A stretch of DNA of 44,009 nt from Actinomycetes bacterium (lineage in GTDB: Bacteria > Actinomycetota > Humimicrobiia > JAHJRV01). Positions 1-44,009 of this stretch are shown one piece after another. Position 1 is the first letter of the stretch, and each line of letters begins with the position of its first letter. The notes under the pieces were generated by a model. That model saw nothing but the letters and a program-made list of their open reading frames with translations. It searched no databases and was not told the DNA's origin. The DNA lies in the NCBI GenBank assembly GCA_023129485.1, contig JAGMBY010000036.1, forward strand, positions 1-44,009, read 5' to 3'. The position numbers and the translations under genes were made by a program.

Positions 1-189
1 ATATCCTCTTTTACTATCTTTAAAACATCAAATTTTTTATTCATATTACTATTATATAACTACCACTGGTTTATTAATATTTTTTCTAAAATATTCTAAA
101 GTACTTAACATAACTGCTATTATGTGACCTATCGCCCACTAATAAAATGTTATTGCTGTTTAAGTAGACGAAGTAAATAATGATGTCAC

Positions 190-507
190 CGGCAACTTAT
201 AGGAAAGGCAATTCCCAGCAGGTATATGAGAAACATGAATTGTCCCGGGTTGCCTGAAAAGAAAGCAGTGGCAAATATAGCGTAAACTGGTAGTCATGCC
301 CCACAAATCATCATTGGTGCCAACATGCCAGTTAACACGCGGTCATCCCCATTTTCAAGTGTTCGCGTGGCATAGACAGTGGGCACGGTGCAGCAAAAGC
401 CAATGAGCATAGGCATGAAAGACTTACCATGCAATCCTAATGTGTGCATCAGGCCTGTCCATGACGAAGGCAGCAACGAGCCATGTAGCCATAGCCAGTG
501 GAATCAT
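190..507 (-). pseudogene. feoB: Decayed ferrous iron transport protein B remnant
   Basis: FeoB core motifs are spread over three frames: GYMAR / AAFVMDR / [52 protein letters not shown], then TGA, then LPVYAIFATAFFSGNPGQFMFLIYLLGI. The N-terminal G domain is absent. It starts with an ATGA overlap on the feoA stop. Confidence 0.85.
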
Positions 508-776
508 ACAGTCTCCTCTGTTGGCACCTCAACTATGATATTTGATGCCTCATCCTTGCGAAGGCTGAGGTTGTATCCCTTGACCTCAAATTCAATAGGG
601 TCACCCAGCGGTGCCACGCGCACCACTTTAACTTCAGTGCCACTAACAAGACCCATGTCCATTATGCGTCGTCTCACCGTTCCCTGACCACCTACACGCA
701 CAACGATACCATGCTGTCCGACTTTCAACTCATGCAGTGGCATCTGCGTTATTGAACTTTGTTTCTCAAAATGCAT
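504..776 (-). CDS. feoA: Ferrous iron transport protein A (FeoA, SH3-like)
   Basis: 90 aa; 'MPLHELKVGQHGIVVRVGGQGTVRRRIMDMGLVSGTEVKVVRVAPLGDPIEFEVKGYNLSLRKDEA' is a typical FeoA pattern. Confidence 0.9.
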   Translation of the reverse strand: MHFEKQSSITQMPLHELKVGQHGIVVRVGGQGTVRRRIMDMGLVSGTEVKVVRVAPLGDPIEFEVKGYNLSLRKDEASNIIVEVPTEETV

Positions 777-1120
777 TTTTGATTCCTCCTTTTCTAAAAT
801 TTAATCATTTTTAATATAAAATATGTCCAGAGGTAGGAGTTCACTTAAATTTCTTGAAAAAATTATCATATATGTACTATTAATAAGATATATTTATAGT
901 TTGCTCTTGTAAAAATAATGTTATAGATTTACTCCCCTTTGATGGGGGGATAAAGCCTGTTTTAAGAGAAGCGAAGGAGTGGGTGTGAATATTCAAGAAC
1001 AATACTAAAAATGTCAACTTAATTTGTTTATAAAACATCTTCTGCATAAATTAAGTTAATATCGAAAATTAAGATATAAAGATTTATATAGTCTAATAAA
1101 ATCAATTAAAAGGGGGAGAA

Positions 1121-1843
1121 ATGGAATTAATATTAGTGAGACACGGAGAAGTTAATATAAGTAATATAAGTAATAGTTTGAAAAAGATTTTAGAAACAAA
1201 ATTACTTGAAAAATATGAGGATACTATTAAAAAATTAGACAATATTGGACTAAGTGATTCAGGAAAAGAACAAGCTAATCTTTTAGGTAGATGGCTTCAA
1301 AAAAATTATAAAATAGACACCTTGTATTCAAGCAAATTAAGAAGAGCCAAAGAAACTTCTAAAATTGTTAATGAATTTTTAAATTTACCCATAATTTTTA
1401 GAGACGAATTAAGAGAAGCAACATTTTATCTACCTGATTATCTATCTGGTTGGTCTAGCCCAATTCAGTTTGGAAAGGATTTAAAAAAGAAAAATTTTGA
1501 TATGAGAACCAAGATAGATACAACTTTAAAAGAGAGAGAAATTAAAATTGAGAGTTTAAAAGTAAAAAAAGCTATAAATACTCAGAAGTATGAGAATTTT
1601 AGAAAAAAAATTGAAAAGATTATCAAAGAAATAATTTCTAATAATTGGGAAAAAACAGTATTAATAATTACTCATGGAGGAGCAATAGGTACAATGATCA
1701 GAAATATAATTGGAAGACATGACATGACTATTAGGATGGATTTTACAGGACTGAGTAAATTTTCCTGGATAAAGGAATATAATAGATGGCAAATAGATTT
1801 TATAAATAAAACAGATCACCTTTCAGCACCTTTGTCTGGTTAA
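1121..1843 (+). CDS. Histidine phosphatase (phosphoglycerate mutase-like) family protein
   Basis: N-terminal LVRHGEV (RHG motif), 'LYSSKLRRAKETSKIV', and C-terminal 'VLIITHGGAIGTMIRNIIG'. RBS-like ggggga upstream. Confidence 0.85.
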   Translation: MELILVRHGEVNISNISNSLKKILETKLLEKYEDTIKKLDNIGLSDSGKEQANLLGRWLQKNYKIDTLYSSKLRRAKETSKIVNEFLNLPIIFRDELREATFYLPDYLSGWSSPIQFGKDLKKKNFDMRTKIDTTLKEREIKIESLKVKKAINTQKYENFRKKIEKIIKEIISNNWEKTVLIITHGGAIGTMIRNIIGRHDMTIRMDFTGLSKFSWIKEYNRWQIDFINKTDHLSAPLSG

Positions 1844-2110
1844 TCATTTTTATTTTTGGTGTAATTTCTTCTGCTGGCTATCTATTATTACAAAATTTTA
1901 TATCCAAGAGAGAAGATTAATTATATAAACAATAATGATAAAAAATTAGTATAATGAGCGAAGTTGATATACCTGTAAAATAATCTAACTAATTTAAAAG
2001 GGGCTGATAGGAATTTAAGATATGATAAATGTAGAATTTGAAAATATTCTGAAACAAGTTAAAAGAGTAAATCTTAATTAAGAGAGTCGGTTAAATTTAA
2101 GGAGGAGAGA

Positions 2111-2929
2111 TTGATAACAAAAATTGATAAGGAGAAACTTAATAAATTTAATAGCGGAGATATTAAAGCTGTTATTTTTGATTTGTGGGGAACACTTGTA
2201 AAAGATGAAAGTATAGACGAAAGCAGGAGGTTTCTCAATAAACTTAACAAGATATATCTATCTATAAAAAGCATAAACTGTGTATATAACTATTTATATA
2301 AATTAAGTAAAAGACCATCAACCAAATTAAATATAGAATTACCAGGAAGAATAAATTTTATCTCTAAGTTTTTTAAAATTATAATGAGTGAGTATCAGGA
2401 GAGCCTAAAAAGACAGGAACAGATTGAATTAGATAAGGTTTTTAACAGAATTTTTAATTCACTTAATATAAAACTTAACAATAGCCAATTAACTGAAGTT
2501 TTAGGAGAGTATTATAAATCTTGGTCAAATATGACAAAATTATATGATGATGTACTACCTACCCTTGTTTACATTCATAATAAAGGTATCAAATTAGCTT
2601 TAATTTCAAATACCATATTTGAAGGAAAACTTCATGATAGTGACTTAAAAAGGTTAGGAATATTTGAATATTTTGACTTTACTATTTACTCATCAGATGT
2701 TGGGGTAAGGAAACCAGAACCCAAAATTTTTAAAGTTGCATTAGAAAAATTGAAAGTCAATCCAGATAAGGCTATTTTTGTTGGTGACAGATTATATGAT
2801 GATATAAAAGGAGCTAAGAGTGTGGGAATGACAGCTATACTTAAGGAGAAGGGAACCTATACGGGTGAAGAAGAAATAGTACCCGATTTAGTTATAAAAA
2901 ATATATCAGATTTAAAATTATATCTATAA
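2111..2929 (+). CDS. HAD family hydrolase
   Basis: Motif I 'IFDLWGTLV', motif II 'LALISNT', motif III/IV 'KPEPKIFKVALEKLKVNPDKAIFVGDRLYDDIKGAKSVGM'. ggaggagag RBS; TTG start. Confidence 0.88.
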   Translation: MITKIDKEKLNKFNSGDIKAVIFDLWGTLVKDESIDESRRFLNKLNKIYLSIKSINCVYNYLYKLSKRPSTKLNIELPGRINFISKFFKIIMSEYQESLKRQEQIELDKVFNRIFNSLNIKLNNSQLTEVLGEYYKSWSNMTKLYDDVLPTLVYIHNKGIKLALISNTIFEGKLHDSDLKRLGIFEYFDFTIYSSDVGVRKPEPKIFKVALEKLKVNPDKAIFVGDRLYDDIKGAKSVGMTAILKEKGTYTGEEEIVPDLVIKNISDLKLYL

Positions 2930-2937
2930 AACAAAAA

Positions 2938-3396
2938 ATGAGAATAGATATTGAACCTATAGGAATAATACACTCACCATTTAAAAGAAAGGAGGATATA
3001 AGAACTCTTGGTTTTTCCTCAGCTACTGGGTTTGATGATGTTGAAGGCGAAATAGAGGTTTTTAAAAAGTATGAGAAAGGATTAAAAGATATTGAAGGAT
3101 TTTCTCATTTAATTATTATTTATTTTTTTCACAAAATTGAAAGTTATTCTTTACATGTAAAACCCTACCTTGATAAAAATTTAAGGGGCGTATTTTCAAC
3201 TAGACATCCCAAAAGACCAAATAAAATTGGTTTTACAATAGTTAAACTACTTGAGAGGAATAAAAATATTTTAAAAGTCAAAGGGATAGACATGATTGAA
3301 GGTTCTCCTGTTTTAGATATAAAACCTTATACACATCGAGATAAAAAAGAAAATATTAAAATTGGCTGGTTGGAAGGATTACTTAATAAATATTAA
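2938..3396 (+). CDS. TrmO/TsaA-like tRNA N6-threonylcarbamoyladenosine methyltransferase
   Basis: 'IEPIGIIHSPFKRKEDI...GEIEVFKKYEKGLKDIEGFSHLIIIYFFH...VFSTRHPKRPNKIGFTIVKLLE...GSPVLDIKPY' matches the TsaA/TrmO fold pattern. Confidence 0.85.
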   Translation: MRIDIEPIGIIHSPFKRKEDIRTLGFSSATGFDDVEGEIEVFKKYEKGLKDIEGFSHLIIIYFFHKIESYSLHVKPYLDKNLRGVFSTRHPKRPNKIGFTIVKLLERNKNILKVKGIDMIEGSPVLDIKPYTHRDKKENIKIGWLEGLLNKY

Positions 3397-3994
3397 CAAA
3401 TAAATTTTTATCTCTTATTTTCTTTTCTCTTGATTTATATAGAGGATAACCAACGGCTAGAATTGATACCAATTGATCCTTACTTTTTAGAATATCTTTA
3501 ATTTCAGATTCTTTTAGCACTGGTATTCCCATCCAGACTGATCCTATTCCCATTGAATGTAATGCTAAATGAATACTATATATAGCATTTGAGACACTCT
3601 CTATCTCCATATCATGAATAAACTGATATTTGATGTTACTTTTGTCATAATCTTTTAACAAATTTAACAAAGGACAAGTATTCCAAACAACTATAATCAC
3701 TGGCGCATTTTTTATCACTCTTTTAGCCAGGAGCATTATAAGCTTAACTCTTAATTTATTTGGAAAGTTAACACCCTTTATTAATTTTTTATCTAATTTT
3801 CCATCGTGAACTTCAGCAATTTTAGTTTTTAAATCCTTATTGTATATAACATCAAATCTCCAGGGTCTTGAGTTATGAGCAGAAGGCGATAAATCAGCTA
3901 ATTCAATAGCTCTAATTACCTTATTTTTTTCAACTTCTTTACTAGAAAATTTCCTTACACTTCTTCTACTTAACAATGTTTCTTGTAATTCCAT
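3383..3994 (-). CDS. Nitroreductase family protein
   Basis: 'LLSRRSVRKFSSKEVEKNKVIRAIELADLSPSAHNSRPWRFDVI' and 'ALHSMGIGSVWMG'. The ORF track extends to 4021; the internal ATG at 3994 follows a GGAAGGTAG RBS-like stretch. Confidence 0.85.
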   Translation of the reverse strand: MELQETLLSRRSVRKFSSKEVEKNKVIRAIELADLSPSAHNSRPWRFDVIYNKDLKTKIAEVHDGKLDKKLIKGVNFPNKLRVKLIMLLAKRVIKNAPVIIVVWNTCPLLNLLKDYDKSNIKYQFIHDMEIESVSNAIYSIHLALHSMGIGSVWMGIPVLKESEIKDILKSKDQLVSILAVGYPLYKSREKKIRDKNLFVNIY

Positions 3995-4393
3995 CTCACT
4001 ACCTTCCTTTGAAAAATTCACTATTTATTATTTTTTTAAATACTTAATTCCTAAAACACAACATGTTTCTGAAAATATAAAATTTACTGACTATTATTTT
4101 TTATTTAATTGATGGGTTCAGAAAAGTTTTTATCTTTTTTATTAATATCAAATATTTTATCCTAATTTTGCTTATTTTTTCTGATATTTCAAAAAAATCT
4201 TTAAGCACGCTTTTTCTGATAACAAGTAGAATTATATGATTCTGATCAAAAATTTGATTAAAAATAGGAATTTGAAATATATTTAGAAATAACTTTTTTT
4301 AGAAAAGTTGTCTTTCTTGAATGGATAGAACTTTTAGGACGTAAATCACAGTCAAAAGATTAAAAATAACGGAGAAGAAGTCAATAAAATTAA

Positions 4394-5362
4394 TTAAGGT
4401 ACTCTGGATTCTAAAATCCAATATCTGATTTTATTTTCTGCTTTTATTCTTAACTCCTTTGCTAACTCTTCGGGAGATATTAGTTTTTCTAATGCTTTGT
4501 TCCATGCACCTGATTCAATATATTCATGTAATATTCTTGTTCTCTCTAAAATTATTGCATTTTCAGGGCTTACAAGTCTGCATGCTCCACAGAATAAACA
4601 CCATTTATCTTCTAATTTTAATTTATCTTTTTTCTCATCATACGTGATTGCCTTTGTAGGACATACATCAGCTGCAGCTTTAAACCTCTTAGGCATTAGT
4701 TCATAATTAATGGAGATTTTTCCTTCAATTGGTTTTGTAACTTTTATAGCATTATAAGGGCAGTCATAAACACATTTTGAGCAATATGTACACTTTTCTT
4801 TATCTATCTTTACATCTATTATCTTTTTTATTTTTTCTATTTTCTTCTTTTTCTCTTGAGATTTTGCTAACTTTCTTTCTTTCTCTGAACCTTCAGCCTT
4901 CTTTTCTTTTTTAGAAACTTCAATTTCTTTTTCATATATAACTTCTATAGCTTCAAATGGGCAACCTTCCTGGCAAGCAAGCTTACAATCAGGTATACAT
5001 TTTTTTACATCTACTTCAATCTCCCTAATTAAAGTAGGGAATGCTTCTAAATCTACTGAAGGGATTGTTTCTTTACCATTTACTTTTAATTTAAATGCGT
5101 TATATGGACAGAGGATTACGCATTCTCCACAATATATACATTTATCTGGGTCAGCATCAATTTTTGGTTTTTCAATTAATGAGCCATTCTCAATTTGTGC
5201 ATCTATTAAACTAAGAGCTTCCTTGGGACATATTATTGTACAGATCTCACATCCACAACATAAATCCTTATCAAGTGTTAGTGAATATTCTTTTGTAATG
5301 GTTTTCATCTCAAGTATTAACTTATCTCTCTTGTCTATTTTTACGGGAGTTCCCCTTTTCAA
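4394..5362 (-). CDS. Multi-[4Fe-4S] polyferredoxin
   Basis: Several CxxCxxCxxxC motifs (CCGCEICTIICP, CIYCGECVILCP, CTYCSKCVYDCP, CLFCGAC) plus a K/E-rich linker. Divergent Cys motif 'CIPDCKLACQEGCP'. Confidence 0.85.
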   Translation of the reverse strand: MKRGTPVKIDKRDKLILEMKTITKEYSLTLDKDLCCGCEICTIICPKEALSLIDAQIENGSLIEKPKIDADPDKCIYCGECVILCPYNAFKLKVNGKETIPSVDLEAFPTLIREIEVDVKKCIPDCKLACQEGCPFEAIEVIYEKEIEVSKKEKKAEGSEKERKLAKSQEKKKKIEKIKKIIDVKIDKEKCTYCSKCVYDCPYNAIKVTKPIEGKISINYELMPKRFKAAADVCPTKAITYDEKKDKLKLEDKWCLFCGACRLVSPENAIILERTRILHEYIESGAWNKALEKLISPEELAKELRIKAENKIRYWILESRVP

Positions 5363-5501
5363 ATTAAAACCTCCAAAAATAAAGATTTATTAATTTTTTA
5401 TATAAGACCATTTTTATGTGGTCTTGTTAATTACTTTAAATTATTTCTTAAAATTTCTTAAATGATCTTGTTAATTAAAAAATATGATTTTATAAAGCAA
5501 T

Positions 5502-6428
5502 TTATTTAATTTTATTAAGTACTTGGTCCACTTTTACTATATGAAGATCAAAACCCAATTGATATGGATCAACTCCAAGTGCAAGACAAAGTAATTCCGG
5601 GTAATAAAATACTGGTAAATTATATTCTTTATTAAATCTCCTTTCTACTACTTTTTGATTTCTATCAAATTGTGTCTGACAAAATGGACATAATGTTACA
5701 ATACAGTCAACTCCTGATGTCTTGATATTATCTAAATTTTCTTTGGCAATATTTAATGATAAATCCATATTTACTCCCAGTAGAGGAGCTCCACAGCAGA
5801 ACATTTTTCTCATTCTGGGGAGACTGTCAGCGCCTAAGGCAACAATTAATTCATCTAAACTTTTTGGCTCTTCAGGATCATCAAAATTCATTACATCACT
5901 TGGTCTGACTAAATGACATCCATAAAATGCAGCTACTTTTAATCCATATAATGGTTTTTTTATCATATTAGTTATTTGATTAGTTCCTATATCTAAATAT
6001 AAAACCTCCGCGATATGTTTAACTATAGTATTTCCTTCATATTTCCTATTAAGAGGTAACAATATTTTATTTACTTTTTCTAAAAGCTCACTATCTTCTG
6101 ATAAAGCATGGCTCGTCTCTTTTAATGTCTCATAACATCCATTACAAAGAGTAAGGATGTCTTTTCCTATTTCCTGAGCAATACAGAGATTTCTTGCTCC
6201 CATAGAAAGCCATGTTAGCTCACTTATTGCTTTTATTCCTATTGGATCTGGACAACAGGAAAAATTGTCAGTTTCTGTAATTTTTATTTCTAAGATTTCT
6301 AATGCTCTTCTTGCAGCCACTTCCATATAAGGTAAGGAGCTTGGAATCAAACAACCTTTAAATAATAGATAATCCTTATTTTCTTTTTCTAAATTTGATT
6401 CTTCTTTAGTTGCTCTTGTCCTTTTCAT
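5502..6428 (-). CDS. hdrB: Heterodisulfide reductase subunit B-like protein (two CCG domains)
   Basis: Two CCG-type motifs: 'FSCCPDPIG...LCNGC' and 'FYGCHLVRPS...MFCCGAP...TLCPFCQTQFD'. Downstream of HdrC. Confidence 0.92.
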   Translation of the reverse strand: MKRTRATKEESNLEKENKDYLLFKGCLIPSSLPYMEVAARRALEILEIKITETDNFSCCPDPIGIKAISELTWLSMGARNLCIAQEIGKDILTLCNGCYETLKETSHALSEDSELLEKVNKILLPLNRKYEGNTIVKHIAEVLYLDIGTNQITNMIKKPLYGLKVAAFYGCHLVRPSDVMNFDDPEEPKSLDELIVALGADSLPRMRKMFCCGAPLLGVNMDLSLNIAKENLDNIKTSGVDCIVTLCPFCQTQFDRNQKVVERRFNKEYNLPVFYYPELLCLALGVDPYQLGFDLHIVKVDQVLNKIK

Positions 6429-6459
6429 ATCTCATTTTATAATAAGTAGTAAAACTATT

Positions 6460-6972
6460 TTATTTTTTAATTTCTTTTTCTAAAAATAAATTGGTTCCAG
6501 TTTGTTTTAAAATCCTCTTTATATCTTTTTCTACAGAAGTTTGCACTAATTTTGGCAAATTTAACTGTTCTCTTCTTCTCTCAGTAGCCGAGCTGATTGA
6601 TGATATTCTGCCTGTTTTAGCTATCATTTTGAGTTCATTTACATATCCCTCCGGGATACCCCTTACTTTTGCTGCGATATTTTTTAATTTGACTATGATT
6701 TCAGAAACGGGTATCTTTTGAGGGCACCTTTCTAAACAAGTATGACAATAACAACAAAACCAGAGTAAATCATTATTAATTATTTCATCTATCTCTCCTC
6801 GAGAGAGTGCTAACATAATCTTTCTTGGATTAAAATTTTCATTTACCCAGGCTACCGGACACCCTCCAACACATGTACCACATTGATAGCAGACCTGAAC
6901 TTTCTTCTGAAAATCCTCTCCTCCAATTTCTTCTATCAACTTTTCCAAATCTTTTTCAATTTCCATATTCAA
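6460..6972 (-). CDS. hdrC: Heterodisulfide reductase subunit C-like protein (2x[4Fe-4S])
   Basis: 'CYQCGTCVGGCPVAWVNENFNPRKIMLALSRGE...WFCCYCHTCLERCPQKIPVSEII' is a typical HdrC pattern. Confidence 0.92.
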   Translation of the reverse strand: MNMEIEKDLEKLIEEIGGEDFQKKVQVCYQCGTCVGGCPVAWVNENFNPRKIMLALSRGEIDEIINNDLLWFCCYCHTCLERCPQKIPVSEIIVKLKNIAAKVRGIPEGYVNELKMIAKTGRISSISSATERRREQLNLPKLVQTSVEKDIKRILKQTGTNLFLEKEIKK

Positions 6973-7029
6973 ATCCCATAAAAATTTAAAACAATAAGTT
7001 ACTATTCATTTTTAAAATTCAAGTCATTT

Positions 7030-7097
7030 AGATTCTTCGCTGTGCTCAGAATGACAGCTTTTTTATTGTCACCCTGAGCGCAACGAAGGGTCTCATT
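7030..7097. repeat. Dispersed 'gtcattctgag...gcgaagaatctca' intergenic repeat, copy 1 (inverted pair)
   Basis: agattcttcgctgtgctcagaatgaca ... gtcaccctgagcgcaacgaagggtctca, between hdrC and hdrA. Confidence 0.8.
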
Positions 7098-7182
7098 AGT
7101 TCTTAGTTTATAGTTTAACTAAGAAATATTATTCATTGCTTATTTAGTCTTTATTAAGTAGAGATTTTATATACAAAGCTTC

Positions 7183-9651
7183 TTATGCCTCAATATCAAC
7201 TTTTTCATCAGCTAATAATATTTTAGCTACATCTGGATCTTCCCTAAATGTCTTTATTCTCTTTTCTAATTCAGGTTTTGCCTTTTCATTTTCTTCTTTT
7301 ATTCTTTCAATTCCTATTGATTTAAGAGTTTCACTCGATTCTTTCATAACTTTCGAGAAAGTCTGCCCTTCTGATGCGCTCATCCATTTAACACTGAATC
7401 TTTCTGGTGAAATACCAGCTCTCTCTAAAATCTTTGGCACAGCTTTTAGCCTTCTTTCAGCATGGTGCTGACCTGTTATGTAATGGCAATCCTGAGGATG
7501 GCATCCTGAAGCTAAAACCATTCCTGCACCTATTCTAAAAGCTTCATAAATAAATTTTCTATCTAATCTACCAGAGCACATAACCTTTATTATTCTGTTA
7601 TCAGGTGGATATTTCAGGTGGCTATTTCCAGCAGTGTCAGCAGCGCCAAAACTACACCAATGGCAGGTGAAGACTAATATCTTTTCTTCAGGTTTTTCTC
7701 TGAGTATAGCGTGAATTTGAGCTACAATCTGTACATCTGTATAGTGCAGCTGTGTTATTGCACCTTCCGGGCAATCAGCAACACAGGTTCCACATCCATG
7801 GCACTTTGCACCAATTACATATGCTGGTTTACCTTCAGGAGCGATAATTGCTCCATATGGACATCTTGTTTCACATATACCACACTTTTTCCTGACATTT
7901 CTACATTTATCAGCATCAACAAATGCTATTAGAGGTTCAATCTCCCACTCAGGGCTTGATAAAATTCTACTTGCTCTTGAAGAAGCAGCACTACCCTGAG
8001 CTACACTATAAGGTATGTCCTTTGGTCCTTGGGAAGATCCTGCTATAAACACACCCTCTGTTGGAGTATCTATAGGTTTCAATTTTGGATGACTCTCCAT
8101 ATAGAAACCACTTGGACCACTTGTTACTCCAAGTTTACTTCCTAATGTTCTAGAATCTGGTCGAGGCTCAGCTGCTGTTGACAGTATTACAATATCTACC
8201 TCATCTCTAATTGCTTTTCCTTTGGCCAAGTCTTCAGAATAAATGAATAGATTATGATTATTAGGATCTTGTGCAATTTCAGATGGTTTTCCCTGAATGA
8301 ACTTAATTCCTTCCTCTCTTGCTCTTCTATAAAACTCCTCATATCCCTTAGATGGAGTTCTAATATCCATATAATATATAGATATATCTAAATCTGGATA
8401 TTTTTCTCTTAAAATAAGTGAATTTTTAATTGTGTACATGCAACAGAATCCCGAGCAGTATTCATGAATATCATCTCTTGACCCAACACACTGGATAAAT
8501 GCCACTTTCCCTGGAGCTTTCATATCTGAGGGTCTGTATAGTTTTCCCATTGTTGGACCACTTTCATCAAGAAGTCTTTCTAACTCCAGTGCTGTCAAGA
8601 CATTTGGATATCTACCATATCCATACTGTTTTATAGGAGTTGGATCATAGATGTCATACCCAGTAGCAACTATAATGGTTCCAATATCAAGTTCTATTAT
8701 TTCTTCTTTTTGGGAAAAGTCTATAGCTTCAAGTTTGCCACACGCTTCAATACATTTAAAACATTCAATACATGCATCCATATCTATTGTATAGACCAAT
8801 GGAACTGCTTGAGCAAAAGGAACATATATGGCTTTTCTTGTCGTAGTACCTTCATCAAATTCATTCGGAACCTCAATAGGACAAACATCGACACATAAAC
8901 CACAACCATTACATTTCTCGGGTATCACAAAACGAGGCTTTTTCTTTACCTTTACCTTGAAGTTTCCAACAAAACCTCTTACTTCCTCTAATTCACTATA
9001 TGTGAGAACATTAATCTTCGGATGATGCCCCGCATCAACCATCTTGGGGGCTAAGATTCATATAGAACAATCCATGGTGGGGAATGTTTTATCGAGTTGT
9101 GCCATTCTACCACCAATTGATGGTTCCTTTTCAATGAGATAAGTTTCATACCCCATGTCCCCAAGGTCTAAAGCAGTGCTTATTCCAGCAATTCCAGCAC
9201 CAATTACTAAAGCTTTATTTGTTACTGGAACTTTTATGGTTTCGAGTGGTGCTAAATACCTTGCCTTAGCTACAGCGGAACGAATCAAATCAAATGCTTT
9301 CTCAAAAGCTTCTTCTGGATAATCAGGATGAACCCAAGTACAATGTTCTCTGATATTTGCCATTTCCATAAGGTATGGATTTAACCCTGCTTCATAAACA
9401 CACACTCTAAATGTAGGTTCATGTAATCTTGGAGAACAAGCTGAGACTACAACCCTGTTGAGGTTATATTCTTTTATGCTATCTTTTATCAAAACTTGAC
9501 CAGGGTCTGAACAAGCATATCCATGATCTTTAGCAACAACAACACCCGGAAGTTCTGATGCCCTCTCAGCCAATTTCTTGGGATCTATTACTCCTGCAAT
9601 ATTTGAACCACAATGGCATACAAAAACACCTATTCTTAAATCCTCTTCCAT
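7183..9651 (-). CDS. hdrA: HdrA-MvhD fusion, probable selenoprotein with in-frame TGA (Sec) at 9058-9060
   Basis: ORFs 9058..9651 and 7183..9042 are in the same frame, separated by one TGA and five sense codons: ...[18 protein letters not shown]-[TGA][44 protein letters not shown]... The remainder has FAD/4Fe-4S HdrA domains and a C-terminal MvhD domain ([16 protein letters not shown]...[14 protein letters not shown]...GCHPQDCHY). Confidence 0.9.
9027..9051 (-). promoter_or_regulatory. Candidate bacterial SECIS hairpin
   Basis: Coding-strand GCCCC-CA-AGAUGGUUGA-UG(C)-GGGGC, starting 7 nt after the UGA. G-containing apical loop; five G-C pairs plus two more. Confidence 0.6.
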
Positions 9652-9704
9652 ACTCTCCTTTTAATGAATATGTTTAATAAAACTTTTATTATAAATTAGT
9701 TAGA

Positions 9705-10199
9705 TTAGCTCTTTACTAATTCCTCCAATAGTTTTCCTACAACTTCTCTTCTCATCTTTTGTGCAACTTCTTCTGGGGTTGAGAGTGAGAGAGCTTCCTT
9801 TGGACAGAATTCAACACACTTTGGCTTTTCTAAGTCTTTACATAAATCACATATTCTAACTGTTTTTTCTGCAGCATCTAATGTAATAGCCCCAAATTCA
9901 CACGCCTCTATACACCAACCGCATCCATCACACTTATCATCATCAATAATTATTATTCCTGTTTCCTCACTCTGGGTGAGTGCTTTATGAGGACATGATG
10001 CAACGCATGGTGGGTCTTCACAAAGTCTACACGCAACTGACATTGTTAAGACTGGTTCTATCCTAACATTACGTATCCTTGATTTAAGTGGATTAAACGC
10101 TCCTGTTTTTTCAAGTGAACAAACAAGTTCACACCATTGACATCCAACACATTTATCTGGATCACAAACTATATACCTATGTTTTCCTAAGTGCTCCAT
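9705..10199 (-). CDS. 4Fe-4S ferredoxin-type electron transfer subunit of AOR
   Basis: Multiple cluster motifs: CVGCQWCELVCS, CRLCEDPPCVASCP, CDGCGWCIEAC, CDLC...CVEFCP. Abuts the AOR gene (shared coordinate 10199). Confidence 0.88.
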   Translation of the reverse strand: MEHLGKHRYIVCDPDKCVGCQWCELVCSLEKTGAFNPLKSRIRNVRIEPVLTMSVACRLCEDPPCVASCPHKALTQSEETGIIIIDDDKCDGCGWCIEACEFGAITLDAAEKTVRICDLCKDLEKPKCVEFCPKEALSLSTPEEVAQKMRREVVGKLLEELVKS

Positions 10200-12040
10200 T
10201 AGACTCCTACCTCCTTTGCAATATCATCTAAGCCTAATTCAACCAACTTCTCCTTGGGTATCATACCATCCTTTGTCCATCCTCTCGCTTTATAATAAGC
10301 ATCCTTTAAGAACTCTAAGTCTTTTTTCTTGATTAAATGTCCCTTTGCAACTCCCTCTGGAATAGGGTCTTTCATAATTCTTGGAGGAAGAGTATCATCT
10401 TTTCTTGTCCAACCCTCTCTTATATTAAATGCTTTCTTAAGATTCCAGATTCTTTCTCCAGTCTTTTTCAACTCATCTGGTGTCATCTCTATACCTGTTG
10501 TGAGAGTATATAAATCGCTTGCTTCCTTATAATAATCCTCGAAGCATCCTCTGATGAATTTACAGAGTACAAATGAATCAAAAGTGGCAGCATAATTTTC
10601 TCTTTCTGCAGCATATTTACCTTTTTCTTTATCATATGTGAATCTATCAGTCCATCCTTTTATGTCAGCCTCATAAGCTCCAGACCTGTTATGACAAGGA
10701 CCTCTTGTACCCACAGCACATCCTAAAGCAAAAGTTTTAAGTCCTCTTGGGTCATATCCTGCACATTCCAATCCTTTCACATTCATTGCAAAATGTTTGG
10801 AACCCTTACCAATTTTTTCTGAGGCTCTCTTAGTTCCCTCTGCCAAAAGGTCACCAATTCCTTCTCTTTTGGCAATCTTCTCAATTAACTTTATATATGG
10901 CTCATGATTTCCAAATTTTATATCTAATCCACCAGTGTCTTTTTTAGTAAATATACCTTTCTCATAACATTCCATAGCCCATGCAACTGTTACACCAGTA
11001 CTCATAGTATCCATTCCATAAAAGTCACATAATTCACAAGCCTTGATAATTGCTGGCATATAATCAATACCACAACATGGTCCTAAAGCAAAAAGAGATT
11101 CATATTCCACTTTGGTTCTCGCATCTTTATAAGGTCCATCCTCAACCTTGGCAATATGTTCACAAGCTATGGGACATCCAGAACATGCTACAGTTTTTTC
11201 TACATAATGTTCATGCAGATATTCACCACTTACCAACTCTGCTTTATCCCATGTTGCTGCTTGGAAATTTTTGGTTGGTAAAGTGGCTAACCTATTCATA
11301 ACAAGTACATTTGCGGGGGTACCAAGGATTCTATATTTTTCAGTTGGTGTTCCCTGTGCTATTTTCATGAGATCAAAACATTTTTTAGATAGTTCTTCTG
11401 GGTTAGCTACGTTTATAGACTTTGATCCCCTAAGTGCAATGGCTTTTAAATTCTTTGAGCCCATAACTGCTCCCTGACCTGTTCTTCCAGCTTTTCTTCC
11501 TCTATCATTAGAAATACAAGCAAACTTTACTAGATTTTCTCCTGCCAATCCTATAGTACATACCCTTACATTTTGATCCCCTATTTCATCTCTTATTGCT
11601 TCTTCAGTTTCAAAGCAACCTAGTCCAGCAAGATGTTTAGCATTTTTAAAATGAACATCATCATCATCAATAAAAAGATAAATTAAATCTTCGCTTTTTC
11701 CTTTTATAACAATGCCATCATATCCTGCTCTCTTTATCGTTTGAGACCAATAACTTGATGACAAAGAATCTCCAAGAAATCCTGTAAGTGGTGATTTTGA
11801 AGCTATTCCATGTTTTGTTCCAACTGGTACTATTGTTCCACCAAAAGCACTTGCTGAAAAAGTTAAAACATTCTCAGGGCTTAAGGGGTCAATACCTGGT
11901 TTAATATTGTCATAAAGTAATTTTGAAGCTAAACCTACACCACCTAAGTATTTTTTTAGGAACTCCTCACTAACAGTTTGAACAGATGTTTCCTTACTGG
12001 AAAGATCAATATGTAGGATTCTCCCGCTATAAGAGTACAT
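10199..12040 (-). CDS. Aldehyde ferredoxin oxidoreductase family (W/Mo-bispterin) protein
   Basis: 'YSGRILHIDLSSKETSVQTVSEEFLKKYLGGVGLASKLLYDNIKPGIDPLSPENVLTFSASAFGGT' and 'GRKAGRTGQGAVMGSKNLKAIALRG', with internal 'CSGCPIACEH' cluster motif. Confidence 0.93.
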   Translation of the reverse strand: MYSYSGRILHIDLSSKETSVQTVSEEFLKKYLGGVGLASKLLYDNIKPGIDPLSPENVLTFSASAFGGTIVPVGTKHGIASKSPLTGFLGDSLSSSYWSQTIKRAGYDGIVIKGKSEDLIYLFIDDDDVHFKNAKHLAGLGCFETEEAIRDEIGDQNVRVCTIGLAGENLVKFACISNDRGRKAGRTGQGAVMGSKNLKAIALRGSKSINVANPEELSKKCFDLMKIAQGTPTEKYRILGTPANVLVMNRLATLPTKNFQAATWDKAELVSGEYLHEHYVEKTVACSGCPIACEHIAKVEDGPYKDARTKVEYESLFALGPCCGIDYMPAIIKACELCDFYGMDTMSTGVTVAWAMECYEKGIFTKKDTGGLDIKFGNHEPYIKLIEKIAKREGIGDLLAEGTKRASEKIGKGSKHFAMNVKGLECAGYDPRGLKTFALGCAVGTRGPCHNRSGAYEADIKGWTDRFTYDKEKGKYAAERENYAATFDSFVLCKFIRGCFEDYYKEASDLYTLTTGIEMTPDELKKTGERIWNLKKAFNIREGWTRKDDTLPPRIMKDPIPEGVAKGHLIKKKDLEFLKDAYYKARGWTKDGMIPKEKLVELGLDDIAKEVGV

Positions 12041-12255
12041 TATCTACCTCCTTGTATGTTAAATGATTTAATTAATTTAAAGATAATTAGTTGTAATTAA
12101 TTAATAATAAAAAAAATTTAAATATTGTAAAGTGGATTTTAAAATTGAATTTTAAGTTTTGCTAGTTAGTTTAGCCAAAATAAATTTTATTTAAAATTTG
12201 ACTAAATTAATTTTATTTAATGATTTATCTAAACTAAATTAAATTGAATTAAATC

Positions 12256-12534
12256 TTATCCACCAACAGTGACAAATAGTAAAAGTAACTTATCTCCTTT
12301 CTTTAATTTATGTTCTAAATTATTTATTGTATGTCTTCCATCTAAATTGAACATATAGGGAGGAATAGTTTTTAGAGTTTTTTCTTTGATTACTTTTCCT
12401 GAGAGTTTAGGGTATTTCTTTACTAATTCATCGGTTAGGTTTTTAAGAGTATATTTATCTTTTAGGTTTATTTCAACTATTTTTTCTCCGACAATCTGTT
12501 TTGCAAGTCCAAAAAGTTCAACACTTATTTTCAT
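12256..12534 (-). CDS. MoaD/ThiS family sulfur carrier protein
   Basis: 92 aa beta-grasp-like protein ending in ...FVTVGG (C-terminal Gly-Gly), upstream of the AOR gene. Confidence 0.82.
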   Translation of the reverse strand: MKISVELFGLAKQIVGEKIVEINLKDKYTLKNLTDELVKKYPKLSGKVIKEKTLKTIPPYMFNLDGRHTINNLEHKLKKGDKLLLLFVTVGG

Positions 12535-12621
12535 TTTTTACTTTTTTATATTTTAATTTTTATAAAGGATACTTATAAAACTAAACTTATTTTATTAAAT
12601 TATCATATTATATAAAGGTAT

Positions 12622-12757
12622 CTGTCATTCTGAAGGAGCGACAGCGACTGAAGAATCTCATTAGATATATTAAAAAGTCTAACAGAATTTAAATATTTTC
12701 ATTAAAATTACTTATGAGATTCTTCCCCTTCGTTACACTCAGGGTCAGAAAGACAAA
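12622..12757. repeat. Dispersed intergenic repeat, copy 2 (inverted pair)
   Basis: ctgtcattctgaaggagcgacagcgactgaagaatctcatta ... tgagattcttccccttcgttacactcagggtcagaaagaca. Confidence 0.8.
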
Positions 12758-12919
12758 ATAATATAAATTTTCAAAGAATAAAATATAAAAAGTGTTAGCC
12801 TAACTAGTTAACAATACAAATTATTGTATTTAATTGAATTATAACGGATATTGAAATAAACATTAAAAAAGAAATTAACACACCAGTTTAAGATATAATA
12901 ATTTGTTAATTTTGTCAAA

Positions 12920-13014
12920 AACTTGCAGAAACAACAGAACTTGCAGGAACAATAAAACCTATAGTAGCAAAATGACAATGTCTCCTTTGGGCAAAATAGA
13001 AATGTCCTCTTTTA
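12920..13014. repeat. Short tandem direct repeats (18 bp x2, then 24 bp x2)
   Basis: aacttgcagaaacaacag/aacttgcaggaacaataa, then gcaaaatgacaatgtctcctttgg/gcaaaatagaaatgtcctctttta. Confidence 0.6.
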
Positions 13015-13155
13015 CTAAAGTTAAAATATTTGGTAATAAAGATTTAATATCTTAAATATAATGATAGTGGAATTTTGTTTAGTAAAAATTAAATAAGATA
13101 TTAAATGTATATATAATTAAAAAATTTGGATCACATAAAGGAAAATGGAGGTTAG

Positions 13156-13629
13156 ATGTATATTTCGGTGATAGGAGCTAGTAAGTGTGGTAAAGATTTA
13201 TATAAATTGGCTTATGATGTGGGAAGAGAAATTGCAAAGAGAAAAGCCATACTTATATGTGGAGGATTAGGGGGAGTGATGGATGCATCTGCAAAAGGAG
13301 CGAAAGAAGTAGGAGGCATGACAGTTGGTATATTACCCGGAGATACTAGAATAGGTGCCAGTAAATATCTTAATGTATCACTTCCAACTGGAATGGGAGA
13401 AGCAAGGAATGTATTAGTTATAAAAGCAGCAGATGTTGTTATTGCAATTGGAGGTGAATATGGGACACTATCTGAAATTGCACACGCTCTTAAAATGAAT
13501 ATTCCAGTAGTTGGACTAAAAACGTGGGATATAGGCAAAGATGAGTTTGGTGTTTCAAGAATAATAAAAGTAGATGACCCAATAGCTGCTGTAGAAAAAG
13601 CATACAAATTAGCAAAAAGTAAGGGTTAA
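13156..13629 (+). CDS. TIGR00725/LOG-like family Rossmann protein
   Basis: 'ISVIGASKCGKDLYKLAYDVGREIAKRKAILICGGLGGVMDASAKGAKEVGGMTVGILPG...VVIAIGGEYGTLSEIAHALKMNIPVVGL'. Confidence 0.85.
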   Translation: MYISVIGASKCGKDLYKLAYDVGREIAKRKAILICGGLGGVMDASAKGAKEVGGMTVGILPGDTRIGASKYLNVSLPTGMGEARNVLVIKAADVVIAIGGEYGTLSEIAHALKMNIPVVGLKTWDIGKDEFGVSRIIKVDDPIAAVEKAYKLAKSKG

Positions 13630-13694
13630 AGAATAATTTAATAGAGCTAAAATGTAGTATAATAAATTAATTTTATTGGCAATATTATCTATTT

Positions 13695-14501
13695 TCATCT
13701 GATAAGACATTTTTGTACATAATTCTCTAATATCCTTTTAAATTTTAGCATCTGGTTATTGGAGAATTGACTTTCTTTTAAAAATTCTAAATCTAGTGTT
13801 TTTGTAGGATAGAATTTTTGCAAAATAAATAGTTTTGCCCCAGCAACAAGTTTACCTATTTTATGGATTTCATTTTTATCATGAAATTTTGGTAAAACTG
13901 TTGTTCTAAATTCATATTGAATTTTTTTATTAATATTAACTTTTATGTCAGCATTAACCTTTGTATTTGCATTAACTTTTTTATTCAGATATTCTAAATT
14001 AGTTTTTTTATTTAAAATACCCCTTGTACCCTGGCTCTTATCAATATCAAGAATTATTTTAACACTTTCTTTTATATTTTCTAAGTTAACCTTGATTCCA
14101 GCTATCTCTTCGTATTTATCCAGTGATCCTTTAATATCCATAGCCAAGTAGTCTAAAAGATTATCCTTAATTAACTTACTTAAGATATGAGGATTGGTTC
14201 CATTTGTGTCTAATTTAACCAAAAAACCCATTGATTTTATTTTTGAAATAAATTGATAAAGATCCTTATGTAAACTTGGTTCACCACCAGTTATGACAAC
14301 AGCATCTAATTTTTTCCTTCTGTTTTTTAAAAATTCAAATACAGCTTTTTCTGGGATTTTTTCTGGATAAATCTTTGGATTGACTAATTCTGGATTATGA
14401 CAAAATGGACATCTAAAATTGCAGCCAATAGTAAAAATTATGGCACTAATTTTATGAGGATAATCAATGAGTGAAAACTTTTGCAGTCCACCAATAACCA
14501 T
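13695..14501 (-). CDS. nrdG: Anaerobic ribonucleotide reductase activating protein (radical SAM)
   Basis: 'GGLQKFSLIDYPHKISAIIFTIGCNFRCPFCHNPELV' and 'DAVVITGGEPSLHKDL'. Immediately downstream of nrdD. Carries a repeat-rich insertion. Confidence 0.88.
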   Translation of the reverse strand: MVIGGLQKFSLIDYPHKISAIIFTIGCNFRCPFCHNPELVNPKIYPEKIPEKAVFEFLKNRRKKLDAVVITGGEPSLHKDLYQFISKIKSMGFLVKLDTNGTNPHILSKLIKDNLLDYLAMDIKGSLDKYEEIAGIKVNLENIKESVKIILDIDKSQGTRGILNKKTNLEYLNKKVNANTKVNADIKVNINKKIQYEFRTTVLPKFHDKNEIHKIGKLVAGAKLFILQKFYPTKTLDLEFLKESQFSNNQMLKFKRILENYVQKCLIR

Positions 14502-14605
14502 TTCATTTAAACAATCTTAATTTAAAAGAATTTAATATAGATATTTTTAAGGAATTATTATAATTTTTTTTTATCAAAGAAATGTTATATTTCAAGACCT
14601 AACCC

Positions 14606-17600
14606 CTATAATTTAAAGGTTTTGCGGTCTTTGAATTCTGATCTCTTTCCCCTATTCCATTGGCTAACAGGTCTTATATATCCAACCACTCTTGAATAAA
14701 CTTCTGTAGTTGCTCCACATTCTGGACAAGTTTCATGTTCACCCGAAATGTAACCATGTTGTTGACATATACTAAAGGTAGGGGTAATTGTAAAATAAGG
14801 AAGTCTATAATTTTCTGCAATCTTTTTTACTAATATTTTAGAACTCTCACCATCAGGCAATTTTTCTCCAACAAAGCCATGAAAAACAGTACCACCAGTA
14901 TATTTGGTTTGAAGTTCATCTTGCAAATCTAAGGCTTCAAAGATGTCATCAGTATATCCAACAGGAAGCTGTGTTGAATTTGTATAATAAGGAGCTGCTT
15001 CATTTTTAAAAGCTTCTTCATTTGCGCATATAATCTCCAGGAATTTTTCCTTATCAGTTTTTGCAAGTCTAAAGGTTGCACCTTCCCCAGGTGTTGCTTC
15101 AAGATTATAAATATTGTCAGTTTCATTTTGATAATCCATAAGTTTTTCTCTCATAAAATCCAAAACTCTTATAGAGAATTCTCTACCTTCTTTAGTTGTA
15201 ATATCTTTTCTTAAAAAGTTTAGGCATGCTTCGTTCATTCCTATTAAACCAATTGTTGAAAAATGGTTTCTCCAATAACCACCAAATCTTTTTTTAATTG
15301 AATTAAGATAATATTTTGCAAATGGATAAAGATTATTTTCTGTGAATCTTTCGAGTATTTTTCTCTTAATCTCAAGACTTTTTTTTGCTAAATCCATTTT
15401 TTCAGAAAGTCTATTAAGGAATTCCTTTTTTGTTTTTGAGAAGTAACCAATTCTTGGCATATTAATTGTTACTACTCCAATACTACCAGTTAGGGGATTT
15501 GCTGCAAAAAATCCACCACCTCGTTTGCGCAGTTCTCTCTGGTCGATCCTGAGATGGCAACACATGCTACGGGCATCTTCGGGTTTCATGTCAGAATTTA
15601 TAAAATTAGCAAAATATGGTGTACCATATTTAGAAGTCATATTCCATATCGGCTCAAGCACTGGATTATCCCAATCAAAATCTTTGGTAATGTTGTATGT
15701 AGGAATTGGAAAAGTAAATACTCTTCCTTTGGCATCACCTTCCGTCATGACTTCTGCAAATACTTTATTGAAAAGGTCTATCTCTTTTTGAAATTCACCG
15801 TATTGTGCATTCTGTATTTTTCCACCAATAATAACATGCTCATTAGCAATAATGTCTGGAGGTACTAAATCCATTGTTACATTAGTAAACGGGGTATTGT
15901 GAAAAAGAAGAAGTCCAGCACCGCCAGAGAAATTCTCCTGGGGTAAATCAACAGAAAGATCATACTCAAATTCTTTCTCATACTTAAATTCATCCACCCG
16001 ACTGCAAATCCTAGCAGTAAAATCACCCACAGAGTAAGCCTCTTTTCTTTTTTTGTTTTTAAAAATCCTCAAAGTATATTGATTACTCCATTCTTTTTTT
16101 CTTCCTTCTTCTTCGTAAACACTAAATTTATAACCGTTCATACTAAGAAGCAAAGAAAGTCCAGCTGAAAGTTTTTTTGAAGTTGTTGACAAATCCCAGT
16201 ATTTCTCATATTCGGATCCATCGCCGGACAGGATGTTTTTAAGAAAAGTTTCTTGAAGTTTAGGCTCCAGTTGATAAATAAACCAGGGAACCTCTTTTTG
16301 TGTACTATAAATACCACAAACTGCAACCACCAAAGCAGCTAAAATACCATTACCAGAAATTTTGTAAACAGGCTTGGTTTTAGTTCCTTTTTGAGAATAA
16401 CCCTTTGATTTTTCTATTCTTCCAAGGATTCCTAAACTTTTTAAAATTCTTTTAATCTCCTTAGGCTCACTCTGGGAAATAAAAAATGAGTTACTGATCT
16501 CAGCATGACCCTCAGCCACATACCAACCACAAATTTTAACAAAATTTAATAGGTCTTTTCCTTGCAAAAATCTTGAAATCTTAATCTTACTATTTCTAAG
16601 GTAAAATCCTAAGGCATCATTTTCTTCCAGAAACTTCAAAAAGATATCAAGTCTGACAATTTTTTTTCTCTTCCAATCATTCCATACACCCCGGTCATGG
16701 AGATTAAATTGAATATAAAATGGAGTTATTCCCCCATAATACTCTTTTACTTTTTCTTTTAATTTATCAATTGTTCCCCCGGGAACATTTACATAAACCT
16801 TTCGCCAGAGATATGGAAATTCCTGAAGAATTTCTAAAAGATCAAGTTTTTTCTTATTTCCTTCATTCTTCACTGATTTAATAGCTATAAAGCTGTTATT
16901 GGGCTTTAATTTGCTATTGAAATGTTCATCTCTTACCTCTTGGGCTGAAAAAGGTTTAACAATAAATTCTCCATTGAGTTTTTCAAATCTAAAAAGTGAA
17001 TGGGCTGGAGAAACAGAAGCAGTTCCTTTACTTGTCCTGATTTTAACAAACTTACTCCCTTTAGGTACTCTATGTCTGATAAAAGCCTTAACTTTTACCC
17101 AGACCGCTTCACCCTTTTGATTAAAGGACAAAACCTTGAAATCATCATCATTCTCAATAGCAAAACTACCAGGATTATCTTCCAAAACCTGGTGGGATTT
17201 TTTTTCAAATTGGGAATCTACTAACCCGCCAATTTTTTTTATTTTAATCTTTCCATTCTCTCTAATCAGCACCAGCTCATCCCAGGTTAAACTTTGAAAA
17301 CCTACTCGAGTAGGAATATTTATATTAAACAAAAATTCCTGTATAGCTTGCTTTATTTCTCTATAAGACAATTTGTCATATCTAATAAAAGGGGCTAAAT
17401 ACGTGTCTACTGAACTAAATGCCTCTGCACCTGCAGTCTCACCTTGTAAGGTATAAAAAAAGTTCACTATCTGACCCAAAGCAGCACGAAAATGTTTTGC
17501 TGGCTTACTCTCAATCTTTCCTGGAACCCCACCAAATCCACGAATTAACAGGTCTTTTAAATCCCATCCCGCGCAGTACGGTGCAACCAAGGCTAGGTCA

Positions 17601-18091
17601 TGTATATGAAAATCTCCACAAACATGTGCCTTTCTTACATCTTTAGGATAAATTTTATATAACCAATAATGTGCAGAGATTACTGAGGCAATATGATTAT
17701 TTAATCCCTGAAGAGAATAAGTCATATTACTATTCTCATTAACTCTCCAATCTTCGTTATTAATATATTCATCTACTAAATCAAGGCTTATAGTCTTTTT
17801 TAAATCACGAATTCTGGCGTGTTGGTCTCTGTAGATAATATATGCCTTTGCTGTTTTTATATAACGGGATTCAATCAGAACTGTTTCTACTATATCTTGA
17901 ATCTGCTCAACAGTTGGGGTGTCATCTCTGATAATTTCTTTTGCCCTGTCTAAGACTTTATCGGAGAGCTTTTTTGAGGTATCTAACCCAAATTCTCTTG
18001 TTTCTTGACCTGCTTTGAAAATTGCATCAGTAATGTTTCTTTGATTAAATTTGACTATTCTCCCGTCTCTTTTTTTGATTTTTTTAAACAT
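14606..18091 (-). CDS. nrdD: Anaerobic ribonucleoside-triphosphate reductase (class III) with intein
   Basis: N-extein ...EFLFNINIPTRVGFQ and C-extein TPFTNVTMDLVPP... are continuous with NrdD. C-terminal zinc site CQQHGYISGEHETCPECG and glycyl-radical region RVVGYIRPVSQWNRGKRSEF. Confidence 0.93.
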   Translation of the reverse strand: MFKKIKKRDGRIVKFNQRNITDAIFKAGQETREFGLDTSKKLSDKVLDRAKEIIRDDTPTVEQIQDIVETVLIESRYIKTAKAYIIYRDQHARIRDLKKTISLDLVDEYINNEDWRVNENSNMTYSLQGLNNHIASVISAHYWLYKIYPKDVRKAHVCGDFHIHDLALVAPYCAGWDLKDLLIRGFGGVPGKIESKPAKHFRAALGQIVNFFYTLQGETAGAEAFSSVDTYLAPFIRYDKLSYREIKQAIQEFLFNINIPTRVGFQSLTWDELVLIRENGKIKIKKIGGLVDSQFEKKSHQVLEDNPGSFAIENDDDFKVLSFNQKGEAVWVKVKAFIRHRVPKGSKFVKIRTSKGTASVSPAHSLFRFEKLNGEFIVKPFSAQEVRDEHFNSKLKPNNSFIAIKSVKNEGNKKKLDLLEILQEFPYLWRKVYVNVPGGTIDKLKEKVKEYYGGITPFYIQFNLHDRGVWNDWKRKKIVRLDIFLKFLEENDALGFYLRNSKIKISRFLQGKDLLNFVKICGWYVAEGHAEISNSFFISQSEPKEIKRILKSLGILGRIEKSKGYSQKGTKTKPVYKISGNGILAALVVAVCGIYSTQKEVPWFIYQLEPKLQETFLKNILSGDGSEYEKYWDLSTTSKKLSAGLSLLLSMNGYKFSVYEEEGRKKEWSNQYTLRIFKNKKRKEAYSVGDFTARICSRVDEFKYEKEFEYDLSVDLPQENFSGGAGLLLFHNTPFTNVTMDLVPPDIIANEHVIIGGKIQNAQYGEFQKEIDLFNKVFAEVMTEGDAKGRVFTFPIPTYNITKDFDWDNPVLEPIWNMTSKYGTPYFANFINSDMKPEDARSMCCHLRIDQRELRKRGGGFFAANPLTGSIGVVTINMPRIGYFSKTKKEFLNRLSEKMDLAKKSLEIKRKILERFTENNLYPFAKYYLNSIKKRFGGYWRNHFSTIGLIGMNEACLNFLRKDITTKEGREFSIRVLDFMREKLMDYQNETDNIYNLEATPGEGATFRLAKTDKEKFLEIICANEEAFKNEAAPYYTNSTQLPVGYTDDIFEALDLQDELQTKYTGGTVFHGFVGEKLPDGESSKILVKKIAENYRLPYFTITPTFSICQQHGYISGEHETCPECGATTEVYSRVVGYIRPVSQWNRGKRSEFKDRKTFKL
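15896..17293 (-). mobile_element. NrdD intein with LAGLIDADG-type homing endonuclease (466 aa)
   Basis: Ser1 start (SLTWDELVLIRENGKIKIKKIGGL), splicing block B-like 'SKGTASVSPAHSLF', block F/G 'YDLSVDLPQENFSGGAGLLLFHN|T'. DOD motifs 'ICGWYVAEGHAE' and 'ILSGDGSE'. Confidence 0.92.
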
Positions 18092-18374
18092 TATTACGAC
18101 CTTTCTGTATTTAATGCTATTTTTTTACAATATTTGATTGAATGTAATAGTATTTAGTATTAAGTGAAGAAAATTTTTATTTGATATAAATTATAATGAA
18201 TAAAAAATCTTGAATAAATAATAGAATTTAATAAATAAAAAGGGAATTAAAAATAATAAACAAAAATATAGTATTTAATAGAGTTTAATATAAAAATTAG
18301 GAACTAATAAAAATTAATAAATGCAAAAACTAATATTTAGGGTTCATTAATAAAAAATAAAAAATTATTTATAT

Positions 18375-18421
18375 ATACAAAATATTGTGTGTTTAAAATA
18401 TTAATACCCAATATATTGTAT
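18375..18421. promoter_or_regulatory. Tandem NrdR-box-like sites
   Basis: atacaaaatattgtgt (18375-18390) and acccaatatattgtat (18406-18421). Each matches 14/16 of the recalled consensus acaCwAtATaTwGtgt; 31-bp start-to-start spacing; upstream of nrdD. Confidence 0.7.
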
Positions 18422-18651
18422 GTCAATTAGTTTTTAAAAAATTTTTAAAAATTTTCTTAAGATAATTTTTAACAGGAATTTTGTTTTATGATAGGATTCC
18501 TTGAAAAAGCTGTGGCTAATTCATACTTATAAGTTATAAATAAGAATTAAAAGATCATTTTATTAAAGTTAAAAAATTTTACAATTTCAGGATATAAACA
18601 AAAATAAGAAGGTATAAAAAGGCAAATAATAAAATTTCTATTAAAAAGTAT

Positions 18652-19962
18652 ATGAAAAAGCAAATAATAATATTTTCATTATTAAATTTTATTATAGGTT
18701 TAACCGGTATAGTTATAAGACCTTTAATACCAATAGTCTCTGAAGACATAAATGTTGGTTTAGATATGATTGGAATTTTATTGTTCAGTATCTCATTAGG
18801 ATTTTTTATTTCAGGAATTTCTACTGGTTATCTATCAGATAGATATGGTACAAAACTCACCATGTATTTTGGTCTTATAGTATTAATTGTTAGTTCTTTA
18901 GGATTTAGCCTGGCTTACACATTTTTTATCTTAATTATTAGTGGATTACTTATGGGAATTGGAAGAGGAGGCCTAATGGCAGCCATAAATTCACACATGG
19001 TTAATATTTATCCTGAAAAAAGAGAAGCAAATCTTTTGAAGTTAGGTTATTTCTTTTGTTTAGGGTCAGCAATTGGTACTATTGTTGTTTCAATAATGCT
19101 CTTTTTAAAACTGAATTGGAGGATTGCATTTATTATCTTTTTCTTCATTTATCTACTTTTTACATTATATTTTCTAAAGAAGAAGGTTATGAAAAGTAAA
19201 ATTAATTTAGGAGAAGAACAAATTGAGAATTTTAATAAAGAAAAAATAAAAAATTTTAAAAACAATTCAGGAAATATAATTTTAATCCAGGAAGAAGATA
19301 ATATAAATCTTTATAAAAATAAAAAAAGTTTTAAAAATGTTAATAAATTTCAGAAACACACACATTTAAGGGAATACTTAAATCTTTTTAAAAATCCGAT
19401 AATAATCTTTTCTGGCATTCTTCTAATATTGTTTGGTGGAACAGTTGTTGCTTTCTCAACATGGTATACAACTTACTTCTCATCATTTGGTATTAAAGTA
19501 GAAATTAGCTCTTTGGGACTTTCATTATATTGGTTATCGATAACAGGGGGTGTGAAACTTAAGCAGTTTGCAATTAAAAAATTCAAAGATTATCAAATTA
19601 TATTCATAGGATGCTTATTAAATGCAATTTTCATGCTTATTATTACATTCTCACAAAATATTATTATTAAAATTATTGCATCTATATTAATTGGTCTTTT
19701 TTTAGGAGGGTTTACTGCTTTAATAACTTCTTTTGCTATTGGTCAAAAACCTGAATTATCAGGCTTTATTTCTGGTTATATTTTAGGGATGCTATCATTG
19801 GGTAATATGATTTTTCAACCAATTATTGGAAATATATCTGAAAGGTTTGGAAGAGGAACTGGGATATATGTTCAATTGATAGGTTCAGTTTTACTTTTTA
19901 TAACAGCTTTTATAATAACAGTTTTCTATAAATATAAAGAACCAGATACTGAAAACTTTTAA
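18652..19962 (+). CDS. MFS transporter
   Basis: Hydrophobic with about 12 TM segments; 'GYLSDRYGTKLTMYFGL' signature; central K/N-rich loop. Confidence 0.85.
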   Translation: MKKQIIIFSLLNFIIGLTGIVIRPLIPIVSEDINVGLDMIGILLFSISLGFFISGISTGYLSDRYGTKLTMYFGLIVLIVSSLGFSLAYTFFILIISGLLMGIGRGGLMAAINSHMVNIYPEKREANLLKLGYFFCLGSAIGTIVVSIMLFLKLNWRIAFIIFFFIYLLFTLYFLKKKVMKSKINLGEEQIENFNKEKIKNFKNNSGNIILIQEEDNINLYKNKKSFKNVNKFQKHTHLREYLNLFKNPIIIFSGILLILFGGTVVAFSTWYTTYFSSFGIKVEISSLGLSLYWLSITGGVKLKQFAIKKFKDYQIIFIGCLLNAIFMLIITFSQNIIIKIIASILIGLFLGGFTALITSFAIGQKPELSGFISGYILGMLSLGNMIFQPIIGNISERFGRGTGIYVQLIGSVLLFITAFIITVFYKYKEPDTENF

Positions 19963-20023
19963 TTTTACTTTCAATTTTCTATAAAAAAATATTGAAGTAT
20001 AATTTATTTAATGGTATATCTTT

Positions 20024-20725
20024 TTAATGGCAAGTATTTTTAAGAGTAATTATTTTAACAGTTTTACCAATCTCATTTTCAGCAGAAGCAATTAGAGTAA
20101 ATTCAGTTTCTTCTTTTGTTAAGTTCACCTGAGCGATATTATCATTTGCTGGCAAACCGTCATCCCTGTTAAAATACAATTTAGGTGATGGATCTCCGCT
20201 AACATTAGCTCTAACTCTATAAACACAAAAACCTGTTTCAAGAAATGGTCCCTCAATTATTTCAAGTGTAATTGTGGGGGCCTTGGAAATCAGCTCTGTG
20301 ACTACAAGTTTAAACGAATCTTTTGATTCTTCAAGACTATCTGAAACTGTTAAAGTTACAATATATTCCCCTGGATCTGGATATTGCACCTGAACCATTA
20401 TTCCTTCTGCTATTCTTTCATCCCCCAAACCCCAGGTATATATTAGTTCATCTCCATCAGGGTCAGTGCTTCTATATGCAGACAAAATGATTGTAGATCC
20501 TGCTTCTATTTTTTTATCTTCCCCAGCTCTTGCGATAGGTGGTGAATTCTTAATGCTTAGCCCTTCTTCAGTTTTTTCTTCCTGTTGTTCAATTTTAGAT
20601 TCAAGATCAGATTCTTGTTTTTCATATTGCAAGATACTTTTATTTATGGAATCGATTATTGCATATGCTAAAAGCACAATTATAATTATTGTAATAAAAG
20701 TTCTTCCTATGTTTTTTCTTCTCAT
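20024..20725 (-). CDS. Membrane-anchored PKD-domain protein
   Basis: N-terminal TM 'TFITIIIIVLLAYAIID'; PKD domain 'PPIARAGEDKKIEAGSTIILSAYRSTDPDGDELIYTWGLGD...YPDPGEYIVTLTVSDS'. Confidence 0.8.
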   Translation of the reverse strand: MRRKNIGRTFITIIIIVLLAYAIIDSINKSILQYEKQESDLESKIEQQEEKTEEGLSIKNSPPIARAGEDKKIEAGSTIILSAYRSTDPDGDELIYTWGLGDERIAEGIMVQVQYPDPGEYIVTLTVSDSLEESKDSFKLVVTELISKAPTITLEIIEGPFLETGFCVYRVRANVSGDPSPKLYFNRDDGLPANDNIAQVNLTKEETEFTLIASAENEIGKTVKIITLKNTCH

Positions 20726-20940
20726 AACCAGATAATTTTAATAACTATATTTTTATTTGTTGCTGTTTATTATAGAATAAACTAAAGTATTCTAATTTTA
20801 AAGTATTTTAATTTTGATTTATATATTTTTTGAATAAGAGATTCTTTTAAGATAAATATTTGTTAAATAAATCTTTTTAAGTTTCCTTTTTGACAACCCA
20901 AATTAGAAATATAGCTATTGTCAATTAATTTGGAGGGTGA

Positions 20941-22050
20941 ATGGAATATAGATTAAATTTAAAAGAGCTTTCTAAGATAAGGACTGAGAAGTACCCACTA
21001 ATAACTTTTTATTTCACAGCCTCCTCACCTTTCGAATGGAAAGAGGAGGCAAATATTTTCCTGAAATCAATGGCATCAAAACAAGAGGAAAGACTCAGTA
21101 AAGAACTATTGGATGGATTTAGATCTGATGTTGAGAAAATAAAAGATTATATAAATTATAAGCTTGGGAAATCGGTAAGAAGTTTAGTATTTTTTACATG
21201 TGAAAATGAAAACTTATTTAAGTTTTATAAAGCGCCCTTTCCAATAACTACCCTATTTTTTGTAGGAAATACCCCCTATTTAAAACCATTAGCAGGAGCA
21301 CTAGATAATTATGGGAAATATATCTTGGCTATACTGCATATTGATTATTCATCAATTTATATAATTGATAGAACTGATATTGTGGAGTGGATTTCTAAAG
21401 AGGATAAAATCCCAGTAAAAACTAGAAAAGCGGGTTGGAAGAATTTAGCTAAACCAAGAGTTGAGAGGAGAAGAGGAGAGTATATTAAAAAACATTATAA
21501 GGATATAGCCAATATAGTGAGAAATAGTATGGATAAAGATATTAGTAGAATAATAATTGCAGGTACAAAGAAGAATGTGAATATGTTTATAAACTATCTT
21601 CCAAAGCACCTAAAAGATATTGTTTCAGCTACATTTCAATTTGATACTCATTATAATGATTTCAAGATTATAGAGAAATCAATTGAAGTGCAGCTTGAAA
21701 GTGAAAGAAGAGATGATAAGAGATTAATAGAACAATTAAAGCAATTAGGAAGAGAAAAGATAGCCGTAGGACTTTATCAGGTTCTTTTAACATTACAAAG
21801 AGGACAAATTGATAAATTAATTATTCATCACAAATTTCAAGAATCCGGATGGCTTTGCAATAATTGTGGTTATCTAGCAAGTGGCGGTTCTAAAATCTGC
21901 CCTATGTGCAAAGTTGAGATGAGCAGAGTAAAAGATATAGTAGATGAAGTTGTAAATAAAGCAATAGAATTTGATATTGATGTTGATTTTGTATCAGAAA
22001 ATGGATTTATTGATAATTTTGGAGGAATGGCTGCAATTTTGAGGTATTGA
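20941..22050 (+). CDS. eRF1/Vms1-like (baeRF-type) protein with zinc ribbon
   Basis: eRF1 domain-2-like 'KAGWKNLAKPRVERRRGEYIKKHYKDIANIV...RIIIAGTKKNV' and C-terminal zinc ribbon 'WLCNNCGYLASGGSKICPMCKVE'. Confidence 0.65.
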   Translation: MEYRLNLKELSKIRTEKYPLITFYFTASSPFEWKEEANIFLKSMASKQEERLSKELLDGFRSDVEKIKDYINYKLGKSVRSLVFFTCENENLFKFYKAPFPITTLFFVGNTPYLKPLAGALDNYGKYILAILHIDYSSIYIIDRTDIVEWISKEDKIPVKTRKAGWKNLAKPRVERRRGEYIKKHYKDIANIVRNSMDKDISRIIIAGTKKNVNMFINYLPKHLKDIVSATFQFDTHYNDFKIIEKSIEVQLESERRDDKRLIEQLKQLGREKIAVGLYQVLLTLQRGQIDKLIIHHKFQESGWLCNNCGYLASGGSKICPMCKVEMSRVKDIVDEVVNKAIEFDIDVDFVSENGFIDNFGGMAAILRY

Positions 22051-22099
22051 TATTAAGATAGCAAGATATAAAATTTAAGATAGAACAGTATTAAATGTG

Positions 22100-22172
22100 A
22101 TTACCTCACTTCGCTTGTCCTGAGTACAGCGAATGGATTCGAGTCAAGCCTTGAACGAAGTAAAGAAATGAT
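22100..22172. repeat. Dispersed intergenic repeat, divergent copy 3
   Basis: acctcacttcgcttgtcctgagtacagcgaatggattcgagtcaagccttgaacgaagtaaagaaatgat. Confidence 0.55.
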
Positions 22173-22216
22173 AGATTATCTATTAAATATAAATTAGTTA
22201 ATATAAGTTGATTTGA

Positions 22217-23356
22217 ATGAAAATATTGATAGCTCCAGATAAATATAGAGAAAGCCTTTCTTCAATAAATGTGGCAAAAGCTATTGAAAGAGGCATAAAG
22301 AAGGTTGATAAGAACATAGAAACAGTTTTATGTCCTATAGCAGATGGTGGAGAAGGAACAGTAGATGCATTAGTGGCTGCAACATCTGGCAGATATGTTA
22401 TTTGCGATGCTACAGGACCATTGGGAGAAAAGATAAGTGCTAAATATGGCGTATTAGGAGATAATAAAACAGCTGTTGTTGAGATGGCAGCTGCCTCTGG
22501 GTTGTGGTTGGTTCCTCAGGATAAAAGAAATCCACTTTATACGACAACCTATGGAACCGGGGATATGGTAAGAAGTGCCTTAGATTTTGGTGTTGAAAAG
22601 GTAATAGTAGGTATAGGAGGGAGCTCAACTACTGATGGTGGGATGGGTATGGCGCAAGCTTTAGGAATTAAATTTTATGATAAGGAAGGTAACGAATTAG
22701 GATATGGGGGAATTCAACTTGAGAAGCTATATAGGATTGATATAAAAAATAGAGATCCAAGAGTCAATAGAACTATATTTGAAGTTGCATGTGATGTAGA
22801 TAATCCACTTACCGGTTCTAAAGGAGCAGCCTATGTTTACAGTCCACAAAAGGGAGCGAATCCTGATGAGGTAAAAAGATTGGACGAAGGTTTAAAAAAT
22901 TTTGCAAAAGTGATTAAAAAAGATTTAGGAAAAGATGTGGAAAATTTAAAAGGGACAGGAGCAGCTGGAGGATTAGGAGCTGGACTTGTTGCATTTTTGG
23001 ATGCAAAACTCAGGCTAGGAGTAGATATAGTTACGGAAACTATAAGTTTAAGGAAGAGGATGGAAAATGTAGATTTGGCAATCACAGGTGAGGGTTCAAC
23101 TGATATTCAAACCCTTATGGGTAAAGCTCCAACAGGAGTTATAAATATAGCTAAAGAACTTAAAGTCCCGGTTGTAATAATATCAGGTTCTGTAGCTGAT
23201 GATATGTCTAAATTGCATGAGAGTGGTGTTGATGCTATATTCTCAATTGTTCCTAGACCTATAAGTTTAGAAGAGTCTTTTAGGAATGCTTCCTTGTATT
23301 TGGAAAAGACTGCTGAGGAGGTAATAAGATTATTTACAGCAGCTAAAAGAAAATAA
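22217..23356 (+). CDS. Glycerate kinase (GlxK/GarK family)
   Basis: 'MKILIAPDKYRESLSSINVAKAIERG', 'CPIADGGEGTVDAL', 'VGIGGSSTTDGGMGMAQALG', 'VDLAITGEGSTDIQTLMGKAP'. Confidence 0.93.
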   Translation: MKILIAPDKYRESLSSINVAKAIERGIKKVDKNIETVLCPIADGGEGTVDALVAATSGRYVICDATGPLGEKISAKYGVLGDNKTAVVEMAAASGLWLVPQDKRNPLYTTTYGTGDMVRSALDFGVEKVIVGIGGSSTTDGGMGMAQALGIKFYDKEGNELGYGGIQLEKLYRIDIKNRDPRVNRTIFEVACDVDNPLTGSKGAAYVYSPQKGANPDEVKRLDEGLKNFAKVIKKDLGKDVENLKGTGAAGGLGAGLVAFLDAKLRLGVDIVTETISLRKRMENVDLAITGEGSTDIQTLMGKAPTGVINIAKELKVPVVIISGSVADDMSKLHESGVDAIFSIVPRPISLEESFRNASLYLEKTAEEVIRLFTAAKRK

Positions 23357-23529
23357 TAAAGATATCATGAAGGAACTTTTTCAATAAAGGAGAACAGATA
23401 GATTAATCCATTTCTTATCCTCTTATTTGAGAGAGAAGATTTGAGGGAGAGTCTGGAAAGATTTGTTTAAATTAGTAATAATCAATATTAAGGATCTTAT
23501 AAAAGAGTTTTAAATTATAAATTTGTTCA

Positions 23530-24729
23530 ATGAATTGTAATATGGAAAAGAAAAAGAAGATAAGAGTAGCTATACTTATGGGAGGAACTTCGGCAGAGAG
23601 AGAAGTTTCTCTTAACACAGGAGCAAATATTATAGAATATTTAAACAGGGATAAGTATGAGGTAATACCAGTAGAGATTGATAAGAATGGAAGATGGATA
23701 GCACTCCCCGACTCAAAGAAACCATCATTAGCTAAAAAACAAAAATTAATTAAAAAACAAAAATTAAACAAAAAGCAGAGTGAAATTCCAACAGAATCTG
23801 TTTTTAATGAAGAGATTGATTTGAAAGAAATTGAGAAAATTGACGATAAGTACTTAAGCAGTGAATTCAAATTACTTGAAAAAGCAAATCCAATACTAGC
23901 CTTAAATTATGAGGATAAAAAAATTATCAAAGATTTTAAACCAGCAATAGATGTTGTATTTATTGCCCTTCATGGTCCTCAAGGTGAAGATGGAAAATTT
24001 CAAGCTCTTCTCGATCTTTTGGATATTCCATATACTGGATCTGGTGTAATGGCTAGTGCCTTAGGGATGAATAAGTTACTAAGTAAGAGGTTATTTACAC
24101 AAGCTGGCATTTTAGTATCTAAATATATAGATATAAATTTAAAAGATTGGCAAGAAAATATAAAGAAGCAAATTAAAAAAATAAAAGATGAAATAGGCTT
24201 TCCAGCAGTTATAAAACCAGTTGGTCAGGGTTCAAGTGTTGGTGTATCCATTGTTAAAGCGGAAGAAAATCTTGAAGAAGTCATGAAATTGGCATTTGAA
24301 TATGACCCCATAGTTTTAGTTGAAGAATATATTAAAGGAACTGAAGTTGCCTGTGGAATATTGGGAAATGAAGACCCTATTGCTCTTCCACCAATAGAGA
24401 TAGTACCAAAAAGAGAATTTTTTGATTATACTGCAAAATACACACCATCAGAATGTGAAGAGATATGTCCAGCACGAATATCTGAAGAGATGACCAAAAA
24501 AGCTCAAAAATACGCTTTAAAAGCTCACAAGGCACTGGGATGTGTTGGATTTTCACGAGTAGATATGTTTATAAGTGGAAATGATGTCTATGTTTCTGAG
24601 GTAAATACAATTCCTGGTCTGACATATGCTTCACTTTATCCAAAAGAGGCAAAAGCAGCAGGGATTAGTTTTTCAGAACTTTTAGATAGATTAATAACAT
24701 TAGCATTAGAAAATCCTGTTAAATATTAA
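23530..24729 (+). CDS. ddl: D-alanine--D-alanine ligase
   Basis: 'VAILMGGTSAEREVSLNTG', 'VVFIALHGPQGEDGKFQALLDLLDIPYTGSGV', 'PAVIKPVGQGSSVGVSIV', 'EVNTIPGLT'. Start possibly at 23542. Confidence 0.93.
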   Translation: MNCNMEKKKKIRVAILMGGTSAEREVSLNTGANIIEYLNRDKYEVIPVEIDKNGRWIALPDSKKPSLAKKQKLIKKQKLNKKQSEIPTESVFNEEIDLKEIEKIDDKYLSSEFKLLEKANPILALNYEDKKIIKDFKPAIDVVFIALHGPQGEDGKFQALLDLLDIPYTGSGVMASALGMNKLLSKRLFTQAGILVSKYIDINLKDWQENIKKQIKKIKDEIGFPAVIKPVGQGSSVGVSIVKAEENLEEVMKLAFEYDPIVLVEEYIKGTEVACGILGNEDPIALPPIEIVPKREFFDYTAKYTPSECEEICPARISEEMTKKAQKYALKAHKALGCVGFSRVDMFISGNDVYVSEVNTIPGLTYASLYPKEAKAAGISFSELLDRLITLALENPVKY

Positions 24730-24742
24730 TTAAATATTATAG

Positions 24743-25276
24743 TTATTTGCATTTATCAACATAGGTTGACCCTTCAATCACTTTTTGAAACCAGGTTACT
24801 CCCTCTTGAAGAGCTTCTATCTGAAGAATATACCAACCTATATTTTCTGGTGCTTTCACTTTAACTATTACTTCTACTGATTCATCAGGTGCTACATCTT
24901 CTGGTATTAAAGTTCTGCCACCATCATCCCAGGAAGGCTCAGGTTGATTTCCCTTAGGAAACCAGTGATAACCCACTCTTACTGGGGATTTTCCAGAACT
25001 TGGCCATGTGAAGGAACTTTTATTTTTAAGTGTTATTTTTATAAGATTCACTTCACCTGCACAAAGAAATGTAGGAATATATCCATCATATTTAATATCA
25101 TGTGTTTCTTTTGAATAATCTATTGAGGGTCTTTCTGGTTCTACTTCTTCTTTTGTTTTTTCTTCGACAACTTTAGTTTCTTCTGGAGACACAAGAGTTT
25201 CTCTTGAACATGATGTGATAAATAGTAAAACTAAGATTATTGAAAGCATGGTAATAAAAATCTTATTTTTTTTCAT
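24743..25276 (-). CDS. Lipoprotein with an NBR1-Ig-like domain
   Basis: Signal peptide and lipobox 'ILVLLFITSC'; 'VNLIKITLKNKSSFTWPSSGKSPVRVGYHWF...VAPDESVEVIVKVKAPENIGWYILQIEALQEGVTWF'. Confidence 0.65.
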   Translation of the reverse strand: MKKNKIFITMLSIILVLLFITSCSRETLVSPEETKVVEEKTKEEVEPERPSIDYSKETHDIKYDGYIPTFLCAGEVNLIKITLKNKSSFTWPSSGKSPVRVGYHWFPKGNQPEPSWDDGGRTLIPEDVAPDESVEVIVKVKAPENIGWYILQIEALQEGVTWFQKVIEGSTYVDKCK

Positions 25277-25583
25277 ATATCAATACCTTTCCTTTTGAAA
25301 AATTAAGTTGTACATATTATTTTTATTGTTAGAAAACTGGCTTCAAGTTCCTCTATTAAAAAGGATTAAAAGCCTTATTTATTTTTGTTATTAAAATCTA
25401 ATTCTTAATTAGATTATGTTACTAAAATTTTCAATAGATTTCAAAAATAAAAAGGAATTTAGAATTTAATTGACAAACATTATTATTTTTAATAATATTT
25501 TTAAGGAAATCTTATTAAAGAATTTTAAAATTTATTTTTCAATTGATTTAATAAATTATTTTTTACCTAAATACAAAAAGATT

Positions 25584-25610
25584 TAATCTAAATTTATTTA
25601 ATTTAGATTA
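25584..25610. promoter_or_regulatory. Perfect palindrome upstream of padR, candidate operator
   Basis: taatctaaat-ttattta-atttagatta: 10-bp perfect arms, 7-nt spacer, 40 nt before the PadR ATG. Confidence 0.5.
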
Positions 25611-25650
25611 TTATATCTTGATTAAATTAATAAAACATTAAAATAACTAC

Positions 25651-26052
25651 ATGCCAAGAAAAAAGAAAGAAAAATCCTTAAAAAATTTTGAATGTACAGT
25701 TAAGGATATCTTCTTAGGAGAAGTAAAGTCCAAGAATATTTTTCCACTAATTATACTTCATCTAATTTCCAATGAATCTCAGTATGGTAATAAATTAATA
25801 TCAAAAATTAAAGAGATGAGTGGAAACATTATGACAGTAAATCCTAATACAATCTATCCTCTTTTAACAAGAATGGAGGAATTAGGTTATGTAAAGGGTA
25901 AATGGGATAGACCTAAAAAACCATATAGGAAATATTATTCTATAACAAAAAAAGGTTTTAAAAAATATATTGAGATTAAGGGAGCCCAAAAACCCTGGAT
26001 GGAAAAACTTGAAAAAGCTGTGAAGATATTCAGGAAAGAAATTTATAGTTAA
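25651..26052 (+). CDS. PadR family transcriptional regulator
   Basis: 'IILHLISNESQYGNKLISKIKEMSGNIMTVNPNTIYPLLTRMEELGYVKGKWDRPKKPYRKYYSITKKG' is the PadR wHTH signature. Confidence 0.93.
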   Translation: MPRKKKEKSLKNFECTVKDIFLGEVKSKNIFPLIILHLISNESQYGNKLISKIKEMSGNIMTVNPNTIYPLLTRMEELGYVKGKWDRPKKPYRKYYSITKKGFKKYIEIKGAQKPWMEKLEKAVKIFRKEIYS

Positions 26053-26148
26053 AATACTAAATTAATATTTGAAATTTTTATTTAAAAATAAATTTATATT
26101 TGTAAGGTTTCATTAATTTGTAAAAAATATTTTTTAAAGGGGGTTATT

Positions 26149-27327
26149 TTGAGAGATGTTGTAATTACAAGTGCAGTAAGGACAGCAATTGGATATTTTG
26201 GAGGAACCATAAAAGATGTATTACCTGCTGATTTAGCAAAAGTTGTTATAGAGGAAGCTATGAATAGATCAAATGTTAAAGGTGAGGAGATTGATGACGT
26301 TATCTTGGGATGCATTTTACAGAGAAGTGATGAACCTAACGTTGGCAGAGTAGCTGCATTAAAAGCAGGAATCCCCGTTGAAGTTCCAGGATATACTGTA
26401 AATAGATTATGTGCTTCTGGCATGCAGTCTGTTATTAATGCAGCAAGAGCAATAAAACTCAACGATGCAGATATTATAGTAGCAGGTGGTGTTGAAAATA
26501 TGAGTGCTGCTCCATATATTTTGAAAGGAGCAAGATGGGGTTATAGATTAAGACATGGTGAAATAACAGATTCTCTTTGGGAGGGATTAACAGACCCCAT
26601 AAGAAACATCATAATGGGTATGACTGCTGAAAATTTAGCGGAAAAATACAATATAACAAGGGAAGAACAGGACGAATATGCTGCAAGAAGTCAGATGAGA
26701 GCAACAAGAGCAATAGTTGAGGGGAGATTTAAAGAAGAAATAGTTCCAGTGATGGTTCCACAGAAAAGGGGAGAGCCTATTAAGTTTGAAACAGATGAGT
26801 TTCCAAAACCCGGTATTTCGAAAGAAAAGTTAGCTCTTTATCCCACTGTTTTTAAAAAGGGTGGAACAGTTACACCCGGAAATTCCTGTGGAATAAATGA
26901 TGGTACAGCAGCTTTAATAGTAATGGGTGATGATATTGCTAAAAAGAGAGGATTAAAACCTATCGCTAAAATCTTATCTTATGGTGTGGCTGCAGTAGAT
27001 CCAGCTTTCATGGGAATTGGTCCTGTTTATGCTATTCCTAAAGCTTTAGAAAGAGCTGGATTAAAGTTGGAAGACATGGATTTGATTGAACTAAACGAAG
27101 CATTTGCTGCTCAGGTTTTAGCAGTAGATAAAGAACTTCATTTTAACCACGATAAATTAAATGTAAATGGTGGTGCAATTGCTCTGGGTCACCCAGTAGG
27201 ATGTAGTGGTACAAGAATAATAGTAACGCTACTTTATGCAATGAAGGATAGAGATGCTAAATATGGACTTGCAGCATTATGTGTAGGAGGTGGTCAGGGA
27301 GCAGCAATGGTTGTAGAGAGAATGTGA
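26149..27327 (+). CDS. Acetyl-CoA acetyltransferase (thiolase)
   Basis: 'VNRLCASGMQSVINAARAIKLNDADIIVAGGVENMSAAPY', 'NVNGGAIALGHPVGCSGTRI', 'CVGGGQGAAMV'. TTG start after aaaggggg. Confidence 0.95.
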   Translation: MRDVVITSAVRTAIGYFGGTIKDVLPADLAKVVIEEAMNRSNVKGEEIDDVILGCILQRSDEPNVGRVAALKAGIPVEVPGYTVNRLCASGMQSVINAARAIKLNDADIIVAGGVENMSAAPYILKGARWGYRLRHGEITDSLWEGLTDPIRNIIMGMTAENLAEKYNITREEQDEYAARSQMRATRAIVEGRFKEEIVPVMVPQKRGEPIKFETDEFPKPGISKEKLALYPTVFKKGGTVTPGNSCGINDGTAALIVMGDDIAKKRGLKPIAKILSYGVAAVDPAFMGIGPVYAIPKALERAGLKLEDMDLIELNEAFAAQVLAVDKELHFNHDKLNVNGGAIALGHPVGCSGTRIIVTLLYAMKDRDAKYGLAALCVGGGQGAAMVVERM

Positions 27328-27380
27328 ACTACTTTCTCAAAAAATGACATAATAATTAACATAAATAATGTCATAAAAAA

Positions 27381-27435
27381 TGTCATTCTGACCCTGACTT
27401 TGAGTGTAACGAAAAGGAAGGGGAAGAATCTCATT
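27381..27435. repeat. Dispersed intergenic repeat, copy 4
   Basis: tgtcattctgaccctgactttgagtgtaacgaaaaggaaggggaagaatctcatt, between thiolase and hydroxybutyryl-CoA dehydrogenase genes. Confidence 0.8.
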
Positions 27436-27551
27436 AAAAAGAATATATTTTAATTAAATTTTTAAAAACAATATTAATTAAAACTTTAAAAATTCTAGAA
27501 CTTTATAATTATTATTATTGCTAAGAAATTCTTAAAAAGGAGGATTTTAAA

Positions 27552-28409
27552 ATGTATGTTTACAAAATAGGTATTTGTGGAGCGGGGACTATGGGAGCTG
27601 AAATAGCTGAAGTAGCTGCTTATGCAGGTCTTCCTGTGATTCTCAGGGATATTAAACAGGAATTTGTAGATTCAGGGATTAAAAAAGCCAATGATATTCT
27701 TCAGAGAAGAGTTGATAAAGGTAAAATGTCTCAAGAAATGAAAGACCAGATTATGGAAAGGATAACTGGTACATTAAAGTTAGAGGATTTAAAGGATGTC
27801 GATGTAATAATTGAAGCTATTCCAGAGGATATAGACTTAAAAATTGAATTATTCAAGGAACTTAATGATATATGTGAACCCCATACAATTTTTACTTCTA
27901 ATACATCTGCTTTGTCCATCTCAAAAATGGGTAGTGGATCTGGTAGACCTGAGAAAGTCATAGGTATGCACTTTTTCTTTCCAGCACATGTTATGAAGTT
28001 AGTTGAAGTTATACCAGGCATTGAAACATCTCAAGATACGATAGATACAATAGTTGAGCTTTCAGAAAGATTCAGGAAATTACCTGTTAAGGTAAAGGAA
28101 ATACCTGGATTTTTGGTAAACAGAATACTTCTTCCAATGTTAATAGAGGCCTGTAAATGTCTTGATGAAGGAGTAGCATCAGCAAAAGATATAGATTTGG
28201 CTATGCAGGCAGGTGCAGGAATGCCAATGGGTCCTTTCACTCTTGCAGATAATTTAGGACTTGATGTTGTTTTAAATGTAGCTGATTATATGGCTAAGCA
28301 ATATGGAAATCCAAACTTTAATCCCCCATATCTTCTAAGAAAAATGGTAGCAGCAGGACATCTTGGAGTAAAAACAGGAAGAGGATTTTACGACTATAGC
28401 AAAATGTAA
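27552..28409 (+). CDS. 3-hydroxybutyryl-CoA dehydrogenase
   Basis: 'IGICGAGTMGAEIAEVAAYAGLPVILRDI', 'VIGMHFFFPAHVMKLVEVIPG', 'PGFLVNRILLPMLIEA', 'GPFTLADNLGLDV'. Confidence 0.95.
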   Translation: MYVYKIGICGAGTMGAEIAEVAAYAGLPVILRDIKQEFVDSGIKKANDILQRRVDKGKMSQEMKDQIMERITGTLKLEDLKDVDVIIEAIPEDIDLKIELFKELNDICEPHTIFTSNTSALSISKMGSGSGRPEKVIGMHFFFPAHVMKLVEVIPGIETSQDTIDTIVELSERFRKLPVKVKEIPGFLVNRILLPMLIEACKCLDEGVASAKDIDLAMQAGAGMPMGPFTLADNLGLDVVLNVADYMAKQYGNPNFNPPYLLRKMVAAGHLGVKTGRGFYDYSKM

Positions 28410-28467
28410 AAATTTTATAAATAATATAATTCCAAAATAAAAAAAATATTTAAAATGGAGGTAAATT

Positions 28468-29247
28468 ATGGCAAGAGAGTTTGTTAATTATACTGTTGAA
28501 GATAAAGTTGCAACTATTGTTATTGATCGTCCTCCTGTAAATGCTTTAGATAGCAAAACTATGGAAGAATTAGACGAGGTATTAGGTGAGTTAGAAAAAG
28601 ATCCAAATGTGGCAGCAATTGTAATAACAGGTGGCGGAAAATATGCTTTCATTGCTGGTGCAGATGTAAAAGAGATGCCAAAACTTACTCCAGAGTTAGC
28701 AGAGGAGATGTCGGCGAAAGGACAAGCAATTTTAACGAAGATGGAGAAAATGGGGAAACCAGTTATAGCTGCTATAAACGGTCTTGCTCTTGGAGGAGGA
28801 TTGGAATTAGCCATGGCTACTGATATAAGAATAATCTCTGATAGAGCTCGTATAGGACAACCTGAAATAAATTTGGGTCTGTTCCCTGGTTGGGGTGGAA
28901 CCCAGAGACTTCCCAGAATAGTTGGTTTAGCAAAAGCAAAGGAGATGATTTTTACAGGGGATATGATAAGTGCTCAGGAGGCTATGCGAATAGGACTTGT
29001 TAATAAAGTTGTTCCAGATGGTGAAGAGCTAAAAGTAGCGAGGGATATCGCAAAAAAAATAATAAGCAAAGCACCAATTGCAGTAGCTAAATCCAAGAAT
29101 GCTATGGAGGAGGGTATTCAGGTATCATTGGAGGAAGGGTTAAAAAAAGAATCTGAGTTATTTGGAGAGATTTGTGGAACTGAGGATATGAAAGAAGGGG
29201 TAGCTGCATTTATTGAAAAGAGACAACCAAAATTTAAAGGAAAATAA
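28468..29247 (+). CDS. Enoyl-CoA hydratase/isomerase family protein
   Basis: 'IAGADVKEMPKL', 'KPVIAAINGLALGGGLELAMATDIRIISDRARIGQPEINLGLFPGWGGTQRLPR'. Confidence 0.95.
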   Translation: MAREFVNYTVEDKVATIVIDRPPVNALDSKTMEELDEVLGELEKDPNVAAIVITGGGKYAFIAGADVKEMPKLTPELAEEMSAKGQAILTKMEKMGKPVIAAINGLALGGGLELAMATDIRIISDRARIGQPEINLGLFPGWGGTQRLPRIVGLAKAKEMIFTGDMISAQEAMRIGLVNKVVPDGEELKVARDIAKKIISKAPIAVAKSKNAMEEGIQVSLEEGLKKESELFGEICGTEDMKEGVAAFIEKRQPKFKGK

Positions 29248-29427
29248 TTAGCAATTTCTATAAGAGTATCAAGTAGATTTATTTGCGTAAAATAAACAAA
29301 AGTTACACAAAACGAATATTATTTTTCAAAAAAGAGTTATAAATAATTTATCATTGAAGAACATCAAAAATTAAACAATATTAATAATTTATAAAAATCT
29401 GACAACTTCATTAGGAAGGAGGTGCAG

Positions 29428-30585
29428 ATGGATTATTCCATTTCAAAAGAACTTGAGTTGTTGCGTAAGACAGTAAGAGAGTTCTGTGAAAATGAAGTAG
29501 TGCCTGTAGTTGAAGATATGGATAGAGAAGGAAAGTTTCCTGAAGAAAATATAAAGAAGATGGCAAAATTGGGTTTAATGGGACTTCCCATTTCAAAAGA
29601 ATACGGTGGTGCTGGAGCAGGAATGTTAGGATACTGTATTGCTGTAGAGGAAATTGGGAAAGTTTGTAATTCACACGGTACAATTTTAGGAGCTCATACA
29701 TCTCTATGTTGTATGCCTATTGAGATGTTCGGGACAGAAGAACAAAAGCAGAAATACTTAGTGCCATTAGCAAGAGGTGAGAAACTTGGAGCATTTGCTT
29801 TAACGGAACCTAATGCTGGCTCAGATGCAGCTGCTATAGAAACTACAGCAGTAAGAGAGGGTGATTATTATATATTGAATGGAACTAAGATATGGATAAC
29901 CAATGCAGACAGAGCAGATGTAATTATAGTTTTAACAGTAACTGATAAAGCACTTGGAGCTCGAGGTGGAATAACTACACTCATAGTTGAGAAAGGTACG
30001 CCAGGGCTTTCAGTAGGAACATTAGAGGATAAGATGGGAATTAGAGGTTCAAGTACTGCTGAATTAATATTTGAAAATTGTAGAGTGCCAAAGGAAAATG
30101 TTTTAGGTGATGTTGGAGCAGGATTTATTGTTTTTATGAAAGGTCTTGATTGTGGTAGACTGTCACTTGCAGCAGGTTGTGTTGGAGGAGCTCAGGCATG
30201 TTTAGATGCATCAATAAAATTTGCTATGAATAGGATTCAATTTGGAAAACCTATATGGGAAAAACAGGCAATACAGTGGATGATTGCTGATATGGCAACA
30301 GAGGTATATGCAGCGAGGAATATGGTATATCATGCAATCTGGTTAAAAGAAACTGGTAAAAGGTTTACAAAAGAATCTGCAATGTGCAAGCTTTTTGCAT
30401 CTGAAATTCTCTGTAAAGCAATTGATACAGCATTACAGATTCATGGAGGTATGGGATACATGAAGAAATTCCCTATTGAGAGGATGTATAGAGATGCAAG
30501 AATAACAAGAATCTATGAAGGAACTAATGAAATTCAAAAACTTGTAATAGCTAATATGATTAGCAGGGAAATGAGGAGAGCATAA
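29428..30585 (+). CDS. Acyl-CoA dehydrogenase
   Basis: '[21 protein letters not shown]', '[18 protein letters not shown]', 'IQIHGGMGY'-type motif ([36 protein letters not shown]). ATG at 29428 follows aaggaggt. Confidence 0.95.
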
Positions 30586-30636
30586 AAAGAGTATTAATTT
30601 AAAATATTAATTTAATAATAAATTTTTGGGGGTAAT

Positions 30637-31422
30637 ATGAGATTTATTGTTTGTATTAAACAGGTTCCTGATACAACAAGTGTAAAAATTGATAAGAGAA
30701 CAGGAAGACTTATTAGAGAAGGAATTCCAACCATTATAAATCCTGAAGACAAAAATGCTTTAGAAGCAGCTCTTAGTTTAAAAGAAAAATATGAAGGTGA
30801 GATTATAGTTATTTCAATGGGACCTCCCCAGGCAGATGAGGCATTAAGAGAAGCATTGGCTATGGGTGCTGATAGAGCAATACTTCTTACTGATAGAGCA
30901 TTTGCTGGAGCAGATACGATGGCTACTGCATACTCATTAGGATCAGCTGTTAAGAAAATAGGGGAATATGATTTAATTTTATGCGGGAGACAAGCAATTG
31001 ATGGAGATACTGCACAAGTTGGTCCGCAATTGGCAGAATTTTTAAAAGTTCCTCAAATAACTTATGTTTCAGAACTAAATATTGAGGAAAATAAAGTGGT
31101 TGCAATTCAGGAACTAGAGGATAAGAGAGTAAGATGGGAGGCAAGTTTGCCTGCTCTTCTAACAATAACTTCAGAAGCAAATAAGCCTAGATACCCTTCA
31201 GCATATGGAATTATGGACGCATATAGAGAAAAGGAAGTTGAAACATGGGAGAAAAAGCATTTGGACATTGATGAAGAAAGGATAGGATTGGAAGGCTCTC
31301 CCACTTCAGTTAAAAGAATTTTCTCTCCAGAACCAAAAGGTAAAGGTGAGATTATAAAAGAAGAACCTAAAGAATCTGCTGAGATTTTATTTAATCGTCT
31401 AAGAGCAAAGAACATAATATAA
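30637..31422 (+). CDS. etfB: Electron transfer flavoprotein beta subunit
   Basis: 'IVCIKQVPDTTSVKIDKRTGRLIREGIPTIINPEDKNALEAAL', 'LCGRQAIDGDTAQVGPQLAEFL'. Confidence 0.95.
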   Translation: MRFIVCIKQVPDTTSVKIDKRTGRLIREGIPTIINPEDKNALEAALSLKEKYEGEIIVISMGPPQADEALREALAMGADRAILLTDRAFAGADTMATAYSLGSAVKKIGEYDLILCGRQAIDGDTAQVGPQLAEFLKVPQITYVSELNIEENKVVAIQELEDKRVRWEASLPALLTITSEANKPRYPSAYGIMDAYREKEVETWEKKHLDIDEERIGLEGSPTSVKRIFSPEPKGKGEIIKEEPKESAEILFNRLRAKNII

Positions 31423-31518
31423 AAATGAATTATAAAAAGTGATTAATAGATTTATATAGCAAAGTTAGTAAATGAATTAAAAATATTAAATCAAAACAAA
31501 ATAAGATTGGGGGTAAAT

Positions 31519-32727
31519 ATGGCAATTTCTATTGATAGAGATTTGTGTAATGGATGCGGTCTTTGTGTAGAAATATGTCCCTTCAATGGAGTAAAGCTTG
31601 ATGAAGAAAATATTGCTGTTTTACTTGATGCCTGTAATGAATGTGGAGCTTGTATTGATGAATGTCCAGTAGAGGCAATATCTGTAACTGTAATAAAGGA
31701 GGGAATAATCGATGTAAGTCAATATTCCGGTGTATGGACATTTGCTGAGCAAAGAGACGGAAAACTAACTAGAGTTGCGAGACAATTAGTTGGAAAAGCA
31801 CGTCAACTTGCTGATATTTTAGGAGTAAGAGTTGAAACAGTGCTTTTAGGTCATGACATTGCTAATTTAGCTCAAGAATTGATTCAATGTGGTGCTGATA
31901 ATGTATATATAATAGATCACCCATTATTAGAGAATTATCAAACAGATTTATATACAAAGGCAATTTATGATCTTACTATAGAGAAAAAACCAGAGGTATT
32001 CATTTTTGGAGCAACACATATGGGGAGAGATTTAGCTCCCAGACTTGCTCAAAGAATAACAACAGGACTAACTGCAGATTGCACAGAACTTACAATAGAT
32101 GAAGTTGAAAGACTTCTTCTTCAAACAAGACCAGCTTTTGGTGGAAATATCATGGCTACAATTACATGTAAAAATCATAGACCTCAGATGGCAACAGTTA
32201 GACCTGGTGTGTTCAGGGAACCAGAAAAGGATCCAACAAGAAAAGGAAATGTTATTAATATAACCCCAGAAATTTCAGAATCTAATATTCTTACTCATTT
32301 AGTTAAATTCCTAAAGTTGGAGAAGAAAATAGTTAAACTTGAGGAAGCAGAAGTGATAGTTTCTGGAGGAAGAGGATTGAAAAAACCTGAAAACTTTTCT
32401 CTAATTCAAGAACTTGCTGACCTATTAGGAGGTGAGGTTGGCGCTTCAAGGGCAGCAGTTGATGCAGGATGGATATCAAAAGACCACCAGGTAGGTCAGA
32501 CTGGTAAAACTGTATCTCCAAAACTTTATATTGCTTGTGGCATTTCAGGAGCTATTCAGCATAGAGCTGGTATGCAAACATCAGAAACAATTGTTGCTAT
32601 AAATAAAGATCCAGAAGCCCCTATATTCAAAATTGCTGATATTGGAATAGTAGGTGATTTATTTAGAGTTGTTCCCGAACTTATCTCGGTACTCAAAGTT
32701 AAAAAGGAGAAAGAGATGGTTGTATAG
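31519..32727 (+). CDS. etfA: Electron transfer flavoprotein alpha subunit with N-terminal 2x[4Fe-4S] ferredoxin domain
   Basis: N-terminal '[16 protein letters not shown]...CNECGACIDECPVEAI' followed by EtfA 'GGRGLKKPENFSLIQELADLLGGEVGASRAAVDAGWI...QVGQTGKTVSPKLYIACGISGAIQHRAGM'. Confidence 0.95.
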   Translation: MAISIDRDLCNGCGLCVEICPFNGVKLDEENIAVLLDACNECGACIDECPVEAISVTVIKEGIIDVSQYSGVWTFAEQRDGKLTRVARQLVGKARQLADILGVRVETVLLGHDIANLAQELIQCGADNVYIIDHPLLENYQTDLYTKAIYDLTIEKKPEVFIFGATHMGRDLAPRLAQRITTGLTADCTELTIDEVERLLLQTRPAFGGNIMATITCKNHRPQMATVRPGVFREPEKDPTRKGNVINITPEISESNILTHLVKFLKLEKKIVKLEEAEVIVSGGRGLKKPENFSLIQELADLLGGEVGASRAAVDAGWISKDHQVGQTGKTVSPKLYIACGISGAIQHRAGMQTSETIVAINKDPEAPIFKIADIGIVGDLFRVVPELISVLKVKKEKEMVV

Positions 32728-33136
32728 AAAATTCATAATACTTATTTTACTCTTTTTATTAATAAAAACTATAAGAATAAGTTTTCAAAAATTAGAATTT
32801 TAACACCTCTTTTTTACTTTGTATTTATTAATATTATACGGAGGCTTTTGTAACCCTGTTTCGAATTGACCAATTAATTTTTGCAGAAATAAAAATAAAT
32901 TAATGAATTTTTCATCCTCAAAAATTTTGCTTACAAAAAATTTGCTTAACCTCACGATAGGATTCTTTCAGCTTTTCTCTCTTCAATTATTTACATATAC
33001 TATTTAATATATATGATGGTTAAAAATAGAATAAATTAGTAATAAAAAATAAAAAAACAAAATGAGTTATTAACAAGTTAAAAAGTGTTAAAATTTTAAA
33101 TAAAATTTAAAAAAATTTTGTAAATAGGGTGAGAAA

Positions 33137-34300
33137 ATGAATGAAATTAATTATAAAAAACAAAGTTCATCGTCAGATTATTTAAAAGGTTGTTTAATAG
33201 CTTTAGCTATTATTTCTATATTAATTATTAGTGTTGGCGTTATATTTGGAGTAGTAATTTTAAAAAGATTTCCAATTGTTTCATCTACTACTCAAATTAC
33301 TAAGGAAGAGACCGTAGAAGAAGTAGAGACTGTAAAGGAGCAAGAAATTATTAAAATCGAGGCAAAGGAAGTAAATCCTGTTGCAGCAGTAGCAAAAAAA
33401 GTTCAACCGAGCGTGGTAAATATTACTGTTGAGATAGTTCAATACGATATTTTTGATCGTGAAGTTCTAGTTCCGGGTATTGGCAGTGGAGTAATTTTTT
33501 CAGAAGATGGTTATATATTAACTAATGACCATGTTGTTGGAGAAGCTGAAAACATTGAAGTGACATTTTTTAATGGTGAAAAAATAAAAGCAGATTTAGT
33601 CGGGACTGAACCACGTGCTGATATTGCTGTGATTAAAGTTGATAGAAAAGACTTAAGGCCAGCAGAATTTATATCTGTTAAAGATATAGAAGTAGGAGAT
33701 TTAGCAGTTGCAATCGGGAGTCCATTTGGATTTCAGCAGACTGTTACTTCAGGAGTAGTCAGCGCACTTGGAAGAGAAATATTAGAATTATATGAATATG
33801 AAGGTAAGGAGTTAGTAGTTGATTTAATTCAGACAGATGCTGCAATAAATATGGGAAACAGTGGAGGTGCTTTGGCTAACATAGAAGGTAAAGTAATGGG
33901 GATTAATACAATAATAGTAAGTCCTACAATGACATATGCTGGATTAGGTTTTGCCATTCCAAGTGATATAGCAACAAATATTGCAAATCAATTAATAAAA
34001 TATGGTAAATCCAGAATACCAATAATTGGTATAAGTATGGGAGATTCAACTGACCCAAATGTTCCTGGGGCATTGGTTTATCAGGTAATTAAAGGACTGC
34101 CCGCTGAAAAAGCAGGAATAAAAGCTGGAGATATTATTACTAAATGTAATGACATTGTATTGAAAGATTTATGGGATTTAAAGGCGGAAATTATTAAACA
34201 CAATGTTGGTGATAAATTGGAATTGGAGATATATAGAGACGGAAAAATTTTTCCAACAACAGTAGAATTAGTAGATGCTCCTCCAGAATATTGGAGATAA
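33137..34300 (+). CDS. HtrA/DegP-like S1C serine protease with PDZ domain
   Basis: N-terminal TM; 'GSGVIFSEDGYILTNDHVV', 'PRADIAVIKV', 'QTDAAINMGNSGGALANIEGKVMGIN'; PDZ 'PAEKAGIKAGDIITKCND'. Confidence 0.93.
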   Translation: MNEINYKKQSSSSDYLKGCLIALAIISILIISVGVIFGVVILKRFPIVSSTTQITKEETVEEVETVKEQEIIKIEAKEVNPVAAVAKKVQPSVVNITVEIVQYDIFDREVLVPGIGSGVIFSEDGYILTNDHVVGEAENIEVTFFNGEKIKADLVGTEPRADIAVIKVDRKDLRPAEFISVKDIEVGDLAVAIGSPFGFQQTVTSGVVSALGREILELYEYEGKELVVDLIQTDAAINMGNSGGALANIEGKVMGINTIIVSPTMTYAGLGFAIPSDIATNIANQLIKYGKSRIPIIGISMGDSTDPNVPGALVYQVIKGLPAEKAGIKAGDIITKCNDIVLKDLWDLKAEIIKHNVGDKLELEIYRDGKIFPTTVELVDAPPEYWR

Positions 34301-34449
34301 TATTTTTAATTTCAAGAAATTTTTAACTTATAAAATTGATAATAAGACTTTTTATCAGTTGCCCTCCTTTAATGACACAGGTTATAAGAGCGTAATTTAA
34401 AGAATCATCCTTCTATTTAATTTTTTTATATTTATTTATAGATTCTTAT

Positions 34450-34475
34450 ATCCTCTATCAATTATGATAGGGGAT
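34450..34475. promoter_or_regulatory. Inverted repeat directly upstream of a consensus -10 (TATAAT, 34481-34486)
   Basis: atcctctatca-atta-tgataggggat: 11-bp arms with one G-U pair if transcribed; about 75 nt before the ECF sigma start. Confidence 0.4.
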
Positions 34476-34549
34476 TCTGATATAATAATTTTAAAAATCT
34501 GAAAAGATTAAAAAGACAAATCATATTTGTATTAATAAAAAAAGACAAC

Positions 34550-35170
34550 ATGGATATTTCAGAAAGTAAATCCACTAAAAATAGAAGTGTCAAGTCGTAT
34601 CAAGATTTAAGAGACAAATTTTTAATAGCTCGTGCAAGAAAAGGTGATAATCTTGCATTTGAAGCTATAGTAAATAGATACAAAAATCAGGTATTTACCT
34701 CCGCTTTTTTCATAATGGGAAACAGCCATGATGCTTCAGATGCTGCACAAGAGGTATTTTTAAAAATTTACAAATCACTTCATAAATTCGGTGGGAGATC
34801 CAAATTTTCTACCTGGCTTTTTAGAGTAACTACAAATACCTGTATTGATCTTATAAGAAAGAGAAAAAGAATTACTCATAAAACAAAAGAATTGGATTTG
34901 GAGAAAGATAAAAAATTTTCAGATCGCTTAAATATTGAAAGATTCTCGTCTGTTGAGAGTGAATTTTTAAGAAGTGAGGATATGAAAAGAATTATTGAAA
35001 GCATTATCTCATTACCAGTTAAATACAGAGTTCCTATAGTATTGAGGGATATCTATGGATATTCCTATAGGGAAATAGCAAAATATCTAAAGCAACCTTT
35101 AGGAACCTTAAAATGTAATATCTTCAGAGGTCGCAGGATACTAAGAGACACTATATACAGAAAAACATAG
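34550..35170 (+). CDS. ECF-type RNA polymerase sigma factor
   Basis: 'FEAIVNRYKNQVFTSAFFIMGNSHDASDAAQEVFLKIYKSLHKFGGRSKFSTWLFRVTTNTCIDLIRKRKR' and 'PVKYRVPIVLRDIYGYSYREIAKYLKQPLGTLKCNIFRGRRILR'. Confidence 0.93.
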   Translation: MDISESKSTKNRSVKSYQDLRDKFLIARARKGDNLAFEAIVNRYKNQVFTSAFFIMGNSHDASDAAQEVFLKIYKSLHKFGGRSKFSTWLFRVTTNTCIDLIRKRKRITHKTKELDLEKDKKFSDRLNIERFSSVESEFLRSEDMKRIIESIISLPVKYRVPIVLRDIYGYSYREIAKYLKQPLGTLKCNIFRGRRILRDTIYRKT

Positions 35171-35294
35171 AATATTAATTTTTCTATATTAATTTAAGTG
35201 GAATAAAAATGATAATCCGTTTTCTTTAATTAGTAATATAAAATTATTGACATTAAACATATTTAGTAGTATTTTTTTAAATACAATTAAATAT

Positions 35295-35458
35295 TAAGCA
35301 TTCAAGAAGTCTTAAAAGTTAAGAGGGAAATCGGTGAAAATCCGATGTGGTCCCGCCACTGTAACTGGGTTACTTTTTAAAATATGCCACTGAACTATAT
35401 GTTTGGGAAGGCTTAAAAAGTGTAAGACCAGAAGTCAGGATACCTCGCTTGAATGTTT
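35295..35458 (+). ncRNA. Cobalamin (AdoCbl-type) riboswitch
   Basis: Conserved boxes 'gagggaaatcggtgaaaatccgatgtggtcccgccactgtaa', 'tgccactg', 'tgggaaggc', 'gaccagaagtcaggatacc', closed by P1 agcattcaag/cttgaatgtt. Upstream of btuF. Confidence 0.95.
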
Positions 35459-35577
35459 AAATTACTACTCTTCGAGGAAAGAGAGGTGATTTTTTTATGG
35501 AAAAAATCTTTTTATAAATTTTAATGGTAATTTTAATTATTAAAGATTTTAAATCTATGATTATAAGGAGAGAATAA

Positions 35578-36663
35578 ATGGTAAACTTAAATAATTCAAA
35601 AGATAAAATTAAGTTCAATCTATTTAAAATTGGTTTGAAAGAAAGTTTGAAAACTCTAACTACAATAATAACTATTTTTGCTGTTTTTAGCACACTATTA
35701 TTTGGATGTAAGCCAAGGACTGCGGTAATTGAAAAGCCTACTGAGATTATTGAGGAAGCAACAGAACCTGCAACTGAAGAAGCTACAACTGAAGGGCCAA
35801 CAACTGAAACAGTCGAGGAAGAAACATTTAAAATAGAATATCCAATAACAGTTACAGATGATATAGATAAAGAAGTTAGTTTAACAGAAGAACCTGATAA
35901 AATAATATCCTTAGCCCCTGGAAATACAGAGATACTATTTACTCTCGGCTTAGGAGAAAAGGTAGTTGGTGTAGATAATTTTAGTAATTATCCTGAGGAA
36001 GCTGAATCTATTGAAAAGATTGGGGATGCATTTAATTTGAATATGGAAAAAATCATTGAACTTGAACCAGATTTAATTCTAACATTAAAAGGTAATGAAG
36101 AAGAAATTAATGAATTTTTAAACCAGGGAATTGCCGTTTACACTTTAGATGCGAATAATATGGATAATGTTTTAGAAGATATCAGTGAGATTGGTAAATT
36201 AACAAATAGTTTTGATAGAGCAAAAAAATTAGTTTCTGAAATGCAAGAAAAAATAGATGAGATAAAAAGCTTGATAGCTGATGTATCAGAGGAGGATAAG
36301 CCAAAAGTATTTTATATGGTTGGAAATGAGCCAATATGGTCTACTGGAAGTGGAACTTTTATAAATGACTTAATTGAGCGAGCTAATGGAATTAATATAG
36401 TTGCTTCCGATGGCTTAGAAGGTTGGCTCGTATATAGTTTAGAGAAATTAATAGAGCATAATCCAGATGTGATTATTGCTCCAAAATCTTTAGCTCCAAC
36501 TCCAGAAACCATAACAAATGATGAAAGACTTTCTTCAATCAAGGCTGTTTTAGAAAATAGAGTAGTTATTGTGGATGATGATCCAGTACAAAAAATTGGA
36601 CCTAGGATAGTCGAGGGGTTCCTACAAATTGCACAAGCACTATATCCTGATATTGAATTTTAA
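35578..36663 (+). CDS. btuF: Cobalamin/corrinoid ABC transporter substrate-binding lipoprotein
   Basis: Lipobox 'STLLFGC'; 'PDKIISLAPGNTEILFTLGLGEKVVGVDNFSNYPEEAESIEKIGDAFNLNMEKIIELEPDLIL'. Downstream of the B12 riboswitch. Confidence 0.92.
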   Translation: MVNLNNSKDKIKFNLFKIGLKESLKTLTTIITIFAVFSTLLFGCKPRTAVIEKPTEIIEEATEPATEEATTEGPTTETVEEETFKIEYPITVTDDIDKEVSLTEEPDKIISLAPGNTEILFTLGLGEKVVGVDNFSNYPEEAESIEKIGDAFNLNMEKIIELEPDLILTLKGNEEEINEFLNQGIAVYTLDANNMDNVLEDISEIGKLTNSFDRAKKLVSEMQEKIDEIKSLIADVSEEDKPKVFYMVGNEPIWSTGSGTFINDLIERANGINIVASDGLEGWLVYSLEKLIEHNPDVIIAPKSLAPTPETITNDERLSSIKAVLENRVVIVDDDPVQKIGPRIVEGFLQIAQALYPDIEF

Positions 36664-36734
36664 AAAATCAATTAATATTATAAAAGTATAAAAATGATAT
36701 CATAAAATTTAGCTATATTTCCATAAAGAATAAC

Positions 36735-37784
36735 TTGGAAAAAAAGAAAAAGCTTCTAAAATATATAATTTTTTTAATTATACTTTTAACATTAGCAATT
36801 TTTATTGCTACTTGTGTCGGTTCTGCCAATATTCAACCGAAGGAAATATTTACTATTTTAATCAAAAATATTCCATTTTTTGGAAGTAATTTAGCAATAA
36901 AACAAGTAGTTTCTCCCAAAAATGAAACAATAATTTGTCAAATAAGACTTCCAAGAATTATTTCATCAGTTATTGTTGGATTTGTATTGGCAGCTGCTGG
37001 AGTAATATATCAGGGTATATTTAGAAACCCTATGGCAGATCCTTATATAATTGGTGTTTCATCAGGGGCATCACTTGGAGCAACTATAGCATTTATTTTA
37101 GGTTTAGGAACTGGATTTCTTGGAATATCTACTGTTTCAATAATGGCTTTTATATGTGCTATAGTTACTGTTTTCATTGTTTATCAATTATCTAAAATGG
37201 GAGAGAGGGTCCCCATAAGTAATCTTATTTTAGCTGGATTTGCTATTGGCGCTTTACTTAATTCTATGGTCTATTTTCTCTTGATAGCCAAAACAGATGA
37301 TATGCAAAGGATTATTTTCTGGATGTTAGGAGGATTTACAACAGCAAGTTGGGATAAGATAAAGATTCTCACAATACCAATAGTTTTAACTTTTATTATT
37401 ATCTTCTTCTATTTAAGAGAACTTAATATTTTAACTTTAGGAGACAAAAGAGCAACCCAATTAGGGGTTAATATAGAAAAGATAAAAAGAATTTTATTAA
37501 TTTTAGCTTCAATATTAGCCTCATTAGGTGTGGCAATTGGGGGATTAATAGCATTTATTGGGCTAATTACACCTCACATAATGAGATTAATTGTTGGTTC
37601 AGATAATAGGATTTTATATCCAACATCAGCTCTAACTGGTTCCCTAATTTTAATTTTTTCTGATACTATTGCAAGGACTATAACATCACCGAGAGAGATT
37701 CCAGTAGGAATTATCACTGCAGCAATAGGTGCTCCATATTTCCTATATCTTATGAAAACTAAGGGGAGAGAGATTTTTAAATAA
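36735..37784 (+). CDS. btuC: FecCD/BtuC-family ABC transporter permease
   Basis: 'RLPRIISSVIVGFVLAAAGVIYQGIFRNPMADPYIIGVSSGASLGATIAFILG' and 'GGLIAFIGLITPHIMRLIVGSDNRILYPTSALTGS'. Confidence 0.93.
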   Translation: MEKKKKLLKYIIFLIILLTLAIFIATCVGSANIQPKEIFTILIKNIPFFGSNLAIKQVVSPKNETIICQIRLPRIISSVIVGFVLAAAGVIYQGIFRNPMADPYIIGVSSGASLGATIAFILGLGTGFLGISTVSIMAFICAIVTVFIVYQLSKMGERVPISNLILAGFAIGALLNSMVYFLLIAKTDDMQRIIFWMLGGFTTASWDKIKILTIPIVLTFIIIFFYLRELNILTLGDKRATQLGVNIEKIKRILLILASILASLGVAIGGLIAFIGLITPHIMRLIVGSDNRILYPTSALTGSLILIFSDTIARTITSPREIPVGIITAAIGAPYFLYLMKTKGREIFK

Positions 37785-37789
37785 AATAT

Positions 37790-37857
37790 GTTGTCATTCT
37801 AAGAAACCTTTAGAGCCTGCCCTCGAGCAAAGCGAAGGGTTGCGAAGAATCTTATTG
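37790..37857. repeat. Dispersed intergenic repeat, copy 5
   Basis: gttgtcattctaagaaacctttagagcctgccctcgagcaaagcgaagggttgcgaagaatctta, between btuC and btuD. Confidence 0.75.
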
Positions 37858-37879
37858 TGAAGAAAATTAATAATTTTGA

Positions 37880-37932
37880 GCTTTGGGTATACTTTCTTGA
37901 CTGAAAATGTCTTCGAAAGTATACCACAAAGC
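37880..37932. repeat. Long inverted repeat between btuC and btuD
   Basis: gctttgggtatactttc (37880-37896) versus gaaagtataccacaaagc (37915-37932), 18-nt spacer; one-base bulge only. Confidence 0.8.
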
Positions 37933-37973
37933 AATATAAAAAATTGAAAGACAAGAAAGATTTTTAAATAAGA

Positions 37974-39227
37974 ATGGAAAAATCGGATTTGATTTTAAAA
38001 AATATAGATTTTTCATATGATGGTTTATCTGTTATTCAAGATGTAAGCTTCACGGTTAGACCTGGAGAAATATTAGGAATTATTGGTCCTAATGGTTCAG
38101 GAAAAACCACCCTTTTAAACATAATTTGTGGGCTTTTAAAGCCAAATTCTGGAGATATTTTTATTCAGGATAAAAATATAAAAGAAATTCCTAGAAAAGA
38201 GCTTTATCAAATATTAGCTATCGTTCCTCAAGACAGTATTACAAGTTTCAATTACACAGTTTTGGACATCGTTTTAATGGGTAGAACCCCATATTTAAAG
38301 GGTAGCTTTTGGGAGAGGGAAATTGATTATGAAATTGCAATTAACTCCATTAAAGATATAGGAATATACAATCTTAAAGACAAATATGTTTCTCAGTTAT
38401 CGGGTGGAGAAAGACAAAAAGTTACAATTGCTCAGGCTCTTTCTCAACAACCTAAAATTCTTCTTCTTGATGAACCTACAACACATTTAGATATAAATTC
38501 TAAGTTGGAGATAATGAATCTTATCACAAGATTAAACAAAGAACAGAAAATTACAGTAATAACTATATTTCATGATATAAATTTAGCAGCATCTTTCTGT
38601 CCAAGAATATTAATTCTTTCTAAAGGAAGGATTTTTGCTAAGGGGAATACTGAGGATGTTCTTACCTCTCAAAATTTAGAAGGTGCTTATAATATACCTG
38701 TGGTGGTGAAAAAGAATCCAATTACAAACAGGATATACACAACTCCAATAAATAGAGGATTTCTCAAAACAAAATTAGCTAAAAGAAGATTGCATCTAAT
38801 ATGTGGTGGCGGAAGTGGTTCATTAATAATGAGCAGTTTAAAGGTTTATGGTTTTCTTGTTTCATGTGGAGTTTTAAATGTGATGGATACTGATTATGAG
38901 ACTGCAAAAGCTCTTGAAATTCCAATTGTTTCAGAAGCCCCCTTTTCACAAATAAGTAATGATACATATAAAGAAAATATAGAAATGATTAAATCTTCTG
39001 AAATTTTAGTACTCGCAAATGTAGAATTTGGTTATGGAAATTTATCAAACTTAAAAGCTATTGAGCAAGCTCTTGATATTGGGAAAAAAGTAATGATTTT
39101 ACAAGAAACCTCAATTACTGAGCGTGATTATACTGAAGGAAAGGCTACTGAGATTTATAAAAGAATTATAGAAAAGGGAGCAATTTTAGTCCATAATGTG
39201 GAAGAACTATTCAGATTTTTATATTAA
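37974..39227 (+). CDS. btuD: BtuD-type ABC ATPase with C-terminal Rossmann-like fusion domain
   Basis: Walker A 'GPNGSGKTTL', signature 'LSGGERQKVTIAQAL', Walker B 'ILLLDEPTTHLD'. Extra C-terminal ~150 aa 'LHLICGGGSGSLIMSSLKVYGFLVSCGVLNVMDTDYETA...'. Confidence 0.92.
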   Translation: MEKSDLILKNIDFSYDGLSVIQDVSFTVRPGEILGIIGPNGSGKTTLLNIICGLLKPNSGDIFIQDKNIKEIPRKELYQILAIVPQDSITSFNYTVLDIVLMGRTPYLKGSFWEREIDYEIAINSIKDIGIYNLKDKYVSQLSGGERQKVTIAQALSQQPKILLLDEPTTHLDINSKLEIMNLITRLNKEQKITVITIFHDINLAASFCPRILILSKGRIFAKGNTEDVLTSQNLEGAYNIPVVVKKNPITNRIYTTPINRGFLKTKLAKRRLHLICGGGSGSLIMSSLKVYGFLVSCGVLNVMDTDYETAKALEIPIVSEAPFSQISNDTYKENIEMIKSSEILVLANVEFGYGNLSNLKAIEQALDIGKKVMILQETSITERDYTEGKATEIYKRIIEKGAILVHNVEELFRFLY

Positions 39228-39531
39228 TTTTCAAACCCATTTATTAGAATAATTTTAATTCCTTTAATATAATTATGCTATTTAAATTATTATATTAATT
39301 CCAAACTCGAATTTCATTTTTAGATTTATTTAATATCTATTATGAAACATACTCGATTTATACTTCGTCAAATTTCTGCTAATATGAAAATATTTTAATT
39401 AAGCTAAATAAGAATTTAAAACTTATTATTAGATTACTAAAAGAGAAAAATAAAGTGTTAATTCAAATCATTAACAATAATTTAACTTATTAGCAATATA
39501 TTTAATTTATTTTAAAATTAAGGAATTTTAA

Positions 39532-39984
39532 ATGAAATGTTTTGAGGTAGATAAATACTTGCCAGCTTTTTTAGAAAAAGAACTTGAATTATCTATCAGG
39601 CAGGAAGTTAAGAATCATTTAGATGTCTGTGAAGAATGCAGAAATAAGCTAAATTGTCTTGAAAAAACTCTACTTGAGATGGATAGTTTAAAAGATACCA
39701 TTTTTAAAGCTCCCTATTTCTTCACTGGTGGAGTAATGGGGAGTATAAGTAAATTTGGTAAGAAGAAATTCTATACTCCTGCTCTTGCAAAAACAACAGA
39801 AATTTTAGAGGAACTTATAAAAACTCCTGGAAGAAGGATTGCATTAAGTGCATTTTTAGTTGGGGCAGCTTTACTTATTAGAAATCAAACAAAAAATGTT
39901 AGAAAAAAAATAAAGACTTCAAAAAAAGTTTCAGATGGAAAAATTAGTAAAGAGACAAAAACTCTCCATAAATTTGCTTCATAA
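39532..39984 (+). CDS. Putative anti-sigma factor, zf-HC2-like zinc finger
   Basis: 'MKCFEVDKYLPAFLEKELELSIRQEVKNHLDVCEECRNKLNCLE' (HxxxCxxC); one hydrophobic segment 'IALSAFLVGAALLI'. Confidence 0.75.
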   Translation: MKCFEVDKYLPAFLEKELELSIRQEVKNHLDVCEECRNKLNCLEKTLLEMDSLKDTIFKAPYFFTGGVMGSISKFGKKKFYTPALAKTTEILEELIKTPGRRIALSAFLVGAALLIRNQTKNVRKKIKTSKKVSDGKISKETKTLHKFAS

Positions 39985-40039
39985 ATAAAAATCTTATATC
40001 TATGATTTTAAGATTATCTATTTGTTCTTATTTAGGTGC

Positions 40040-40687
40040 TTATTTTGCCGGTTTTAAGACGATGATTTCTGTAATTACTGGAAGCTCTTTCTTCGTGAGT
40101 TCTATTTCACTTGAATCTAATTCCTTTACATTTTCCTTTCCAAAAATAAAAGGTTTTACATCCGAAATGGGAAAATCAAGTTTTGGAGTCTTAAAGTGCA
40201 TAGGGATTATTATTTTTGGATTTATTTTTTTACAAAACTCTGTTGCTTGATTTGCATCTATCGTATATGTTCCCCCAACAGGAATTAATAGTACATCTAC
40301 TTCACCAATTTCTTTAATTTTATTTTCGGATAAAAGATGTCCCAAATCTCCTAAATGACAGATTTTTATATCATCAATGTCAAAACAAAATATTGTGTTT
40401 TCACCTCTAAGCCTTCCATTTCTATCATCATGAAAAGAAGCAAATCCTTTGAAAGTAAAATGCTCTTTTTGATGTGTTCCAACCCCCCTGATAATTACTG
40501 GATTTCCTCTGATACTATCTGTATAGTTATGATCAGAATGTTCATGACTAATAGTTACATAATCAGCATCTTCAGTTATAGAACTATATTTAATTCCTCC
40601 GCCAGACTGATAAGGATCAGTAATAATTCTTATATTAGCATTTGAGGTAATTAAAAAAGCTGCGTGTCCTAACCATTTAATTTTCAT
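40040..40687 (-). CDS. MBL-fold (UlaG-like) metal-dependent hydrolase
   Basis: 'MKIKWLGHAAFLITSNANIRIITDPYQSG', 'YVTISHEHSDHNY', 'ICHLGDLGHLLS', 'DVLLIPVGGTYTIDANQATEFCKKINPKIIIPMHF'. Confidence 0.92.
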   Translation of the reverse strand: MKIKWLGHAAFLITSNANIRIITDPYQSGGGIKYSSITEDADYVTISHEHSDHNYTDSIRGNPVIIRGVGTHQKEHFTFKGFASFHDDRNGRLRGENTIFCFDIDDIKICHLGDLGHLLSENKIKEIGEVDVLLIPVGGTYTIDANQATEFCKKINPKIIIPMHFKTPKLDFPISDVKPFIFGKENVKELDSSEIELTKKELPVITEIIVLKPAK

Positions 40688-40834
40688 TTCTTCTCCCTAA
40701 ATATTAATTTTTCTAAATCTCCTTTAAATCTTCTATTATTCTGATTATTAATTATACTGATTATATCCTTTTGTTATTTGTTTCAAAATCTATTTATTAT
40801 TGGTTTATTTAATCTTTAAAGATACCCTCATATT

Positions 40835-41344
40835 TTACCCTTTTATTATTAACTCCTCTAAAGGGATTCTTCTACTCTCTTTCTTTTCTTGTGGCATTTT
40901 TCCTAATGTTATAAGAGCCATTAATTCAAGGTTTCCTGGAAGATTTAAAAACTTCTCAACTTTTTCATGTCTATTTACAATTTCCCCTATCCAGCAAGTA
41001 CCAATTTCAAGCTCATGTGCTGCAAGTAGAATATTTTGTATACATGCTCCTATTGATTGGATGCTTTTGATTCTATCACCTTGAAAATTTTTATCCAAAA
41101 ATATCAATATATTGACTTTTGACTTTCTCAGGATGTTAGCATATTTTGTGAATTGACATAAATCTTCAATTCTTTGAGCATCCTTCATTATTATAAATCT
41201 CCAGGGTTGAAGATTTTTAGCAGAAGGTGCCCATCTACCTGCTTCCAAAATCTGATTTATCTCCTCATCTTTAATTTGTTCATCAGTATAATTTCTTATA
41301 CTTCTTCTATTAAGTATTGCATTAAAAACTGGATATTCTTTCAT
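40835..41344 (-). CDS. Nitroreductase family protein
   Basis: 'ILNRRSIRNYTDEQIKDEEINQILEAGRWAPSAKNLQPWRFIIM', 'AAHELEIGTCWIG'. Confidence 0.92.
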   Translation of the reverse strand: MKEYPVFNAILNRRSIRNYTDEQIKDEEINQILEAGRWAPSAKNLQPWRFIIMKDAQRIEDLCQFTKYANILRKSKVNILIFLDKNFQGDRIKSIQSIGACIQNILLAAHELEIGTCWIGEIVNRHEKVEKFLNLPGNLELMALITLGKMPQEKKESRRIPLEELIIKG

Positions 41345-41396
41345 GTTTGCTCCTTTAATTTAAAAGCTTTAATTTGGTAAGAGCTAAGTAAATCTT

Positions 41397-41528
41397 GTGT
41401 CATTGCGACCCTGAGTGGAGCGAAGGGGAAGCAATCCCAGAATTTAACAGTTTATTCTAAAGGAGATTGCTTTGTCGCTTACGCTCCTCGCAATGACAAT
41501 AAGATATTAATCTCCTCGCAATGACAGC
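41397..41528. repeat. Dispersed intergenic repeat, copy 6 (inverted pair plus extra half-copy)
   Basis: gtgtcattgcgaccctgagtggagcgaaggggaagcaatccc ... ggagattgctttgtcgcttacgctcctcgcaatgacaataagatattaatctcctcgcaatgaca. Confidence 0.8.
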
Positions 41529-41596
41529 ATTGACTGAATATTTACATTTTCAGATCTATATTAACTTTTTTTCAATAAACTTTTATAGTAAGAATT

Positions 41597-42367
41597 TTAA
41601 TCAGTTAAATTAAAAACAAAAATTGCTAATGTAATCATAACTACTGCAAATATTGATATAACCAATATATTGATAAAAAATGGATGTGCTAAAAATGTCC
41701 TATCTTCTAACATTACATATCTTAGAGCATCTATACTATAACTTAGAGGGTTTAGATTAACTAAATATTCTAACCATTTTGGCAATTCTTTTAATGGAAA
41801 CATTGCACCAGATAAAAAGAACATAGGCATAACTAAAAAATTCATTATCATATTAAAACCTTGCATACTTTTCATTCTTGATGCAATTAATATTCCAAGT
41901 GAAGTAAGAGCGAAGGAGGTTAATAAAATTAATAAACAAATTTTAATAATCATTGGAAAATTTAGTTTTATATGAAGCAAAGGGGCAAATATAAGCAATA
42001 TTATTCCCTGAAAAAGAGATATAGTGCTACCACTTAGAGCTTTCCCAACAACTATTGATGTTCTTGAGATTGGGGCAACCAATATCTCCTTTAAAAAACC
42101 AAATTCTCTATCCCATACTATTGAGAATGCTGAAAAAAGTGAGGTAAATAGGACTATCATTCCTAATATTCCTGGATAAACAAAATCCATATACCAATCT
42201 CCTCCTCTTCCCCCAAACATTCCAAATGCACTAGACAGTCCACTTCCTAAAATAAATAGATAAAGTGAAGGTCTTGTTATACCTGTGATAAGACGAGGTT
42301 TATCCCTGAAAAATCTTTTTATATCTCTTAACCAGATTATGTAAATTCCTTTTAAATCTCTTATCAT
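41597..42367 (-). CDS. ABC-2 type (DrrB-like) transporter permease
   Basis: 'FVYPGILGMIVLFTSLFSAFSIVWDREFGFLKEILVAPISRTSIVVGKALSGS' and 'FFLSGAMFPLKELPKWLEYLVNLNPLSYSIDALRYV'. Confidence 0.92.
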   Translation of the reverse strand: MIRDLKGIYIIWLRDIKRFFRDKPRLITGITRPSLYLFILGSGLSSAFGMFGGRGGDWYMDFVYPGILGMIVLFTSLFSAFSIVWDREFGFLKEILVAPISRTSIVVGKALSGSTISLFQGIILLIFAPLLHIKLNFPMIIKICLLILLTSFALTSLGILIASRMKSMQGFNMIMNFLVMPMFFLSGAMFPLKELPKWLEYLVNLNPLSYSIDALRYVMLEDRTFLAHPFFINILVISIFAVVMITLAIFVFNLTD

Positions 42368-42505
42368 ACTTATTTATCCTATTATTATTTATCAGTTTTA
42401 TAAAAAATTGAGTTAACATTTTTAACATTTTCTTTAATTATTCAGTCTCTAACTCTTCCCATATAAGGAGAAGGAATTTTTAAATAAATTATTAAATTTA
42501 GAATT

Positions 42506-43507
42506 TTAGCGACGCATTCTCCCCATTTTAAAACGTTTTCTCATTCTATCTAAACCGCTTACAGTTTCCTCTCTTATTTTTTTTCCTGTCAAACTCAAGA
42601 ATACATCATCTAAAGTTGGTTTCCTTGCACTTATTGAAATAATCTCCTCTTTAGATTCTTTTATAAACTTGGGGATGAATTTTTCAGAATCATAAACTTC
42701 AAACTGGATCTTGTTATTATAAAAAATTATATTTTTTACTTTTTTTTTCTTCAGTTCTTCATTTAAACTTCTATTATCAGAAGTTTCAACAGTTATAATA
42801 TCTCCTCTTACCCTCTTTTTTAAATTTATAGGAGTATCCATAGCGATAATTTTCCCTACATCTATAATAGCTATTCTGTCACAATTCTCTGCTTCATCCA
42901 TGTAATGAGTTGTAAGAAAAATTGTAATATTTTCTTTTTCTTTCAAGTCTCTAATGTATTCCCATACCCTATTTCTTGTTTGGGGGTCAAGACCTAAAGT
43001 AGGTTCATCTAAAAAAAGTACTTTTGGATAATGTATTAATCCTCTTGCTATCTCCAACCTTCTTTTCATACCACCGGAGAAGTTAAGCACCAAATCATTT
43101 TTTCTATCCTTTAGTTCTACAATTTCTAAAACTTCATCAATTCTTTTCTTTGCTATTTTTCTTTCAATGTTGTAAACCATAGCATGAAATTCTAGATTCT
43201 CCTTAGCTGTTAGCCAATCATCCAAACTTGGATCCTGAAAAACAAGTCCGATACATTGTCTAACCTTATTTCTATTTTTTGTAACATCATAACCGTTTAG
43301 AACAGCCTCTCCACTTGTTGGAGAAAGTAGTGTGCATAGCATATCTATTGTTGTAGTCTTTCCTGCACCATTTGGACCTAAAAAACCGAATATTTCACCT
43401 TCATTAACATTAAAACTCACTTCGTTTACTGCAGTTAAATTCTTGAACCTTTTAGTAAGTTTTTTAACAGATATAATTGTATTCAATTTATCTCTTTCTA
43501 TTAGCAC
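42506..43507 (-). CDS. ABC transporter ATP-binding protein (DrrA-like)
   Basis: 'FLGPNGAGKTTTIDMLCTLLSPTSGEAVLNGYDV', 'LNFSGGMKRRLEIARGLIHYPKVLFLDEPTLGLDPQTR', 'TTHYMDEAE'. Confidence 0.93.
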   Translation of the reverse strand: MLIERDKLNTIISVKKLTKRFKNLTAVNEVSFNVNEGEIFGFLGPNGAGKTTTIDMLCTLLSPTSGEAVLNGYDVTKNRNKVRQCIGLVFQDPSLDDWLTAKENLEFHAMVYNIERKIAKKRIDEVLEIVELKDRKNDLVLNFSGGMKRRLEIARGLIHYPKVLFLDEPTLGLDPQTRNRVWEYIRDLKEKENITIFLTTHYMDEAENCDRIAIIDVGKIIAMDTPINLKKRVRGDIITVETSDNRSLNEELKKKKVKNIIFYNNKIQFEVYDSEKFIPKFIKESKEEIISISARKPTLDDVFLSLTGKKIREETVSGLDRMRKRFKMGRMRR

Positions 43508-43531
43508 ATATAATTATTTTAATATTTACAA

Positions 43532-43726
43532 CTATTTTTCTTTACCCTCTTCTTCTTTCCAGCAAGGGTCATTATATCCCAATGCTCTGCATTTTTCTGG
43601 GTGCTCAATTGGATATTTACCTAAATAGCAAATATAACTTATCCTTTCTCCAAAGCATTGTGGAGTAGTTTTATCAGTTGTTACTTTTGAGGGTATTACA
43701 TCCTCTCTAAAATGCTTGCAAGCCAT
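43532..43726 (-). CDS. Small cysteine-rich hypothetical protein
   Basis: 64 aa, 5 Cys (MACKHF...PQCFGERISYICYLGKYPIEHPEKCRALGYNDPCW); preceded by an aggtg RBS-like stretch. Confidence 0.6.
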   Translation of the reverse strand: MACKHFREDVIPSKVTTDKTTPQCFGERISYICYLGKYPIEHPEKCRALGYNDPCWKEEEGKEK

Positions 43727-43826
43727 TTTAAAAAATCACCTCTTAGTAGGAGATCATCCCTTTTAAGAATTTTCCTTTACATTTGTTATAGAAGCTTTAT
43801 AGAGAATATGAAGAATTAGTAATAAT

Positions 43827-44009
43827 TTATTCTTCTTTTGTTTCCTCTTCTTCAATAAAAGCTTTCTCCCGGATTTTTTCCTCAACTTCTTTTGCTTGTT
43901 TTATACCTGCTTCTATTGCACTGGAAATCCTTTTCTTTAAAGTATCAATAGTTGGACCCAATTTTTCTTTTGCTTCCTCGAATTTTTCTCTACCTTTTTC
44001 TGTTAATTC
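43827..44009 (-). CDS. C-terminal part of a K/E-rich (YtxH-like?) protein, truncated by window edge
   Basis: Open frame from the window edge: ELTEKGREKFEEAKEKLGPTIDTLKKRISSAIEAGIKQAKEVEEKIREKAFIEEEETKEE*. Confidence 0.55.
   Translation of the reverse strand, partial: ELTEKGREKFEEAKEKLGPTIDTLKKRISSAIEAGIKQAKEVEEKIREKAFIEEEETKEE

Follow-up and report, generated by a model that had tools for sequence, protein, structure and literature searches.

A predicted selenocysteine-containing HdrA-MvhD fusion encoded next to an aldehyde:ferredoxin oxidoreductase in an Actinomycetota genome

Introduction

HdrA proteins with a CxxU motif are listed among the prokaryotic selenoproteins under the family model NF040770 (PMC13188914). 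Selenoprotein HdrA had been reported in bacteria by 2006, in a survey whose operons read hdrA-frhD-frhG-frhA, with glpC (PMC1794560). Two other described systems are close to the locus analyzed here. In the methanogen HdrABC-MvhAGD complex (PDB 5odc), HdrA and MvhD are separate chains with Cys rather than Sec, and a NiFe hydrogenase takes the place of an aldehyde:ferredoxin oxidoreductase (AOR) as partner. Class II benzoyl-CoA reductase, BamBCDEFGHI, combines an AOR-family tungsten subunit with Hdr-like modules (PMC13328260, PMC9304861), and HdrA is mentioned for Bam complexes only in a classification of tungsten oxidoreductases from 2026 (PMC13328260). No description of a selenoHdrA-AOR operon was found in the part of the literature that we covered.

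The window (the whole 44,009-nucleotide stretch of DNA that was analyzed) shares with selenoprotein HdrA the family model, the CxxU motif, and a downstream bacterial SECIS (bSECIS) but differs in its Actinomycetota lineage, its MvhD fusion, and its position after AOR and ferredoxin genes. The HdrA and MvhD domains of the methanogen complex align over their full length with the window's product, and an AOR-family subunit beside Hdr-like modules recalls Bam. Assignment of the window's AOR as a BamB-type large subunit was rejected, since its best PDB match is 1aor (449 bits) and BamB (4z3w) is weaker at 260 bits. Also close are AOR-Fd-HdrA(Sec)-MvhD loci of Anaerolineae (for example L087, L090, L092, and L101, the last from Ornatilinea apprima, an Anaerolineaceae isolate), with HdrA-MvhD about 60 to 64% identical to that of the window, a TGA, a near-identical SECIS sequence, and, as in the window, AOR and ferredoxin genes directly upstream. 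The genes after hdrA in the Anaerolineae Sec loci differ from those of the window, where HdrC, HdrB, and polyferredoxin follow as they do in three Cys-type loci (L108, L113, and L116). The selenoprotein family is thus already catalogued, and what the window adds is a lineage and a gene setting, not a new kind of protein. An earlier note on this DNA had held that an MvhD-fused, AOR-linked version would extend the known set; this stands for the lineage and setting but not for the form itself, because the CxxU family is listed and the MvhD-fused, AOR-linked TGA form is widespread in Anaerolineae.

Results

Features of the locus are given in Table 1. A mechanical list of open reading frames cuts hdrA-mvhD into two pieces, 9058 to 9651 (197 aa) and 7183 to 9042 (619 aa). 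Read from 9651 to 7183, the frame holds one internal TGA, at codon 198, and no other lesion. The text around the site is ATG GAT TGT TCT ATA TGA ATC TTA GCC CCC AAG ATG. The single-frame reading, the coordinates, and the count of 822 codons with one TGA given in the earlier note were all correct; the note left the minus-strand orientation of the gene unstated.

Table 1. Coordinates of the hdrA-mvhD locus and associated features in the window
Feature	Positions	Strand	Remarks
AOR large subunit (aldehyde:ferredoxin oxidoreductase, AOR/WOR family)	10199..12040	minus	613 aa; PF01314 and PF02730
Ferredoxin-like small subunit	9705..10199	minus	164 aa; multiple 4Fe-4S motifs; Fer4_11 and related Pfam
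Shine-Dalgarno-like motif	9653..9660	minus	AAGGAGAG; ahead of start codon ATG 9651
hdrA-mvhD fusion gene	7183..9651	minus	822 codons; single in-frame TGA read through (predicted)
TGA codon 198	9058..9060	minus	predicted selenocysteine; DCSI-U-ILAPKM (CxxU)
Putative bSECIS hairpin	9020..9040	minus	stem of 6 bp and, across a 1x1 mismatch, 2 bp more; GGG apical loop (9029-9031)
MvhD/FlpD domain	7312..7680	minus	C-terminal in HdrA, residues 658-780; PF02662, 148 bits
hdrC-like gene	6460..6972	minus	start codon uncertain; TIGR03290, 99 bits (under cut-off of 160)
hdrB-like gene	5502..6428	minus	CCG domains; TIGR03288, 317.9 bits (under cut-off of 345); PF02754
Polyferredoxin-like protein	4394..5362	minus	322 aa; best NCBIfam FwdF, 149.9 bits (under cut-off)

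The joined product matched the HdrA2 model NF040770 over residues 6 to 782 with 1101.6 bits, only just over the cut-off of 1100 bits, when Cys was put in for the TGA codon of the query. This agrees with the earlier claim that both halves belong to one HdrA, without a lesion over about 820 codons. The HdrA and FlpD/MvhD domains lie in one frame with no stop between them, and solved homologues cover both parts by sequence: 5odc_A aligned with an E value of 2.6e-256, and MvhD chains in the PDB aligned at residues 655 to 790. Three structures—5odc_A, 8rvu_a, and 8rvv_A—span the TGA position without a gap, and all three have Cys there (query residue 198 is chain residue 197 of 5odc_A), as the alignment check proposed in the earlier note had anticipated. 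Against two congeners (G001 and G003), dN/dS was about 0.05 upstream of the TGA and 0.08 to 0.10 downstream; by this measure, both halves of hdrA-mvhD are under purifying selection. The C-terminal ferredoxin of the window's HdrA (residues about 589 to 604) has the spacing C-X6-C-X2-C-X3-C where the first interval is usually C-X2-C, a variant common to the congeners; many Anaerolineae have still longer gaps.

Both congeners, at 92 to 93% identity, have TGA at the same codon. Across 86 homologous loci, the site was TGA in 67 (the window, G001, G003, and another 64 HdrA loci) and TGC or TGT in 19, and TAA or TAG was found in 0 of the 86. The TGA loci are mostly from Anaerolineae, with others from Syntrophaceae, Armatimonadota, Acidobacteriota, Neomarinimicrobiota, and further groups. 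Outside the genus, HdrA relatives within the phylum of the window have Cys where the site is readable. In the HdrA tree the genus groups next to Anaerolineae, apart from the HdrA of its phylum, which suggests lateral transfer of hdrA into the genus. Two candidate Sec forms were rejected: a match in G031 has Cys at the site, and the in-frame TGA of L029 (G053) apparently terminates hdrA ahead of mvhD, with the CxxC intact. The latter TGA, at locus codon 1172 just ahead of the mvhD ATG, shows how automatic searches for TGA readthrough could be misled. A Neomarinimicrobiota MAG (L156, contig DAOUYY010000046.1) has two in-frame TGAs in HdrA at locus codons 1191 to 1194, reading D-U-A-I-U; Sec would then replace each Cys of the CxxC, though this is a single MAG and sequencing error is possible.

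The putative bSECIS hairpin lies 26 nt after the UGA, has an energy of about -9.7 kcal/mol, and was obtained both from RNAfold and from the consensus fold. Published bSECIS criteria comprise a loop of 3 to 9 nt, a stem of 4 to 16 bp, a spacing of 16 to 37 nt, a minimum free energy of -7.5 or lower, and a G within the first two loop positions (PMC13188914), and the window's hairpin agrees with all of them. However, 4.2% of codons in the window's genes pass our own, similar version of the bSECIS rule by chance, so the case rests on comparison rather than on the fold by itself. The hairpin is more stable than 97% of synonymous recodings, and folds of the 50 to 83 nt after the TGA were not unusual in energy against dinucleotide shuffles (z of about 0.45). 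The SECIS signal is apparent only by comparison, the fold alone being unexceptional.

Among 52 TGA sequences from the subfamily to which the window belongs, synonymous difference was 0 to 4% at codons +7 to +11 past the TGA and 26 to 77% at the other codons around them, while in 19 Cys relatives codons +7 to +11 differed by 34 to 57%; the freeze covers +19 to +33 nt and is found in TGA relatives only. The hairpin is present in 30 of 30 distinct group-1 sequences, where each of the 240 cells is paired; with the partner slid by 1 to 3 columns, pairing falls to 25 to 51%. The only double change in group 1 is that of the window, a compensatory C-G to U-A produced by the codon changes GAC to GAT and CGT to CAT, of which the second turns Arg into His. 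A second TGA subfamily has the hairpin in its own register, with 98.1% pairing and six compensatory cells.

The window's assembly (1.17 Mb in 103 contigs, 90.3% complete) contains selD, of the Cys type by its sequence, but selA, selB, and selC (tRNA-Sec) were not found in it. The best selB-like match was rejected as EF-Tu by sequence, and the best tRNA-Sec-like matches were rejected as tRNA-Ser. By comparison, selA and selB score over cut-off in all three congeners (G001, G002, and G003), which also have a tRNA-Sec at 76 to 78 bits, the three genes being adjacent (in G002 on contig C59). The check suggested in the earlier note, to look for sel genes in the same genome, turned up selD only, with the other three present in the congeners. 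A 16.7-kb query around the sel cluster (G003 C5:24000-40676) matched the window's assembly only in short, dispersed pieces, although in the hdrA region the same two genomes are about 88% identical. The sel block also includes ychF, which was over cut-off in 3 of 3 congeners and 10 of 14 controls but not in the window's assembly. Absence of a widely conserved gene along with the whole block makes an assembly gap the likely cause of the sel absence; this is argued, not proven. Given 90.3% completeness and a missing syntenic block, absence of selB and selC from a complete genome, which the earlier note had named as grounds for doubt, does not apply here. Within the class (G000 to G060), selA was over cut-off only in the window's family and one other (G004), and the large sister family had it in 0 of 35 genomes, so the Sec trait is patchy. 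G002 has two selA-selB copies, on contigs C19 and C59, perhaps from two strains in one bin; the selB of the C19 copy lies in two frames with a TGA.

The AOR and ferredoxin genes lie upstream of hdrA-mvhD and the HdrC-, HdrB-, and polyferredoxin-like genes downstream, in an order that the congeners share; the polyferredoxin-like protein is 90 to 91% identical in them. The AOR-Fd-HdrA order is also kept in most Anaerolineae loci examined. The spacer between hdrA and hdrC (6973-7182, 210 bp) contains a GC-richer stretch at 7030-7093 that occurs once only in the window; the spacer is short in G003 and different and longer in G001. Elsewhere in the window, an anaerobic ribonucleotide reductase, NrdD (14606-18091, minus strand, 1,161 aa), has a mid-protein match to an intein N-terminal splicing region and a LAGLIDADG domain, and a cobalamin riboswitch lies at 35288-35465 on the plus strand (110 bits).

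Discussion

On the sequence evidence, we consider it about 95% probable that the UGA at 9058-9060 is decoded as Sec, directed by the hairpin at 9020-9040, to give a single HdrA-MvhD product. The Sec reading put forward in the earlier note is supported by Cys/Sec pairing at the site, the conserved TGA, the bSECIS, purifying selection, and the sel genes of the congeners. Decoding would proceed by the SelA/SelB/tRNA-Sec pathway and would yield an 822-aa flavin/iron-sulfur protein with CxxU where other HdrA proteins have CxxC.

The alternatives take the same TGA in different ways. It could be a true stop, with translation restarting at ATG 9042 and the two resulting proteins assembling; an in-frame ATG does lie 15 nt past the TGA, and the relative L029 has a real TGA stop between hdrA and mvhD. 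Yet the Shine-Dalgarno-like motif is good at ATG 9651, whereas none was found ahead of ATG 9042, the break would fall inside the flavin domain and within the CxxC, the hairpin and the frozen synonymous sites after the TGA are confined to TGA relatives, and all 86 loci have either TGA or a Cys codon at the site, with no TAA or TAG among them. A restart, which the earlier note had raised against its own reading, is thus disfavored, and the split gene is highly improbable. An error in sequencing or a decaying pseudogene would explain a lone TGA in an otherwise intact MAG gene, but the same TGA recurs in other congeneric assemblies and the downstream dN/dS indicates strong purifying selection, which leaves this explanation a vanishingly small probability.

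Absence of selA, selB, and selC from the window's own assembly bears on two further explanations. One is that UGA encodes tryptophan, or some other amino acid, through a changed code or general readthrough; against it, the genome's own tRNA-Trp has the anticodon CCA and TGA terminates 2 of 23 genes in the window, so UGA does not look reassigned. Relatives have Cys at the position and the congeners have the full Sec machinery, and we regard a recoded genetic code, also raised in the earlier note, as extremely unlikely. The other is that the species recently lost Sec decoding, with selA-selB-selC gone and hdrA-mvhD dead, which would fit the lack of all three genes at 90.3% completeness. However, the missing block takes in ychF, selD is still present, and the compensatory change in the window's hairpin suggests continued selection; we judge such a loss very unlikely.

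Analogy with HdrABC-MvhAGD and Bam suggests how the predicted selenoprotein might operate. Electrons from the AOR, which probably contains tungsten, would reach the HdrA flavin by way of the ferredoxin subunit and MvhD, and splitting or merging there would involve ferredoxin on one side and an HdrBC-linked acceptor on the other. The genes therefore probably encode an electron-bifurcating or confurcating AOR-Hdr complex, whose partners and role are read from gene order. More tentatively, and at somewhat less than even odds, AOR-Fd-selenoHdrA-MvhD(-HdrBC) may be a distinct class of flavin-bifurcating aldehyde oxidoreductase that is widespread in Anaerolineae and reached the actinobacterial genus probably by lateral transfer, with Sec at the CxxU of the HdrA flavin domain tuning bifurcation.

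Mechanical reading of open reading frames splits this gene and its relatives, and a selenium-dependent protein of energy metabolism is easily missed in many anaerobe genomes as a result. The AOR link, conserved in an actinobacterial genus and in Anaerolineae, marks a candidate selenium-dependent, probably tungsten-dependent, bifurcating aldehyde oxidoreductase.
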